From: Algoriphagus resistens
Lineage (GTDB): Bacteria > Bacteroidota > Bacteroidia > Cytophagales > Cyclobacteriaceae
Length of the DNA stretch: 64,000 nucleotides
NCBI RefSeq assembly: GCF_001442615.1
Contig: NZ_LMXN01000007.1
Span: 1-64,000, forward strand
Direction of reading: 5' to 3'
The position numbers and the translations under genes are program-made. Positions 1-64,000 of the stretch are shown here, piece after piece. The notes beneath the pieces are model-generated. The model was not told the origin of the DNA and ran no database searches. It worked only from the letters and a program-made list of their open reading frames with translations. The first letter of the stretch is position 1. Each line of letters begins with the position of its first letter.

Positions 1-242
1 CTTAACCTCTCTGCCTTTACCCCATCCTCAGACAGGTCCGCAAAGGTAGGCAGCATTGCTGACTTCCAAAAACCTAAGCAAAATTAATTCCTTTCAATAC
101 TCCTTTGGAGGTTTCCCTCCCGTTCCCACAACACCGTCTGCGTCGTTTGGGAGTGCAAATATCTACCTTTTTTATTTAGAGGCAATAGAGGAAACAAAGA
201 AAATCGCAAAAAAGCAGAAGGATTTTCACAGTTCTTTAATTA
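1..242. other. Left-edge intergenic region
   Basis: No convincing coding sequence is seen between the left edge and the end of the DUF2480 gene. The only clear element is the leftward promoter at 41-70. Open frames here have no recognisable protein features. Confidence 0.6.
41..70 (-). promoter_or_regulatory. Bacteroidota-type promoter reading off the left edge
   Basis: On the minus strand there is a -33 element TTTG (67-70), an 18-nt spacer and a -7 element TACCTTTG (41-48), which fits the TTTG/TAnnTTTG consensus known for Bacteroidota primary sigma factor promoters. It fires leftward, so its transcript lies outside the window apart from about 35 nt. Perfect matches of this kind often precede stable RNA or ribosomal genes, but nothing in the visible sequence shows which. 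Confidence 0.55.
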
Positions 243-752
243 TCAGGACTTTTGTTTTTTATAGAGCGGCACAGTACTGCATGGTTCTCCATACATAATG
301 GATTTTGCATGACTTTGTACCAAGGAAATTATTTTGCCGTAGGCGAATAATGGAATAGGAAAATCACTGCACCCCTTCACAACCACAGGTCTGTCTACAA
401 ACGATTCCAGATCTAACTCTTTCAAACACTGCTCGGAAATCATCACTTCAAGTTCTCTTAAATCTCCGATAGCATACCCCAGAGCAATAGAATCAAGATA
501 AGTTGCTACCAACATAAAAGCCCAGTTCGGTACGATAGCATCTGCAGTGCAGCTAATCGCAACCCATTTATTTTCATATTGGCTCCAATCTATCTCCTTG
601 AGTTTAGCGCGGAAATCCTTTTCACGTAAAACTAACTCCTGAAATAGAAAAGGCTTAAGATCAAAAACCATACGCTCTTCCCTGGGATAAATTTCCTCAA
701 GGTTAATTGTAATAATAGGACTATTCGTAACTCTATTTACTATTTCACTCAT
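243..752 (-). CDS. DUF2480 family protein
   Basis: A 169-residue cytoplasmic protein matching the DUF2480 family, a conserved Bacteroidota family of unknown function. No signal peptide or membrane segment is seen. It contains a central AISCTADAIVPNWAFM stretch and a cysteine near residue 126 that recall the rest of the family from memory. Its ATG overlaps the stop of tsaB by four bases (ATGA), so the two are translationally coupled and it is the last gene of the rpmH operon. The function is unknown. Confidence 0.75.
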   Translation of the reverse strand: MSEIVNRVTNSPIITINLEEIYPREERMVFDLKPFLFQELVLREKDFRAKLKEIDWSQYENKWVAISCTADAIVPNWAFMLVATYLDSIALGYAIGDLRELEVMISEQCLKELDLESFVDRPVVVKGCSDFPIPLFAYGKIISLVQSHAKSIMYGEPCSTVPLYKKQKS

Positions 753-1438
753 AGCAACAACGGATTCTTTTTGGACTTAAGTGCTTTAAACTCTTTTAGG
801 TAATTCGGGGCGAAATAAGCCAGATCAGCAAATTCCTTGTTCTGAAATTTTTCATAGGCTAATGCTCCGATATATTCGGCGGAGATTTCTACATCCAGAA
901 ATAGAGCATTGAGATGGTTAACCACTTCCGAAACTTTCTTCACTGCATCACCGACAAAGTAAACCTTACCCTTTTCTAATAATTCGGAATATGAATGTTC
1001 ATCAATGATTTCTGAGTCAAGTTTTATAACAGAGTTCAAGTCCCGATCAAACACTTCACGATAAACCTCCATTCTACGTGCATCCAACATTGCTACAATC
1101 AAGCCAATGCCTTCTACCTGCCTCTTCGTTCCATAAGCAAGTGCCTTCAATGTACTGACAGCTATCAATGGTATATCTAAGGCAAATGCAAGCCCTTTGG
1201 CAACTGAAGCACCGATCCTTAATCCTGTATAGGATCCAGGACCCTCAGAAACAGCCACAACACTGATTTCCTTAATGGATAGCTTGCAATCTTTGAGAAG
1301 ACAATCTATCATATCCATTAATTTCTCAGAATGAGCACCCGGAACGTCCAGAGATTTGCTATTCAGTAAAACGTCATCTTCATGAAGTGCAATGGAACAG
1401 ACCGGAGTAGATGTCTCTAATGAAAGAATAATTGACAT
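749..1438 (-). CDS. tsaB: tRNA threonylcarbamoyladenosine biosynthesis protein TsaB
   Basis: A 229-residue ASKHA-fold protein, the usual TsaB length. TsaB is the non-catalytic scaffold that partners TsaD and TsaE to put the threonylcarbamoyl group on A37 of ANN-decoding tRNAs. The N-terminal ILSLETSTPVCSIAL and the motif EGPGSYTGLRIG near residues 65-76 are diagnostic of the family. It lies 5 nt after the S41 peptidase gene and overlaps the DUF2480 gene, so it sits inside an operon. Confidence 0.93.
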   Translation of the reverse strand: MSIILSLETSTPVCSIALHEDDVLLNSKSLDVPGAHSEKLMDMIDCLLKDCKLSIKEISVVAVSEGPGSYTGLRIGASVAKGLAFALDIPLIAVSTLKALAYGTKRQVEGIGLIVAMLDARRMEVYREVFDRDLNSVIKLDSEIIDEHSYSELLEKGKVYFVGDAVKKVSEVVNHLNALFLDVEISAEYIGALAYEKFQNKEFADLAYFAPNYLKEFKALKSKKNPLLL

Positions 1439-1443
1439 GTCCT

Positions 1444-3105
1444 TTATTTCGATGAAGCGGTAAGTACCGTTTTCATTTTAACCGGTTCCTTCAGATATTC
1501 TTTGGCTAGCATTACATCCTCATCATCCTGTAATCCTGATTCGATCATCCCTTCCTGGAAATAGTACCTTGATACAATTTCCTGTGAAAGAATTTTTTTG
1601 ATTTCTTCTTTATTGCTCACCAAATCCTGCTCTTTACTATGATTCACTCTTTTCTCAAGAGAATCGATCTGTGCTTTGATTTCATCATAATAATCTACTT
1701 TCTCTGCATTTTTACGCATATCTTCAACAGACTTCTCCAAATAGGTAGTATAGTCATAATCCTTGCCTTCAAGCCATTTTACAAATTCATTGTAATCAGC
1801 ATCAGAAATAGAAAAACTAGATGGACCAGCAATCTCCGAATGTTTATAGAAATATTCAGTGGCAAAATCAAACACGTGATTTCTTGCTACCAAACTATAT
1901 GAAATAGGCGCATAAGATTTTTGCTCAACCACTTCATCAGGTTCAATCCCTGCACCATCCAATACTTTTCTCCCATTCTTAGTGTGAAACACTTTCCGTA
2001 GGGAGTCGGGCACAGTTACCAATTCATGGTTCTCTCTACTCTGTAAATAATCAATAGCTTGGATACAACGTCCACTTGGAATGTAATATTTGGCTGTAGT
2101 TACTTTCATTTGAGCATTGTATGTCAATGGCACCGTAGTCTGAACCAAGCCTTTTCCAAAAGATTTTCTGCCTATCAAAACAGCACGATCATAATCCTGT
2201 AGAGCACCTGCCACTATTTCAGCTGCTGAGGCACTATGCTCGTTAAGCAACACGACTATAGGAATATCCCTGTCAACCGGGGTCTTGGTAGTCTTATAAG
2301 TGTAATTCACATTTTCAAGCTTCCCGATTGTCTTTACCACCTCTCTTCCTTTTGGGACAAAAAGATTGACAATTTCCACAGCTTCATTCACCAATCCTCC
2401 GGGATTATCTCTCACATCCAGCACCAAGCGATCTATTCCCTGCCCCTTTAAATCAACCAAAGCGTTCCTAACCTCTGTGGAAGCATTGGTAGTAAACTCA
2501 GCCAGCTTAATATAGCCGATGTGCTCATCAAGTTTGCCGTAATAGGGGACATTCTTAATAGCAATTTTCTTTCGGATCACATCAAATTCCAGCGTATCCA
2601 TATCTCTTTTTACCTGTAAATGAACAGGCGTATTCGCAGGGCCCTTTAATAGTGTAGACACATCGGAAGTCCCCATACCGGTAACATCTGTTGTATCTAT
2701 TTTCAGGATATAATCAGCGATCTTTAAACCTACAGTCTGGGCAGGAAAGCCGGTATATGGCATAATCACCATACTACCCTCTCCCCGATTACCAATCAAT
2801 GCTCCAATCCCTGCATATTCGCCGGTAGTCATCATACGATAATCATCAGAATCCTCCTCCGGAATGTAAGTAGTGTATGGATCTAATTCTTCTAGCATCG
2901 CATTAATACCGATAGAGACCAATTCATCTGGATCAATATCATCCACATAGTAGGAATCCAACTCTCTGATAAGGGTCGCGAAAATGTCAATATTCTTGGC
3001 TATAGCAAATAGCTTGTCATTTTTAGCTTTGAATGCAAAAAATCCTGTGAGTACAAAAGCCCCCAATACAAAGATCAGGAGGGATTTTTTCAATGATTTA
3101 TTCAT
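1444..3105 (-). CDS. S41 family C-terminal processing peptidase (CtpA/Prc-like)
   Basis: A 553-residue serine protease with an N-terminal membrane anchor (about residues 8-26), a PDZ domain (about 92-180) and an S41 catalytic domain. The catalytic serine is probably S293 in SASAAEI and the lysine K318 in SFGKGLVQ; the 25-residue spacing equals that of the Ser/Lys dyad of E. coli Prc. The D-NPGG segment (232-237) is also conserved. It should cut C-terminal tails of periplasmic proteins. About 150 residues follow the catalytic core. The start overlaps the end of rnpA by 8 bases. Confidence 0.93.
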   Translation of the reverse strand: MNKSLKKSLLIFVLGAFVLTGFFAFKAKNDKLFAIAKNIDIFATLIRELDSYYVDDIDPDELVSIGINAMLEELDPYTTYIPEEDSDDYRMMTTGEYAGIGALIGNRGEGSMVIMPYTGFPAQTVGLKIADYILKIDTTDVTGMGTSDVSTLLKGPANTPVHLQVKRDMDTLEFDVIRKKIAIKNVPYYGKLDEHIGYIKLAEFTTNASTEVRNALVDLKGQGIDRLVLDVRDNPGGLVNEAVEIVNLFVPKGREVVKTIGKLENVNYTYKTTKTPVDRDIPIVVLLNEHSASAAEIVAGALQDYDRAVLIGRKSFGKGLVQTTVPLTYNAQMKVTTAKYYIPSGRCIQAIDYLQSRENHELVTVPDSLRKVFHTKNGRKVLDGAGIEPDEVVEQKSYAPISYSLVARNHVFDFATEYFYKHSEIAGPSSFSISDADYNEFVKWLEGKDYDYTTYLEKSVEDMRKNAEKVDYYDEIKAQIDSLEKRVNHSKEQDLVSNKEEIKKILSQEIVSRYYFQEGMIESGLQDDEDVMLAKEYLKEPVKMKTVLTASSK

Positions 3106-3490
3106 GCTGTTTTTGGTTTTCGCTTACGATATTGCCCAGTTTTTTTAAAGCCTGGATGAGTTTAGTTTCAATTACAGAGAATTCCATGAGCTCTGAACTT
3201 ACATATATTAAGCCAATGGACATAGCAGGCGCAGAAGGTGGAAGCAACGCCTTGTTGAGTCTATAGGCTTCCCGCATTCTCCTTTTTACAAAATTACGTC
3301 CTACCGCCTTTTTGATTTTCTTCTTGGAAACGGAGAAAAGTACCTGAGAGGTTCCAGTACATCCATCCTTTTTAACAAAAAACTGGACTTTAAATGGGTA
3401 CAAAAAAAAAGAGGAACCTTCGTTAAAAAGTTCCTTGATAAGTTTGTCGGCATGAAGCCGCTCACTTTTTGGGAGTCTGTAATTCATCAC
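3098..3490 (-). CDS. rnpA: Ribonuclease P protein component
   Basis: A 130-residue basic protein, the protein subunit of RNase P that helps the catalytic RNA remove tRNA 5' leaders. The RNR-type signature is seen in GRNFVKRRMREAYR (about residues 64-77), preceded by SVSKKKIKKAV. It lies directly after rpmH in the usual rpmH-rnpA order and shares that operon's promoter. The 3' end overlaps the S41 peptidase start. Confidence 0.95.
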   Translation of the reverse strand: MMNYRLPKSERLHADKLIKELFNEGSSFFLYPFKVQFFVKKDGCTGTSQVLFSVSKKKIKKAVGRNFVKRRMREAYRLNKALLPPSAPAMSIGLIYVSSELMEFSVIETKLIQALKKLGNIVSENQKQHE

Positions 3491-3535
3491 AAGGACTAAA
3501 ATCGTACGTGAACATACGAAAAACAGTGCTAAGAA

Positions 3536-3694
3536 TTACTTCTTCAATGTCTTTTCAGAAGAAACAGTCAACTTGTATCTTCCTTTTGCTCTTCTGGCTT
3601 TCAGTACCCTTCTACCGTTAGCAGAAGACATTCTTTCTTTAAAGCCGTGCTTATTTTTTCTTTTTCTACGAGAAGGTTGAAATGTTCTTTTCAT
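3536..3694 (-). CDS. rpmH: Large ribosomal subunit protein bL34
   Basis: A 52-residue gene read directly from the minus strand: it begins [18 protein letters not shown] and ends SSEKTLKK before TAA. This is bL34 almost to consensus, with the RTFQPS start and the [15 protein letters not shown] segment. It is the first gene of the operon with rnpA 45 nt downstream, and a full consensus promoter lies at 3763-3793. Confidence 0.97.
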
Positions 3695-3762
3695 GATCGA
3701 ATATCTTTATCTAATTGCTTTCTGATTCTTTGTTCCCTGGGAATCACCCCCAAAAAGGACTG

Positions 3763-3793
3763 CAAAGATAAGTACCATTTCTTTAAATACAAA
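3763..3793 (-). promoter_or_regulatory. Promoter of the rpmH-rnpA operon
   Basis: On the minus strand a TTTG (3790-3793), a 19-nt spacer and TATCTTTG followed by C (3763-3770) form a perfect Bacteroidota -33/-7 promoter. It gives an rpmH leader of about 60-70 nt. Confidence 0.8.
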
Positions 3794-3833
3794 CACGCAA
3801 AAAAACATTTGTTTGAATTCATGCAACTTCCAT

Positions 3834-5480
3834 ATGATCAAATACCTCATACAAGCTACTAATCCGCTGTCCCAATTCATCCAAATCACACTATACATCC
3901 CTGTAAGGCATCTTTCTCAGGTGAGACTCCAGCTCCCAGCATGGAGAGCAGGACGATACCAGCTTGCAAATTACGTTCAAAATATTCGAAACTTAAAGGT
4001 CTTAGCACCCTTCGGTAAGCAAATTCCAATAGGTAAACACACCAAAGATTTATGGGAATTCAGCCCTGATCATGTCGGTGAATATCAAGTACACTATGAA
4101 TATTACTGTGCTAAGATGGATGCAGGTTCCTGCTGGGTGGATGATAAGCAGATTTACCTGAATTTCGTCAATTGCTGCCTTGAGGTAGAAGGCCAATCTG
4201 CGGAGAGAATCCTCGTGCAAGTAACCCACCCTTCCCACTTCCAGTCATGCACTACACTATTGACAGAAAACGATCAATATTTTGCCTCCAACTACCAGCA
4301 ACTAGCAGATAGCAGTTTTCTAGCATCGCAAAAATTAACACATGAGACATTTGAGATCGATAAGGTCAAATTCCACCTGTGGTTTCAAGGTAAAATACTT
4401 TTTAACCTGGCCGAATTTAAAACAAAAGTCGAACAGTTTACCAAGAAGCAAATTAAAGCTTTTGGAGAATTCCCAGTGAATGAATATCATTTTATCTATC
4501 AACTACTACCCTACCCTCATTATCATGGAGTGGAGCATCAGCGCGGAACAGTGATCACTTTTGGCCCTGCCGATAGTCTGACGGGGCGAGAACACATGAA
4601 TGAACTCATGGGAGTGAGTTGTCACGAACTCTACCATGCTTGGAATGTATGCCAGATCAGACCCAAGGAAATATTACCCTACGATTTTTCCAAAGAAGCC
4701 TATCATAAAGCGGGATGGATGGTAGAAGGTGTTACCACTTACATGGGAGATCTTTTCCTCTTGAGATCCGGATATTACTCACTCAAGGAATATTGCGAAA
4801 CTTTTGAAAAAATACTCAACAGGGAATCTGTGAATTTTGGCTGGCAAAATCAATCTATCTTAGAATCCAGTTTTGATCTTTGGATCGATGGATATGTAGC
4901 TGGAATACCCGATAAAAAAGTGAGTATTTACACGCACGGAGCTTTGGTTGCTTTTTGTTTGGATGCAATGCTGTTAGATGAAATATCTTCTCTTCATCAG
5001 GTAATGAAGATCCTCTGGAAACGATTCGGAAAACCAAAAATAGGTTATACGCTCGAAGAAGTATGGCAAGCAGTACTTTCACAGACCGATCATCCAATTT
5101 ATTTCAATCAATTTTACGAAGACTATATAGCTGGTACGGAAGATATTTTTCCAGTAGTGGAAAAACATCTTGGTACACTAGGCTTTGAACTGAATACCAA
5201 ATCAAGAGCGGATCCCTTATCGTCTGATTTTGGTGTCATCACTCAAGAAGATGGGAAAATAACCAAAATCCATCCAGCAAGTGAAGCATACAATAAACTA
5301 ATGGCGGGAGATATACTGAAGTCACAAGAACTAACTGCTAATCGACTCCGCTTATCAATCGATCGATTTGGAAGAGATATCCAAGTGGAGTTACAAACAA
5401 CAAGCACGCTTTATTTTAAAGATTATTTCCTCATTGACAAAAAAAATAACCCCAAGCGAATGGACTGGATAGCCGGTTAA
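3834..5480 (+). CDS. M61 family aminopeptidase with C-terminal PDZ domain
   Basis: A glycyl-aminopeptidase-like zinc protease of 548 residues. The N-terminal half is the M61 beta-rich domain; the catalytic motif HELYHAWN (from residue 264) gives two zinc histidines and the glutamate base, and E298 in GWMVEGVTTY is the likely third ligand. A PDZ-like domain fills about residues 455-525. I chose the ATG at 3834 (MIKYLIQATNPL) over a TTG 21 bases upstream because family members start with this strand. No signal peptide is seen, so it is probably cytoplasmic. It is divergent from rpmH and ends at a bidirectional terminator. Confidence 0.9.
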   Translation: MIKYLIQATNPLSQFIQITLYIPVRHLSQVRLQLPAWRAGRYQLANYVQNIRNLKVLAPFGKQIPIGKHTKDLWEFSPDHVGEYQVHYEYYCAKMDAGSCWVDDKQIYLNFVNCCLEVEGQSAERILVQVTHPSHFQSCTTLLTENDQYFASNYQQLADSSFLASQKLTHETFEIDKVKFHLWFQGKILFNLAEFKTKVEQFTKKQIKAFGEFPVNEYHFIYQLLPYPHYHGVEHQRGTVITFGPADSLTGREHMNELMGVSCHELYHAWNVCQIRPKEILPYDFSKEAYHKAGWMVEGVTTYMGDLFLLRSGYYSLKEYCETFEKILNRESVNFGWQNQSILESSFDLWIDGYVAGIPDKKVSIYTHGALVAFCLDAMLLDEISSLHQVMKILWKRFGKPKIGYTLEEVWQAVLSQTDHPIYFNQFYEDYIAGTEDIFPVVEKHLGTLGFELNTKSRADPLSSDFGVITQEDGKITKIHPASEAYNKLMAGDILKSQELTANRLRLSIDRFGRDIQVELQTTSTLYFKDYFLIDKKNNPKRMDWIAG

Positions 5481-5487
5481 GGCCAAA

Positions 5488-5513
5488 AAGGGCTGTCTGG
5501 ATAGACAGCCCTT
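5488..5513. terminator. Bidirectional terminator between convergent genes
   Basis: A perfect 11-bp stem, AAGGGCTGTCT (5488-5498) with its complement at 5503-5513, and a 4-base loop. It sits between the M61 gene and the convergent LolA-like gene, flanked by A-rich sequence on the left. Confidence 0.75.
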
Positions 5514-5535
5514 CCTGCTTCAATTAAATTATTGG

Positions 5536-6261
5536 TTAATTGAACACAGAATCGTCCAAATCCTGATTTAGCTTAACGAAAGTAACCTTTGCTTCTAAAG
5601 GCATTGGCAACATAGCATTGGAAATAACCAATGTCATAGGCATCATCAATCCATCCACCTCCTTGTAATCTTTATAGGAAATTGTCCCTGCCGTATTGGA
5701 CACTGTCTGCACCTTCAATCCAGTCTCAACACTGTAATACTCTGTAGTATTCGCATCTCCTCCAGATTCGAAGGTAAGCTTATGCGCTTCTTCTCCTTCT
5801 ATCACTTCGGTTCCTTCATAGGTGGCAGTAATTCCTAGTTCGTCCAAAAACAATTCCTGAAAACCGTACATCTGATTTTTAAAGGCTCCAAGCTGCTGTT
5901 CTGTCAAGACTTGCTCCTGGCCCATTGCCATCACTTTGCCCGCTCCCTCTTTCACGACAGTTTTGGAGACCACATTTCCATTCATCTCAGTCACATTCAG
6001 CAACTTTTGATTTTCCTGATCTACTACGCTATGAATATCCAGATTCATTCCTTGGATCTCAGCAAGCATTTTCATTTCAATGTTACGGACAGACTTCATC
6101 TTAGTTTCCCCACCAATGGCTTTGACGTAGTTGTCGATCACTTCTTTCACAGAATTTTCCGTAACTACCTTAATTACCGATTCACTATCACTTGCTCTTG
6201 CATGGGACATAAATGGCATTGTCAACAGCCCTAAGGCTAATAGTATTCTGGTCTTCTTCAT
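5536..6261 (-). CDS. Exported LolA-like protein, paralogue of the upstream M16 C-terminal domain
   Basis: A 241-residue protein with a signal peptide (MKKTRILLALGLLTMPFMSHA). The mature part resembles the outer-membrane lipoprotein-sorting (LolA/LolB-like) fold used by many Bacteroidota periplasmic proteins. It aligns along its length with the last ~200 residues of the M16 protein just upstream: shared landmarks are NYVKAIGG/NYIAAIGG, YYSVETGLKV/YYSVESGLKI and PMPLEAKV/PAPLEAKI. The spacing of 6 nt from that gene implies one operon. The domain was apparently duplicated, or split off. The ligand is unknown. Confidence 0.65.
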   Translation of the reverse strand: MKKTRILLALGLLTMPFMSHARASDSESVIKVVTENSVKEVIDNYVKAIGGETKMKSVRNIEMKMLAEIQGMNLDIHSVVDQENQKLLNVTEMNGNVVSKTVVKEGAGKVMAMGQEQVLTEQQLGAFKNQMYGFQELFLDELGITATYEGTEVIEGEEAHKLTFESGGDANTTEYYSVETGLKVQTVSNTAGTISYKDYKEVDGLMMPMTLVISNAMLPMPLEAKVTFVKLNQDLDDSVFN

Positions 6262-6267
6262 CGTGTA

Positions 6268-8316
6268 TTAGTTAAAATCCTCTTCTGTCAATTCAGGATT
6301 AATTTCGAGATCTGTAATTTTTGCCTCAAGAGGTGCGGGAATCATCGCTGATTTAATCGTTTGGGTCATGGGAATCAAAACTCCATTCTTCTCTTGGTAA
6401 TCGCTGTAGAATGTATCTCCTGAAACAGGATTTTCATTTTTGATCTTCAGGCCCGATTCCACTGAGTAATAATTATTGACAGATGATCCCAAAGGTGTAG
6501 CCACAATAATCTTATACGCAGGAGTACCCTCCACATCTTTAATACCGTCTAGCGTCAGCGTGTATCCCATGGTTTCATACTGCAATTCTGGAATAAAGAA
6601 TGTCCCCAATTTCGCAGCGTCCACCTGTTCGTCTGTCATCGCCATGGATTGGCCCTGTACGCTGGCAGTACCTTTCCCGTCTTTTACTACCGAGGTCTGC
6701 ATCACATTCCCCCCCACCAAAGTTTTCTGTGCAAAGCGCATATTGGCATCGTCATGGATCAATTCAATTGTCAGCTGCGTGCCCATCACTTCTGCCTGCA
6801 TTTTTAGTTTTGCTGATTTGATTGCAGAAGCTTTATTCATGCCCCCGATGGCAGCAATGTAGTTACCTATCACTTTTGCTGAAGTCATTTCCGCATCCAC
6901 CGCAGCCATTTCTTTGGCTGGAAATCCCATATTGTCATACATTTTGACTTCTCCAAACTGCGTCAACTTATCCTTGATCTCTACACCATTTCCGACTGCA
7001 GTAATGTAGAGTTTGTCAGGATCTATCAGATCATCAGCAGTTTGATTAATATCTTCGACGGTCAAAGCATTCATTTTCTGTAAATAAGTCTCGTAGTAAT
7101 CCTTCGAAAGCCCATACCGTTCAATATTCAAGGCGAAATTCGCAATTGTTGCAGGGCTTTCCAGAGATCTTCCAAATGAGCCTGCAAGGTTTGATTTAGC
7201 CTTATCCAATTCTTCCTGAGTTACACCTTCATCTATTAACCTATTGATTTCATAAATGAATTCCACTATCGCCGAATCAGTCACCTCTGTTCGTACTGAA
7301 GCACTTGTGGAAAACTCCCCGATCAATTTGTCCGCAGAGAAAGAAGAATATGCACCATAGGTATAGCCTTTATCTTCGCGAAGATTCATGAACAGCCGAG
7401 AGGAAGATCCTCCACCAAATATTTGATTCAATACTCTACTAGAGATATAATCCTCGTCCCCAAGTGTCAGGTCAATAGGCTGAGCAATATCAATCACCGT
7501 TTGCACAGAAGAACTACGATCCACCAATCCAACTATATTTTTACTGGCTGGTGATGGAGAATCATAGGTAAACTTTGGTACATCTTCAGGTTTCCAATCG
7601 CTAAAATATGTATTCACCACTTCCTCAGCTTCTGACTTACTCATGTCTCCCACAATAGCTAAATAGGCAATATTTGGTTTGAAGAAAGTATTGTAATATT
7701 CTTTCACATCCTCCACAGTCACATTGCTAAGAGTAACCTCAGTTTCTACCTCACCATAAGGATGATCCTTGCCATATACCATGGCTCGGGTTAATCTACT
7801 AGAGATAGCATTAGGTTCATCCTTACTGGTAGCTAAAGCTGTGAGGGATTGCTTTTTCAATTTCTCCAATTCTTCCTCAGGAAAAACAGGATTATAAAGT
7901 ACATCTGCCATTAAATCAAGGATTTTATCCTGATGCTTTTTTAGCGAAGAGGCAGAAATCGAGGTTGAAGATACCCCAAGACTAGCACCGATAAAATCCA
8001 CTTCCTCATCTATCTGATCTTTGGTGCGTGTGGTAGTTCCAGCCATCATCATCTGACCTACATAGCCAGTTAATCCGGCTTTATCCCCTTCAAATAGGGG
8101 ATCTCTTTCCAGTACAAGCGTAAAGGATACCCGCGGAAGTTTATCATTCTCTACCACAAAGACTTTCAGACCATTGTCAAGTGTAAATGTTTCAGCCTCA
8201 CCAATTTTTATAATGGGTGCTGGCCCTGCTTTTGGAAACTGGCTTCTGTCCACCTGAGCAAAGCTCACGACAGACACCAAAAGGCTCAATACAAAGGCTA
8301 TTGTTATTTTTTCCAT
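6268..8316 (-). CDS. M16 peptidase-like non-catalytic partner with C-terminal LolA-like domain
   Basis: A 682-residue exported protein; I start at the ATG giving the signal peptide MEKITIAFVLSLLVSVVSFAQ, since the longer frame begins with TTG. Residues about 20-465 are two M16 half-domains. The position of the zinc motif HxxEH reads YVGQM (about residues 85-89), so this subunit cannot bind catalytic zinc. It keeps the substrate-binding R/Y pair in SSRLF...KGYTYGAYSS. About 200 further residues form a LolA-like domain shared with the downstream gene. It is presumably the regulatory half of a heterodimer with the active M16 protein 27 nt upstream. Confidence 0.85.
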   Translation of the reverse strand: MEKITIAFVLSLLVSVVSFAQVDRSQFPKAGPAPIIKIGEAETFTLDNGLKVFVVENDKLPRVSFTLVLERDPLFEGDKAGLTGYVGQMMMAGTTTRTKDQIDEEVDFIGASLGVSSTSISASSLKKHQDKILDLMADVLYNPVFPEEELEKLKKQSLTALATSKDEPNAISSRLTRAMVYGKDHPYGEVETEVTLSNVTVEDVKEYYNTFFKPNIAYLAIVGDMSKSEAEEVVNTYFSDWKPEDVPKFTYDSPSPASKNIVGLVDRSSSVQTVIDIAQPIDLTLGDEDYISSRVLNQIFGGGSSSRLFMNLREDKGYTYGAYSSFSADKLIGEFSTSASVRTEVTDSAIVEFIYEINRLIDEGVTQEELDKAKSNLAGSFGRSLESPATIANFALNIERYGLSKDYYETYLQKMNALTVEDINQTADDLIDPDKLYITAVGNGVEIKDKLTQFGEVKMYDNMGFPAKEMAAVDAEMTSAKVIGNYIAAIGGMNKASAIKSAKLKMQAEVMGTQLTIELIHDDANMRFAQKTLVGGNVMQTSVVKDGKGTASVQGQSMAMTDEQVDAAKLGTFFIPELQYETMGYTLTLDGIKDVEGTPAYKIIVATPLGSSVNNYYSVESGLKIKNENPVSGDTFYSDYQEKNGVLIPMTQTIKSAMIPAPLEAKITDLEINPELTEEDFN

Positions 8317-8343
8317 GTCATTTCGATTGTTAAGGTGAATCAA

Positions 8344-9675
8344 TTACTGAGCTGGTTCAGCTGGTTTTGGCAGATAATACAGGACGACCCGGCCATCTAT
8401 TGTCAGATACTCTTTGGCTACACGCTGCAAATCAGCCTTCGTAACTTTGCTATAGGCCTCCAGTACTTTATTTACATAGCCAGCTCCGCCAAACATCACG
8501 TGAGCTTCGGCTAAATTCTCAGCTACGCCTGCCATAGAGGAATTACCACTTACAATATTATTCTCCATGATATTCTGAAGCTTCTCAAAATCTCTGTCAG
8601 AAATCCCTTCTGCTTGAACTTGCTTGATCAGTCGGTCTATTTCCGCTTCAAGATCTTGTGGCTCCACCCCCATATTAGTAATACCATACATGATAAAAAT
8701 CCCTCCATCTTCCAATTCAAGAGGAATTGCCGCTACGGCAAGTGCCTTTTGCTGCTTATCAACCAGTTCCTTGGTCATCAAAGAAGAATTCCCTCCGGTT
8801 AAATAGGTGGAGAGCATAGACAGTGCGTAAGAATCAGCATCATTTTTTGGAGGAAGATTATACGCTTGAATCACTGCCGGAATCTGAATATTGTCATACA
8901 CAATGTCTCTGACCTCGGCAGTCTTTTTTGGCTCTTTTATATCAGGTCTATAGATTGGCTTTGTTCCTTTTGGGATTTCTGAAAAATATTTTTTCACCCA
9001 CTCTTCTGTCTGCTTATAATCTATATCTCCTGCGATCGTCAGTGTAGCATTGTTTGGCACATAGAAGTCTTTGTAAAATTGTTGGAATTCCTCGATAGAT
9101 GCGGCGTTTAGATCTTCCAGCGATCCAATTGGAGCCCAACGGTAAGGATGTTCTGTGTATGCTCTTTTTAGCGTTTCGATCAGGATACTACCATAAGGCC
9201 GGTTGTCATAACTCTGACGCTTTTCCTCTTTTACAACTTCACGCTGGGTCTCCACTCCTATTTGGTCCACTTTCGAGTGAAGCATCCGCTCACTTTCCAT
9301 ATAAAGCGCCAACTCAAGCTCATTAGAAGGAAGCGATTCGTAGTAGTAGGTAATATCATTGGAAGTGTAGGCATTCAGAGTCCCTCCATGTGCTTGAATA
9401 ATATTCATGTACTCACCGCGCTCAATATTCTCAGATCCTTCAAACATCAAGTGTTCAAAAAAGTGTGCAAAGCCAGTTCTGTTAGGCTGCTCATTTTTAG
9501 ATCCCACGTGATAAAGAACTGAAGTCACCACAATCGGTGTGGTATTATCTTGATGCATGATCACATGCAGCCCATTGTCCAAGTCAAATTCCTTGAATTC
9601 AATTTTGGTCTGGGCAAAAGTCGGAATACTTAGCATCCCTGTCATCAATCCCAAAGCAGTAAGTTTTCTCATCAT
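8344..9675 (-). CDS. Zinc-dependent M16 (pitrilysin/insulinase family) peptidase, catalytic subunit
   Basis: A 443-residue exported protease with the signal peptide MMRKLTALGLMTGMLSIPTFAQ. The inverted zinc motif HFFEH is at residues 71-75 and the third ligand is E150 or E151 in REVVKEEKR. The C-terminal half lacks the R/Y pair present in its neighbour (here GGNSSLMTKELV). Catalytic and binding residues are therefore divided between two adjacent genes, as in mitochondrial processing peptidase and bacterial M16B pairs. It probably degrades peptides in the periplasm. Confidence 0.9.
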   Translation of the reverse strand: MMRKLTALGLMTGMLSIPTFAQTKIEFKEFDLDNGLHVIMHQDNTTPIVVTSVLYHVGSKNEQPNRTGFAHFFEHLMFEGSENIERGEYMNIIQAHGGTLNAYTSNDITYYYESLPSNELELALYMESERMLHSKVDQIGVETQREVVKEEKRQSYDNRPYGSILIETLKRAYTEHPYRWAPIGSLEDLNAASIEEFQQFYKDFYVPNNATLTIAGDIDYKQTEEWVKKYFSEIPKGTKPIYRPDIKEPKKTAEVRDIVYDNIQIPAVIQAYNLPPKNDADSYALSMLSTYLTGGNSSLMTKELVDKQQKALAVAAIPLELEDGGIFIMYGITNMGVEPQDLEAEIDRLIKQVQAEGISDRDFEKLQNIMENNIVSGNSSMAGVAENLAEAHVMFGGAGYVNKVLEAYSKVTKADLQRVAKEYLTIDGRVVLYYLPKPAEPAQ

Positions 9676-9840
9676 AGTTTATTGGATTTTATTCTGTTAG
9701 TTAAAATCATTTAGGTGGTCTACTAAAAAAAGTCCTTAAAAACCTATTCAGACTCTGCCGAATCATTTTATGCAATTTTACCCTAAAAAAATACTAATTA
9801 TTGTAATCTAAAAATTTAGGATAAAATATTAATAAAAAAT

Positions 9841-9870
9841 AAGGCTCTGAAAAATCAATTCCAGAGCCTT
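9841..9870 (-). terminator. Terminator of the adenosine kinase gene
   Basis: A 9-10 bp stem (AAGGCTCTG paired with CAGAGCCTT) immediately after the kinase stop codon, followed on the minus strand by a T-rich tract (ATTTTTTATT). Confidence 0.75.
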
Positions 9871-9873
9871 ATG

Positions 9874-10869
9874 TTAGGGGTTTAGCTTCGCCAAAATGTC
9901 TTTCGCTTCATGCCACTGTAGCCTTGGACCAAATTGACCTACAATCTTTGAGCTCGCCATGGACGCAAGTTTCCCGCTAGAAGCATAACTGTGACCGTTG
10001 GTAATGCCGTACATAAAAGCTCCTGCAAACATATCACCTGCACCATTGGTATCTATCGCGGTAATTGCATAAGGCTCTATGTCTATGAACGTATCTCCAT
10101 CATAGATTAAAGCGCCGTTTTTCCCTTGGGTAATCACAAAATGCTTTGCCAGTTTTTTCATTTCTTCCCGGGCTTCTGTCAGCGTATCTTTTCCGGTGAA
10201 AATCATTGCCTCTTCTTCATTTGCAAAAAGCAGATCCACACTAGCTCCAATTACTTCAGTCATTGGTTCTTTGAAGTACTTCACCATCGCAGGATCTGAG
10301 AATGTCAAAGCCACTTTCACACCGTTTTCCTCTGCCACTTCCTTTGCATGCTTCATTGCCTCTTTACCATTCTGCGAAGTGATCAGGTACCCTTCTATAT
10401 ATAGATATTTTGAATCTTTGATTGCAGCTTCGTTGACATCCGCACTAGAGTAGGTCTGCGTGATTCCCAAAAAAGTATTCATTGTTCGCTCTGCATCTTC
10501 TGTCACCATCACAAGGCATTTTCCCGTGATCCCTTCAGCCAAATTGGTTTCGCTGAGGTTATGTGAAACACCTGCATCTTTCATGTCATTCATATAAAAA
10601 TGACCAAGTTCGTCATTGGCTACTTTGCAGGAATAATAGGCCTTGCCGCCAAACTGCGAAACCGCAATTACTGTATTTCCAGCCGATCCCCCGCACTGTT
10701 TTTTGGCCTGCTCTGTATTAATTACTTGCATTAGGGCATTTTGACGCTCTTCGTCCACCAGTGTCATCAGCCCTTTTTCGACAGCATTGTCAGCAAAAAA
10801 CTGATCTGTTACCTTGAATTCAATATCTACTAAGGCATTTCCTATGCCCGTTACATCGTATTTTTTCAT
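9874..10869 (-). CDS. Adenosine kinase / PfkB-family carbohydrate kinase
   Basis: A 331-residue ribokinase-fold kinase. The N-terminal signature GGSAGNTVIAVSQFGG (about residues 60-75) and the C-terminal PfkB motif DTNGAGDMFAGAFMYG (about 273-288, catalytic Asp in GAGD) are intact. The start MKKYDVTGIGNALVDIEF is typical of the adenosine kinase subgroup, which phosphorylates adenosine to AMP in purine salvage. It stands alone with its own terminator; the palindromic doublet lies just upstream of its ATG. Substrate choice within the family is inferred. Confidence 0.8.
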   Translation of the reverse strand: MKKYDVTGIGNALVDIEFKVTDQFFADNAVEKGLMTLVDEERQNALMQVINTEQAKKQCGGSAGNTVIAVSQFGGKAYYSCKVANDELGHFYMNDMKDAGVSHNLSETNLAEGITGKCLVMVTEDAERTMNTFLGITQTYSSADVNEAAIKDSKYLYIEGYLITSQNGKEAMKHAKEVAEENGVKVALTFSDPAMVKYFKEPMTEVIGASVDLLFANEEEAMIFTGKDTLTEAREEMKKLAKHFVITQGKNGALIYDGDTFIDIEPYAITAIDTNGAGDMFAGAFMYGITNGHSYASSGKLASMASSKIVGQFGPRLQWHEAKDILAKLNP

Positions 10870-10895
10870 ATGATTATATTTTGTCTTTTAAAGGC

Positions 10896-10961
10896 CATAT
10901 GGAATCTCGCATGGGAGATAATCATCCCAGTGTGTGACGCTGGAGTCATGCTCGATTTCAT
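10896..10961. repeat. Palindromic intergenic repeat, copy A
   Basis: A 66-bp element with arms CATATGGAATC and GATTTCAT that fold into a stem closed again by internal CATG segments. It differs from copies B and C mainly in one inner arm (GGGAGATAATC in place of GCATTATAATC). It lies 26 nt from the adenosine kinase start. Confidence 0.75.
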
Positions 10962-10987
10962 CTGTTTATTTTTTGTTTCTCAGTGGT

Positions 10988-11053
10988 CATATGGAATCTC
11001 GCATGCATTATAATCATCCCAGTGTGTGACGCTTTCGTCATGCTCGATTTCAT
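10988..11053. repeat. Palindromic intergenic repeat, copy B
   Basis: A 66-bp element nearly identical to copy A, separated from it by 26 nt of T-rich linker. Its inner part reads TGACG-CTTT-CGTCA, a perfect 5-bp hairpin, where copies A and C have a weaker 4-bp version. Confidence 0.75.
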
Positions 11054-11113
11054 CTATATAATTGGAAAGTTAAAATGTTTAAAGGTTGTAAAGTGAAGTT
11101 AGACTAGACGAAA

Positions 11114-12277
11114 TCAATCAAATATCCGATGCCGTTCAAAAGGCTTAGTCCGGTCAAATAAGTACCGATAGGTGTGATGAGTCTTATAAATCTCTGCCAA
11201 AAGCTGCTCACAAACCCGCATCATCTTGGGATTGAAATCCCCGATCCAATTCATCTCTATAGTTTTGTAAGGGAATGAAGGCTTGCCGCTCATTTTATCA
11301 TAACTAAGGATCATGGCACTCTCTACTCCCTTCCCCTGATGCTCTGGCACTACACCAAACACCAGTCCGAGCATTTTATTAGGGGGTGAAAAGGTCTTAT
11401 ACCAAAGAAATTTGAGTTTACCGATCAAATCCATTTTTCCATTCACATGTTTGAAGAGCTGGTTGATTTCCGGAATCTGAATGAAAAACGAAACGGGTTC
11501 CCCTTTATAAAACCCAAAGTAAATCAGCTTTTCATCAATAATGGGGGCCATTTTGGCAAACATCATTTGGGCTTCCTTGAGTGCAAGAGATTTCCCCATA
11601 TGACGTGCCCAGGCTTTATTATATACCGTCATAAAATATTCCGGTGCTTTTTCTTTAAGCTCTTTGCCTCTCAGGTAGTGAAAATCGTAATCGGGGTCAT
11701 CCATAATTACCTTAGCACGAGCTTTCATTTTGTCATCAAAGCCTAGATTCTGCACAGGTCTGGCATAAGTGAATTGTTTAAAATAAATCTGAAAACCGTA
11801 TTTTTCGAAGAAATCCTGGTAGTAGCCAAAGTTCCAGGGCATATTATAATTCGGCTCAGTAAAGCCGTCCACGAGCAACCCCCACCATTTGTCCCGCTCT
11901 CCGAAGTTGATCGGACCGTCCATGGCCTCCATACCTTCGCTTTCCAGCCAGGCTTTTGCTGTATCAAAAAGTAAAAAAGCAGCGGCTTGATCATTGATAC
12001 ACTCAAAGAAACCCAACCCGCCTGTCGGTTGTTTTTCTTTCATCTTTGGATTGATGAAAGCTGCCACACGACCTATGGTTTCTCCGGCTTCATTTTGCAG
12101 AAGCCAGCGTTTGGCCTTTGCCCCATTCCGAAAAAGCTTGTTGGTTTCTTTATGAAAAAGCCCCTCGATATCAGCATCAAGAGGCCTGATCCAATTTTTC
12201 TCGTTTTTATACAATCTTACTGCCATCTCAATAAACTCCTTCTGATGGGCAGATGTGACAACTTCTATCAACTTCAT
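11114..12277 (-). CDS. GNAT-superfamily-like protein
   Basis: A 387-residue soluble protein without signal peptide. It looks like the GNAT (N-acetyltransferase) superfamily proteins of about 380 residues that are common in Bacteroidota: an N-terminal domain with GETIGRVAAFINPK (about residues 65-80) and a C-terminal domain with MLGLVFGVVPEHQGKGVESAMIL (about 298-320), where VVPEHQGKGVES resembles the acetyl-CoA pyrophosphate loop (Q/RxxGxG/A). Substrate is unknown. It is a single-gene unit between the repeat doublet and the LytTR operon. Confidence 0.65.
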   Translation of the reverse strand: MKLIEVVTSAHQKEFIEMAVRLYKNEKNWIRPLDADIEGLFHKETNKLFRNGAKAKRWLLQNEAGETIGRVAAFINPKMKEKQPTGGLGFFECINDQAAAFLLFDTAKAWLESEGMEAMDGPINFGERDKWWGLLVDGFTEPNYNMPWNFGYYQDFFEKYGFQIYFKQFTYARPVQNLGFDDKMKARAKVIMDDPDYDFHYLRGKELKEKAPEYFMTVYNKAWARHMGKSLALKEAQMMFAKMAPIIDEKLIYFGFYKGEPVSFFIQIPEINQLFKHVNGKMDLIGKLKFLWYKTFSPPNKMLGLVFGVVPEHQGKGVESAMILSYDKMSGKPSFPYKTIEMNWIGDFNPKMMRVCEQLLAEIYKTHHTYRYLFDRTKPFERHRIFD

Positions 12278-12325
12278 TCGGGTGATTTTAGATCGCTAAA
12301 TTAGCTAGATGCAGGGAAACAGCAA

Positions 12326-12355
12326 AGATTAGCCTCTCAATGAAAAAGCTAATCT
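12326..12355 (-). terminator. Possible terminator after the LytTR regulator
   Basis: An 8-bp perfect stem AGATTAGC/GCTAATCT with a 14-nt loop, 17 nt after the regulator stop. The T-tract on the minus strand is weak, so termination is uncertain. Confidence 0.4.
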
Positions 12356-12371
12356 CTTTAGCTCTCACTTT

Positions 12372-13046
12372 TCAATTCAATTGCTTTAACAGACTCTCGC
12401 GATACCTCATGCCAATTGGGATCAGCTTGTTTCCAATTTTGGCTTGGTTTCCTTCGATAAATTCAACTTTAGATGTATTTATAATAAAAGACTTGTGTGT
12501 CCGCACGAAAAGCTCTTTTGGTAACTCTGCTTCCATTTTCTTCATTGTGGTGGTAATGATCAATACCTGATTTTCCAAATACACTTTGGCATAATCCCCA
12601 AAAGCTTCGAAAAATAAAATATCCTCAAAAGCTGTACGATACAACTTTTTATCCACCTTCAACATAATATGCTCAGGTGGTTCATGATGCACTTTTAGCC
12701 GCTCTTTGACTTTCTGAATAGCCTGCAAAAAACGGTCAAAAGGAATGGGTTTCATCAGATAATCCACAGCGTTTAGCTCAAATCCCTCCAAAGCAAATTC
12801 CGGATACGCCGTTGTGAAAATCACCTGTGGTCTATTTGCAAGAGTTTTATAAAAATTGATTCCGGAGACCTTTGGCAGATTGATATCCAAAAAGAGTAGA
12901 TCCACAAGATCTGTCTCGATCCCTGCCATTGACTCCAGTGCATCTTTATACTCTCCAGACAAGATGAGATCTGGATGATCTGAAATAAACTGTCTCAAAA
13001 CATCCCGGCTAAGTGGCTCATCATCTATGATTGCGCATCTTATCAT
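12372..13046 (-). CDS. LytTR-family DNA-binding response regulator
   Basis: A 224-residue two-component regulator. The receiver domain (about 1-118) has the acidic pair DD at residues 8-9, the phosphoacceptor D54 in LLFLDINLPK and the lysine in YLMKPIPFDRF. A LytTR DNA-binding domain follows (about 128-224), with the typical FEAFGDYAKVYL and FVRTHKSFIIN segments. It overlaps the sensor kinase gene by four bases and is surely its partner. Targets are unknown; the co-transcribed lipoprotein is a candidate. Confidence 0.92.
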   Translation of the reverse strand: MIRCAIIDDEPLSRDVLRQFISDHPDLILSGEYKDALESMAGIETDLVDLLFLDINLPKVSGINFYKTLANRPQVIFTTAYPEFALEGFELNAVDYLMKPIPFDRFLQAIQKVKERLKVHHEPPEHIMLKVDKKLYRTAFEDILFFEAFGDYAKVYLENQVLIITTTMKKMEAELPKELFVRTHKSFIINTSKVEFIEGNQAKIGNKLIPIGMRYRESLLKQLN

Positions 13047-14044
13047 ATCAGGGTCAATTTAACTTGAAATTCCGTTTCAGTTTTTAGAATTTGAAAATTG
13101 TGAGTGGTTGGATAAATAAGCTCAAGCCTCCTTTTTACATTTTCCAGCCCAATGCCCCCATATTTTCCTTTTTCTATATCATCGATTTGTCCCAAGTTAT
13201 TTTTGATCGTAAAGGAGATAGTTTTATCAACAATAAGTTGGATAACGATAAACGCTTGTTCGGAATCATTTTTCATCCCGTGCTTAAATGCATTTTCCAC
13301 CAATGGAAATAACAACAGCGGAGCTATCATTACACCTTCAAGATTACCTTTCACTGTAAAGTCAACCCTGGAACCTTCCTCTAATCGCAGTTTTTGCAAT
13401 TCTATGTAATTTTCAAGCATTTCAACTTCCTTTACCAAGGGTACTTTATCCTCTTCTACTTCATATAGCATGTATCGAAGCAAATTAGAAAGTTCCAGTA
13501 CCGTCTCTGGAGTTTGGTCACTTTTGGCCAAAGCCTGAGAATAGATACTATTGAGACTATTAAATAAAAAATGGGGATTAATCTGGGTTTTCAGAGAATT
13601 GAGTTCGAGAGACAATTTATCTTTTTCCACTTGCTGAAGTATGTACCAGGATTGTGACAACTTGATAAGCGTAGTCAGGGTCAGATATATCACAAAAATA
13701 GTCACCAAGATCTCCCACTCTGTAAATGAAACCATGTAAAACTCCGAATCCATCAGTGGAAACACTACCTCAAAGGTAATTTCATGAACCACATACGTAA
13801 GTAGTAAAAGGAGAGGAACGCAGAGAAAATACAGGGGGTACTTGCTCTGATCGAGGAATTTGGGAATGAGAAATCTCAAATTGGCATATACCAGGAAGAA
13901 CAGTGGAATATGAAAAAGTAAGGCATAAAATACATCTATAAACTTGAATACATTAGAAATAGAAAAATAACTCCCAATGGCATAAATTGACAGCATCCAA
14001 AAAATCGGATGCTGAAACCATTTTGAATTAATGAGCTTTACCAT
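13043..14044 (-). CDS. LytS/YehU-type sensor histidine kinase
   Basis: A 333-residue membrane kinase. Four hydrophobic segments occupy about residues 10-150, followed by a His_kinase domain: QINPHFLFNSLNSI carries the phosphorylated histidine, VENAFKHGM is the N-box and GGIGLENVKRRLELIYP the G-box. It has no large extracellular sensor domain, so the membrane portion or a partner protein probably senses the signal. It lies between an 8-nt gap to the lipoprotein gene and a 4-nt overlap with the regulator. Confidence 0.92.
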   Translation of the reverse strand: MVKLINSKWFQHPIFWMLSIYAIGSYFSISNVFKFIDVFYALLFHIPLFFLVYANLRFLIPKFLDQSKYPLYFLCVPLLLLLTYVVHEITFEVVFPLMDSEFYMVSFTEWEILVTIFVIYLTLTTLIKLSQSWYILQQVEKDKLSLELNSLKTQINPHFLFNSLNSIYSQALAKSDQTPETVLELSNLLRYMLYEVEEDKVPLVKEVEMLENYIELQKLRLEEGSRVDFTVKGNLEGVMIAPLLLFPLVENAFKHGMKNDSEQAFIVIQLIVDKTISFTIKNNLGQIDDIEKGKYGGIGLENVKRRLELIYPTTHNFQILKTETEFQVKLTLI

Positions 14045-14052
14045 AAAAAATA

Positions 14053-14658
14053 TTAGCTAGCCCTTTTATAAATCTCCGTATCTTCAAACACCGATTCGTC
14101 ATCCGAATATCGATCTATGAATTTCTGGATTTCCTTCGGTTGGGCAGTAATCAGAATTGTACCATCCACATTTTCGTGCCTCAGTCGGATGAGATTGCTT
14201 TCGAAAAGCTTATTCAACTTTTCAAGATCAAAGGCAGTAAGTTCTAGTTGATCATTAGCGTACTTCAACTTAATGAAAGTATGGACGGGCAACATATTCG
14301 AATATAGGTTCTTAAGATAATAGTCCTCACTCGGGTAAGAATCTCTATCATTCGGATATAGATCGAGAAAAAAATCCTTTCCAATTTCAGCGATATGCCC
14401 AACAAAATCCTGTCTTTCACTACCTTCCATGATAACTACATGGTAGTTTTTCGCTTTGGTTAGGTCGGGGGATTCCCCATCTCCTGGGAAATTGATGAAC
14501 TCTATATATTCTTCATGCCCTTCCCTATCCCAACGACCAATCAATTCTGGAATATATACAAGGGTATCCTCTGTGTAGATTGGGAATAATGAAAACACAC
14601 AGGAATTCAATAGGACCACTAAAAGTCCAAATGCGAGAATTGATTTTGCTTTTTTCAT
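14053..14658 (-). CDS. Predicted lipoprotein co-transcribed with a two-component system
   Basis: A 201-residue protein with a lipoprotein signal: the hydrophobic run after MKKAKS ends in LLNSC, which gives a lipidated Cys at residue 20. I do not recognise the remainder. It has a central region of alternating charged and aromatic residues (EGSERQDFVGHIAEIGKDFF) and ends in TEIYKRAS. It is the first gene of the operon, 8 nt before the sensor kinase, so it may be an accessory sensor or a product the system controls. Confidence 0.65.
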   Translation of the reverse strand: MKKAKSILAFGLLVVLLNSCVFSLFPIYTEDTLVYIPELIGRWDREGHEEYIEFINFPGDGESPDLTKAKNYHVVIMEGSERQDFVGHIAEIGKDFFLDLYPNDRDSYPSEDYYLKNLYSNMLPVHTFIKLKYANDQLELTAFDLEKLNKLFESNLIRLRHENVDGTILITAQPKEIQKFIDRYSDDESVFEDTEIYKRAS

Positions 14659-14802
14659 AATTAGAATATTTGAGTTTTTGACAGGCTCAAATTGCCTAAT
14701 AAACTAAGGTCGAGAAAAAAATCTCTACGAACGCAGCAAATCTCCAGACGAACAAAGGGATTTAGAGGTTTATCCTTATTCTGCTCTTCAAAATCCGGAT
14801 CA

Positions 14803-14834
14803 TAAAAAAAATGCCGCTTCTGGAAAAGCAGCAT
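14803..14834 (-). terminator. Terminator of rimO
   Basis: A 9-bp stem with one weak pair (ATGCCGCTT 14811-14819 with AAGCAGCAT 14826-14834), followed on the minus strand by eight T. It lies about 50 nt after the rimO stop. Confidence 0.8.
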
Positions 14835-14881
14835 ATCCCTATATAAGAGAATACTTCATCAGAAGCTTAACACAATACGTT

Positions 14882-16195
14882 TTATTCCTCCACCTCCCCA
14901 TACAGATCAAACTCTGTGGCATCAGTTACTTTCACATTTACAAAATCCCCCACTCGGCAATAATGCTTTGCTGCATCGATCAGCACTTCGTTATCCACTT
15001 CAACAGAATCGTACTCCGTACGACCTACGAAGTGACCACCTTCTTTTTTATCAATGAGCACTTTGAAGGTCTTACCGATTTTCTCCTGATTCAGATCGTA
15101 TGAAATCTGCTCCTGGATCTCCATCAAATTGTTAGCTCGTTCCTGCTTCACTTCCTGAGGAACGCTATCTTCCATTGTATAGGCATGGGTATTTTCTTCA
15201 TGAGAATATGTAAACACTCCCAAACGCTCAAATTTCATCCGCTCCACGAAGTCAACCATCTCCTGATATTCCTTATCTCCTTCGCCGGGATGTCCTGCAA
15301 TCAGCGTAGTACGGATAGCGATATCCGGTAAAATATCTCGAATGCTGTGGATTAAGTCTTCCTGTTTTTCACGGGTTGTTCCTCTACGCATCGCTTTCAG
15401 CACATCTGTCGAACCATGTTGCAAAGGAATATCCAGGTAATTGCAGATATTCTCCCGCTCCTTCATTACTTCGATCACATCCATTGGAAAACCTGTTGGA
15501 TAGGCATAATGTAAGCGAATCCAGTCGATGCCATTCACATCCGAGAGCCTGCGCATCAACTCCGCAAGATTCCTTTTTTTGTAAATATCCAACCCATAAT
15601 AAGTAGAATCCTGAGCGATCAGTAGCAATTCCTTGGTTCCGCCAGCAGCTTTATGCTCAGCTTCTTTCACCAATTCCTCAATCGGACGGGAAATGTGTCC
15701 TCCGCGCATAATAGGAATAGCGCAAAAAGAGCAAGGTCTATCACAGCCCTCAGAAATCTTCATATAAGCATAGTGGGAAGCGTGCGTCAATAGTCGCTCT
15801 CCCACCAACTCATGTTTGTAGTCTGCCTTGAATTTCTTCAAAATCGCAGGCAAATCCCTAGTTCCAAAAAATGCATCGACCTGGGGAATTTCCTTTTCCA
15901 GATCGTCTTTGTAGCGCTGTGAAAGACATCCCGTTACATAGACTTTGTCCACCAGCCCCTGCTCCTTTGCATCCACATACTGCAAGATGGTGTCAATTGA
16001 CTCCTGCTTTGCATTGTCGATAAACCCACAAGTATTGATAATGATGATATTATTGTCATCCGAACCCGACTCGTGGCTAGCATTGATGCCATTCCCCCGA
16101 AGTTGGGTGAGCAGTACCTCTGAATCGACTAGATTCTTGGAGCATCCCATGGTAACAATATTGACTTTGTCTTTTTTTAACGTTCTCGCTTTCAC
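14882..16195 (-). CDS. rimO: Ribosomal protein uS12 methylthiotransferase RimO
   Basis: A 437-residue radical SAM enzyme that adds a methylthio group to Asp of ribosomal protein uS12. The UPF0004 domain supplies cysteines C18, C56 and C90 for one [4Fe-4S] cluster; the radical SAM motif is C151-x3-C155-x2-C158 in GCDRPCSFCAIP. A TRAM domain covers about residues 370-437. VNIVTMGCSKNLVDSE distinguishes RimO from MiaB. It is monocistronic, with a -7 element at 16219-16226 and a strong terminator. Confidence 0.95.
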   Translation of the reverse strand: MKARTLKKDKVNIVTMGCSKNLVDSEVLLTQLRGNGINASHESGSDDNNIIIINTCGFIDNAKQESIDTILQYVDAKEQGLVDKVYVTGCLSQRYKDDLEKEIPQVDAFFGTRDLPAILKKFKADYKHELVGERLLTHASHYAYMKISEGCDRPCSFCAIPIMRGGHISRPIEELVKEAEHKAAGGTKELLLIAQDSTYYGLDIYKKRNLAELMRRLSDVNGIDWIRLHYAYPTGFPMDVIEVMKERENICNYLDIPLQHGSTDVLKAMRRGTTREKQEDLIHSIRDILPDIAIRTTLIAGHPGEGDKEYQEMVDFVERMKFERLGVFTYSHEENTHAYTMEDSVPQEVKQERANNLMEIQEQISYDLNQEKIGKTFKVLIDKKEGGHFVGRTEYDSVEVDNEVLIDAAKHYCRVGDFVNVKVTDATEFDLYGEVEE

Positions 16196-16218
16196 AGTTT
16201 TCCTACTTTTTGAGGCTG

Positions 16219-16226
16219 CAAAGGTA
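16219..16226 (-). promoter_or_regulatory. -7 element upstream of rimO
   Basis: The minus strand reads TACCTTTG followed by C, a perfect TAnnTTTG, 24 nt upstream of the rimO ATG. No matching TTTG is seen 18-20 nt further up, so this is a partial promoter call. Confidence 0.45.
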
Positions 16227-16340
16227 GCGAAAAAAGAGGTAAATGGTGGTAATGTTTAAAAGTTGTAAGGTTGGGATCGGATACTTATAACTTATAACCT
16301 TCCCACTTAACACTTTGATAAAACAACCTTAACCTAAGAC

Positions 16341-16373
16341 TTGCAGAGATGGGAATTCCTTTGCCTACTTTTG
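16341..16373 (+). promoter_or_regulatory. Candidate promoter for the hairpin leader and E1 gene
   Basis: TTG at 16341-16343, a 22-nt spacer and TACTTTTG (16366-16373, a perfect TAnnTTTG). Transcription from it would start near 16380, leaving a 5' region of about 125 nt before the E1 dehydrogenase ATG. Confidence 0.45.
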
Positions 16374-16397
16374 AGACGTACAGCAAACTTTTTAACT

Positions 16398-16445
16398 CCT
16401 TGCATTTATTTTTCGCCCCGATTCATTCGGGGCTCTTTTGCAAGG
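16398..16445 (+). promoter_or_regulatory. Nested hairpin in the leader of the E1 dehydrogenase gene
   Basis: An outer perfect 7-bp stem (CCTTGCA 16398-16404 with TGCAAGG 16439-16445) encloses a T-rich internal loop and an inner perfect stem GCCCCGA/TCGGGGC (16415-16421 with 16427-16433, 5-base loop). The inner hairpin is followed by TCTTTT, which resembles a weak intrinsic terminator. It could be an attenuator or the end of a short RNA of about 60 nt. Confidence 0.45.
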
Positions 16446-16505
16446 GGCTACAATCCTTTGGCTTTTTACTTCCTTCCTGTAACTTAGAATGGAAATCATC
16501 ATTCC

Positions 16506-18506
16506 ATGGAAATCCCTACCCAAACACTAGCTTTTGATCGCAAAAATCTATCTGACAAAAAACTCTTGGAGCTTTATGAATCGCTCCTGGTACCTCGAAG
16601 AATCGAAGAGAAAATGCTGATTTTATTGCGCCAAGGCAGGATTTCCAAGTGGTTTAGCGGCTGGGGTCAAGAAGCGATTTCTATCGGAGTAGTGAATGCC
16701 TTACAAGCTGATGAGTTCATTCTTCCTATGCATAGAAACTTGGGTATTTTTACAGGAAGGGGCATTCCTTTGGAGCGTCTTTTTGCTCAATTTCAGGGAA
16801 AAGCCTCTGGCTTCACCAAAGGCCGGGACCGTTCCTTTCACTTTGGATCTATCGAGCATCATGTGGTAGGAATGATATCACATCTCGGCCCCCAACTAGC
16901 CATCGCAGATGGTATTGCACTCGCTGAAAAGTTGGCTGAGGAAAAGAAGGTGACGGTGGTTTTCTCAGGAGATGGGGCTAGCTCGGAAGGGGATTTTCAC
17001 GAAGGCTTGAATGTGGCTGCAGTATGGAAACTACCCGTGATATTCGTGGTGGAACATAACGGCTATGGTCTTTCTACCCCAAGCGAAGAGCAGTTTGCAT
17101 TTAAGAATTTTACGGAAAAAGGTCCAGGATATGGAATGAAAGCCATTCGGATTCAGGGAAACAACGTACTGGAAGTCTATGATGCGATAAAAAATCTCGC
17201 AGATGACATCCGTCAAAATCCACGTCCGGTTCTCGTAGAAGCAATTACCTTTCGAATGCGCGGACACGAGGAAGCATCGGGTACGAAGTACATTCCCAAA
17301 CAACTCATGGAAGATTGGAGCAAGCTCGATCCCGTAGAAAACTACGAGAGATATCTAGAAGGAATCGGCATACTGAGCAATGAAATAAAAGACCGTATTA
17401 ATAAAAAAGTTAAAACTGCCATTAACAATGCCCTGGAAATTGCCTTCGTTGAAGAAACAATCACTCCTAACCTAGAAATCGAACTAGCAGATGTCTATGC
17501 CCCTTTTCACCAAGAAATAAAATTCCCATCAGAAAATGGCAGCAAATCTGAAAAGCGAATGGTCGATGCCATTTCGGATGCACTGAGACAATCCATGGAA
17601 AGGTATCCCAAATTAATCCTAATGGGACAAGACATTGGGGAATATGGGGGAGTTTTCAAAATCACGGATGGATTCAAAACTCAGTTCGGAGCAGATCGTG
17701 TGCGAAACACACCGCTTTGTGAAAGCGCTATCATAGGGACTGGATTAGGACTTTCTATCAAAGGCTATAAAGCAATGGTCGAAATGCAGTTTGCAGACTT
17801 CGCAACTATGGGATTTAACCAGATCGTAAATAACCTTGCCAAAATCCATTACCGTTGGGGACAGCATGCAGATGTGGTCATCCGGATGCCAACGGGTGCG
17901 GGTATGGCTGCCGGACCTTTTCACTCCCAGTCCAATGAAGCCTGGTTTTTTCATACACCAGGTCTGAAAATCGTATATCCTTCCAATCCTTATGACGCAA
18001 AAGGTTTACTGAATGCCGCGATCGAAGATCCAAATCCATATCTCTACTTTGAGCACAAAGGGATGTACCGCTCCGTCAGCGCAGAAATTCCCGATGAATA
18101 TTACACCATCGAAATAGGTAAAGCTGCTTTGGTCTCCACTGGTAATCAGATTTCCATTATCACCTATGGAATGGGTGTCCACTGGGCTGTCAAAACTGTG
18201 GAGGAATTCGGCATTTCTGCTGAGATTCTGGACTTACGCTCTCTTTTGCCCTGGGATAAAGAAGCAGTCAGGAAAACAGTAAAAAAAACTGGCAAAGTGA
18301 TCATTCTCCAAGAAGATTGTCTCAATGGAGGGATAGGTGCAGAGATATGCGCATGGATATCAGAGCACTGTTTTGAGCACTTAGATGCACCGGTGATGCG
18401 TGAAGGAAGTATTGATACACCCGTGCCATTTGCCTCTAATTTAGAGAAGCAATTTCTACCTATAGAGCGATTTAAAAAGAAGCTGACACTACTTTTGGAA
18501 TACTAA
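16506..18506 (+). CDS. Branched-chain-type 2-oxoacid dehydrogenase E1, fused alpha and beta subunits
   Basis: A 666-residue thiamine diphosphate enzyme that decarboxylates 2-oxo acids and passes the acyl group to the lipoyl E2 component. The alpha part (about 15-320) has the ThDP/Mg site GDGASSEGDFHEGLN (G155-D156-G157) with N185 in EHNGYG. The beta part (about 340-666) begins KRMVDAISDALRQ and has GQDIGEYGGVF and HSQSNEAWFFHTPG. The two chains are separate in most bacteria but often fused in Bacteroidota. No E2 or E3 gene is nearby. Specificity for branched-chain acids is inferred. Confidence 0.88.
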   Translation: MEIPTQTLAFDRKNLSDKKLLELYESLLVPRRIEEKMLILLRQGRISKWFSGWGQEAISIGVVNALQADEFILPMHRNLGIFTGRGIPLERLFAQFQGKASGFTKGRDRSFHFGSIEHHVVGMISHLGPQLAIADGIALAEKLAEEKKVTVVFSGDGASSEGDFHEGLNVAAVWKLPVIFVVEHNGYGLSTPSEEQFAFKNFTEKGPGYGMKAIRIQGNNVLEVYDAIKNLADDIRQNPRPVLVEAITFRMRGHEEASGTKYIPKQLMEDWSKLDPVENYERYLEGIGILSNEIKDRINKKVKTAINNALEIAFVEETITPNLEIELADVYAPFHQEIKFPSENGSKSEKRMVDAISDALRQSMERYPKLILMGQDIGEYGGVFKITDGFKTQFGADRVRNTPLCESAIIGTGLGLSIKGYKAMVEMQFADFATMGFNQIVNNLAKIHYRWGQHADVVIRMPTGAGMAAGPFHSQSNEAWFFHTPGLKIVYPSNPYDAKGLLNAAIEDPNPYLYFEHKGMYRSVSAEIPDEYYTIEIGKAALVSTGNQISIITYGMGVHWAVKTVEEFGISAEILDLRSLLPWDKEAVRKTVKKTGKVIILQEDCLNGGIGAEICAWISEHCFEHLDAPVMREGSIDTPVPFASNLEKQFLPIERFKKKLTLLLEY

Positions 18507-18567
18507 TTGTTTTTATTCAGCAAGGGCTAATAGTTCCATACTATTTCAATTCTTAAACCTAACCACC

Positions 18568-19893
18568 ATGCCTAGTTTTTTATCTCGTAGATTCATCTAC
18601 TTGGGAATTTTATTTCTTTTTGCCAGCGGTACACAGGCACAGACCTATGTCGGCAGTACAACAGATAATAGTGCAGGAGTGCATTCTTTACTGCTAAACC
18701 CAGCAAATGCTGTGGATTCAAAAATGAGATGGGACATAAATGTACTCTCTACCAGTGCATTTATAGGAAATGATTACCTAAGTGTCGATTTGAACAATTT
18801 AGATAGTTTCCGCAATGGTTTTGAGATTAAATCTGAGGGAAGTACAGACTCCTCCAACCACAATAATTTTTTTGGAAATGTAGATATTCTTGGCCCATCA
18901 GTCTTATTCAATCTAGATCAAAAAAACAGTTTTGCCTTCACTACCCGCGTACGGGCATTCTTCAATATCATCAACTTCGGTGGAGATCTATACGATCTAG
19001 TCAATAAAGACTATAATGAAATAACCAATTTCAGCCTGGATATGGAAGATGCCAGAGGTCTAGTCCATGCTTGGGCAGAGATCGGAGCTACATATGGAAA
19101 ATTGATTCTAGACAATGAAACCCATGCGCTCAAGGGCGGAATTACATTGAAGTACTTAGCTGGGGCAGGAGGTATTTATGGGTCGAGCCAAGTTTTAAAT
19201 GCTCAGTTTGAAAGCGAATCCAATCTTTTGACCACCTCAGGAGCATTACGATATGGTTATACTTCCGGATTTGACTCAGACGACATTTCCTTTTCAGATA
19301 TCAGATCCGGATTTGGTACTGACATAGGGCTCGTCTATGAATACAAGGAGCAGAATGTCAATACGTACTACAATCCGTACAAGTTCAAAATAGGATTATC
19401 CGTTATGGATATTGGAGCTATTAATTATGATCATACCAACCGCAAGACCTATAACATGAATGCCACCATCGATGCTAAGGAATTTGAATTTAAAAATCTG
19501 GAGGAAGTATTGGATGATAACTATGAGAGGTCTGAAACATTAGATAAAACAAAAATGGGACTTCCAACATCCCTCCAGCTTTTTGCTGATTATAATATCA
19601 ACGGAAAATTCTTCGTGAGCGCACAAGGTGCCATTTCTATTAAAAAGAATACCGAAAATCCAGTCAGCAATATTATCAATTCTGTCACGATCACCCCTCG
19701 GTTTGAGAAAAGGTGGATCAGTGTTTATAGCCCTTTTAGCATACGACAGTACGATTCAAGTTTAGCTTGGGGAATAGGAGTTAGAGCTGGCCCTGTGATT
19801 GTAGGTTCAGGTTCAATATTTACCAATTTAATATCCAATAATTCTAAAAGCACGGATGTGTATGTAGGCGTTAAAGTCCCACTTTACAAATGA
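18568..19893 (+). CDS. DUF5723 family outer-membrane-type protein
   Basis: A 441-residue exported protein with the signal peptide ending TQAQ (about residue 25). The mature protein starts with TDNSAGVHSLLLNPANAVDS, a PorV/FadL-like N-terminal pattern, and continues in alternating beta-strand-like segments to a terminal KVPLYK, consistent with a beta-barrel. It matches DUF5723, a Bacteroidota family of unknown function. It lies 61 nt after the E1 gene, and co-transcription is possible but not shown. Confidence 0.7.
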   Translation: MPSFLSRRFIYLGILFLFASGTQAQTYVGSTTDNSAGVHSLLLNPANAVDSKMRWDINVLSTSAFIGNDYLSVDLNNLDSFRNGFEIKSEGSTDSSNHNNFFGNVDILGPSVLFNLDQKNSFAFTTRVRAFFNIINFGGDLYDLVNKDYNEITNFSLDMEDARGLVHAWAEIGATYGKLILDNETHALKGGITLKYLAGAGGIYGSSQVLNAQFESESNLLTTSGALRYGYTSGFDSDDISFSDIRSGFGTDIGLVYEYKEQNVNTYYNPYKFKIGLSVMDIGAINYDHTNRKTYNMNATIDAKEFEFKNLEEVLDDNYERSETLDKTKMGLPTSLQLFADYNINGKFFVSAQGAISIKKNTENPVSNIINSVTITPRFEKRWISVYSPFSIRQYDSSLAWGIGVRAGPVIVGSGSIFTNLISNNSKSTDVYVGVKVPLYK

Positions 19894-19907
19894 GGTAATT
19901 CCCCATA

Positions 19908-21068
19908 CTATAACTGGGCCCTGAGCAATTCCAAAAACTTCCGATCCAGCTTCTCTCCGTACCAATCTTCATATTCCACGTCTTTTCTTCCAGAATTCAA
20001 TACTCCAAAACTTCCTGAAAATTCCCAGATCCCAAAGCCGATTCCATATTCTTTCAATACCGCCAAAACATCCCCAAACCAACTTAGGAACACCCCATGT
20101 GGAGTTTCATTGTATCCACCACATTCCCCACAGTGTACCCCTACTCCCTGATCTACCAATGCTTTCCATGGTGCATAGTATTCACGGATGTTGTCGATCC
20201 CCAATATGCTTTCTCCCTGGGTCAATGGCCAATCTACGGGCGGAACCGTCGAAGGATCCTTATATACCCATCCGGCTTTGTAATGTGAAATCGGGAATGG
20301 GTGATAGCCGCGACAGCTTTGTGCCAAATCCAGATCTGCCAGTTCCGGCATGGCAGTACCTCCTCCTCCATTTCCATCTGCGATGATCAATCTGGATTTT
20401 TTCACTGCCTTGATGGTATCCAAAGCTGCTTCGGCTACACGCCGATAATCCATCAGATCCACAGGACCACCGGGACTATATTGATCATTTGGATCGACAC
20501 GCTGATAGGGTTCATTGATCAGGTCGAAGCTCAATTTCTTCTGAGAAATCCCTTTGTATCGGGTCGCCCACATTTCCCAATGTGCGCAGAATGCATCCTG
20601 GGCTTCCTTATCTTTCCAGAGATTATAAGGTTCTAGGAAACCGGCATTAATGCAGAATCCAGGTGCTCTGTGGAGATTCAAACTCACATGTAGACCCTGA
20701 GCTATACACCCTTCCACGAGCTCATCCACTTTTTCCAGACGGCTTTCATCAAAATTCAACACCTCATCCGGTCTAATCGGCCTGGATCGGTCTATGTCCA
20801 GATAGCTGGGGTAAGAAATAGGAATGCGCACAAAATCAAATCCCCAATCTGCAATCCACTGGATATATTCCGGCTTGGTGGGCCTGCCTCCGGTTGGATC
20901 ATGCGAAAAGAAATCTAAAAGATTAAAACCTTTCCAGGCTGGCAACTTGTTTTTGGATTTGGCGACTTCTGCAAAAGCCTGTAGCGAGGTAGTGCCAGCC
21001 AGACTAAGTCCTGCACCGAGCAAAGCAGATTTCTTTATAAAATCCCTGCGGGAATCTAAGGTACTCAT
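19908..21068 (-). CDS. Tat-exported glycoside hydrolase family 5 (cellulase-like) enzyme
   Basis: A 386-residue enzyme. I start at the ATG that exposes the twin-arginine signal SRRDFIKKSALLGAG; a longer frame adds 21 residues without family character. The GH5 (beta/alpha)8 barrel shows the acid/base glutamate in LSFDLINEPYQ and the nucleophile glutamate in VHCGECGG, with FVRIPISYPSY and FGIWEFSGSFG also typical. It should hydrolyse a beta-linked glucan or mannan in the periplasm or outside. It stands alone, divergent from the next gene. Confidence 0.85.
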   Translation of the reverse strand: MSTLDSRRDFIKKSALLGAGLSLAGTTSLQAFAEVAKSKNKLPAWKGFNLLDFFSHDPTGGRPTKPEYIQWIADWGFDFVRIPISYPSYLDIDRSRPIRPDEVLNFDESRLEKVDELVEGCIAQGLHVSLNLHRAPGFCINAGFLEPYNLWKDKEAQDAFCAHWEMWATRYKGISQKKLSFDLINEPYQRVDPNDQYSPGGPVDLMDYRRVAEAALDTIKAVKKSRLIIADGNGGGGTAMPELADLDLAQSCRGYHPFPISHYKAGWVYKDPSTVPPVDWPLTQGESILGIDNIREYYAPWKALVDQGVGVHCGECGGYNETPHGVFLSWFGDVLAVLKEYGIGFGIWEFSGSFGVLNSGRKDVEYEDWYGEKLDRKFLELLRAQL

Positions 21069-21216
21069 GGGTTTATTTAGGTTTGAAGGACTCAAGATAC
21101 GAAAGCCGTTCGAATCAGGCAGGTATATCAAGGTAAATAACCTTGTCTAATATGATTTTGTCAAACGACTAAACAAAGTCCTATAGGTATCCCGTATGCT
21201 ATACAAATTACTAACC

Positions 21217-21909
21217 ATGCGAAAACCTATACTTCTCCTTCTTTTTTTCATTTCATCAACTCCTCTCTTCGCACAGTTCTTTATTGCTGGAGGACATCTC
21301 AACGGTGGGCTGCCAGTATCGAGACTTAAACAAGAAGTAGATAAATTGTTTTTCCCAACTATATCTGGAATAGTATTATATGAATTCCACGGGCAACCCT
21401 TTCAGGTTGGTCTGGAATTGAGCTACGGTGTTTATGGCACCAAAGTAGAGGTGCGAGACGATCTTTATCCTGGCTTTTCGGAGGAGTATAGGATCAGGCG
21501 CAACAACAACTATACTTCTGGAATGACTGTGTTCCGCTTCCTGCCTTCTGTAAACAGCAAGATCACACCTTTCGTTGAGATACAAGCAGGAGCAAATTTT
21601 CTTTACTCAAGATTTAAAATACGACCATCCTTTTTTGAAGAACCCGTTGAAGTAGCCTCAGACATGAAGGATTGGGCATTTAGCTACAAAGTTGGCGGAG
21701 GTTTCCAATTTCCGCTTCCAGCGATAGACGGCGGTAAATTGGAATTAAGACTTAACTATCAAAACAGCGGAACAATGCGGTTTCTTACCAAACACGATGT
21801 TAACTTTTTACCAGATAAAGGCGATGGGGAATTTGAGTATAATCCCCGTCAAAGTCCGCTTCAGTTGATCACTGCTTCTGTGGGGATAGTGATTTATGAT
21901 GCTTTTTGA
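21217..21909 (+). CDS. Small outer-membrane beta-barrel protein
   Basis: A 230-residue protein counted from the ATG giving the signal peptide MRKPILLLLFFISSTPLFAQ. The mature sequence has alternating aromatic and polar strands (FVEIQAGANFLYSRF, FSYKVGGGFQFPL, LELRLNYQNSG), consistent with an 8-10-stranded barrel of the porin/OmpW-like type. No finer family is recognised. Confidence 0.6.
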   Translation: MRKPILLLLFFISSTPLFAQFFIAGGHLNGGLPVSRLKQEVDKLFFPTISGIVLYEFHGQPFQVGLELSYGVYGTKVEVRDDLYPGFSEEYRIRRNNNYTSGMTVFRFLPSVNSKITPFVEIQAGANFLYSRFKIRPSFFEEPVEVASDMKDWAFSYKVGGGFQFPLPAIDGGKLELRLNYQNSGTMRFLTKHDVNFLPDKGDGEFEYNPRQSPLQLITASVGIVIYDAF

Positions 21910-21925
21910 TTAAAAACATAAGATG

Positions 21926-23104
21926 TCACTCCTCCACCAACCTGATCTTATAAAACAAATTATAATCCCGCTCCAATTCCCCGTCTGCCGCTTTAACGAT
22001 TAACGTGCCGTCAGGAAGCCCCAGGTTTACATTACCTTCTATAGGTAACTTATTCGAGATCCCAATCTGCTGATCTCCTTTTACGATGATGTACCGTGGT
22101 TTTCTATACTTCTCCTGTGCCTTTACCCACCCTGGATCTTGACGGTAGTTCTCTCCCTTGGATCTAAACTCATGGTAAACATCCTCAGGAATCGCTTCAT
22201 AAAATATCGCCAACTGATATTCTCCAAAGGTCTTTAAATCGCTAAAGGAAGGATAAAGTAGGTTTTCGCGGGAGGGATCCGGGATTTTCTGATTACGCAC
22301 AGGATGCGATAAAGAAACTGCTTTTTCATTGATTAATGAATTCCCATCCAAATTATATAGAAAAAGCTGATCACCAATTGGTGGTAAAACTGCAGCCTTT
22401 TTTCTTTCAATATCAAATGCCAAAAAAGGAAAACTCTGCCCTATCCAACGGTTAGTATTTCGGGGGACCCAATCTAAAGGATATAAACTCAGATAGTTGA
22501 TCGAATCCTGACTGGAATCATACAAAAAACCTGTCTTCACTTGACTATAAAAACCTCCTCCAATTTTGTCAGGATCCATATCTCCTGGATTATATGAATT
22601 TACTTCTTCTCCCAGAATAAAGTCCTTTCCATCTTCGGTCCAAGGCGTGAATGTCTGCCTATAAAAGGAAATAAAAATACCAGCACCAAAGCCAATACCA
22701 GGGCCATTTATCCTCTCTAATTTTTCAAAATGCCTATCAAAAACATGGAAATCCTTTGTTGCGAACATTTCTTTAAAAATAAAACGATCCTTCCCCCAAA
22801 ACCTTCCTTCAAGAGCTAACTGAATTTGATTTGGCCCTTCACCTATCAATTCGACTTCATTAATCAATCCCCCTTTTCCATCTACTAATAAAACTTTATT
22901 TCCTTTACGTTCCTTAATGAGATATTGATCAAGCTCATTTTGATAATCCAAAATCACTACTTCTTCCAACACATCCACCACAATAGAATCATAGACCTCA
23001 AATTGAAGTTCTTTGACAGGGTTATAGGTTTCAGTTTCTTTCTCGCTACAGGAAAAAAGTAACGTGGTAAAAAGCGTGGTAAAAATTAAACGGGATTTCT
23101 TCAT
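21926..23104 (-). CDS. 6-bladed beta-propeller lipoprotein
   Basis: A 392-residue predicted lipoprotein; the signal ends TLLFSCS, putting the lipid on Cys 19. It matches the Bacteroidota 6-bladed beta-propeller family (DUF4934/DUF5128-like), recognised by the GEGPNQ turn near residue 79 and the repeated DFHVFDRHFEKL-type blades. Members are surface or periplasmic and of unknown function. A decayed relative lies directly upstream. Confidence 0.75.
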   Translation of the reverse strand: MKKSRLIFTTLFTTLLFSCSEKETETYNPVKELQFEVYDSIVVDVLEEVVILDYQNELDQYLIKERKGNKVLLVDGKGGLINEVELIGEGPNQIQLALEGRFWGKDRFIFKEMFATKDFHVFDRHFEKLERINGPGIGFGAGIFISFYRQTFTPWTEDGKDFILGEEVNSYNPGDMDPDKIGGGFYSQVKTGFLYDSSQDSINYLSLYPLDWVPRNTNRWIGQSFPFLAFDIERKKAAVLPPIGDQLFLYNLDGNSLINEKAVSLSHPVRNQKIPDPSRENLLYPSFSDLKTFGEYQLAIFYEAIPEDVYHEFRSKGENYRQDPGWVKAQEKYRKPRYIIVKGDQQIGISNKLPIEGNVNLGLPDGTLIVKAADGELERDYNLFYKIRLVEE

Positions 23105-23176
23105 GGTAAAGCACTAAGGTTTTCAGGTTAGTCGCCAAAAGCAGTATTTATAGGACAAGTACTATGAGATAAAATG

Positions 23177-23219
23177 AATCATCCCTGAAAATTTGGATTT
23201 TAGATTTGCAGGGATGGTT
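23177..23219 (-). terminator. Hairpin downstream of the decayed propeller gene
   Basis: An 11-bp stem with one wobble pair (23177-23187 with 23209-23219) and a 21-nt loop. On the minus strand it is followed by CATTTTATC, a poor T-tract. Confidence 0.35.
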
Positions 23220-23286
23220 CAATAAGTTTGCGGAAAAGGGATACAGGGGTCAAATCTTTACATAAATACCCCAGCTACTCCTAACC

Positions 23287-23874
23287 TTAGCAATAGGAGA
23301 AAGCTATTCTGGTATTATTAAAATCTTCTGTAACCATCGCCAGCGAGGCTTTTGCTTCATCGCTGAGATTGAACTTTTCGCTGTTTATCACCAAATAAGG
23401 CGATGGCTGGGTTTTACGCTCCTATTTATAAAATGCAAAAGCATTTAGTGGATATCGATTAGAGTTTAGGAGCTCTCCAGACCTGGAGAAGGTATGAAGA
23501 TCCTTAGAGTTCCCCATTCGGGAAGTCACGTTCAAAACCTCCCCGAGCAACTTAAAATTTGATATTCCTGGAACCTGGCCCGGTGCCTCACCGATTTCCG
23601 CGATAATCCCCAAGTGTTTTCCTGCACTAGAAAAATGATGTATCCCTTTCCCACGATCGGTATTCATTGCAAAGAACCCTTCCTTATCATACCTGACTCT
23701 GAGATACTCACCCAATAACTCACTAGAATCAGACTCAAGCGGTGTTGCTTTTTCGATCAGCAAATCAGCTGAAACTCTGCTAACATTTTCAAAATCGACA
23801 ACCTTACTGAACGGCTGTTCCTTTTTGCTGCAGTCAATCAATGCTAAAACTGCAATTACAACTACTGTTCTCAT
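23287..23874 (-). pseudogene. Internally deleted 6-bladed beta-propeller lipoprotein
   Basis: The reading frame starts with a lipoprotein signal (MRTVVVIAVLALIDC) and runs 150 residues with family features (EIGEAPGQ turn, HHFSSAGKHLG blade) to a TAG at 23422-23424. The same frame continues for 44 residues after this TAG to a TAA at 23287-23289, and the tail (PYLVINSEKFNLSDEAKASL) looks like the C-terminus of this family. Intact members are about 390 residues, so roughly 190 central residues are missing. I read it as deletion plus nonsense mutation. The alternative is a short 150-residue protein followed by a chance open frame. Confidence 0.65.
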
Positions 23875-23989
23875 AATCTTGAATTTAGATTATCATAGTT
23901 TTATAATGAATCAGCGAAGTAGCGGGAGAGCCAAGCTTTCAGTATTGGAGATTTCTTCCTCTCAGCTAAAGTCGTTTATTTACTCTTAG

Positions 23990-26900
23990 TTAGTTGCGTG
24001 GTCTGAAAAAAAGCCACTTTCGTTTACGACTTGGCTTTTTCGCTTCAGAAACATCTTTCTCTTCAACAACAACCCCTTTTTTCCAAAGTAACACCGGCAG
24101 CACCCAAAACACCCCGATCATACTGAATATCAATCCACCAATCGTTCCTATCGCAAGTGAGAACCAGAAAACTTCATTTTGGCCTTCTATGATAAATGGT
24201 ATTAATCCAAAACACGTAGACATAATGGTAAGCAAAATCGGAACGGCTTTTCCAGCTACTGACTTCAACACATTTCGGTTGTAAAGCCCCTGAGAACGAT
24301 TATTCAGGTCGTTTACAATAAAAATCCCGGCATTCACTGCCAAGCCTCCCAGCATCACAAAGGCTGAATAGCCGCCCTGATCAAAGTAAAAGTCAAAGAG
24401 TGAAAAAATCAGAAACAACCCAATGAAACTTATCGGGATAATCGCAATGATATAAACCGGCTGCTTAAGGTTCTCAAACAACACCGAGCAAATCATAAAG
24501 ACAGCAATAATCAGCAGCCCCAACAAAGCGTATTGGCGCTTCTCCTGATCGTAGTTCCAGCTATAAGAATCCCGCTTTGCTTCATATCCTATCGGCATAG
24601 TCTGCTTCATCTCATCAAGCACTTCATCGAGATATTCGCCTCCGAACTTCGCTGAACCCATGTATTCAAAAGCCACTATTCGGATGTATTGTCTGTTTTC
24701 TTTGTGAAGGGAGTTAGTGGTGGTCTCTTTGGTCATCGTACCGTAATCAGAGATTTTGTAAATTTTATTTTCTCCACCGATGAGCCCTTTTTGTTCCATA
24801 TCAAATTTGCTGAAATCACCAGACTTACGTTCACGGATCATCAATCCATAGTTTTTATCCTCCAGCGTCAGGAAGGTCGATGCATTTTGCGGTTTGGACA
24901 TATCCTGTAAGGCAGTCAGCACTTCGAACTGGTTGGTGTGGCCAAGTGCCATTTTATTCTGATCCAAGCGAAGCACATACTCCTCTGTTTTCTGCTCTCC
25001 GTAACCTGCCCTTTCATTGGTTTTAACTTCCTGGATCCGCTTATGCACCAGAAGTTTCTCCGCTAAGATATTCGCCTGTCGCTCCAGTTCATCAAAATTA
25101 TATCCCATCATCTTCACCCGGTAACTTGGGATCTGATCACTACTGCCCCCGGTATAAAACCCTTGGCCTACTCCATAAATATTCCATTGAGCTCCACTCC
25201 AATCGGTTGATTTCACGGAAAGTTTTCCTTTCAGCTGATACGGCAAAGCACCGTTTTCATAAGCTTCCTTGAATGTAATGTCTATTCTTGCACTTTGTCC
25301 ATTATTTACCGAGGTGACAAATTGGTCTATTCCCTCCACGTCCTTGAGGTAGCTCTCAAACTCACGCATGATAAAATCCATCTGCTCCAGTGTGTTCCCA
25401 AAGGGCAAGCGACAGTAAACAAAAAGCCTTGTTTGAGTAGCCTCCCGATAGCCTCCTTTTTCATATACCCCCCGGGCAAACATACGCATAGATCCTCCCA
25501 ATGCTTTGTCCACATACGGGCGGATCTCTTCCTGATAGAAGGTGTTCCCTACTGTCTTGTTATACCATTCATGGTCTTCCCACTTGGCGGGGAGATAAAA
25601 GATTGGCAGTCCAAAAAGAAGGATTAAGAATGTGAGAAATGTTTTTCTGTATTTCGCTGTCCAGGCAATTCCTCTTTCATAACCTCGCAAAGCTTTTACA
25701 CGCTTGCGTAGTTTTGGAATGGTCAATCTCCTTCCTTTTGTCACCGATTCTTTAAACATCACCTGGTAAATTGCCGGAGTAAAGACTAAGGCAATCAACA
25801 GTGAAATCCCCAGCATCACTGATACTACTATGGAAAATTCGGTCAGGTTTCTTCGTTGTTCTTCTGGTAGGAAAAAGACAATCATAAGCGCCGCGATGGT
25901 CGTGAGCGATGCTGCCAAAAGCGCCAAAAAAACCCGTCGGTTTTTGTGCTTATGAAGATGGTCTATCATAATGATCGCATTGTCAACGATCAGTCCGAAA
26001 CTTATCGTCAATCCTGCCAAGGAATACATGTGAATATCCACTCTAAGGAAATATAATACGATGGCACATAAACTCAGATTAACTAAAATCCCCAGAAAAA
26101 GAATGCTCAGGTACTTCAGATTTCTATTAATCAGAAATATGAACACCACCAAAATCAGGATAGAAAGCGCGGATCTTTTGTAGATTTTATCCAACTCCTT
26201 TTCTAAGAATTCGGTATCATCTCTTTCCAGTCGTACCTCAAAACCCGCAGGTAGAAATTTGGCAGCATCTTGAATCGCCAGCTTTAACTTTTGCGCTAGC
26301 AAGACTTTATTCACTCCATCCCGATTGTAAACCGAAAGTGTAACAGAGTTATTTCCATTGATTCTGAAATACCTGGTTGGTTCTGCCTCCTCAAGTGTCA
26401 AATTAGCCACATCCCGAAGTCGGATTTCCATCCCATCCATCTCACTTACCACCACATTTTCAAGTTGGTCTTTCTCCTGCAGCGAACGATCTACTTGGAC
26501 GAAGAGTGTTTTTCCTTCAAAGTTCATCACCGAACCCGGAAATGTCAATCCAAATGCACTCCTGATAGCACTTCCCAACTGACTCCTAGTGATACCAAAA
26601 GCCTGCATTTTTTGAATATCATAGGTCACGAAAAGCTGGAGATCATTCGCTCCAAGAACATTCACTTCCTCCACCTCCTCATACCGCGTCAGGGCAGGTT
26701 TCAGAATATCTTCAGCAATCTTCTTGATTTCAAAAGAGGCAAATGGCCCATTTACACTATAAGTCAAAATTGCGGTCTTTTGATCTGCTCTAGCCTGAGA
26801 TGTCTGGGTCACACTAGGATATCCCACCCGTGGATCCATCTGGGGGTAAATCTGGCGGATCATGGCAGAAATCTCAAATTTTTTCATCTCCATATCTGCC

Positions 26901-27169
26901 TTCTTGTCAAAAGTCAAATTGATCTCCCCTCTATCATAACTGGAGGTCGATGTTATCTCCTTTAGTTCTGAAAGTCTTGAAAACGCGCCCTCTAATGGAG
27001 AAGTCGCGAGTTTTTCTACTATTTCAGGAGATGCATTCGGGATACTGTATCCTATGGACAAAACCGACGAACGCTCTTTGGGAATCAAATCCACAGAAAG
27101 CATAGGTATCACTGCCAGCCCAAGAATGGACACGACCACGAATACAATCAGAATCCTGAATGGTGTCAT
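23990..27169 (-). CDS. RND efflux permease (second of a pair)
   Basis: A 1059-residue AcrB/CusA-type inner-membrane pump. The first hydrophobic segment (ILIVFVVVSILGLAVIPML) is followed by a large periplasmic domain, helices around residues 330-480, a second periplasmic domain and a C-terminal helix group. The TM4 segment FGLIVDNAIIMIDHL has the DN seen in many pumps in place of DD. TM10 has AVNAGIFIVNDLN. It starts 1 nt after the first permease, so it may form a mixed trimer with it as MdtB and MdtC do. The substrate is unknown. Confidence 0.88.
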   Translation of the reverse strand: MTPFRILIVFVVVSILGLAVIPMLSVDLIPKERSSVLSIGYSIPNASPEIVEKLATSPLEGAFSRLSELKEITSTSSYDRGEINLTFDKKADMEMKKFEISAMIRQIYPQMDPRVGYPSVTQTSQARADQKTAILTYSVNGPFASFEIKKIAEDILKPALTRYEEVEEVNVLGANDLQLFVTYDIQKMQAFGITRSQLGSAIRSAFGLTFPGSVMNFEGKTLFVQVDRSLQEKDQLENVVVSEMDGMEIRLRDVANLTLEEAEPTRYFRINGNNSVTLSVYNRDGVNKVLLAQKLKLAIQDAAKFLPAGFEVRLERDDTEFLEKELDKIYKRSALSILILVVFIFLINRNLKYLSILFLGILVNLSLCAIVLYFLRVDIHMYSLAGLTISFGLIVDNAIIMIDHLHKHKNRRVFLALLAASLTTIAALMIVFFLPEEQRRNLTEFSIVVSVMLGISLLIALVFTPAIYQVMFKESVTKGRRLTIPKLRKRVKALRGYERGIAWTAKYRKTFLTFLILLFGLPIFYLPAKWEDHEWYNKTVGNTFYQEEIRPYVDKALGGSMRMFARGVYEKGGYREATQTRLFVYCRLPFGNTLEQMDFIMREFESYLKDVEGIDQFVTSVNNGQSARIDITFKEAYENGALPYQLKGKLSVKSTDWSGAQWNIYGVGQGFYTGGSSDQIPSYRVKMMGYNFDELERQANILAEKLLVHKRIQEVKTNERAGYGEQKTEEYVLRLDQNKMALGHTNQFEVLTALQDMSKPQNASTFLTLEDKNYGLMIRERKSGDFSKFDMEQKGLIGGENKIYKISDYGTMTKETTTNSLHKENRQYIRIVAFEYMGSAKFGGEYLDEVLDEMKQTMPIGYEAKRDSYSWNYDQEKRQYALLGLLIIAVFMICSVLFENLKQPVYIIAIIPISFIGLFLIFSLFDFYFDQGGYSAFVMLGGLAVNAGIFIVNDLNNRSQGLYNRNVLKSVAGKAVPILLTIMSTCFGLIPFIIEGQNEVFWFSLAIGTIGGLIFSMIGVFWVLPVLLWKKGVVVEEKDVSEAKKPSRKRKWLFFRPRN

Positions 27170-27170
27170 A

Positions 27171-30100
27171 TTAAGCCGTTTTCAAAGATTTCTTGGAGAC
27201 AGTAAACCAATAAGCCAACGGCACAAAATACAAGGCTGTAAGGGTGCCGATAGTCAAGCCTCCAATCACCGCAAATACCAAGGGACGCTGCAAATCCGCC
27301 CCCAAACCACTGCTAAATACAATCGGGATCAGCGCCAAAATCGTCGTAATCGAAGTCATTAAAATGGGTTTGAGGCGGATCTGCCCAGCCTTATGAAGAG
27401 CCATTTCCAGAGCCTCAGCGGCTGAAATAGTATCCGATTCTACATAAGTGGAACGAAGGCGGTTGATCGTATCGATCTTCAAAATCGCATCATTGACCAT
27501 GATTCCCAGCATCACCACCAGTCCTATCGCTGACATCACGTTCAGGGAAGCTCCGCAGATCCAAAGCACCAAGAACGCCCCGCCTACCCCCAGAGGGAGA
27601 GTGAATACTACAATCAGCGGCTGGATAAAACTCTCAAACTGGGCTGCCAAAATGAAATACAACAGCAATACTGAAATCATCAAAATAACGATCAGTTGAC
27701 GGATATTTTCCTTGTCTTTAAAATACTGACCAACTAGGGTAACTCCCAAGTTTTTATCCTGACCCCAACGAAAATATGAGGCTGAGTTTTCATCTGGATC
27801 GTCCTTAGTAACATTCAGCGATTGGTAAATACCTCCCTTATCCGCCGTCACATATTTGTAATGGTCTTCATATCCGTATTCCACAAATTCGCCCAGAATG
27901 TAGGAAGTAGTATCCGAAACAATAACTCTGGTATTTCGCAGTAAATCTTCAAATCGTTCATTTGGTTCTTTTAGGCGAATGGGGGTGATCTCTCCAAACC
28001 GTCTTATATCTGTAATTGTGAAACTGCCAAAAAGCCTCTCAATCTGATCTTGAACCGCATCTACAGGAATCTGATACGTAGCCATTTTATCCGCCCGTAG
28101 TGTAAAAACAACTGAGGCTTCTTTCTGTAATCCAGGGCCACGCTCCCATTCCTGAGTTGGGAATTGGCTTAGCCAAGGATCCATTTTGTTTTCCGGAATG
28201 GGCCTTTTTGCTCCCAGATCCTTCCATCTTACTTCGTAAAATGGCATATTGGAACTGAAAAGCTGATCAAAAGCATTTGGCGCATCCCCAAGAGTAAAAG
28301 ATGCCTCAGGATAATTTTTCATAAGGTTCGCTTTCAGCTCTTTTATTGCAACTTCTTTCGCTTCCAAAGTTGGGAAAAGAAAATAAAGTAAAGACTGCTG
28401 GATAGAATTCTCTCCATCGAAAAGCAAAAACTGCTTCACTCCTACATCTGCTTCAGCCTGCTCATAGCTTCCTTCCATACTTTTCAGGAGTGCGAGCACA
28501 CGATCCCTGTTTTCAGATGCAGAAATGGGTTCACTCCAATCGATATCAAGCGTAGCATCCAATTTTTCAATTTCCGGCAAACCTGATGTTTTTAGCAAAA
28601 GACTGATGCCTAGACCAAGCGGAATGAGTGCTAAAAACACTAGCATTGCTAGCCTTCTATTTCCAATTACCTTATTGTATCCGAATTCATACATGCTTAA
28701 AACTTTGCCAAAAAACTTTCCCTCTCCATCATCATATGCTTTTTTACTCCGCGAAAACATCAGGAAATAAAGCATGGGAAGAAGTATAAATGCCACAGCT
28801 AGAGAAACTGACAAAATAGCTGTCACAGCCACAGCCTGGTCGAAGAACAGTGCCCCGGATATCCCACTCAAAAAAACCAGTGGCACAAACACCGCCAGCG
28901 TAGTAAGCACGGAGCTGATCAAAGCACCCATCACCTCGTCCACTCCTTGGACACAAGCTTCGAACAGTGGCAAACCGTTCCCCATCTTTCTTGTGATATT
29001 GTCCAGCACAATGATGGCATTATCGATCAGCATCCCAATCCCGAGCGCCAAACCTGAAAGGGATATTATATTGATGGAAAGGTCAAAAAAGTAAAAAATC
29101 AAGAAGCTGATCAGCAAGGAAGATGGCAGACTCACTCCAATGATCAGGGGAAGTCTGTAATCTTTCATAAAAAGAAAGAGTACTGCAAAAGCGAAAACAC
29201 CACCGAATAGTAGAGATGTTTCTAAATTGGAAATCGCAGCATTCAGAAGATTTGACTGATCTTGGGTAATCTCAAAACCCACCTGCGGATAATCTGTTTT
29301 AAACAATTCTATGGCCTCTTTGAGGGACGGAATCAGCTCGTTCATCTTGGCTGAAGCTTGCTTATGAACAGTTACGACCAGGCTTTCCTGAGTTCCGAAA
29401 AGGTGATATCCAAGTGTCTCCTGCGTTTCATACCCCACCTCAGCAAGTTTACCCAATGGGATAATTACTCCAGAGGAAGCCGCTACCGGCAAGCTCTCTA
29501 TGTCCGCAGGAGTATCTACTCTGGTGGCTAACCGAAGGTAATAACGGAATTGGCCGTCTTTCACGGAGATCCCCGGCAGCTCAGAGTTACCGGATTGAAT
29601 CGCCGAGATTACATTCTGCTGTGTCATTCCAAGTGCAGACAATGCTTCCGCATTTGGCTTCACCGTGATAATGCGCTCCTTTTTGCCATTGATATCTACA
29701 AGAGAAACACCTGGTAATTGCTCTATTCGTTTCTTTAGGACATTTTCTGCTAAAAGACTTACCTCTACATCATCAACGCCCTCTTTAGGCACCACTTGTA
29801 CCCTGGCAACAGGAATATCAGAAGTATTTATCCGAATGACCTCGGGACGATCTAGATTCTGGGGAAGATCATTTATCATCCTGTCTATTTTCTCATTGAC
29901 ATCAATGTAGGCTAATTCCATCTTGGTATTATAGCTGAATGTCAATCGGATTGTGCCAACTTCAGAACCAGCTTTGGAATCCATTTCCTCCAGACCATTC
30001 AATGTAATCAACCCTTCGCGGATTGGACTCAGTGCATTTTGCTCTATTGCTTCTGGAGAAGCATTTGGATATTTAACTTTCACCACAATCTGTGGCACAT

Positions 30101-30215
30101 CGATCGGGGGCAAAAGCGAAATAGGCAGCGTTTTCAGGACGATGAAGGCAAATACTATCAATGCCATAAAAGTCATAAACACTGCAATAGGCCGGGCCAG
30201 TAAAAATCTAACCAT
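27171..30215 (-). CDS. RND efflux permease (first of a pair)
   Basis: A 1014-residue AcrB-family permease with the standard arrangement of 12 helices and two periplasmic domains. The start MVRFLLARPIAVFMTFMALIVFAF is typical, TM4 reads GIGMLIDNAIIVLDNI and the C-terminal half has VMLGIMVNDAILKIDTI. It lies 3 nt after the adaptor gene and 1 nt before the second permease, so the three genes form one operon. It is clearly not a tandem copy of its partner, since the periplasmic domains differ strongly. Confidence 0.9.
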   Translation of the reverse strand: MVRFLLARPIAVFMTFMALIVFAFIVLKTLPISLLPPIDVPQIVVKVKYPNASPEAIEQNALSPIREGLITLNGLEEMDSKAGSEVGTIRLTFSYNTKMELAYIDVNEKIDRMINDLPQNLDRPEVIRINTSDIPVARVQVVPKEGVDDVEVSLLAENVLKKRIEQLPGVSLVDINGKKERIITVKPNAEALSALGMTQQNVISAIQSGNSELPGISVKDGQFRYYLRLATRVDTPADIESLPVAASSGVIIPLGKLAEVGYETQETLGYHLFGTQESLVVTVHKQASAKMNELIPSLKEAIELFKTDYPQVGFEITQDQSNLLNAAISNLETSLLFGGVFAFAVLFLFMKDYRLPLIIGVSLPSSLLISFLIFYFFDLSINIISLSGLALGIGMLIDNAIIVLDNITRKMGNGLPLFEACVQGVDEVMGALISSVLTTLAVFVPLVFLSGISGALFFDQAVAVTAILSVSLAVAFILLPMLYFLMFSRSKKAYDDGEGKFFGKVLSMYEFGYNKVIGNRRLAMLVFLALIPLGLGISLLLKTSGLPEIEKLDATLDIDWSEPISASENRDRVLALLKSMEGSYEQAEADVGVKQFLLFDGENSIQQSLLYFLFPTLEAKEVAIKELKANLMKNYPEASFTLGDAPNAFDQLFSSNMPFYEVRWKDLGAKRPIPENKMDPWLSQFPTQEWERGPGLQKEASVVFTLRADKMATYQIPVDAVQDQIERLFGSFTITDIRRFGEITPIRLKEPNERFEDLLRNTRVIVSDTTSYILGEFVEYGYEDHYKYVTADKGGIYQSLNVTKDDPDENSASYFRWGQDKNLGVTLVGQYFKDKENIRQLIVILMISVLLLYFILAAQFESFIQPLIVVFTLPLGVGGAFLVLWICGASLNVMSAIGLVVMLGIMVNDAILKIDTINRLRSTYVESDTISAAEALEMALHKAGQIRLKPILMTSITTILALIPIVFSSGLGADLQRPLVFAVIGGLTIGTLTALYFVPLAYWFTVSKKSLKTA

Positions 30216-30218
30216 GGC

Positions 30219-31289
30219 TTATTCTTTTACGATTTGAACCGGGGCTTGATGCGCAAGTTGAAGGTTATTGGAGGTGATTACCGTGCTGTTCTCCTCAATA
30301 CCATCTAGAATCTCCACTTCTTCTCCATTGTCTTTTCCCACTTCCACATAGTTCCATTTGGATTCCTTATTTTCTATAGTAAAGACCACCGCCCGGCCTG
30401 ATCGAAAAACAAGCGCATCTTTTGGCACGACCAGACTATTGTTTTGGGGGGCACGGATCACAGCTCGGGCGTTCATTCCCGGAAGGAGGTTTTTATTCGC
30501 AGGTAAGGAGATAGACACCTGAACCAATCCGCTCTCATCTACTTTTGGATTGATGCCCGTGACCTTACCGCTCAATGCGGTCTGGGTTTTAGAAACCGGG
30601 TAAACTTCTGCTTTTTGATTAATTGAAATAAGGCTGATCTCAGATTCCAATACTTTTACTTTCAGGATAAACTCTTGGGTCCCCAAGATTTGACAAAGCT
30701 CTTGGTTGGCACTCACCAGGCTACCGGCCTTAAACTTGAGATCTGCTACTTGACCTGATATTGGAGCCTTTACAACGCTTCTGTCAAAACTTAACTGAGC
30801 CTCTCTGAGATCAACTTCTGCGAGGAAGACCCCATTCGTGGCTTTAAGCTGGTCTTCTACTATTGCCTTTTGCTCTATACTATCAGAAGCAAATAATTTA
30901 GGAAAGCCATATTTGGCAGATTCATATAGCGCATTGGCATTGCGCAGTCCGATCTTGGCCTTCTCTAATTTAAAAGCCGGCTCTGTCGCATCCAATCTGG
31001 CGATGACATCACCTTTGTTTACAAATTGCCCCTCACGTACATTTACTTCCAATAGATACCCAGCCTGCTCGATAACTGTCATCACCTCTGCTCCTGCTTC
31101 CAATTTTCCCGGAGCACTGATCAGATAATCAAAGCTTTTGCGCTCAGCCGTGGCAATATTCACCTCAGTAGCGGCGACTTCATTTCTAAAGGATTCTGTG
31201 GGAGCTTCTTCGACCTTTTCCTTATCTTTCTCACAGGCAGAAAATAGGACTAATAAAAAACCGAAAAGTAAATGAGTAGAGTTTTTCAT
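30219..31289 (-). CDS. RND efflux periplasmic adaptor lipoprotein
   Basis: A 356-residue HlyD/AcrA-type membrane fusion protein. The lipoprotein signal ends LFSACEKD (lipidated Cys 19). A split lipoyl/barrel-sandwich domain (AGYLLEVNVREGQFVNKGDVIARL and KAPISGQVADLKFKAGSLV) brackets an alpha-hairpin, followed by a beta-barrel and membrane-proximal domain. It is the first gene of the efflux operon and should link the two permeases to a TolC-like channel encoded elsewhere. Confidence 0.92.
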   Translation of the reverse strand: MKNSTHLLFGFLLVLFSACEKDKEKVEEAPTESFRNEVAATEVNIATAERKSFDYLISAPGKLEAGAEVMTVIEQAGYLLEVNVREGQFVNKGDVIARLDATEPAFKLEKAKIGLRNANALYESAKYGFPKLFASDSIEQKAIVEDQLKATNGVFLAEVDLREAQLSFDRSVVKAPISGQVADLKFKAGSLVSANQELCQILGTQEFILKVKVLESEISLISINQKAEVYPVSKTQTALSGKVTGINPKVDESGLVQVSISLPANKNLLPGMNARAVIRAPQNNSLVVPKDALVFRSGRAVVFTIENKESKWNYVEVGKDNGEEVEILDGIEENSTVITSNNLQLAHQAPVQIVKE

Positions 31290-31370
31290 TGAAATAGTAG
31301 TTTCAACTATTAAGAAACTAACTAATTCTTCAATCTCAAAATCTTTATTGTATAAAGGATGTTAATGATT

Positions 31371-31865
31371 CTAAAAAAAAGGAATTCTTGTATCTATTTC
31401 TGCCTTAGGCGGAACTATAACTTTTTCCACCCGTCTCAGCCGCATTGTGGAAGGCGGATCGTCCCCAAAATACTCTATAAGTCGATCTATTTCTCCGGGA
31501 TTTTCCACTTCAATCCTCACTGTGGTGATTCCATCATGAAGAAGTCCTAGTTTCACCCCCGCGGCTCGCGACAAATCCACGATCCTCCTCGAGTTTTTAG
31601 GAAGCCTGTCATTCACTCTAACCCAGACCGACTCGCCCGTATCTTCGCGAGAGACCTTTATTCGGGTATTGAATGGTAATGTTTTATGTGCAGCAGTGAG
31701 GCTATCCATGTGGAAAATCTCTCCATTTGACGTCTTCCTCAAATGAAATCTTCGCCCATAGAAGCTTGCTACTCCTTCCTGAATAAACAAAGCATCTGGA
31801 GCCATTATTGGTTGAGATTGCTCGGACACGAGCGAGGCAACGAAAATAAGGAGCCAATTCCACAT
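31371..31865 (-). CDS. RlpA-like septal ring lytic transglycosylase family protein
   Basis: A 164-residue exported protein with a double-psi beta-barrel. I use the ATG giving MWNWLLIFVASLVSEQSQ as signal peptide; the longer frame overlaps the divergent sbcD start. The barrel has GVASFYGRRFHLRKTSNGE and the active-site-like Asp in VRVNDRLPKNSRRIVDLS, both RlpA hallmarks. There is no SPOR domain. RlpA cleaves denuded peptidoglycan in some bacteria; activity here is inferred. Confidence 0.8.
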   Translation of the reverse strand: MWNWLLIFVASLVSEQSQPIMAPDALFIQEGVASFYGRRFHLRKTSNGEIFHMDSLTAAHKTLPFNTRIKVSREDTGESVWVRVNDRLPKNSRRIVDLSRAAGVKLGLLHDGITTVRIEVENPGEIDRLIEYFGDDPPSTMRLRRVEKVIVPPKAEIDTRIPFF

Positions 31866-31989
31866 AGGATAATCTGGATTATTGCCTGTCTTTTCAATAA
31901 AGATGCCAATTAATGACAATTGTATTAAATGGCTTGCAGCAAGTACTTCGCTGAAGTAACTTGGTTTTTCATCCATTTTTAGACGACAC

Positions 31990-33219
31990 ATGATCAAAAT
32001 CCTCCACACTGCAGACTGGCATTTGGGAAAAAGACTTCAGGAGTATTCCAGACTGGAAGAACAAAAACGGGTTTTAGAAGAAATCAGGCAAATCGCTGAC
32101 CGGGAGAAGGTAGACTTAATTCTATTGGCTGGGGATATTTTTGACACTTTTAACCCCAGTCATGAAGCGGTGGAATTGCTTTATAAATCACTTCGCAGAC
32201 TGACAAATGGAGGGAGGAGGCCTATTATAGCGATTTCAGGAAATCATGATAGTACGCAGTTTGTCGAAGCCCCGGATCCATTGGCCCGGGAGATGGGCAT
32301 CTTTTTCTATGGAAAATACGATACCCTCATCCCATTGGGAAACCTGGATAATGGAATAGAAATCACACAAGCGGATTCTGGTTTTGTGGAATTGAAATTG
32401 CCTCAAATAGACTTTCCGGTCCGAATTATTTTGGCTCCATACGCCAATGAAGTTTCGATGAAAACTTATCTGGGTGAAGGAGATCGCGAGGAGGAGTTCC
32501 GCAATCTGATGGGAGCAAACTGGAAGAAAATAGCAAACCAGTATTGCGATGAACAAGGAGTCAATCTCTTTGCCGGCCATTTCTTCTTTATGAAGGAAGG
32601 TGAAAAACCTGAGCCCGAACCAGAATCCGAACGTCCTATCCTGCACGTGGGCGGAACTCAGGCACTATTCACCAAAAATATTCCTTCGCAGATCCAATAT
32701 GCAGCTTTGGGACATTTGCATCGCTATCATTGGTTGAGTCACGAGCATTGCCCAGTGGTGTATTCCAGCTCTCCCCTCGCCTACTCTTTCAGTGAAGCTG
32801 ACCAGGAGAAGAAGGTAGTAATCATCGAAGCCGAACCCGGCAAGCCTGTAAATTATAAGGCTATTGGCTTGAAAGAAGGTAGACCGCTCTATCGGAAAAC
32901 GTTTGATAACCTTCCGCAAACCCTTGTTTGGTTGGAAGAGAACCCCTATTGCTTTGTAGAATTAACATATGTGACGGAAAGCAGTATTGAGGCAGCCACA
33001 AGAAAAGCAATAATGAAAGCACACGACGGTATCGTAAATTTGATTCCACAGATAAAAAACCCTTTGGGTCGCGAAAATCAGAGTTTGCAGGTCGAAGATC
33101 TGGAAAAAGATATGGAAAGTCTCTTTAAACTATTCTACGAAAGCGAAAAAGGCCAGAAACCAAACGAGGAATTACTCACAATTTTCAAAGAAATCACCAG
33201 CCAAAACGACCACGCATGA
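31990..33219 (+). CDS. sbcD: Exonuclease subunit SbcD
   Basis: A 409-residue calcineurin-like metallophosphoesterase, the nuclease half of the SbcCD (Mre11-Rad50 type) complex that opens hairpins and processes DNA ends. Metal motifs are HTADWHLGK (residues 5-13), LAGDIFDTFNP, SGNHDS, FAGHFF and GHLHRYH. The gene overlaps sbcC by four bases (ATGA). Confidence 0.96.
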   Translation: MIKILHTADWHLGKRLQEYSRLEEQKRVLEEIRQIADREKVDLILLAGDIFDTFNPSHEAVELLYKSLRRLTNGGRRPIIAISGNHDSTQFVEAPDPLAREMGIFFYGKYDTLIPLGNLDNGIEITQADSGFVELKLPQIDFPVRIILAPYANEVSMKTYLGEGDREEEFRNLMGANWKKIANQYCDEQGVNLFAGHFFFMKEGEKPEPEPESERPILHVGGTQALFTKNIPSQIQYAALGHLHRYHWLSHEHCPVVYSSSPLAYSFSEADQEKKVVIIEAEPGKPVNYKAIGLKEGRPLYRKTFDNLPQTLVWLEENPYCFVELTYVTESSIEAATRKAIMKAHDGIVNLIPQIKNPLGRENQSLQVEDLEKDMESLFKLFYESEKGQKPNEELLTIFKEITSQNDHA

Positions 33220-36200
33220 TTCCGGTTAGACTTGAGATTCAGGGATTGTATTCCTACAAAGAAAAACAGACAATAGCATTTGACAAGCTCACAGCAGCCG
33301 GACTGTTTGGGATTTTTGGTGCGGTGGGAAGTGGTAAATCATCAATTTTGGAAGGGGTTCTTTTGGCACTTTATGGAAGCACTGAGCGACTTTCTGACCG
33401 CGGGGAAAAGAACAGCATGGTCAATTTGCAGAGTGATCAGTTGCTGTTAAACTTCGAATTCAGTTCCGGACTGAATAACGCAAAAACCTATTTGGCGCGC
33501 TATTGCGCCAAAAGAAATTCTAAGAACTTTGACGATATCCGGCCAGCAGAACACACGTTTTATGAAAAAGTGGATGGAAAGTGGGAACCGATAACAGCAC
33601 GGGCTGAAGAGATCGTCGGCATGCGAAAGGAGCATTTCAAGCAGACGGTGATTATTCCTCAGGGGAAATTCCGGGAGTTTATTGACCAAAAACCGCTCGA
33701 TCAAGCCAAAATGATGAAGGAGCTTTTCGGACTGGAGCGCTTTGATCTTTCTTTCAAAACCGGCATTCTCCTCAAATCCGTCAAAGAGCAAAAAATCCGT
33801 TTGGAGACTCAGTTGCAAGGCTTGGAAGAATATTCAGAAGAAATCCTGCAAGACAAGCAAGGTCTATTTTCTGAATTGAAAACCCATGCAAATGAGGCTT
33901 CCCTTAAGCTCAAAAACGCGGAAGTAGAATTCAAAACCCAAGAGAACATCCGGGAGAAAAACCAACAATTGCTCAAGTTTAGAGCCGAAAGGGAAGATCT
34001 GAATCTTCTGAAACCGGAAATCGAGAAACAACGGGAACTACATTCTGAGTTTCTCAAAGCCAAAACTTACCTCAAACCGGTATGGGAACAGATACGGGAT
34101 ACAAAAGCTGATTTTGAAAAATATAAGGTCAGAGTCATCGACTGTGAACGATTTAAAATTGAGTTTGCCAGAGAAGTTGCAGATTTGGAAAAGGAAGAAG
34201 AGGAGCTTAAAAAAAAGAATCAGGAAAGGCCCCAGCGTGAGGAGAAAATCCGTGACCTTAAGAAAGTTGTAGAAATCCAGAAGCTCGAAATCCAGAGAGA
34301 GGAAGCAGATTCGACTTTAAGTAATTTCAAACCCACTATAGAAGTTAAAAAACAATCCCAAAAAGTACTGGAAACAAAGATTACTGAACTGGAAAATGAA
34401 ATTGAGAAAATCAGCGCCACAGATAGTTCGGCCTTGGCTAATCTGATCAGTTCCTCAAAAGACTGGAAACAACTGGAGTCTCAATTGGATAAAACTCAAT
34501 TGGAAGCAAAAGAATTAACCATAGAAGCAGCTAATGTCAAAGGACAGATTCAAGCACTGGCAACCAGTATTCCAGAAGGTGAGGAATCATTTGAAACTTG
34601 GTTAGAATCCCAGAAAACCGCAATACAAGAATTGGAAAAGCAGCGGGACACCTTGATTCAAAAACAAGGTCTTGCTGCGCATGTTCACTTATTACATCAG
34701 GGTGAAGCCTGTCCACTTTGCGGAGCTCTAGAACATCCAACCCCCCTTGAAAGCGATGGAGAAAGTGATCTGGAGAAAAAAAACACACGAATACAAGAGG
34801 CCAAACTAATTCTAGAAAACATTCAAACCTCTAGATCATCACGAAACGAATTAGTCTTCCATCTGGAAAATCACCAAAAAAAACTACATTCGACCAATCT
34901 CGAAATTCAGGAACTCCAGCAAAGGTTAGCTGAATTAAAAGCCAATCTGGCAGAATATGAGATAAATTCCCAGACCAGCTTACTGGAAAAAATCCAGGCG
35001 ATAGAACAAAGTAGTCAGATCAGAGAAAAAATACTTCAAGAAATAAAGACACTTCGTAAAAACTGGGAAGCCAGTCGGATAGAAATCGATCAATTCGAGA
35101 AAGAAATACTACAAGCGCAGTTGAAACTTCAATCAATCCTGTCCAACATTTCCTCCAAAAAAGAAGAGATCAGAGATATGGCTTTTTGTAAAGCATATTT
35201 CCACCAAACTCCTCAAGCTATTCAAGCTACCATTGAAGGTGTTGAGGCAAATATAGAAAAAGCCCTACTGGCGCTGGACGGAAAGCAAAAACACCTTCAG
35301 ATTAAACGAGGAGAGCAGATCAGAAATCTGACAGATATCGATAATTTCACCCAGCTTCGAGACCAAAGCTCTACAAAACTCCAGAACCTAAATTCGGAAT
35401 ATGATTCGTTGAAAACCAAGTATGGATTTATGGATGAAGATCGATTGATCCATTTATTCCACCACTCGATTGATGCCGAGAAAATGGCCCGTGAGATCTC
35501 CCAGTTTGACCAGAAACTAGCCATCGCCGAAAACAGGATTCAGGAATTGGAGGGAGAAAATGGCGTTGCCGAGTTTCAGGAGCAAGCATTTCAGGAGCTT
35601 TCTTCCCAATTCAACGAGTTGAAAATCAAGGCTGAATCTTTCCAAAACCAGGTTCTTTTACTAGACAAGGAAATTCAGGAAATCCTCACTAAACTTTCGG
35701 AAAAGAAGGTTTTGATGAAAGAATTTGCCAAACTGGAGATCAGAGAAAGCTACCTCAAGGAACTTGACACTATGTTCCGGGGCAGTGGATTTGTGAAGTT
35801 CGTAAGCTCCATTTATCTCAAGGAACTATGCAATACTGCGAATGTACGCTTTATGAAATTTTGTAAAAACCAGCTCAGCCTTGACATCGACGACAATAAT
35901 ACGTTCTGGGTGATTGACTACCTCAATGGAGGCAAAAAGCGTCTGCTGAAAACACTATCTGGAGGACAAACTTTCCAAGCCTCGCTTTGTCTTGCCCTGG
36001 CTTTGGCAGAAAAGGTAAAAGCACTCAATCAGGCTGATCAAAGCTTTTTCTTTATGGATGAAGGATTCGGGGCTTTGGACAAAAATGCGCTTCGGGTGGT
36101 TTTTGAAACACTCAAGTCCCTTCGTCATGAAAATCGGATTGTCGGAATCATCAGTCATGTGGAGGATTTGCAGCAGGAAATCGGTGTCTTCGCAAATGTG

Positions 36201-36245
36201 GAACTCGATCCTGAGCGAGGATCCCAAGTGAGTTATTCCTTCTAA
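33216..36245 (+). CDS. sbcC: Exonuclease subunit SbcC
   Basis: A 1009-residue SMC/Rad50-type ATPase. The Walker A motif GAVGSGKSS lies near residue 36; long coiled coils flank a zinc hook CPLC near residue 500; the ABC signature LSGGQTFQASL and Walker B FFFMDEGFGALDK are near the C-terminus. With SbcD it processes hairpins and protein-blocked ends. The pair forms a two-gene operon ending at the strong terminator at 36381-36414. Confidence 0.96.
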   Translation: MIPVRLEIQGLYSYKEKQTIAFDKLTAAGLFGIFGAVGSGKSSILEGVLLALYGSTERLSDRGEKNSMVNLQSDQLLLNFEFSSGLNNAKTYLARYCAKRNSKNFDDIRPAEHTFYEKVDGKWEPITARAEEIVGMRKEHFKQTVIIPQGKFREFIDQKPLDQAKMMKELFGLERFDLSFKTGILLKSVKEQKIRLETQLQGLEEYSEEILQDKQGLFSELKTHANEASLKLKNAEVEFKTQENIREKNQQLLKFRAEREDLNLLKPEIEKQRELHSEFLKAKTYLKPVWEQIRDTKADFEKYKVRVIDCERFKIEFAREVADLEKEEEELKKKNQERPQREEKIRDLKKVVEIQKLEIQREEADSTLSNFKPTIEVKKQSQKVLETKITELENEIEKISATDSSALANLISSSKDWKQLESQLDKTQLEAKELTIEAANVKGQIQALATSIPEGEESFETWLESQKTAIQELEKQRDTLIQKQGLAAHVHLLHQGEACPLCGALEHPTPLESDGESDLEKKNTRIQEAKLILENIQTSRSSRNELVFHLENHQKKLHSTNLEIQELQQRLAELKANLAEYEINSQTSLLEKIQAIEQSSQIREKILQEIKTLRKNWEASRIEIDQFEKEILQAQLKLQSILSNISSKKEEIRDMAFCKAYFHQTPQAIQATIEGVEANIEKALLALDGKQKHLQIKRGEQIRNLTDIDNFTQLRDQSSTKLQNLNSEYDSLKTKYGFMDEDRLIHLFHHSIDAEKMAREISQFDQKLAIAENRIQELEGENGVAEFQEQAFQELSSQFNELKIKAESFQNQVLLLDKEIQEILTKLSEKKVLMKEFAKLEIRESYLKELDTMFRGSGFVKFVSSIYLKELCNTANVRFMKFCKNQLSLDIDDNNTFWVIDYLNGGKKRLLKTLSGGQTFQASLCLALALAEKVKALNQADQSFFFMDEGFGALDKNALRVVFETLKSLRHENRIVGIISHVEDLQQEIGVFANVELDPERGSQVSYSF

Positions 36246-36380
36246 TAGAAAAAAATAACCTGCAGAGTAAATCAATAGAAGTTCTCGTATTTATTTTATA
36301 ATCAGCTATTTACAAGATGATTTTTAGAGGGATTTTGATAGAAAAATCAGCAAAGAATATTTCATAATTGAAATGGGACA

Positions 36381-36414
36381 AAAAAATCCTCTGACAACTG
36401 CCAGAGGATTTTTT
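36381..36414. terminator. Bidirectional terminator between sbcC and the esterase gene
   Basis: A perfect 13-bp stem AAAAAATCCTCTG/CAGAGGATTTTTT with an 8-nt loop gives T6 tracts on both strands. It sits between convergent genes. Confidence 0.9.
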
Positions 36415-36431
36415 GAATTAAGAAAACCTAT

Positions 36432-37040
36432 TTACAATATATTTTCGTTTACCCAATCGATTTCCTCCTTTCGGATTGTATGATTAGAATCTTTGAAAAT
36501 CAATAATTTCACTTTTGCACCCATCCTGCTCAGTAGGGTTTCTGATTCTTTTATTCGATCAAGAGGTACGTGAATGTCTCTTTCGCTACTTCCTATAAAG
36601 ATTGGCGTGCCTGAAAAATCTCCTGCGTATTTTTCAGGCATCAGTTGCTCACCTATCAAACCTCCTGTAAATGCAATCACACCGCCCAGCTTTTGCGCAT
36701 GTTGTGCAGCAAATTCAAGACTCAAACACGCTCCCTGGGAGAAACCGATCAGTACAGTATTCTCGGAGGAAATACCTGCTTCAACAACTTGATTCCATGC
36801 ATCTTTTACGGTCTCTAAGGATAAAGCCAACGCCGTTCGATTTGCTTCATCTGGAGCCATGAAACTGTAGGGATACCATGTACCTCCGGCTGCCTCTGGG
36901 GCCAAAAGCGCATACTCATCCAGCTGGAGGTATTGCGCCAGGGAAAGAATACTTTCCGCACTTGCTCCTCTTCCATGGATCAATATCGCAGCCTTTTTCG
37001 CATCGGCTAAAGAAGTACCTGCCCTTTTTATATTAGTCAT
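36432..37040 (-). CDS. Phospholipase/carboxylesterase-type alpha/beta hydrolase (MhqD-like)
   Basis: A 202-residue serine hydrolase: nucleophile in GFSQGACLSL (about residues 97-106), probable catalytic Asp in SSERDIHVP and His in DSNHTIRKEE. No signal peptide. The protein resembles the MhqD esterase that in Bacillus is made together with dioxygenase MhqO during quinone stress. Its start overlaps the dioxygenase stop by 8 bases, as expected for a coupled pair. Confidence 0.82.
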   Translation of the reverse strand: MTNIKRAGTSLADAKKAAILIHGRGASAESILSLAQYLQLDEYALLAPEAAGGTWYPYSFMAPDEANRTALALSLETVKDAWNQVVEAGISSENTVLIGFSQGACLSLEFAAQHAQKLGGVIAFTGGLIGEQLMPEKYAGDFSGTPIFIGSSERDIHVPLDRIKESETLLSRMGAKVKLLIFKDSNHTIRKEEIDWVNENIL

Positions 37041-37983
37041 ATGCTTCTACATTTAACTTGACTGGAGTCAAACTCTCTTCTAGTTTTTCCCGGTTTGGCT
37101 CTGCCCATTCTGGCAATTTGATCAACTCGCCCAAATGTGCTTCGTCCTCATCAATGGCAAAACCGGGTTCGTCTGTTGCTACTTCAAATAACACGCCGCC
37201 CGGTTCACGGAAATAAATCGAGGTGAAGTAATTGCGATCCTTCACTTCAGTAACCTGATATCCATTTCGAATCAAGATTTCCTGAACTTGAAGTTGTGAC
37301 GCTGCATTCTCTGTTCTGAAAGCGATATGATGCACCGTCCCGGCACTTTGTGATCCTCGGTTTCCCGATTTATCAATTACTATGTCCACTATATCTCCAG
37401 GCTTTCCTTCAGTGCCATACCTATATCTGCCATTTTCCTCTCCGATAAAACGGTAATCCATATGCTCAGTCAACAACTTCTCGGTCAACTCTTTGTCGCG
37501 GAGATTTAAAGTAGCTCCATAGAATCCTTTGACGGAATACCCGGCGGGCACTTGCCCATAAGACCAGCCAGTTCTGTCATCCCGATCATTGGCAACCAGC
37601 TCAATACCCATGCTGTCATGATCCTCAAACCGGATCAGTCTGTCACCAAAACGTGCCAACACATCAGACACGGGAATTCCATATTTTTTCAAACGCGCTC
37701 TCCAATAGTCCAAAGACTCTGAAGGGATAGAGAATGCTGTGTAAGTTACTTCTCCAGCTCCTTTCACGCCTTTACGGGCTCCAGTAAAAGGAAAAGTAGT
37801 AAATACTGTCCCTGGTCTTCCCAATTCATCCCCAAAATAGAAATGATAGACTCCGGGCGCATCAAAGTTAATTGTCTTTTTCACCAGCCTCAATCCAAGA
37901 ATTCCGGTGTAGAAATCAATATTTGCCTGAGGATTTCCAGCTATCGCAGTGATATGGTGGATTCCAGTGATTAATGGTTTCAT
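37033..37983 (-). CDS. Ring-cleaving dioxygenase, MhqO-like
   Basis: A 316-residue vicinal-oxygen-chelate (glyoxalase-fold) protein with two tandem modules. Likely metal ligands are His in GIHHITAIAG (residues 7-10), His in TVHHIAFRTE and Glu in VLFEVATDEPGF. This matches the MhqO type, thought to open hydroquinone-like rings in response to quinones. It lies in a MarR-YceI-dioxygenase-esterase cluster, which supports a role in electrophile detoxification. Confidence 0.85.
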   Translation of the reverse strand: MKPLITGIHHITAIAGNPQANIDFYTGILGLRLVKKTINFDAPGVYHFYFGDELGRPGTVFTTFPFTGARKGVKGAGEVTYTAFSIPSESLDYWRARLKKYGIPVSDVLARFGDRLIRFEDHDSMGIELVANDRDDRTGWSYGQVPAGYSVKGFYGATLNLRDKELTEKLLTEHMDYRFIGEENGRYRYGTEGKPGDIVDIVIDKSGNRGSQSAGTVHHIAFRTENAASQLQVQEILIRNGYQVTEVKDRNYFTSIYFREPGGVLFEVATDEPGFAIDEDEAHLGELIKLPEWAEPNREKLEESLTPVKLNVEAYD

Positions 37984-38060
37984 AGTTGTTGGGGGAGAAA
38001 ATGGTTGAACAGAAAGTATATCCTATGAGATCTAACTCTCTAAGCTATTCTAAATTGACA

Positions 38061-38091
38061 AACCTTCAAGGTCATTTAGACCTCAAAGGTT
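38061..38091 (-). terminator. Hairpin between yceI-like gene and dioxygenase gene
   Basis: Two 13-nt arms (38061-38073 and 38079-38091) pair with two central mismatches around a 5-nt loop. On the minus strand it is followed by TTTGTCAATTT, so it could terminate or attenuate transcription after the yceI-like gene. Confidence 0.45.
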
Positions 38092-38098
38092 AAGTGAC

Positions 38099-38626
38099 TT
38101 AAGCTTGCTTAACAAGCTGAACGCTCAAGATCAAGCGAACCTGATCACTCACTACTACACTGCCAGCTTCAGTGACTGCTGACCAGGAAAGACCAAAGTC
38201 TTTTCTGTTGATTTTGCCTTCAATTTCAAATCCTGCTTTGGTCTGTCCATAAGGGTCTCCGGCTACACCTCCAAAATCAACGTCCAGCTCCACTTTTTTA
38301 GTGGCATCTCTCAGCGTCAGATCACCGACTAATTTATAACCTCCTCCATCTTTGAGGATATTTCCGGCAAAAGTCAATTTAGGATGATTTTCTGCGTCAA
38401 AGAAATCAGCCGACTTCAGGTGATTATCCCTATCTTTTTGATTGGTATCGATGCTATTGATATCTGCTGAGAAATTCACAGACGCTCCTTCGAAATCATC
38501 AGAAGAACTCTCTGCAGCTCCTTCGAATTCTTTGAAATATCCGGTCACTGTAGAAATAACCAAGTGCTTTACTTTGAATGAAACTTCAGAGTGTGTAGGG
38601 TCGATAATCCATTTTGTAGTGCTCAT
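38099..38626 (-). CDS. YceI family protein
   Basis: A 175-residue lipocalin-like protein of the YceI family, which binds isoprenoid or amide-type hydrophobic molecules. The start TTKWIIDPTHSEVSFKVKHLVISTVTG is diagnostic, as are FDAENHPKLTFAG and GKINRKDFGL. There is no signal peptide, so it is cytoplasmic, as in many Bacteroidota homologues. An operator-like sequence shared with marR lies 43 nt upstream. Confidence 0.9.
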   Translation of the reverse strand: MSTTKWIIDPTHSEVSFKVKHLVISTVTGYFKEFEGAAESSSDDFEGASVNFSADINSIDTNQKDRDNHLKSADFFDAENHPKLTFAGNILKDGGGYKLVGDLTLRDATKKVELDVDFGGVAGDPYGQTKAGFEIEGKINRKDFGLSWSAVTEAGSVVVSDQVRLILSVQLVKQA

Positions 38627-38668
38627 AATTTTTGTTGTTTAAGTTAACTATTTGTTTGTATCGAAATC

Positions 38669-38685
38669 TAATGTTTATACACGTA
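38669..38685. promoter_or_regulatory. Operator-like motif upstream of the yceI-like gene
   Basis: Plus strand TAATGTTTATACACGTA matches 15 of 17 positions of the sequence upstream of marR (39171-39187). It is partly palindromic (TGTTTATACA). A TAGATTTC, one base off TAnnTTTG, directly abuts it on the minus strand, so a bound protein would cover the promoter. Confidence 0.5.
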
Positions 38686-38699
38686 TTAATTTAAATTTT

Positions 38700-39152
38700 T
38701 TATCCCCTTAATTTATCAAGAAGATTATTCAAAACAATTGCCTCATCAACAGTGAGATTAACCACTTTGTTGTTAAAGCCCTCCATACTTTTCTGCAAAT
38801 CATCCAGTATCTGAAGTCCCTTTTCAGTTATGATTATGTCAACCTGTCTTCTGTCACTGGGACATTCCCTTCTTTCCAACAGATGTTTTGCTTTTAACTT
38901 ATCCACCAATCGGCTCGCATTGGACATTTTATTCAACATCCTGTCCTGAATAGACGAAACTGTGATAGGCGTTCCATTTTGTCCTCTTAGGATACGGAGC
39001 ACATTGTATTGCTCTGGAGAAAGATCATAAGGTTTCAGGATACCATTCTGAGCAGATACAAGATAGCTGTGCGTATAGAGTAAGTTGACGACCAACTTAT
39101 TGTATGGGTCTTTGAATTCCTTCTGCTTGATTGCTTCTTCTAGACTTCCCAT
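38700..39152 (-). CDS. MarR family transcriptional regulator
   Basis: A 150-residue winged-helix protein of the MarR family. The recognition region SSIQDRMLNKMSNASRLVDKLKAKHLL and the wing RRECPSDRRQVDIIITEKG are typical. A cysteine is present in the wing (RECPSD) and could be redox-sensitive, though MhqR-type sensing is only inferred. It is followed 73 nt later by the yceI-like gene and has the same 17-bp motif upstream, which suggests autoregulation and control of the cluster. Confidence 0.88.
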   Translation of the reverse strand: MGSLEEAIKQKEFKDPYNKLVVNLLYTHSYLVSAQNGILKPYDLSPEQYNVLRILRGQNGTPITVSSIQDRMLNKMSNASRLVDKLKAKHLLERRECPSDRRQVDIIITEKGLQILDDLQKSMEGFNNKVVNLTVDEAIVLNNLLDKLRG

Positions 39153-39170
39153 ATCTTTTGTTTTTGTATT

Positions 39171-39187
39171 TAATGTATATACATGTA
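39171..39187. promoter_or_regulatory. Operator-like motif upstream of marR
   Basis: TAATGTATATACATGTA contains the perfect 12-bp palindrome ATGTATATACAT and starts 19 nt upstream of the marR ATG. A TATATTTA, one base off the -7 consensus, overlaps its edge on the minus strand. It matches 15 of 17 positions of the yceI-side motif. Confidence 0.55.
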
Positions 39188-39279
39188 AATATAGAAAAAG
39201 GTTTCATTTAATGGAATATTTAATGGAAAAAAACAGAAAGACCTCCATTGAGGCCTTTAGCGATCAAGAATAAAAGAAG

Positions 39280-40080
39280 TCAACTCTTTTCAATTAACCA
39301 ATCTCCTAATAGACGGTTAATTTCCTTGGGTTTTTCTATGCAGCTACTATGACCTGCCCCAGGAATCCGGTGCAACTTCGATTTGGGGATTCCCATTTGG
39401 ATAAATTTCGCCTTTACCGGGGCAGTGGCAACATCCTCGTCACCCACTATAATCATAGTAGGGCAAATTATTCTTCCAATCTCGCTTTCAATACCCTTTC
39501 TATATATTACTCCATCCACTGCTTTGGAAATACTCTTTTTATTTGACTTTAATTCTGTTTTCCAAAATTCTATTTTCTCAGAATTTAGGGGATCATTCAG
39601 CCAGCTTTCGGCAAACATGATTTTCATGACTTTACTTGCTACTGGCGGAAAAATACCCAGCCATTTGACAATTCCGTTCAGGGTCTTGTATTTTGGTAAA
39701 TTTTCCACAGGCTCAGAATTCGCAGAAGTTTCCATCAGCACCAAGCTTTTGATCAATTCTGGAAATCGGGAAGCAAGTCTCATTCCTATAAAACCTCCCA
39801 TTGAAAGCCCTGCAAAGTGTACAGGACCAACACATAGTTCTTTGATCAATTCCGCGGCATCCTCAGACAGCGTATCCATATCAAATGGACCTACTACCTC
39901 ACTTTGACCCTGCCCTCTATGATCATATGCGATCACGCGAAACCGGGGTTGAAGAAATTCGATTTGATCACCAAACATCTTATGACTCCAAAGCAAGCCA
40001 TGGGAAAAGACAATCGTTTCCTCCCCATTTCCTTGATCCGTGTAGAAAATATCAACTCCGTTTACATTGATTTGGGGCAT
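39280..40080 (-). CDS. Alpha/beta hydrolase
   Basis: A 266-residue cytoplasmic hydrolase, started at the ATG giving MPQINVNGVDIFYTDQG; ten residues of a longer frame look spurious. The nucleophile serine is in GLSMGGFIGM, the oxyanion region in VFSHGLLWSHKMF and the catalytic histidine in GAGHSSCIEKP. It resembles esterases and haloperoxidase-like members of the superfamily, but the substrate cannot be read from sequence. It is preceded by marR in the same direction with 110 nt between. Confidence 0.8.
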   Translation of the reverse strand: MPQINVNGVDIFYTDQGNGEETIVFSHGLLWSHKMFGDQIEFLQPRFRVIAYDHRGQGQSEVVGPFDMDTLSEDAAELIKELCVGPVHFAGLSMGGFIGMRLASRFPELIKSLVLMETSANSEPVENLPKYKTLNGIVKWLGIFPPVASKVMKIMFAESWLNDPLNSEKIEFWKTELKSNKKSISKAVDGVIYRKGIESEIGRIICPTMIIVGDEDVATAPVKAKFIQMGIPKSKLHRIPGAGHSSCIEKPKEINRLLGDWLIEKS

Positions 40081-40154
40081 ACTAAATGGTGTTAGTGAGC
40101 AATCCTCCAATTTGGTCTATTGGCGTGGTGCTCTAGTTATAATTCTAATACTGT

Positions 40155-41744
40155 TTACCAATCCAACCCAGGCTGCGTGATAACATATCCTTGTTCTGCC
40201 TTTTGCCTATCCACTATCACTTTCACATCTTCCAAAAGTTTCTTTGCATCATAAATTATACCATCCTTCACCGTATATTTTACTCCGCCCACTCGAATTG
40301 GTTTGTTATTCTCATCAATTCTGATAGCCCCAGTTCCGTAGAGCACTTTTAGATTTTGCAATGGATTCTCCTCCAGAATCACAAAATCTGCCAGTTTGCC
40401 AACTTCTACAGTACCGATCTCATTTTGCATTCCTAGTAATTCCGCACCATAGAGTGTAGCAGATCGAAGAACTTCCAACGGATGAAAGCCCGCTTCTCTA
40501 AGCAGTTCCAGTTCACGGATATATGCAAATCCATAGAGCTGATATATAAATCCAGAATCAGATCCTGCTGTCACTCTTCCCCCTTTGTTTTTGTATTCAT
40601 TCACAAAAGCCATCCAAAGCCTGTAATTTTCTTTCCACAGGATTTCCTCCTCCGTGGTCCAGTCAAACCAGTATGAACCGTGTGATTGACGATTTGGCGC
40701 ATAAAATTCCCAAAGGGAAGGGAGTGTATAAACGTCATGCCACTCTGCGGTCCTCGCACGCATCATATCCCGATTCGCTTCATAGATATTAAAGGTCGGA
40801 TCGAGTGTAAAATCCAATTCAAGCAATTTATCCATCACTTTAGTCCAATGCTCAGAACCTGGTGTGGCAGCTTGCTTCCAAAGTTTTCCAGCTTCTGCGA
40901 AACGATGCTGTTCATTTTGATAATTGTAATCCAACCTAAAATCCTGAATCGTCTGATCTTCGAAAAGAGCTTCTGGCAACCCATACCAATGTTCCATAGA
41001 AGTCAAGCCCGCTTCGGCAGAATTCAACACATTCCACCGCGCCACGTTCAATTGCTGATGATGCATGGCTGAGCGGAGCCCAATTTTTTTATTTTCGGAG
41101 ATCGCAGCCTTCATCACTTCAGGATTTGCACCAAAAAATTTAATCCCATCAGCTCCCTTTTTCGCATTTTCATTTACCCAGGCTTTTGCCTGATCTGCGG
41201 TGGTAATAGGCGCTTTGGCTCCTTGCCCAAAACTGGTATATGCCAAAATCCGAGGTGCTGTAATCTCATTAGCTGCAGATCTTTTCTTTTGATCCAGCAC
41301 CCAGTCCAGTCCATTGCCAGCCGAAGGATCCCTAATCGTCGTGATACCGTGAGCCAGCCAAAGTTTAAACACATACTCCGCAGGTGTCCCCTGCCCTCGC
41401 CCACCGATATGCCCATGAGAATCTACAAATCCCGGAAGTAGGTAGTGTCCTTCCAACTCATAGACTTTATCATCTGGGCCTGCTTTTGGTCTACGATTTT
41501 CATCGATCGTCATTCCTGGATAACCTACTATCTGAATTTGAGAGATTCTATTTTTCTCCACAACAATATCCACCGGCCCCACAGGCGGAGCGCCTGTTCC
41601 ATCGATGAGAACTACTCCTCTCAAAATCAACCGCTCATACTGCCCGTCTCCTTCATTTCTGTCTGGAGCAGGTTCTATTTGGGAAAATGATGGAAAGGAA
41701 AGATATAAGCCAACAAGGATAAGAAGTAAATGTCTTTTAAGCAT
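40155..41744 (-). CDS. Exported amidohydrolase family protein
   Basis: A 529-residue metal-dependent hydrolase with a signal peptide (MLKRHLLLILVGLYLSFPSFSQ). The metal site HxH is in GFVDSHGHIGG; further ligands are expected from MHHQQL, MEHWYG and the Asp in TAGSDSGF. The VGKLADFVILEENPLQNL tail is the typical amidohydrolase C-terminus. Periplasmic substrates of such enzymes include imides and peptides; the true one is unknown. It lies 44 nt before the alpha/beta hydrolase gene. Confidence 0.85.
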   Translation of the reverse strand: MLKRHLLLILVGLYLSFPSFSQIEPAPDRNEGDGQYERLILRGVVLIDGTGAPPVGPVDIVVEKNRISQIQIVGYPGMTIDENRRPKAGPDDKVYELEGHYLLPGFVDSHGHIGGRGQGTPAEYVFKLWLAHGITTIRDPSAGNGLDWVLDQKKRSAANEITAPRILAYTSFGQGAKAPITTADQAKAWVNENAKKGADGIKFFGANPEVMKAAISENKKIGLRSAMHHQQLNVARWNVLNSAEAGLTSMEHWYGLPEALFEDQTIQDFRLDYNYQNEQHRFAEAGKLWKQAATPGSEHWTKVMDKLLELDFTLDPTFNIYEANRDMMRARTAEWHDVYTLPSLWEFYAPNRQSHGSYWFDWTTEEEILWKENYRLWMAFVNEYKNKGGRVTAGSDSGFIYQLYGFAYIRELELLREAGFHPLEVLRSATLYGAELLGMQNEIGTVEVGKLADFVILEENPLQNLKVLYGTGAIRIDENNKPIRVGGVKYTVKDGIIYDAKKLLEDVKVIVDRQKAEQGYVITQPGLDW

Positions 41745-41823
41745 AGAAAGCAGTTTAGTTTAGCTCAATAAGTTAAGCCAAAAAGTCACAGCAAAAAATA
41801 TAAAACCAACGAACTGTACCCAC

Positions 41824-41858
41824 AAAAAAGCCCTATGGAGTTTCCAAAGGGCTTTTTT
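41824..41858 (-). terminator. Terminator of fabI
   Basis: An 11-bp stem AAAAAAGCCCT with AGGGCTTTTTT, loop 13 nt, with six T at the end. It lies 20 nt after the fabI stop. Confidence 0.88.
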
Positions 41859-41878
41859 GAAGTATGTTTACTAGGTAA

Positions 41879-42694
41879 TTACAGATCCTTAAACTTCTCC
41901 ATGATATCTTCTGAAATTCCGGTAAAGGAATATCCTCCATCATGATATAGGTTTTGCATGGTAACCAATCTAGTGTAGTCAGAGAACATTGTTACAATGT
42001 ATTCCGCACAGGCTTCTGCTGAGGCATTCCCAAGAGGAGAAAGGGATTCTGCAAAATTGTAAAACGAATCAAATCCTCCAATCCCAGAACCAGCTGTAGT
42101 CTTAGTAGGGGACTGGGAAATTGTATTAACTCTTACTTTTTTCAATTTACCGAATCTATAGCCATACCCACGCGCAATGCTCTCAAGCAAAGCTTTCGCA
42201 TCAGCCATATCTGTGTAAAAAGGAAAAACTTGCTGAGCTGCGATATAAGAAAGACCAATAATTGATCCCCACTCATTCATAACATCTTGCTTTTCTGCCA
42301 CTTGCATCATCTTGTGAAAAGAGATCGCAGACACATCATAAGACTTCATCACCCAATCGTAGTTTAGATCACCATAAGACCTTCCTTTTCTGATGTTTGG
42401 GGACATTCCTATGGAGTGCAATAGAAAGTCAAAATTTCCTCCAAGATATTCTTTGGCTTCAGTGTAGAGTTTTTCGATATCTTCTGTGCTAGTAGCATCC
42501 GCGGGAATCACAATGGTATCACATTCCTTTGCAAGTTCATTGATAGCGCCCATACGCATGGCAATTGGCGCATTCGTCAATACAAATCTTGCTCCTTGTT
42601 CTTTCGCTTTAAGCGCTGTTTTCCATGCAATTGAGTTCTCATCGAGAGCACCGGTAATAATTCCGAGTTTTCCTTTCAGCAAATTTTCTGGCAT
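41879..42694 (-). CDS. fabI: Enoyl-[acyl-carrier-protein] reductase (NADH), FabI
   Basis: A 271-residue short-chain dehydrogenase for the last step of fatty acid elongation. I start at MPENLLKGKLGIITGALDENS; a longer frame adds a hydrophobic stretch with no family match. The FabI active-site pair Tyr-x6-Lys is in FPFYTDMADAKALLES. A -7 element TATTTTTG lies at 42726-42733, giving a leader of about 25 nt. It ends in its own terminator. Confidence 0.93.
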   Translation of the reverse strand: MPENLLKGKLGIITGALDENSIAWKTALKAKEQGARFVLTNAPIAMRMGAINELAKECDTIVIPADATSTEDIEKLYTEAKEYLGGNFDFLLHSIGMSPNIRKGRSYGDLNYDWVMKSYDVSAISFHKMMQVAEKQDVMNEWGSIIGLSYIAAQQVFPFYTDMADAKALLESIARGYGYRFGKLKKVRVNTISQSPTKTTAGSGIGGFDSFYNFAESLSPLGNASAEACAEYIVTMFSDYTRLVTMQNLYHDGGYSFTGISEDIMEKFKDL

Positions 42695-42725
42695 ATAGCT
42701 AGGGGTTATTTTCAAAAATATTGCC

Positions 42726-42733
42726 CAAAAATA
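42726..42733 (-). promoter_or_regulatory. -7 element of fabI
   Basis: Minus strand TATTTTTG, a perfect TAnnTTTG, 32 nt upstream of the chosen ATG. The best TTTG upstream is 24 nt away, longer than usual, so only the -7 box is called. Confidence 0.4.
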
Positions 42734-42778
42734 GGAAAAAATAATCATTCAAGCCCTCAAATAGATGTAATGCAACAA

Positions 42779-44431
42779 TTAGCGCCGGAGTAATTCCTTG
42801 GCACTTTCTATCGCTGATGCAGAGGGAGAAGCTCCCGCAATCATTTTGGCAAGCTCCAACACCCGCTCATCTTGATCAAGTAGTTTGATTTTACTTACAG
42901 TTTTTTCAGTAGAATTATCTTTGTAAACAAAATAATGAAGATCGCCCTGGCCTGCCACCTGTGGTAAATGAGTTATACAAATCACTTGATGTTTGAGCGA
43001 AATATCCTTCATCATTCCAACCATCTTCAAAGCCACTTCCCCAGAAATACCCGTATCTATCTCATCAAAAATCAACGTAGGCATGGCCATTTTATCCGCC
43101 ATCAAATATTTAATAGCAAAAAGTAATCTGGAAAACTCCCCTCCTGAAGCCACTTTTTTCAATGGCTGCGGGGAAGATCCTTTATTTGCAGAAAACAGCA
43201 ACTCAATTTCGTCCATTCCATTTGCAGAAGGTTCAATGGGTTTGTGTTCCATTACAACTTTGGAATTCTCCATACCCAGACCGGCCAAAAGCTCTTCCAG
43301 AGAACTCTGAAACCCTTGAAAACTCTCCAGCCTTTTTATGCGAAGAGCTTTTCCTAAATCGGCAACCTGCATCCTGCTTTTCTCCAATTCCAGTTTTGCC
43401 GTTGCTAGCGTTTCATCCAAATTCTGAACCTGAAATACCTTATCCGCCAGCTCCCTTTCCAGTTCCATCAATTCTTCTATAGATGCTACCCCATGTTTTT
43501 TCTGCAGTTGATAAATCCTGCTCAATCTATCTCTGATCTCATCCAATCGCTCAAAATCAACTTCTACCCGGGTCTCTTCATCGCCAAGTGTCTCTTCTAT
43601 ATCTTTTAATTCGATGTTCACGGCTTGAAAACGCTCTTTCAATGTTGAAAACACATGCGCCAAGCGCTCCAGAGATTGCATCCCATGCTGGATCTGAGAC
43701 ATTCCTTGTAAAATTCCGAATTGCTCATCCTGGAAAAGATTCAACATTTCGTTGATCTTCAGCTTGATTTCTTCCGCATTCTCAAGAATTTCCTGAGTAG
43801 ATTCCAGTTCCGCTTGCTCGTTTTCCTTCAATCCCAGCGTACTCAATTCTTCTAATTGAAATTGATTGAAATCTGCTTCCTTTTGCAATTCAACAGCTTT
43901 TTTATTGAGTTCGTTAAAGGCCTTTTGAGCTTTTTGAAAGGCCTTATATGCTGCCTTATAGTGTTCAACTTCTTCCTGAGCTTGAGAAAATGCATCAATC
44001 AAACTCAGCTGGTAGCTTCCTTCTCCTAATTGTAGCGTATCATGCTGGGAATGCACATCCATCAAAAAACTCCCCAACGTCTTCAAAACGTCCAATAGTA
44101 CAGGTGTATCATTTACAAACGACCGGGATTTCCCTGTAGAGCTGATCTCTCTGCGTATAATACAAGTGGGCTCAAAATCTAGCTCTTTTCGATCAAAAAA
44201 CTCCTCTAAACCATAACTCGCCACTTCAAACACGCCTTCGATAACGCACTTTTTATCCTCATGAAGTAAGACCTTCGTATCAGCTCTGTTCCCTAGAAGC
44301 AGACCTACAGCACCAAGCATAATGGATTTTCCAGCGCCAGTCTCGCCGGTAATCATACTGAGTCCTGGACTAGGCTGCATATGCAGTTGGTCGATCAGAG
44401 CATAATTAGAAATGCAAAGAGATTTGAGCAT
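42779..44431 (-). CDS. recN: DNA repair protein RecN
   Basis: A 550-residue SMC-like ATPase for double-strand break repair. The Walker A motif ITGETGAGKS is near residue 29; a coiled-coil region spans about 160-370; the signature KVASGGEFSRLLFAIK and Walker B TLIFDEIDTGISG follow, with the D-loop region LPQVAGQGDLHYFV near the end. It follows the DUF4835 gene with 39 nt between and is the last gene of the bamD-rpoZ-coaBC direction. Confidence 0.95.
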   Translation of the reverse strand: MLKSLCISNYALIDQLHMQPSPGLSMITGETGAGKSIMLGAVGLLLGNRADTKVLLHEDKKCVIEGVFEVASYGLEEFFDRKELDFEPTCIIRREISSTGKSRSFVNDTPVLLDVLKTLGSFLMDVHSQHDTLQLGEGSYQLSLIDAFSQAQEEVEHYKAAYKAFQKAQKAFNELNKKAVELQKEADFNQFQLEELSTLGLKENEQAELESTQEILENAEEIKLKINEMLNLFQDEQFGILQGMSQIQHGMQSLERLAHVFSTLKERFQAVNIELKDIEETLGDEETRVEVDFERLDEIRDRLSRIYQLQKKHGVASIEELMELERELADKVFQVQNLDETLATAKLELEKSRMQVADLGKALRIKRLESFQGFQSSLEELLAGLGMENSKVVMEHKPIEPSANGMDEIELLFSANKGSSPQPLKKVASGGEFSRLLFAIKYLMADKMAMPTLIFDEIDTGISGEVALKMVGMMKDISLKHQVICITHLPQVAGQGDLHYFVYKDNSTEKTVSKIKLLDQDERVLELAKMIAGASPSASAIESAKELLRR

Positions 44432-44470
44432 TGGTAAAGTGTTCGTTAGGGCAAAACTAAAAAATCGAGC

Positions 44471-45373
44471 TTAGCTTTTCAGCAGCTCATTGTACTTTCT
44501 CGCATTATTTGGATCAACTTCCAAAAGTAGTTCGACTATTTCTGTTCGAATCTCAAGGGAAGCATTTTTCATAATTGAAGTTATTTCATCACTTTTGGCA
44601 TCCATAAAAGAAATCACAAATATACCATTAGGCTGAGTTTTATTAGCTTCTGCCAAAATCCGAATTGCTTCTAGGATATTAGCATATGCCTCTTTTGGAC
44701 GAATCTGAAGAATATCCAACCCTTGGCGATGATACAAATAATAGGCATCCCGGATCACAGAAAAGACCGAAGACGTATAGATATCGTTATTTAAAGCATA
44801 GCGGTTCCGTCGATCAGAGGTGCTTTGTGTCCAGCCAGGCCTACCTGATTGCTGGGCATTATTTACTATATCATTTGCTGCAGCAAAGAATTCGCTACCA
44901 CCGCGGCTTTCAAAAGAATCATAATCCAATCCCAAAGAGATATGAGCGTAGAATGCCAACAGAGAGCTAATATTATTCAGGTACGTAAACCGGTTGAATT
45001 CCAGTGGTTGTGATTCTATATAATCAAAACTCCAATTCCTATCTGCAAAGTTAAAAACCAAACTTTCGTAATTAGTCCCATAAACAGGCCTGACGGTCTG
45101 AATCTGAACCGTAGCATTATAAGTCCCTACCTGTGGCACATCATTAATCGTAATAAGCAGGTTCCCTTTGATTCGTTCCTCGGGACGAAATTCATCGGTA
45201 GTCCACGATCGCCCGTTAAGAAATTGCTCAAAACTGGTTTTCATCTGGTTAAAAACGTCTGTATTCTGGATTCTCGCGCGGTCGCTATTGATAATTACGG
45301 TAAAATTCAACTCCTGAGAAAACCCAAGGAATGAATAGCAAAAAAAGAGTGTCAAAAGAATTCCTTTTATCAT
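44471..45373 (-). CDS. DUF4835 family exported protein (PorD-like)
   Basis: A 300-residue protein with the signal peptide MIKGILLTLFFCYSFLGFSQ. It matches DUF4835, with ELNFTVIINSDRARIQNTDVFNQM at the mature N-terminus and LLAFYAHISLGLDYDSFESRGG in the middle. The family is conserved in Bacteroidota and has been linked to type IX secretion under the name PorD; I recall this link but cannot check it. It sits between coaBC and recN, the usual order. Confidence 0.78.
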   Translation of the reverse strand: MIKGILLTLFFCYSFLGFSQELNFTVIINSDRARIQNTDVFNQMKTSFEQFLNGRSWTTDEFRPEERIKGNLLITINDVPQVGTYNATVQIQTVRPVYGTNYESLVFNFADRNWSFDYIESQPLEFNRFTYLNNISSLLAFYAHISLGLDYDSFESRGGSEFFAAANDIVNNAQQSGRPGWTQSTSDRRNRYALNNDIYTSSVFSVIRDAYYLYHRQGLDILQIRPKEAYANILEAIRILAEANKTQPNGIFVISFMDAKSDEITSIMKNASLEIRTEIVELLLEVDPNNARKYNELLKS

Positions 45374-45399
45374 ACGTTTATTTTTTGTTTATCAGCTGT

Positions 45400-45465
45400 C
45401 ATATGGAATCTCGTATGCATTATAATCATCCCAGTGTGTGACGCTGGAGTCATGCTCGATTTCAT
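45400..45465. repeat. Palindromic intergenic repeat, copy C
   Basis: A 66-bp element nearly identical to copies A and B 34 kb away. The T-rich linker TTTATTTTTTGTTT precedes it, the same linker that precedes copy B, so the repeat unit includes this segment. Confidence 0.75.
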
Positions 45466-45489
45466 TGATTATAATTGTTTTAAAATGGT

Positions 45490-45565
45490 CAGATGGAATC
45501 TTTGACGATTAAAATAATCATTGCACTGTGTGTTTTAATGATGATTTTAATCGTGTCGATTTCAT
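45490..45565. repeat. Palindromic intergenic repeat, diverged copy D
   Basis: A 76-bp element with the same ends (ATGGAATC and GATTTCAT) but an unrelated inner stem: GATTAAAATAATCATT pairs with AATGATGATTTTAATC with one mismatch. The central GTGTGT is retained. It lies 24 nt after copy C. Confidence 0.65.
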
Positions 45566-45601
45566 ATGTTTAATTTTATTTTTCAGCTAACATTTAGCAA
45601 G

Positions 45602-45620
45602 TCCCGAGCTTGATTCGGGA
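45602..45620. repeat. Short GC-rich hairpin
   Basis: TCCCGA (45602-45607) pairs with TCGGGA (45615-45620) around a 7-nt loop. It may belong to the structured region next to copy D; no T-tract follows, so it is not called a terminator. Confidence 0.35.
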
Positions 45621-45706
45621 AAATCTCTAATTGAATAATCATCCGGCAGTTCGTCGCACATGACATGCACGAATTTATATTCTTAAAAATACGGAAATAA
45701 AAAGGC

Positions 45707-46915
45707 TCAAACCCAAACTGGGATATTTTTGATTTGATCTATTATCAGATTAGCAATTTGCTTTTTGGGAGCAATCTCAGATTGAACGGTCAATCCTGAT
45801 CTATGAAAAATATGCACTTTATTCGTATCAAACTGAAATCCAGCCCCCTGATCCTTCATTGAATTGAGGACGATCATGTCAAAATTCTTCTCAGAAAGCT
45901 TACGTTGGGCATTCTCCTCTTCCTTCTCAGTCTCCAGAGCAAAGCCAATATGCACTTGGTTTTGCTTTTTCTTACTTCCTAATTTTGCAGCGATATCTAC
46001 ATTTTTTACCAAATTAATCGAAAGAGTCGCATCCTTTTTTTTAATTTTCTCCGGAGAAACTTCCGCAGGAGCATAATCTGCTACAGCTGCCGCAAAAACA
46101 CAAATATCCATTTGTTCATGGATTTCAACAGCTGCCTGATACATTTCACTAGCAGATTTCACATCCTTCCAACGAAAATTAACCTTAGGGACTTTTAATG
46201 AAATCGGGCCGGAAATCACAAACACTTCGGCACCCCGCGAAAGAAAGGCATTTGCCAAAGCAAGCCCCATTTTGCCACTGGAATGATTACTTACATACCT
46301 CACAGGGTCAATTGCCTCTTGCGTAGGCCCCATAGTTATCATCACTTTCTTTCCACTGAAATCAGACTTTACCGCAAAAAACTGTTCCACCTTCAACAAA
46401 ATATGTTCCGGCTCCATCATTCTGCCCCGACCAGATAATCCACTGGCCAATTCCCCTGATTCGGCATCAAGGACTACATTCCCGAAGGTCTCTAATTTCT
46501 CAATGTTTGAAAGTACCGAAGGATGCTGATACATGTCCAGGTCCATCGCCGGAGCTAGCATCACAGTACATCTTGCAGACAAGTAGCTAGCAGAAAGTAA
46601 ATTATCACATATGCCATTGGCGAATTTCGCCAAGGTATTTGCACTGGCTGGTGCAACTAAAAATAAATCTGCCCAAAGCCCCAATTCTACATGATTATTC
46701 CAAATTCCGGTTTTGTCATGCTGAAACTGACTTAAAACCGGCCTTTTGGAAAGTGTTGCCAAGGTGAGCGGTGTGATAAAATCAAAAGCAGAAGTGCTCA
46801 TAATGACCTGCACTTCTGCTCCTGCTTTAATTAATAGACGGGTAAGAACAGCTGACTTGTAAGCAGCAATGCTTCCTGTCACGCCCAATATGATTTTCTT
46901 ACCCTTGAGGCTCAT
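45707..46915 (-). CDS. coaBC: Bifunctional phosphopantothenoylcysteine decarboxylase/synthetase
   Basis: A 402-residue enzyme of coenzyme A synthesis. I start at the ATG giving MSLKGKKIILGVTGSIAAYKS; 45 extra residues of a longer frame overlap rpoZ. The flavin-binding CoaC half (about 1-180) has APASANTLAKFANG and the substrate motif PAMDLDMYQHP. The CoaB half (about 185-402) has ITMGPTQEAIDPVRYVSNHSSGKMG, AAVADYAP and the lysine-rich segment. It directly follows rpoZ. Confidence 0.93.
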   Translation of the reverse strand: MSLKGKKIILGVTGSIAAYKSAVLTRLLIKAGAEVQVIMSTSAFDFITPLTLATLSKRPVLSQFQHDKTGIWNNHVELGLWADLFLVAPASANTLAKFANGICDNLLSASYLSARCTVMLAPAMDLDMYQHPSVLSNIEKLETFGNVVLDAESGELASGLSGRGRMMEPEHILLKVEQFFAVKSDFSGKKVMITMGPTQEAIDPVRYVSNHSSGKMGLALANAFLSRGAEVFVISGPISLKVPKVNFRWKDVKSASEMYQAAVEIHEQMDICVFAAAVADYAPAEVSPEKIKKKDATLSINLVKNVDIAAKLGSKKKQNQVHIGFALETEKEEENAQRKLSEKNFDMIVLNSMKDQGAGFQFDTNKVHIFHRSGLTVQSEIAPKKQIANLIIDQIKNIPVWV

Positions 46916-46919
46916 AAAT

Positions 46920-47234
46920 TTATTCGCCGGCTGGTTCTTCAGGAAGTCTGCTGTATACTTTACCTTCCATGAATTCTTCCATAGCCAATGTGCTTGGCTT
47001 CGGCATTCTTTCGTAGAACTTGGAGATTTCGATCTGCTCTTTGTTTTCAAATACTTCTTCCAAATTATCGACTGTAGAAGCGAATTCAGAAAGCTTGATG
47101 TTTAACTCCTCCTTCAACGTATTTGAGATTTGTTTTGCTCTCTGACCGACTACATGAAGAGACGTATAAATATTGCCTGTTTTGTCAGCGATTTTATCGA
47201 GATCTCTTGTAATGATGGATGGATTAACTGCCAT
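46920..47234 (-). CDS. rpoZ: DNA-directed RNA polymerase subunit omega
   Basis: A 104-residue protein of the Bacteroidota RpoZ type, beginning MAVNPSIITRDLDKIADKTGNIY with the conserved helical segment VVGQRAKQISNTLKEELNIKL. It helps assemble RNA polymerase. It lies between bamD and coaBC, which is the usual order in Bacteroidota, with only 4 nt to the chosen coaBC start. Confidence 0.9.
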   Translation of the reverse strand: MAVNPSIITRDLDKIADKTGNIYTSLHVVGQRAKQISNTLKEELNIKLSEFASTVDNLEEVFENKEQIEISKFYERMPKPSTLAMEEFMEGKVYSRLPEEPAGE

Positions 47235-47254
47235 ATTCTTAGTTGATTATAATT

Positions 47255-48172
47255 CTATTTTATTTCTACTTTTTCTATTGCTTTATTCTCTAATGCTTGC
47301 GCTTTTTGTTCAGCTAAACGTTCATTATAGTCCTTTAGGTCAATAGAATGAGATTCCAATTCTTCTTTTGCTTTCTCTTCTATCTCTTTCACTTTTCCTG
47401 TATAGGCACTGGTTGGATACCTGCGATAAAATGTGCTTGCAAAACCCAACGCATCTTCCAATCTTTCCTTCTTTTTCAAGAAAGTGCTGTTTTCAGCATA
47501 TCCCGTGCTCACCTCTACAAGCTTGTAGGCAAGCTCTTCGTTATGCTTGCTCTCAGGATAATTCTTCATGAAGTTCTGAAAGTTTATTATGCATGCACGA
47601 TAAAAATCACCTGGATACAGGCCATCCTTCAGTCGGTAATACATAGATGATTCCATGTACGCTTTTTCTTCAAATCTACCTTGCAAGTCAACAAGCATAT
47701 CCATTGCCCGCTCATAGCTAGCTGAAGCAGGAAATTTGGTAACAAATTGCTGAATAGCAGCTACGGCTTCCCGAGAGCTTTGCTGATCCAAATTAGCATC
47801 CGGAGAGTCAAGGTAAAGGGAATAGGCATTCATAAACAATGCTTCTTCCGCCAATGGACTTCTATTATATGTCCGGTAGAAATTACTAAAATAACCGGCA
47901 GCCTCAATATATCTCTTCGTCTTGAAATGGCAATTGGCATAATTATAATCTGCCAATTCCGCCTTTTCACTCCCTCTGATCACAGGCAATACCTTATCGT
48001 AAAGGATGATAGCCTTATTGTATTCACCTTCCTGATAATATTTGTTTGCCCCCGCATATAACTCCTCCCAGTTCGTGCTTTTCTCAAGCTTGTTGAACGG
48101 ACCACAGGCACCGGCAACTACTAGTATAATAATCAGTAATAGAATGGATTGTACGCGCATGTTCATTTTCAA
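47255..48172 (-). CDS. bamD: Outer membrane assembly factor BamD
   Basis: A 305-residue lipoprotein of the BAM complex, which inserts beta-barrels in the outer membrane. The signal ends VVAGACGP (lipid Cys about residue 23 from the first ATG). TPR-like repeats follow, starting KYYQEGEYNKAIILYDKVLP. The first ATG (48172) is only 6 nt from the -7 element, so the fifth codon's ATG (48160, MRVQSILLLIIIL) may be the true start. It begins the bamD-rpoZ-coaBC operon. Confidence 0.9.
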   Translation of the reverse strand: MKMNMRVQSILLLIIILVVAGACGPFNKLEKSTNWEELYAGANKYYQEGEYNKAIILYDKVLPVIRGSEKAELADYNYANCHFKTKRYIEAAGYFSNFYRTYNRSPLAEEALFMNAYSLYLDSPDANLDQQSSREAVAAIQQFVTKFPASASYERAMDMLVDLQGRFEEKAYMESSMYYRLKDGLYPGDFYRACIINFQNFMKNYPESKHNEELAYKLVEVSTGYAENSTFLKKKERLEDALGFASTFYRRYPTSAYTGKVKEIEEKAKEELESHSIDLKDYNERLAEQKAQALENKAIEKVEIK

Positions 48173-48177
48173 GACCG

Positions 48178-48208
48178 CAAATATACGGGTTAATTATTCG
48201 GATTCAAA
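48178..48208 (-). promoter_or_regulatory. Promoter of the bamD-rpoZ-coaBC operon
   Basis: Minus strand TTTG (48205-48208), a 19-nt spacer and TATATTTG followed by C (48178-48185), a perfect Bacteroidota promoter. The transcription start would fall near 48172. Confidence 0.75.
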
Positions 48209-48234
48209 TGGATGATTGTTGGATATAGCAACTC

Positions 48235-48951
48235 TTACTTCTTGACAACGAGCTTCTTGGTTACAATATTTTTATTGTCCAAGAAAAGTGTGTAGAAATA
48301 AATCCCTGGATTGAAATCAGACACATCAATTGCTAACGTGTTTCTTTCTGGTGTAAGTTCATAATCTGCTATGGGATTCCCGATAAAACTATTAATAGCA
48401 ATTCTTGCCTTGACAGATTGGTTTTTGAAGTTATAATCAAATTGAGCCGTTCTCACACTGGGATTTGGATACACATCGCTAAGTACAATATCCTCATAGT
48501 CAAACTCATCTACTTTGACTGCAGAATCTTCGACTTCATACCTGGCTTCGACGAGAAACTGATCTCTAAGGTTGCTTTCATTTACAAATGACAAGTCAAA
48601 GGACCCCCTTGTTTCAGCTATTCCCATATCAAACTCCAAATACAGATCTGTCAACAGCTCGCCCGGCTCCAATGTCAATTTAATTTTTGCAAGATCTTTT
48701 TTTGGATCATAGCACTCGTCCCCAATGCATATCCTTACTCTTTGAGAAGAACCAATATTGCCCCGGAGGCTTTTTAGTAGATATGTTTTTACTTTATCAG
48801 TTTCGTTTTGAAGAATGACTGTCTTACGTTGTTTAGAGCCCAAGTCCCCGCGAAACTCCAGCCCATCACTTAACACACGTATCTGTTGCGCTTCCCCAAC
48901 AACGGGAATCAATAGCCAAAGCCATGTAAAAAAAATGAGTAATCGTTTCAT
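48235..48951 (-). CDS. Type IX secretion cargo-type protein with C-terminal sorting domain
   Basis: A 238-residue exported protein (signal peptide ending VVGEAQQ). The last ~80 residues form a type A T9SS sorting domain: VYPNPSVRTAQFDY, followed by IAINSFIGNPIADYE and ending FYTLFLDNKNIVTKKLVVKK. The preceding ~130 residues are a beta-rich domain that I do not recognise. Such proteins are moved over the outer membrane and lose the C-terminal domain. It is a single gene between bamD and ostA-like genes. Confidence 0.85.
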   Translation of the reverse strand: MKRLLIFFTWLWLLIPVVGEAQQIRVLSDGLEFRGDLGSKQRKTVILQNETDKVKTYLLKSLRGNIGSSQRVRICIGDECYDPKKDLAKIKLTLEPGELLTDLYLEFDMGIAETRGSFDLSFVNESNLRDQFLVEARYEVEDSAVKVDEFDYEDIVLSDVYPNPSVRTAQFDYNFKNQSVKARIAINSFIGNPIADYELTPERNTLAIDVSDFNPGIYFYTLFLDNKNIVTKKLVVKK

Positions 48952-49119
48952 GTAAAATTTCTATCGATACGCCTTCTGTGTTGTAACTCTCTTCAATATA
49001 CGCACAAAATTAAGCCAATGGCTATGTATTTAGAGAAAAAAGCGGTTAAAATCTGTTAACCCTTATAAAATTTTTTCATACGAAACACGTTGCCTACTGA
49101 TTTCATCTTCAAGAAATAG

Positions 49120-50760
49120 TTATGGACTCTTTTTTTCTGGTTTCCATCCGCGTTTTTCCAGTGATTTTAAGATCTCTTCATCGGTTGGCAAAACCAATTC
49201 TATCACCGGATCATTAAACAAATTTTCTGCTTCCGGATCGATTTCTTCGGGCTTTCTCCAAGCATTTATATCAGCCAATGTAGGTCTTTCTTCGAATCTC
49301 CAATTGAATCCTTCTAATCTGGAATTCTCTTCAGTGATGAGTTGAAAAGGTGTGAATTTCCCGTCAGGTTTGATACCATAGGTCACGCGCTGAATTACCC
49401 CCTCTTTAAATCGGAGTTTGATGTTAGCACTCAGCGTTTTATTTATCCCTTGAGAAATGGTATCTGCCTGCAACGCAAAATATAGCGACTCTCCATTTCC
49501 GTCAATATCAATCTTATCCATTTGACCATCTTCAAAATAGCCAATCATTGTCCTACCCTTCATCTGGTTGAAATTACTTATTGTATCCTGCGTGATCACA
49601 AACACTTTATCCTTCATGAAAACGCGGTCGAGTTCTTCATTCGCAATGTAAAAGACCATACTGTCAGCTGTAATTTGGCTTTTTTGATTCCACATCACTG
49701 GGTCTTTGAAAAGCTGTATGGATGAATCTGAATAATTATAAACCAACGAGTCGGCTGCACCGGACATATCCGATTTCACCAGCTTAACGGTCCTAAAAGC
49801 CAACAAATATTTCATAGAATCCGCTTCTCCATCCTGTGATATCAAAGAGTCCGAAGCCATATAAAGCGTATCCTTCTCAAAGTACTTTCTTACCAAAGCA
49901 TTTCCGTGGACCAGACTATATTTTCGCTCATCCCAATATTCGCCTACATCACCAAAGATTTCTACTTGCCGTTCTTTATTGAGCACACTCACCTCTTCTT
50001 TCCCTTCATAATAGGCTTCCAACTCACTATAATACAATTCTCTGGCCTTTATTCTGCTCGTTTCAGTCTCTACAATCCCCTCATAAAACCTGAATTTTTT
50101 TGCCTGTGTATCATAGAAACTCCCGTTTTGTGCATCGAGCGTATTCCCGTCTTTTGAAATCAAATTTGTCAACCCCTTTGTTTCCGCAGTTTTGGGGATT
50201 GTCATGTAAACCAAATCATTGGTTTTCATAGTGTAATCCGGATTGACCAGCACCACATCCTTTTGAAATGTGATCCGTTCAATATTCACCTCATATTTGC
50301 CACGCTCACTTGTGAGAACATTTACTGAATCGACTACTTTTCCATCGTTAAAATAGTATGCGATATTGCCAGCACGGTCATAATCCAGGTATTCTGTGGT
50401 AAGGGTAGTTTTTTGGTTTGTAAACACCACATTATTTCTAAGCTTTGCCATTTTGGTGTTCCCATCGTATTCAGCATAAGTGCTGGTAGTCTGTACAGGA
50501 TCTTCCTGATCTATAATTCTCACATTCCCAAAAAGCCTAGCCTTATTTTCATCCCTAAAAAAAAGTGCAGAATCACAGTAAATCAACGTTTTCTGATGCT
50601 TCATCTGTACAGACCCCAGCAAGCGATCAACACCTTTTGCCCCAGTCTGTTCATCTGCACTTTTAATCTCCAAAACGGACTTTTCCTGTGCCAGAGCTGA
50701 GGCAGAAACCACCCAAAAAGACAATAGGAAAAAAGAAATACGAAATAAGGCTGAAGTCAT
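49120..50760 (-). CDS. OstA-like (LptA/LptD-N fold) exported protein
   Basis: A 546-residue protein with a signal peptide ending ASALAQ. Repeats of the type GNVRI, LRNNVVFTNQKTTLTTEYLDYDR and GDVGEYWDERKYSLVHGNALVR are the OstA beta-jellyroll repeats found in LptA and the LptD N-terminus. It is therefore probably a periplasmic lipopolysaccharide or lipid bridge. The C-terminus (LPTDEEILKSLEKRGWKPEKK) is characteristic of the Bacteroidota OstA-like group. Back-to-back promoters separate it from tilS. Confidence 0.82.
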   Translation of the reverse strand: MTSALFRISFFLLSFWVVSASALAQEKSVLEIKSADEQTGAKGVDRLLGSVQMKHQKTLIYCDSALFFRDENKARLFGNVRIIDQEDPVQTTSTYAEYDGNTKMAKLRNNVVFTNQKTTLTTEYLDYDRAGNIAYYFNDGKVVDSVNVLTSERGKYEVNIERITFQKDVVLVNPDYTMKTNDLVYMTIPKTAETKGLTNLISKDGNTLDAQNGSFYDTQAKKFRFYEGIVETETSRIKARELYYSELEAYYEGKEEVSVLNKERQVEIFGDVGEYWDERKYSLVHGNALVRKYFEKDTLYMASDSLISQDGEADSMKYLLAFRTVKLVKSDMSGAADSLVYNYSDSSIQLFKDPVMWNQKSQITADSMVFYIANEELDRVFMKDKVFVITQDTISNFNQMKGRTMIGYFEDGQMDKIDIDGNGESLYFALQADTISQGINKTLSANIKLRFKEGVIQRVTYGIKPDGKFTPFQLITEENSRLEGFNWRFEERPTLADINAWRKPEEIDPEAENLFNDPVIELVLPTDEEILKSLEKRGWKPEKKSP

Positions 50761-50777
50761 AGTAGCACGAATGTGGG

Positions 50778-50785
50778 CAAAATTA
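50778..50785 (-). promoter_or_regulatory. -7 element of the ostA-like gene
   Basis: Minus strand TAATTTTG followed by C, a perfect TAnnTTTG, 18 nt upstream of the ATG; a TTG lies 21 nt further upstream. Confidence 0.45.
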
Positions 50786-50796
50786 GCAGAAAATGA

Positions 50797-50804
50797 TATT
50801 TTTG
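50797..50804 (+). promoter_or_regulatory. -7-like element at tilS
   Basis: TATTTTTG ends 4 nt before the tilS ATG. If used, the transcript would be nearly leaderless. No -33 TTTG is seen at the right distance. Confidence 0.25.
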
Positions 50805-50808
50805 ATCA

Positions 50809-52128
50809 ATGGTTGAAGCTTTTATCCGGCATATCCGGGACAAATCAATTTTAGATCCATCCAAAACCTACTTATTGGCGAGCAGCGGTGGAATCGACAG
50901 CATGTGTTTAGGCAATCTTCTTACCAAAGCAGAAATCCCTTTTGAAATAGCCCATGTCAATTTTGGATTACGCGCAGCGGAAAGTGATGCAGATGAAGAT
51001 TTTCTCCGCAAATGGGCGGAAAGTTTACCTAAACCATTCCATGTCTACCGTGCAGAGACCGGCAAATTCGCAGCTGAGCGAAATATCTCTACGCAAATGG
51101 CAGCAAGAGAGATTCGTTATCAGTGGTTTGAAAAGATAAGGTCAGAAAGAAATTTAGCAGGAATTATTCTAGCTCATCACGAAGATGATCAGATAGAGAC
51201 TATTTTTCTGAACTTGCTGCGAGGCACCGGTATTGAAGGGATTTATGGAATGGCTGAGCGCAAAGGCTGGCTAATCAGACCGATGTTGGCTTTTGGCAGA
51301 AAAGAAATCCACGAATATGTCCTGGAGAACAACATAGAATGGAGAGAAGACAGCTCCAATAAAACGACTGACTACAAACGCAATAAGATCCGGCATATCA
51401 GTTTGCCGGCACTTTACAAGGTAGCCGATGATGCTAAATCGAACTTACTGAACAGCTTCGCTAGACTAAAAGACACCGGAAAGGCTTTCACCTCATTGTT
51501 TGAAAACTGGAAAAATGAAAAAATCAAGGAAGCAGACCGGTTACAGATTCTTGCTACTGCTGATATCGTAAAGACCGGTGGTGCGGCATCGCTTCTGTAC
51601 TTTTGGCTTCGTCCATACGGCTTCAATTCCGATCAGGCACAAGTTATTTTGGAAAGCTGCCGGTCAGGCGAGTCCGGAAAGCTATTCGAAAGCCCAAGTC
51701 ATTTACTCAATATTGACCGGGATCAGCTTATTCTGGCTGCAATACCCCAATCGTTTGACTCTATAACAATTTCTGAAAATGATATTGAATTTGTTTTGCC
51801 TGAAGGCAGGTATGAAATCCTAAAGCTGCAGGGTAAAGAAGACCTGGACAAAAGCCGTCAAAATGCTATGCTTGATCTAGAGCGGCTTAGTTTTCCATTA
51901 GAAATCAGAACTTGGCAGGAAGGAGACAGATTCACGCCTCTGGGAATGAAAAACGCAAAGAAAATCTCAGACTTTTTAATAGATCTAAAAGTTCCTATAG
52001 TGAAAAAACATGCCGTGAAAGTAGTACTTTCAGAAGGCCAAATAGCCTGGGTGATTGGTTATAGAATTGCTGACTGGGCAAAATCTACAGCTGCTACAAG
52101 AAGGTTACTTTATCTAAAAAAACGATAA
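50809..52128 (+). CDS. tilS: tRNA(Ile)-lysidine synthase
   Basis: A 439-residue PP-loop ATPase that converts C34 of the CAU-anticodon tRNA(Ile) to lysidine. The PP-loop SSGGIDSM is near residue 27. HHEDDQIETIFLNLLRGTGIEG and the RNKIRH segment near residue 190 are specific to TilS. The C-terminal domain includes FTPLGMKNAKKISDFLIDLKVP. The next gene starts 3 nt after its stop. Confidence 0.95.
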   Translation: MVEAFIRHIRDKSILDPSKTYLLASSGGIDSMCLGNLLTKAEIPFEIAHVNFGLRAAESDADEDFLRKWAESLPKPFHVYRAETGKFAAERNISTQMAAREIRYQWFEKIRSERNLAGIILAHHEDDQIETIFLNLLRGTGIEGIYGMAERKGWLIRPMLAFGRKEIHEYVLENNIEWREDSSNKTTDYKRNKIRHISLPALYKVADDAKSNLLNSFARLKDTGKAFTSLFENWKNEKIKEADRLQILATADIVKTGGAASLLYFWLRPYGFNSDQAQVILESCRSGESGKLFESPSHLLNIDRDQLILAAIPQSFDSITISENDIEFVLPEGRYEILKLQGKEDLDKSRQNAMLDLERLSFPLEIRTWQEGDRFTPLGMKNAKKISDFLIDLKVPIVKKHAVKVVLSEGQIAWVIGYRIADWAKSTAATRRLLYLKKR

Positions 52129-52131
52129 GAA

Positions 52132-52647
52132 ATGCGTAATCCATTTTCTAAAACATACACTGATACTGAGGAACAAATGTTCAACTTTCTTGGACAGATT
52201 AAATTCTTTGAAAACTTGAAAGATAAGGAAATGGCTCGGTTTATTCCTGCCATGCACCACAGGAAGTATGTAAAGGACGAAGTGGTCTTCTTCAGCAAGG
52301 ACCCCAGTCAGGCGCTTTACCTAGTCAAAAATGGAGACATCAGTCTCACCATTGATGTCAAAGATAATTTTGAGACTATTCTTGAAATAAAAAGAGGCCA
52401 GGCTTTTGGAGAAAACTCCTTACTTGAAAATGCGAAAAGAACATATACTGCATTGGTTGTTTCTGATGATGCTGAATTAATTGTAATCCCATACTTTGCA
52501 ATGCAGGAAATTTTTGACAGTAACCCAAAGATCAAAGCAAAAATGATGACTTCATTGGCGGAATATTACAATCAAAATAATCAGCGTCTTTTCCGCTCCT
52601 ACAGAGAATCTTTTGGCTTCTTCAGCCTTCGTCAAATGTTTGAATAA
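52132..52647 (+). CDS. Cyclic nucleotide-binding domain protein without output domain
   Basis: A 171-residue protein consisting of one cNMP-binding beta-barrel (about residues 25-140) plus a short helical tail. The phosphate-binding-cassette-like motif is GQAFGENSLLENAKRTYTALV. The arginine is present but the order RTY differs from the RTA/RSA common in nucleotide binders. There is no HTH or kinase domain. It is 3 nt from tilS and probably in its operon. Whether it binds a nucleotide is open. Confidence 0.8.
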   Translation: MRNPFSKTYTDTEEQMFNFLGQIKFFENLKDKEMARFIPAMHHRKYVKDEVVFFSKDPSQALYLVKNGDISLTIDVKDNFETILEIKRGQAFGENSLLENAKRTYTALVVSDDAELIVIPYFAMQEIFDSNPKIKAKMMTSLAEYYNQNNQRLFRSYRESFGFFSLRQMFE

Positions 52648-52716
52648 GCTCGTTCAACCAGCGTTTTTCGTATTTGTCAAAAAACCTAAATTACTTCCAA
52701 ACTATTCTGGGGTCTG

Positions 52717-52748
52717 TTTCGAATCCTAGGCATTGTTTAATATCTTAG
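52717..52748 (+). promoter_or_regulatory. Candidate promoter of mdh
   Basis: TATCTTAG (52741-52748) is one base off TAnnTTTG, with TTTC 20 nt before it (52717-52720). It would give a leader of about 40 nt. Confidence 0.35.
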
Positions 52749-52795
52749 CGCCGCTTTTTAACACAAAATATTCATATATAAAATTTATAGATCTA

Positions 52796-53731
52796 ATGAG
52801 CAAAGTAACCGTAGTAGGAGCTGGTAACGTAGGTGCAACTTGTGCTGATGTATTAGCTTATCGCGAAATCGCCGAGGAAATTGTATTAATTGACATCAAA
52901 GAAGGCGTAGCTGAGGGAAAAGCACTTGACATCTTCCAGAAAGCACCTATTAATCAATACGATAGCCGAACTATAGGAAGCACAAATGATTATAGCAAAA
53001 CCGCAAATTCAGACGTTGTAGTAATCACTTCAGGTCTTCCCCGTAAGCCAGGTATGACTCGTGACGATCTGATCGAAACCAACGCTGGTATCGTGAAGTC
53101 CGTAACTGAGAATGTCATCAAGCACTCTCCGAATGCAATCATCATCGTGGTTTCCAATCCACTGGATGTAATGACTTATCAAGCCCATATCACTGCGGAT
53201 ATTTCTAGAAATAAAGTAATCGGTATGGCTGGTATTCTGGATACGGCACGTTACAGAGCGTTTCTTGCTGAGGAACTAAATGTATCTCCAAAAGAAATTC
53301 AGGCAATCCTCATGGGAGGTCATGGTGATACCATGGTTCCTCTTCCCCGCTATACCACAGTAGCAGGTATCCCGGTGACTGAGCTGGTTGCCAAAGATAA
53401 GCTTGATGCGATCATCGAAAGAACTAAGTTTGGAGGTGGAGAGCTAGTGAAGCTGATGGGTACTTCTGCCTGGTATGCTCCAGGGTCAGCAGCAGCTCAA
53501 ATGGTAGAAGCGATCTTGAAGAACCAAAGAAGAGTATTTCCGGTGTGCATCAAACTTGAAGGTGAATATGGAATCGACGATTGCTACCTTGGTGTACCGG
53601 TAATTCTAGGCAAAAACGGTGTAGAGAAAGTATTGGAGCTAGATCTGAATGCCGAAGAAAAAGCACTTCTTGAGACTTCCAGAGGCCATGTTAAAGAAGT
53701 AATGGAAGTATTGAACAAACTGGGCAAATAA
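52796..53731 (+). CDS. mdh: Malate dehydrogenase (LDH-like type)
   Basis: A 311-residue NAD-dependent dehydrogenase of the citric acid cycle. I start at MSKVTVVGAGNVGATCADV; 21 residues of a longer frame are not homologous. Rossmann motif GAGNVGA, substrate-binding arginines in GLPRKPGMTRDDL and catalytic His in GGHGDTMVPLP are present. The arginine in the loop supports malate over lactate. It is monocistronic with a possible terminator downstream. Confidence 0.94.
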   Translation: MSKVTVVGAGNVGATCADVLAYREIAEEIVLIDIKEGVAEGKALDIFQKAPINQYDSRTIGSTNDYSKTANSDVVVITSGLPRKPGMTRDDLIETNAGIVKSVTENVIKHSPNAIIIVVSNPLDVMTYQAHITADISRNKVIGMAGILDTARYRAFLAEELNVSPKEIQAILMGGHGDTMVPLPRYTTVAGIPVTELVAKDKLDAIIERTKFGGGELVKLMGTSAWYAPGSAAAQMVEAILKNQRRVFPVCIKLEGEYGIDDCYLGVPVILGKNGVEKVLELDLNAEEKALLETSRGHVKEVMEVLNKLGK

Positions 53732-53750
53732 TCCCGGTACTTTTATATAG

Positions 53751-53800
53751 CAGACCTTGGATTCTCTTGCTTTTGTGGGGGTTTCTTAGGTCTGATTTTT
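53751..53800 (+). terminator. Possible terminator of mdh
   Basis: CAGACCT (53751-53757) pairs with AGGTCTG (53788-53794) and is followed by ATTTTT. The 30-nt loop is long. Confidence 0.45.
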
Positions 53801-53831
53801 GTAATATGCCATCTGAATCATCCTTGAGCCT

Positions 53832-56537
53832 GTGAAGATCTGGAAAAGCCTACTTACTCTTGTCACCACTATACTCCTTGCCGGAGTCGGCTTTTGGATC
53901 TACAAATCCTACTTTTCATCCCGCCAAGTAAACAGTCTAGAAGTAATCAGTCAAAATGCAGTTTTTGTTTTCGAGACATTCGAGGGTGCTGCTCAGTGGA
54001 ATACTTTAGTCAATGATCCTGTTTGGGATATTCTAAAAACCTTTCCGGCATTTCAAAGATTAGCTGATCAACTGATCACGCTAGACAGTCTTAATGGAGG
54101 ATCTGGCGAAATCGCACAATCTATTAACGGACAACAAGCTACGGTCAGCCTTCATTCTACTGGCTCTGAGACGTTTGATTTACTTTTTACCGTAAATCTC
54201 AATCCCTCGACAGCAACAGATTTCATAGACGAAATCAAATCCCGAATTCCTTCAGGATCAAGATTCCAAACCCGAAAATACTCTGATAAAGATGTGTTGG
54301 AATATTACGACTCCGAAAACAACAGACTTTGGAGTATCTCATTACTTGGAGATCTGGCAGTACTGTCTTCTTCCTCCTTCTTAGTGGAAGAGGCTATCCG
54401 CTTCTACGCAAACGAAGGCCAGCCTAGCTATTATTCCCTGGTAAAATCAATACCATATAATTCAGAAGTGCAGGGAAGACTCCTTCTGGCAGGCAAAGGA
54501 ATAGCCAGTTTGCTGAAGGGAGTCGGTGGACAACGAGAAAGCAATACAATTTCCGCCTTGGAAATCATGCAAGGAGTGGTGGCGATGGATTTAATTCTGG
54601 AAGAAAACCAACTGGTCTTCAAAGGGCCTGTGATCTATGAAGAGGATGTTGATTTTACACCTTCTATCCAGGCCAATCTTGCTGCTATCGAAGAGGCTAT
54701 CTCCAATCGCACGCTTGCCCTCACTCAAATCAATCTCAAAAGCATATACGAAACCCAAAAAATCGTAAACCGGGCATTTACAGCTAGGGCAACTTTTAGC
54801 GGAGATATCCAGCGCAAGATCTTAGACAAGGGTTTTCTGGACAGTTTTACCGGAGAATTGTATTTACTTGATCTGGAAAATTCAGGCGGGGCAGAAAAAA
54901 ATCTAGCACTGCTAGCACGGACTAGGGATGCCGCACTGGCTATTCAGCAACTTAAGGAATTTCAAGAAAACGAAAGCGACGAGGGGTCTGATTTCTATTT
55001 AGGTCATGAGATTCTCTACCTATCCGAGGAAGATTTCCCTGCGCATTTATTTGAAGGCAAATTCCCGGGATTTGGGCAGACTTTTATCACTGCTGAGAAT
55101 GAAGTTCTGATTTTGACAAATTCCCAGCAGGGAATGAAGCTCATTTTGGAGGACATTAATTCTGGGAACACCTGGGGTAAATCGCCTAGAGCGCCTAAAG
55201 CCAAAAAAGACTTGCTTCCAACTTCAGGGTTTAGCCGCATCTTTTTGACAGACCTAGTTTGGGATCTTTGGACTAAAAAATCCAATCCATCCTGGAGTTC
55301 CTTCCTTCAGAAATATTCCGAAGCTTTCAAGTCTTTCCCATGGGTCTCCTTCAGGATAAACCAACTCCAAGACAGAACTGAAGCCACATTGACTTTCCCC
55401 TATGACGGAACATCCAAGCCGAAGATAGAGACCACAGATGCAATCTCTCTGCAGCCAAGTAATCGAATTTCATTTGCCCAACGATTGATTTACGGTCCTA
55501 AAGCTATCATCAATTACCAGGACAATACGGAAGATTTGCTCGTGCAAGACCAAAGCAATGTCCTGCATCTGATCAATTCGGCAGGTCAGGAAGTTTATTC
55601 GGTAGCTTTATCAGGACCGATAATCTCAGATGTATTTCAAATTGATTACTATAAAAACGGAAAACTTCAATTGTTGCTAGCCACTGAAAACCGAATCTAT
55701 GGGATTGATAGACTTGGTAATTCCCTACCAGGATATCCCTTTGATGTGAACAGCGAAAGTATCATCCAGCTAAACCTCGTGGATTACAGTAATACTAAAG
55801 ACTATCGATATTTCATCAGTACAGCTGAAGGTAATCTGTATCTGATAGATAAAACCGGAGAAAAGTTAGAAGGATGGGATCCTAATCCCATTGGGGCTAA
55901 AACTATCGGCCCGCCTGCACATCACAGAGTACCCGGCAAGGGGGACTATATGGTAGCTTTGACAGAAAACGGAAGGCTTCAACTTTTCAACAGAAGGGGA
56001 GAAAGTCAATCCGGCTCTTCAGTCAAACTCGGAGAATCTTTCAACTCCGGCTTGATGGCTTACAGAAATCCAAAATCACGATCCACACAGCTTGTCGGCA
56101 TTACAAAAAATGGAGAGGTCATTCACTCAAATTTTAACGGTGAAATCGGATATAGAAACCAATTGATCAAAAATGATCGAGATAGTGAATTCGTACTTGT
56201 CCCAGATCAAAAGCAAAACGATTTTATCCTTATCTCCCGCCAGTTTAATGAAGTAAGTGTGCTAGATCGAACAGAAAGAACACTTTTCAGCACTCGCGTG
56301 TCTGATGAAAATCTTATATACCAATATTTTGATTTTGGCTCCAATAGACAATTATTCGCTATAACAGATCTTAACCAAGGATTTGGCTATCTCTATGATC
56401 TCAAAGGAAACCTACAAACCACTATGCCGCTGGAAAGCACCGGTCCGATCCAGATCACTTATCAGTCGTCTCTCGACCAATATTTGATCAGGACCGTGAA
56501 TGGCTCCACACTTATCGAATTCCAATTGGCAGAGTAG
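53832..56537 (+). CDS. Membrane-anchored protein with DUF3352-like and propeller-like regions
   Basis: A 901-residue protein starting at GTG; an in-frame stop at 53814-53816 leaves no ATG upstream. One N-terminal transmembrane anchor (about 5-25) is followed by a ~500-residue extracytoplasmic region that recalls DUF3352-type proteins, and a C-terminal region (about 545-900) of repeated beta strands such as LLLATENRIYGIDRLGNSLPGYPF and GNLYLIDKTGEKLEGW, like a quinoprotein-type beta-propeller. The function is unknown. It lies 68 nt before the MscS gene. Confidence 0.6.
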   Translation: MKIWKSLLTLVTTILLAGVGFWIYKSYFSSRQVNSLEVISQNAVFVFETFEGAAQWNTLVNDPVWDILKTFPAFQRLADQLITLDSLNGGSGEIAQSINGQQATVSLHSTGSETFDLLFTVNLNPSTATDFIDEIKSRIPSGSRFQTRKYSDKDVLEYYDSENNRLWSISLLGDLAVLSSSSFLVEEAIRFYANEGQPSYYSLVKSIPYNSEVQGRLLLAGKGIASLLKGVGGQRESNTISALEIMQGVVAMDLILEENQLVFKGPVIYEEDVDFTPSIQANLAAIEEAISNRTLALTQINLKSIYETQKIVNRAFTARATFSGDIQRKILDKGFLDSFTGELYLLDLENSGGAEKNLALLARTRDAALAIQQLKEFQENESDEGSDFYLGHEILYLSEEDFPAHLFEGKFPGFGQTFITAENEVLILTNSQQGMKLILEDINSGNTWGKSPRAPKAKKDLLPTSGFSRIFLTDLVWDLWTKKSNPSWSSFLQKYSEAFKSFPWVSFRINQLQDRTEATLTFPYDGTSKPKIETTDAISLQPSNRISFAQRLIYGPKAIINYQDNTEDLLVQDQSNVLHLINSAGQEVYSVALSGPIISDVFQIDYYKNGKLQLLLATENRIYGIDRLGNSLPGYPFDVNSESIIQLNLVDYSNTKDYRYFISTAEGNLYLIDKTGEKLEGWDPNPIGAKTIGPPAHHRVPGKGDYMVALTENGRLQLFNRRGESQSGSSVKLGESFNSGLMAYRNPKSRSTQLVGITKNGEVIHSNFNGEIGYRNQLIKNDRDSEFVLVPDQKQNDFILISRQFNEVSVLDRTERTLFSTRVSDENLIYQYFDFGSNRQLFAITDLNQGFGYLYDLKGNLQTTMPLESTGPIQITYQSSLDQYLIRTVNGSTLIEFQLAE

Positions 56538-56605
56538 GCATATGGGTATTTTCTTTGGCTTAGCCTGACGATTGGCTAACTTGCGAAAAATCACCGATAC
56601 GACTA

Positions 56606-58261
56606 ATGCTGAAAAAGTACTTCCTGCTACTCTATCTACTTCTTTGGGTTAGCACACACACTTTTGCCCAACTGATTTCAGACAATCAGGATATTTATGA
56701 AGTAGGCAACTCCATTAATCTGACCTCTCCCTATCACACCACACTTTCTTTTTTTTATAACCTTGAAGAAGGTCATTATAATCCGGAAAATGCGGCTAAG
56801 ACACTTGACCTTTCTGATGTTAAGGATCAAAATGGCCAGCGTTTAGCAGTAAAACTGAAGCAGATTTTTGAAGGAAAGGGAATATTAATTCGAACAAACG
56901 AAATACCAAACGAACAAAACTACTCAGACAGCACCTCCACATCGAAGGAAAACATCTACTATTTTGATAAAAAGAAGCTACCAGGAATTTTTCTTCAGAA
57001 AACTGGAAACAGTTGGAAATATTCAGCTTTCAGCGTCAGCCAGATAGATGAACTTCACTCGGAAACTTATCCCTATGGCACTGCAAAACTGCTTAATATT
57101 CTTCCAAAAATTGGGAATCAAGAATATTTAGGACTCCATTTGTGGCAATTGGTGGGTCTGTTTATCCTTCTGTTGCTGGTTTTCCTTTCGCATTGGATTT
57201 TCACCTTAGTGGTGGACAAACTAATGCTCTATCTTTTCAAGCGTTATGGCTACGGGAAAGTCGGAGAAGATTATATCCTGCCAGTGGCAAGAGTGGTCAG
57301 TCTCTACTTGATAGTGGTTTTACTCTCACTTTTTATACGGGTACTCCAGCTTCCTATTGAGATTTGGTCTTGGATTCTAATCATGTTACGTACACTCAAG
57401 CCATTCCTGATTACCATCATTTTCTACAAATTGGCTGATATAGTAGCGGCTTACTTTACTAAACTAGCCACTAAAACCGAGTCTACCCTAGACGATCAAC
57501 TGGTTCCCTTGATGCGCAAAACGCTTAAGGCATTTGTGATTGTGATAGGGACGTTGTTTATCCTACGAGATGGTTTAAACCTTGATATTATCCCATTCCT
57601 GACAGGTCTTTCCATTGGGGGTGTTGCGATTGCCTTAGCGGCACAGGATACGATCAAAAATTTCTTCGGTTCTGTTATGATTTTCATTGACAAACCTTTT
57701 CAAGTAGGTGACTGGATTACATCAGGTGAAATCGATGGAACTGTAGAAGAAGTGGGATTTAGATCTACGCGAATCCGAACATTCAGAAACTCATTAATGT
57801 ACGTGCCCAATGGAAAGATTGCAGATGCTATCCTGGATAATCATGGCCTCCGTCAATACAGAAGGTTTTACACTACTTTGACAATCACATACGACACCCC
57901 TCCAGAGCTGATCGATGAATTCGTAAAAGGTTTGAGAGAGATCGTGCTAGCTCATCCCAGCACCCGAAAGGAGGCGTTTCATGTCTACTTCAACAACTTA
58001 TCCTCCTTCAGCCAGGATATTATGTTTTACATTTTCTTCGAAGTACCTACTTGGGGGGAAGAATTGAGGTGTCGACATGAGGTATTGGTTCAGATCGTGA
58101 AACTTGCCAATTCGATTGGGGTACGCTTTGCCTTCCCTACCCAAACCTTACACATGGAATCTTTTCCTGAAAAGAAAACGCTTGTGCCAGAGTATAGTGG
58201 CGGATATGAAGCAAAAGTCACTGATTTTGTACAACGCGAGTTAAAGCGTAAAAACGAGTAG
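56606..58261 (+). CDS. MscS family mechanosensitive ion channel
   Basis: A 551-residue channel. A signal peptide (ending HTFAQ) and a ~150-residue periplasmic domain precede helices at about 180-215, 230-260 and 305-350. The pore and beta domain carry the MscS signature GGVAIALAAQDTIKNFFGS, then IFIDKPFQVGDWI and VEEVGFRSTRIRTFRNSL. The cytoplasmic part ends about residue 540. It probably relieves osmotic downshock. It is convergent with the following operon, with only 9 nt between. Confidence 0.9.
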   Translation: MLKKYFLLLYLLLWVSTHTFAQLISDNQDIYEVGNSINLTSPYHTTLSFFYNLEEGHYNPENAAKTLDLSDVKDQNGQRLAVKLKQIFEGKGILIRTNEIPNEQNYSDSTSTSKENIYYFDKKKLPGIFLQKTGNSWKYSAFSVSQIDELHSETYPYGTAKLLNILPKIGNQEYLGLHLWQLVGLFILLLLVFLSHWIFTLVVDKLMLYLFKRYGYGKVGEDYILPVARVVSLYLIVVLLSLFIRVLQLPIEIWSWILIMLRTLKPFLITIIFYKLADIVAAYFTKLATKTESTLDDQLVPLMRKTLKAFVIVIGTLFILRDGLNLDIIPFLTGLSIGGVAIALAAQDTIKNFFGSVMIFIDKPFQVGDWITSGEIDGTVEEVGFRSTRIRTFRNSLMYVPNGKIADAILDNHGLRQYRRFYTTLTITYDTPPELIDEFVKGLREIVLAHPSTRKEAFHVYFNNLSSFSQDIMFYIFFEVPTWGEELRCRHEVLVQIVKLANSIGVRFAFPTQTLHMESFPEKKTLVPEYSGGYEAKVTDFVQRELKRKNE

Positions 58262-58270
58262 CAAATACGC

Positions 58271-59884
58271 TTACTTCACTTCAAAAGTCTGCAGGTAGTT
58301 TTTCGATTCCCCTTGTCGAGTAGTCGTTTTAACCTTAACCAGATATTTTCCTTTTAGCTCAGGAACCTTGATTTCTATTGAATTGCCAGGATCGGAGATT
58401 CCGGGAATTTCAGACCAGTACAATACTGTTCTCCAGTCCATGATATTCTCATCCTGACCAGGAGCATCAAATAAAGAGGCAGCAGACACCACTTTGGGTT
58501 GGATTCCTTCGTAGTCAAGGTAGATCCCGTTTGAAGGAATAGGAAATCCACCAAAATCATTTTTGTAAGAACTGAAGCTCATCACTCCCGGGTATTTTTC
58601 TTCATTTAAGTAAAAGGTTCGGGTCAACACTTCAAGTTTTTCAAAATCCTTTGGGTCAAAAGCTGCCAGCAAATCTGAATCAAACACTGGCAATGCATCT
58701 ATCAGCATAAGTGGATTGGAATCAAAACCAGCATCCATCACTTCATCTAAAGCCCGGAATTCCTTCTTCTTTTTGATCGTCCTTACTGAAATCTCGGGTA
58801 CATATTCCTTGATTACTGTCGCCACCGTTTCAAAGCGAGTATAATCATCCAACATATAAACTCTATCCTCTACAAAACCGGTGACTACCGGAAATAAACT
58901 TGCATCGAACTCATTGACAAAATACCCTTCTACTTGGCCTCCTTTCAGCAATTGCTCAAGAAGAGCCTGATCCTCTGGACTTATTTCAAGTTCGGGAAAA
59001 ACAAAGGTGCTTTTAAAACGTGTAACCGGAGCTGGTGAAACAATCCCAAAATCCAACAAGCTCTCATTCCCATCAGCCTGGGCGACTAAGTATTTCCAGT
59101 TTTTCATCCCACCTGCATCAATGAATAAACTCCCATTCGCATCAGGTCGATCCGTGAAAAGGGCTGACTTTTCACCATGCAGCGATAAGTAATACAACTT
59201 AGTAGTATCGACAGAAGCTCCCTCTACTTTGGCTTCGATTACATGCCCAAAAAGCTCGGGGATCAAACTGTGCTCTTCAATAGAATCATAAGCCCTTGCT
59301 GATGAAATCTTCTCTTGGTCAGCCAAAAATGGATTGTCTGACGCTATACTTACCTCACTTATGTTGATGCCATTCGGTAAGCCTATTTTCAAAACTTCCC
59401 CTGATATGATATTCTGGGAAAAAATAATGTCGTTTGAAACTTGAGTTTGAGTGACTCTGCTTCCTTCAGCGACTACTGTTGGCGGTGCATTTCTATTGAA
59501 AACCGTGATAAATTTCTGAACCAAACCTTCCTCCAGATTTTGGTAGGGGCTCACTCGGGTAAATACACGTAAGAGATAATTATCAGATGGCAGATTAGTC
59601 GGAAGCAGAAGAAAATTAAAACTTTGCCCCTCCTCCAAAGGCATTTTTGCGATAGCGACTGACTCATTATATCGATTGACAAGTTCGGCGTAGATGATCT
59701 TTGATTCTGCAGGAGAATTATTCTGCATTGCCTGACTGGCTATCCAAACCCGCTCGCCTCCAAAATATATTGTCTTGGGAATAGAAAAATCCACTGTCTC
59801 CACCGCAAGATCCTGACTGGATGCTAATGGGGAAAAGCCTAGGTTTAGTAAGAGAAATACGAAAATTCTATGTGATAAGCCCAT
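58271..59884 (-). CDS. Exported MG2-like protein of a TonB receptor operon
   Basis: A 537-residue protein counted from the ATG giving the signal peptide MGLSHRIFVFLLLNLGFSPLASSQ. Its first ~150 residues (KTIYFGGERVWIASQAM, SDNYLLRVFTRV) look like the MG2 strand domain of alpha-2-macroglobulin-like Bacteroidota proteins. The middle region has a plug-like DALPVFDSDLLAAFDPKDFEKLEVL. The C-terminal domain (IEIKVPELKGKYLVKVKTTT) is beta-rich. It follows the DUF4249 gene at 1 nt, as the third gene of the operon. Confidence 0.65.
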   Translation of the reverse strand: MGLSHRIFVFLLLNLGFSPLASSQDLAVETVDFSIPKTIYFGGERVWIASQAMQNNSPAESKIIYAELVNRYNESVAIAKMPLEEGQSFNFLLLPTNLPSDNYLLRVFTRVSPYQNLEEGLVQKFITVFNRNAPPTVVAEGSRVTQTQVSNDIIFSQNIISGEVLKIGLPNGINISEVSIASDNPFLADQEKISSARAYDSIEEHSLIPELFGHVIEAKVEGASVDTTKLYYLSLHGEKSALFTDRPDANGSLFIDAGGMKNWKYLVAQADGNESLLDFGIVSPAPVTRFKSTFVFPELEISPEDQALLEQLLKGGQVEGYFVNEFDASLFPVVTGFVEDRVYMLDDYTRFETVATVIKEYVPEISVRTIKKKKEFRALDEVMDAGFDSNPLMLIDALPVFDSDLLAAFDPKDFEKLEVLTRTFYLNEEKYPGVMSFSSYKNDFGGFPIPSNGIYLDYEGIQPKVVSAASLFDAPGQDENIMDWRTVLYWSEIPGISDPGNSIEIKVPELKGKYLVKVKTTTRQGESKNYLQTFEVK

Positions 59885-59885
59885 A

Positions 59886-61040
59886 TTAATCCTCCCAGAA
59901 ATCAGGTTTAACATTTGTCCCTCTCAATGTACAATCCGTACAGCGGCGAATAGCTCCTTGAAAGCCTATCGGAGAGAAAGCCCCATCGGGGATAATCGGA
60001 AGGACGGGAACAAAACTCCCACTACCGAATGATTGTCCGTAACTATCTCTCCTTATAGTATCAGGCTCAATAAAACAACTATAATAATCAGGTTCTACCG
60101 CTCTCCATGGGGTCACTTCCCTTACATTGATGTAAAATCGCTTTTGCTTCACGGTACCAAGACTCACATATCCAACTACAGGCGCATCAGAATTTTGATC
60201 ATTCTTGATATTTCCTCCAATGTTTGAAGGTAAAGGGCTGAAAATAGAGCCGAGATCATTTGAGTTTTTGCGAAGGATTTCCCAAAATTCAGAAGCCTTC
60301 TTATCCAATGCCTTTTGGGAAATCAAAATACTATAACGCACAGACAGCCGCTCATCATCCTGCAATATCTGTGTAATTGATTGTCTGAAAACAAACTGAT
60401 CTTCGAACCGTGAGGAAGTTTCTAAAATCAAATCAGCGCTAACGGATCCTCTATAGCATAAGTCCGTCCGCTCATCCAGATCCCTGATGACCACATCTCC
60501 CAGCTCTGCATCGTAGGTATAAGAAGTAGGGATTTTAGGGCGAAATGCATAAGTTTCTTCATATGTCCATAGAAAATCATCTGCATTTTCATCTCCTTTG
60601 GTAGTAACATATATCTCTGCTCCTTGTTCATTCCTCTCAAATCCCACATCAATTATCTCCGGGGTCAGAATCGGTTTAATTAAATCTGAGGTGTAGCTTA
60701 TCCCTTCGTTGGTAGCTATATAGAGCCTATAATTTTCATCCTCGGGAATATCGTAAGCGAATTCAAATTTCCCGAATCCCATATCAGTCAATGGATATTC
60801 TACTCCTGATTCTGATCTAAGATACACTATGGCACCTGGATAGCTTGGCTCTGATGAATCCTCTGTTTGGATATTCCTGGTATAACTGAGCTTTAGCGTA
60901 CTTGGCAGACCTTCTGTATCCAAATAACCCTCCACTACCAATACAGAAAGATCAGCAGGCGCTATATCCGGATAGAACGGCTCCCTACACCCAGTGGTGA
61001 ATAAAGCACATAAAAAGATAAGAGTGGCTAATCTATCCAT
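59886..61040 (-). CDS. DUF4249 lipoprotein
   Basis: A 384-residue lipoprotein (lipidated Cys 18 in FTTGCREP). It matches DUF4249, with LVVEGYLDTEGLPSTLKLSYTRN near the N-terminus and CRGSVSADL and CTDCTLRGTNVKPDFW later. These proteins accompany TonB receptors and probably act in surface binding of the substrate. Its start overlaps the stop of the TonB receptor gene at base 61040. Confidence 0.85.
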   Translation of the reverse strand: MDRLATLIFLCALFTTGCREPFYPDIAPADLSVLVVEGYLDTEGLPSTLKLSYTRNIQTEDSSEPSYPGAIVYLRSESGVEYPLTDMGFGKFEFAYDIPEDENYRLYIATNEGISYTSDLIKPILTPEIIDVGFERNEQGAEIYVTTKGDENADDFLWTYEETYAFRPKIPTSYTYDAELGDVVIRDLDERTDLCYRGSVSADLILETSSRFEDQFVFRQSITQILQDDERLSVRYSILISQKALDKKASEFWEILRKNSNDLGSIFSPLPSNIGGNIKNDQNSDAPVVGYVSLGTVKQKRFYINVREVTPWRAVEPDYYSCFIEPDTIRRDSYGQSFGSGSFVPVLPIIPDGAFSPIGFQGAIRRCTDCTLRGTNVKPDFWED

Positions 61041-63775
61041 CAGAATCGGAAATTATAAGTAATAAATGGAATAGGCTTCGCAAAGATCGACAGCTGGTAC
61101 CCCCTTAGCTGCCCTTCCACGGGAGTGTAGTACACTGAATAGGGGTTGCTTCTGCCCAAAAGGTTGTAAACTCCAAGTGACCAGGACGAGTGAGCAAGTT
61201 TCTTAACCTTATGGCTTCCTTCTAAATTAACTGAAAAATCTACTCTGAAGTAATCAGGAATTCTATAGGCATTTCTCTCAGAGAAATAAACACGCTCCGA
61301 GCCGGCATAATCAAACTTAGAAATCGGTAAAGTTATTGGCCTTCCCGTACTGTAATTCAAATTCAGCGATGTATTTACCCGTTTGCTCAATTCGTAATTA
61401 GCAGTGAGCACCAAGTGGTGCGGCTGGTCAAAATTACTTGAATAATAGCTGCCGTCGTTGATTTTCTCAATGCTGGGTTCATCGGAAGTCTTCATTAGAG
61501 ACCGCGAGTAGGTGTAGGCCAAAGATCCTCTGAGTAATCCTGTGCTTTTCTTCAATAGGAGTTCTACCCCATACGCCTTTCCGTCTGAGTTTAATACATC
61601 CTGTTCTATATTTTCATTGAGGATAATACTGGCTCCAGACCTATAATCAAGCAGATTTGCCATGTATCGGTAATAAACCTCCGTAGAAAATTCTAGCTGA
61701 TTTTTTGCAAGGTTTCGATAATAACCTACAGATGCTTGCCCGCCAGTCTGTGGTTTGATGTACGTATCGCTCAACTTCCAAGAATCTGTGGGGGAAATCG
61801 ATGAAGTATTTGACAACAGGTGAATATTCTGCCGCATCGTATTGAAACCTGCTTTTAGAGAAGATTTATTATCCAAAATATAGCGGGCCGACACCCGGAA
61901 TTCCGGTCCATGATACGTTTTCACCGTTTCTCCTTCCCCAAATGTTTCTTCTCCTATTACATTGCTTTCAGTGATGGGTGCTCCCGGAACATACTCATTC
62001 ACTGTCATCGGTCCCTGTAATTGGTATAGCATATACCTGCCTCCATAACTCAACGACAGTTTTTCGGATACCCTAAATTCATCGCCGAAATAAACAGAAA
62101 TTTCGCGGGCATTTTCCTCATCAAGTTCCTTGTTGATCACAATAGATTCAGGACCATAGGGAGTATTCTGACCTGGATTCAACGAATATTGAATTCCATG
62201 CATGCCAAAGTTTAGGATATGCTTATCACCCTTCCTGTATTCAAAATCAGCTTTCAGGAAGAGCTGATGAACATCAAAACTAAAGTTGAAAGAATTCAAC
62301 GGGTTTTCTTGGCCGATTATTCCAAATTCATAATTATCACTACCAACTGTAAACCTGCCTTCCAACTCATCATTAAAAAAGTGCTTCCAACCCAATGCTA
62401 CATTTAAATTCTGGTAGGAATAAGTCGTATCCGGATCAAACCGGAAATCGTCTTGGCTTAAATAAGCTGTTAATTCTAGGGTGTTCTTATCATTGAGGTT
62501 ATGCTGTATGTTCGCGTTGATATCATAAAAAGTAATTTTGCTGTCATTCAAATCAGCATCATCATCCAGTAGATTCAACGCCCAGTCTGAATATGTGGTC
62601 CTACCGCCAACTATGAAGTTTGTTTTTTTGCCTAGTGGCCCATCCAGACTAAGTCTGCTTGTCAGAATACCTATTCCTCCAGAGCCGCCTATTTTATCCG
62701 ATCTCCCAAACTTTGGATCAACTTGCAATACTGAGGAAAGTCTTCCTCCATAATTCACAGGAATGGATCCTTTATAGAGTTCTACTCCGTTTACGATGTC
62801 TGCGTTAAATGCCGAAAAAAATCCGAATGCATGGGTAGGATTGAAAATTGTGGAATTTCCGTACAAAATCAAATTCTGATCTGCTGCACCACCACGCACA
62901 TTAAATCCTGAAGTAGCTTCACCCACAGTATTTACCCCCGGCATTATCAAAATACCTTTGAGAACATCCACCTCACCCAAGACTGCGGGAAGTTTTTTCA
63001 CATCTGCGATGCTGATAGACTGCACACCCATGTCGAGTTTATTGACATTGGACAATGCTCCTGAACTCACTACAACTTCATCCAATGAAAGTATGGTCTC
63101 TTCAATACTCATGTTGAGAACACCATCCCCTTTCAGGTCTATCTGCCTCTGCTCTTGATAGCCACCAATATTTTGAACCCAAATCGTATGCCTTCCTTTC
63201 GGCAGGGTTAATTGATACACTCCGTTTTGATTGGTAGCAGCTTGATTATATTCCGTTTTTTCTAAAACTATGGCTCCATTCATCGGCTTGCCTGATTCTA
63301 TGCTCGTCACCACTCCGCTTAAAACCGCTGTTTTAGACTGGGGATTTTCACTGGACTTTCCTATAACAAAGCGTTTGTTCTTATCAAACATACCCAGAGA
63401 ATCCCCGGCTTTTGCCAGCTTATCCTGTCTCTGCTGAACCAAAAAATAATCCTTCGAAAAATCAATTAGTATTCGTTGTCCTTTGCTTACCCAGATCCGA
63501 TTTGAAGCATCTATAGCGTAAATCAAATCGGTTCCTTCAAAAACCTGATCCAAAACTAACCTAATTTCTGAATCAGTAGCCTGAAGATTGACCTGAAGAT
63601 TTTCTACGTCCTCCTTTTTGTAGTAAAATTGAAAATCAGTTTCTGACTCTATTCTCGCAGCAAATCTTTCAAATGGCATTCCCAGATATATCCCAGATAG
63701 CCTTGTGGGAGTTGTCTGGGCTTTCAGATCAGCGAAAAAGCAGGAAACTAAAACTAACAGTAGAATTTTTTTCAT
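61040..63775 (-). CDS. TonB-dependent receptor with STN signalling domain
   Basis: A 911-residue outer membrane receptor. Order: signal peptide (ending LKAQ), STN domain (about 30-110), a linker, a carboxypeptidase-like regulatory domain (about 150-235), plug (about 240-345, with GFNVRGGAADQNLILYG) and a 22-stranded barrel to the C-terminal FRF. The STN domain suggests trans-envelope signalling to an anti-sigma factor, but no FecI/FecR gene is in the window. It is not clearly a SusC. The substrate is unknown. The stop overlaps the DUF4249 start, and an unnamed upstream gene overlaps its own start. Confidence 0.9.
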   Translation of the reverse strand: MKKILLLVLVSCFFADLKAQTTPTRLSGIYLGMPFERFAARIESETDFQFYYKKEDVENLQVNLQATDSEIRLVLDQVFEGTDLIYAIDASNRIWVSKGQRILIDFSKDYFLVQQRQDKLAKAGDSLGMFDKNKRFVIGKSSENPQSKTAVLSGVVTSIESGKPMNGAIVLEKTEYNQAATNQNGVYQLTLPKGRHTIWVQNIGGYQEQRQIDLKGDGVLNMSIEETILSLDEVVVSSGALSNVNKLDMGVQSISIADVKKLPAVLGEVDVLKGILIMPGVNTVGEATSGFNVRGGAADQNLILYGNSTIFNPTHAFGFFSAFNADIVNGVELYKGSIPVNYGGRLSSVLQVDPKFGRSDKIGGSGGIGILTSRLSLDGPLGKKTNFIVGGRTTYSDWALNLLDDDADLNDSKITFYDINANIQHNLNDKNTLELTAYLSQDDFRFDPDTTYSYQNLNVALGWKHFFNDELEGRFTVGSDNYEFGIIGQENPLNSFNFSFDVHQLFLKADFEYRKGDKHILNFGMHGIQYSLNPGQNTPYGPESIVINKELDEENAREISVYFGDEFRVSEKLSLSYGGRYMLYQLQGPMTVNEYVPGAPITESNVIGEETFGEGETVKTYHGPEFRVSARYILDNKSSLKAGFNTMRQNIHLLSNTSSISPTDSWKLSDTYIKPQTGGQASVGYYRNLAKNQLEFSTEVYYRYMANLLDYRSGASIILNENIEQDVLNSDGKAYGVELLLKKSTGLLRGSLAYTYSRSLMKTSDEPSIEKINDGSYYSSNFDQPHHLVLTANYELSKRVNTSLNLNYSTGRPITLPISKFDYAGSERVYFSERNAYRIPDYFRVDFSVNLEGSHKVKKLAHSSWSLGVYNLLGRSNPYSVYYTPVEGQLRGYQLSIFAKPIPFITYNFRF

Positions 63776-64000
63776 TCGACAAACCCGTTAAATGTCCCAG
63801 CCTGAGTTTCCCGAAGTGTAACCAATTCTAAAATATATTTCTCTTTATCCATAGAAAAATAGAGAGACTTCCCTTTCAAGTATTTTTTCACATCTCTCTT
63901 ATTCAATCCCAAGCTTTTAATTGCCTGATTTTTCTTTCGAACAAGAACAAATTCATCGGAGTGCCAATAGAAGTAATCGGTTTTTTCAACAAACCTGTAG
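63772..64000 (-). CDS. C-terminal part of an unidentified protein (cut by window edge)
   Basis: The minus strand holds an open frame of 75 codons without start, ending in TGA that overlaps the TonB receptor ATG (ATGA). The visible residues include YFYWHSDEFVLVRKKNQAIK and LGLNKRDVKKYLKGKSLYFS. I do not recognise the family. The overlap shows it is the previous gene of the TonB operon. Confidence 0.6.
   Translation of the reverse strand, partial: YRFVEKTDYFYWHSDEFVLVRKKNQAIKSLGLNKRDVKKYLKGKSLYFSMDKEKYILELVTLRETQAGTFNGFVE

Follow-up and report, generated by a model that had tools for sequence, protein, structure and literature searches.

Repeats in a 64,000-nt stretch of the Algoriphagus resistens genome (hereafter the window) are probably copies of a non-autonomous mobile element of ~92 nt, a reading to which we assign a probability of roughly 0.7. 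The element would insert at ATGAAA (TTTCAT on the opposite strand), mostly at start codons and in the sense orientation. We infer its mobility from comparison of loci with and without a unit, and within the Algoriphagus group many unrelated genes appear to have received this short hairpin precisely at their start codon.

Read on the gene strand, a unit runs from ATGAAATCGAGC through a stem-loop to GCGAGATTCCAT and an A/T-rich linker of ~29 nt, followed by the ATG of the gene; the foot of the hairpin is CANATGGAATC in the units listed. The window contains two doublets, A/B (10899-11053) and C/D (45403-45565), both on the minus strand. Each ends precisely at a start codon, A/B at 10867-10869 and C/D at 45371-45373. 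In the first, unit B (10991-11053) is followed in register by unit A (10899-10961, identified by repeat alignment and profile search), whose linker (10870-10898) precedes the start codon of a PfkB-family gene (9874-10869). In the second, unit D (45493-45565, 73 nt) is followed by a linker (45466-45492) running into the ATG that opens unit C (45403-45465; 63 nt, ATGAAATCGAGC...GATTCCAT on the gene strand). The linker of C (45374-45402) lies between the stem-loop and the ATG of the DUF4835/porD gene (45371-45373), which forms the right junction of the unit. Upstream of D and C, also on the minus strand, a profile match (45622-45676, E 0.0045) that is weak by score appears to be a decayed older unit; its first codon now reads ATA and, as judged from relatives, it adjoins the native leader of the DUF4835 gene.

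A sequence-only reading of the window had described C as almost identical to A and B, and D as keeping the ends and the centre around a replaced inner stem. Whole-length alignment bears out both descriptions. A, B and C are of one type (63 nt, ATG to CAT on the gene strand) and can be aligned end to end, while D has the same ends and central TGTGTG and a different, longer inner stem. This stem pairs with a single mismatch, as had been proposed, in segments of 11 and 6 bp; folded as DNA on the plus strand, D was better than all 200 shuffled sequences (z −6.1). The folds of A, B and C alone are weaker as DNA (z −1.96, −0.85 and 0.12, respectively). Both loci are indeed doublets; by the boundaries used here, however, their linkers measure 27-29 nt instead of the 24-26 nt first given. 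The start codons at which the two doublets end were no part of that reading.

A search of the 6.13-Mb host genome with a pattern made of the ends common to the repeat copies gave 162 exact matches and none for the reversed control, which argues against a chance origin of the repeats. Fourteen of the 100 matches listed for this genome are of the D type. The pattern matched at least once in 47 of the 59 genus genomes and 132 of the 295 family genomes, figures in which single matches in relatives may be due to chance, since the reversed control also matches some genomes once. Among the matches listed, the named carriers include Algoriphagus, Cyclobacterium, Lunatimonas, Lunatibacter and Indibacter, together with one MAG labelled Flavobacteriaceae, and the host genome was the richest in units of those searched. 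A profile search of two host contigs (C1 and C12) and the window, 1.54 Mb altogether, detected 88 units at E<1e-3: 23 with the next unit in register, 59 terminal and 6 truncated on the gene side. The suggestion that the doublet is the unit of mobility or function did not hold, because single copies are commoner than tandems: 40 of the 59 terminal units had no preceding unit detected at this threshold in the 1.54 Mb, and triplets also exist.

The placement of the units is exact. Among the terminal units scoring at least 60 bits in the 1.54 Mb (n=40), 33 lie on a start codon in sense and 37 on ATGAA. The junction ATG opens an ORF of at least 50 aa in 31 cases, and inspection added two further start codons, those of a 39-residue lipoprotein-like ORF and of a gene with its ATG 5 nt further on; the other 7 units lie away from start codons. 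The automatic count for the named genomes came out lower: among 113 exact-pattern units, 43 are in tandem, and the searched interval contains an ATG in 58 cases (opening an ORF of at least 50 aa in 45) and lacks one in 12, several of which have ATGAAA just beyond that interval. In two relatives with a unit at a window gene (G028 and G064, see below), 27 of 30 units have an ORF of at least 70 aa starting behind them, and one is followed by a further unit. The same start codon can carry different unit types in different species (host contig C12 318545, L357 in G028 and L360 in G037).

Judged by their N-termini, the downstream genes look functionally unrelated and include coaD-like, galE-like, SusD-like and amidohydrolase-like genes. 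A regulon was considered and rejected: 45 downstream N-termini were read by eye, and no common function was evident. On host contig C12, a separate start-codon unit is present at each of three adjacent amidohydrolase-like genes (316756, 318545 and 320028).

Orthologues lacking the unit carry a native leader that continues straight to the same ATG. The empty-site comparison between coaBC and the DUF4835 gene, suggested by the sequence-only reading, yielded the main result. At this gene, named PorD of type IX secretion in the source proteins, 6 of 13 tabulated genomes have the native leader TATTTCCTTATTTTTAAG.CT adjoining the ATG, and 7 have a unit directly after this leader; in the host, the order is native leader, decayed unit, D, C and gene. 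A two-gene tree of these 13 genomes requires either several gains or several exact losses. All 29 scored orthologues of the PfkB-family gene are unit-free, and in the host two units separate the gene from its leader, which ends in ...CTTTCCAATTATATAG. The window also provides the converse case: the gene at 11114-12277 (minus strand, start codon 12275-12277) begins directly after ...TAAAATCACCCGA, while G028 and G064, whose orthologous proteins are 94% and 86% identical, respectively, have the same leader, then a unit, then the gene. The units of these two relatives (L461 and L476) have in common a variant start hairpin, CATGAG/CTCATG.

To locate the junction, the 30 nt before the first unit were compared with the best orthologous leader at 20 loci having a unit-free orthologue. 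Offset 0 beat all 30 other offsets at 14 of the 20, with the reservation that the relative was picked by its offset-0 score, which favours this offset. The remaining 6 loci failed the test; in some of them, an older unit sits in the flank.

On the gene side, the junction reads ATGAA in 41 and ATGAAA in 35 of 43 units scoring at least 50 bits, against a background of 256 (36%) and 136 (19%), respectively, at 709 ORF starts. The left flank shows no clear motif. Target-site duplication is absent, because units keep ATGAAATC even where the gene begins ATGAT or ATGAAT. The sequences thus show the unit lying exactly between the native leader and the native ATG, with nothing duplicated and with ATGAAA both at its own beginning and after its end. 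Further units can land at these sites, and doublets and triplets are better explained by a new unit landing at the ATGAAA that opens an existing one.

Covariation supports the hairpin itself. In 144 distinct 62-mers of the C type, the two pairs of variable columns that covary best, 40-45 and 38-47, both belong to the hairpin; at neither did any of 1,000 shuffles reach the pairing observed. The C-type inner hairpin is thus supported as kept by compensatory change, in line with the earlier suggestion that the fold matters; for the D-type stem, to which that suggestion was first applied, the 5 distinct copies are nearly identical and leave it where it was. Wobble leaves either strand as a candidate for folding, because G-T and A-C cells occur with similar frequency in the displayed counts. 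Folding the long A/B region as mRNA gave nothing out of the ordinary (z −1.02). In the terminal stem, two mismatched positions (columns 8-9 and 53-54) are nearly invariant and form a tandem G-A/A-G step on the gene strand.

A second covariation links the CATNTG after the stem with the CAN'ATG at the junction. The two are complementary in 21 of 31 host units (13.0 expected from shuffling), in 17 of 22 units of G037 (8.7) and in 60 of 67 of the named genomes (24.0); a looser tally in the host genome gave 36 of 62. Such pairing can act in DNA, joining a guide to the cleaved junction, or in mRNA, masking the start codon. With less confidence, we suggest that the element inserts, site-specifically and without duplication, by way of a folded single strand. 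We favour this because the segment flanking the hairpin, CANATGGAATC, is able to pair with each junction, TTTCAT/NTG and GATTTCAT/ (the stroke marking the junction), much as the guide sequences of IS200/IS605 elements do.

The same evidence bears on a reading that we consider possible but doubtful, namely that the units belong to a familiar class of REP or IS200/IS605-derived repeats, which a Y1 (HUH) transposase mobilises in trans. TTTCAT would then be the cleavage sequence, and insertions within genes would have been lost. A hairpin with a complementary foot segment, a fixed target on one side, growth in tandem and no target duplication all fit this account, and candidate enzymes are widespread: of 72 genomes in the genus, 65 have Y1 genes and 70 have matches to the RAYT model. 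The genes checked in the genus are, however, not flanked by units, and we found no mobilising enzyme there: an ordinary unit lies within 1.5 kb of only one (L189) of 34 Y1 loci, none of these 34 is an autonomous element with tnpA and the same ends, and one of 30 RAYT loci has a unit fragment. The host genome, for all its 162 matches, gave no RAYT match at E≤0.01. The host Y1 genes (L031-L033), tried as carriers, were set aside, since on reading they resemble tnpA genes of the IS605 type, or remnants, whose ends are different.

Strand preference points both ways. The unit-bearing loci of G037 (n=87, tandems merged, from 100 of 107 matches) comprise 46 on the leading and 41 on the lagging strand, against 66% leading and 34% lagging expected (P 0.0075). 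The direction fits a lagging-strand preference, but the size of the bias is far from a strict rule. The units also lack the GT[AG]G foot. A further point in favour of an enzyme of this type is that TnpAREP genes of subclass 2.6 in Bacteroidetes are flanked by atypical structures that are copied elsewhere in the genome, according to PMC6006769; the TnpAREP family stays a lead because of these atypical flanks.

We rate the repeats as a variant of REP/MITE-like elements. Like the REP, BIME and REPIN sequences associated with TnpAREP (RAYT), they are small palindromic repeats in high copy number, single or clustered, and many short palindromic copies do lie outside genes. In REPs, the cleavage site is recognised through pairing with a stretch at the foot of the hairpin (PMC6006769), to which the foot segment of the units can be likened. 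The units differ in having a CANATGGAATC foot where the definition in PMC6006769 has a GT[AG]G tetranucleotide, in lying apart from the RAYT genes checked, and in being placed exactly at start codons in one orientation. With IS200/IS605 elements and their derivatives, as described in the same paper, they have in common site-specific insertion with one fixed flank and no target duplication. They may also resemble them in using a subterminal guide: a segment near the end of the unit can pair, and covaries, with the junctions, but this pairing could also act in mRNA. Unlike these elements, the units have one hairpin, not two, and follow no strict lagging-strand rule. Rickettsia palindromic elements are likewise palindromic repeats that enter many unrelated genes without destroying them (PMC10969869), but they lie in frame within genes, whereas the units stand before the ATG and carry a separate leader ORF. 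Classical MITEs are similarly small, non-autonomous and present in many copies with inverted repeats; the units lack their target-site duplication, and only one arm of the inverted repeat reaches an end of the unit, the other lying ~29 nt inwards. PMC6006769 places REP-kind repeats largely between genes. In contrast, 33 of 40 copies checked here hit a start codon with single-base precision, and the gene stays readable.

Rfam gave no match at the gathering score in the window, and a permissive scan of 45300-45720 returned only two, sub-threshold and both at D. A literature search retrieved no report of these repeats in Cyclobacteriaceae or of start-codon insertion; subscription literature lay mostly outside its scope, so absence is unproven.

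Insertion at a start codon leaves the native ribosome site opposite a new start, ATG AAA TCG AGC, which opens a leader ORF (MKSS...ARFH...), often of 28-31 codons; D-type leaders stop after 15. We suggest that the native ribosome site now starts this leader, which usually ends at or shortly before the ATG of the gene, and that the gene is translated by coupling or from the A/T-rich linker brought by the unit. Start-codon insertion may be tolerated because the gene stays translatable in either way. The leader frame was followed in units selected for an ATGA junction with either a further unit or an ORF of at least 50 aa downstream. It continues beyond the stem-loop in 35 of 43 (host), 69 of 84 (named genomes), 21 of 24 (G037) and 25 of 28 (G028/G064). 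The leader stop overlaps the next ATG in 20, 23, 4 and 9 of these units, respectively, and lies at most 30 nt before it in 13, 41, 17 and 12. Bacteroidota mRNAs are described as lacking Shine-Dalgarno sequences, and A at −3, −6, −12 and −13 as favouring initiation in Flavobacterium, in PMC6847099. Position −3 is C in 36 of 43 units, which speaks against a strong initiation site given that preference for A.

Whether the leader is selected was approached in several ways, and the selection tests on the ORF are mixed. Open frames alone prove little, because young copies have a common open ancestor. In a neutral-decay test, 18 of 19 frames of G028/G064 were open against 14.5 expected (a value reached by 94 of 2,000 simulations); in the named genomes, 48 of 63 were open against 50.9. 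The synonymous share exceeds the neutral value in host and named copies, falls below it in G037 and is weakly above it in G028/G064. Among the old copies of G028/G064, conservation is 92-96% at those end bases that the search pattern leaves free, compared with 68% for the middle and 55% for shuffled middles; this suggests constraint on the site, in copies that were found by their ends and are biased to that extent.

These data also bear on whether the unit is maintained because it works as a translational control element, which we regard as unlikely. On that account, GATTCCATNTG pairs with either the leader start or the gene start (CAN'ATGAAA), and access to the gene start depends on whether the leader is translated. 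Consistent with it, CATNTG covaries with a partner that contains the start codon of the gene, the ends of old copies are better conserved than their middles, and leader stops overlap the ATG or precede it by at most 30 nt in 33 of 43, 64 of 84, 21 of 24 and 21 of 28 units. The orthologous units L461 and L476 differ, on reading, only synonymously in the first ten leader codons. Against it, the 45 downstream proteins have no evident common function, close relatives lack the unit at most of these genes, the units at the DUF4835 gene decay, the leader tests are mixed, the mRNA fold is weak, and the end-versus-middle comparison is biased by the recovery of old copies through exact ends. A combination with the mobile element is conceivable, and we offer it tentatively: a single-hairpin start-codon cassette targeting ATGAAA may make the native start codon that of a leader ORF and so plant the same coupled translational control on unrelated genes, with leader translation opening the start hairpin and old copies being selected.

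If both mobility and coupling hold, a ready-made leader ORF and translation start would be spreading naturally through the genome. The many matched genes with and without a unit are material for studies of translational coupling. For annotation in these genomes, an ATG ~92 nt upstream of a unit-bearing gene should not be taken as the start of that gene.

A mobile element targeting ATGAAA must also be set against the availability of its target. Contigs C1 and C12 contain 206 ATGAAA sites at called gene starts and 260 at intergenic non-starts (rough gene calls), so the target sequence alone predicts ~44% at starts. The 33 of 40 units at starts exceed this expectation (P 7e-7 at 0.44, 2e-5 at 0.5 and 2e-3 at 0.6); the excess may reflect selection, transcription or a wider motif. 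That these are random short repeats near genes, the bacterial intergenic space usually ending at a start codon, is very improbable: the 7 of 40 terminal units away from start codons agree with it, but the base-exact junctions, single orientation, intact native leader on the far side and excess over ~44% of ATGAAA sites do not.

The middle of the unit also varies between genomes. In three of them (G049, G039 and G063) it has an extra hairpin, CCCCGATACATCGGGG, replacing the ATTATAAT stretch.
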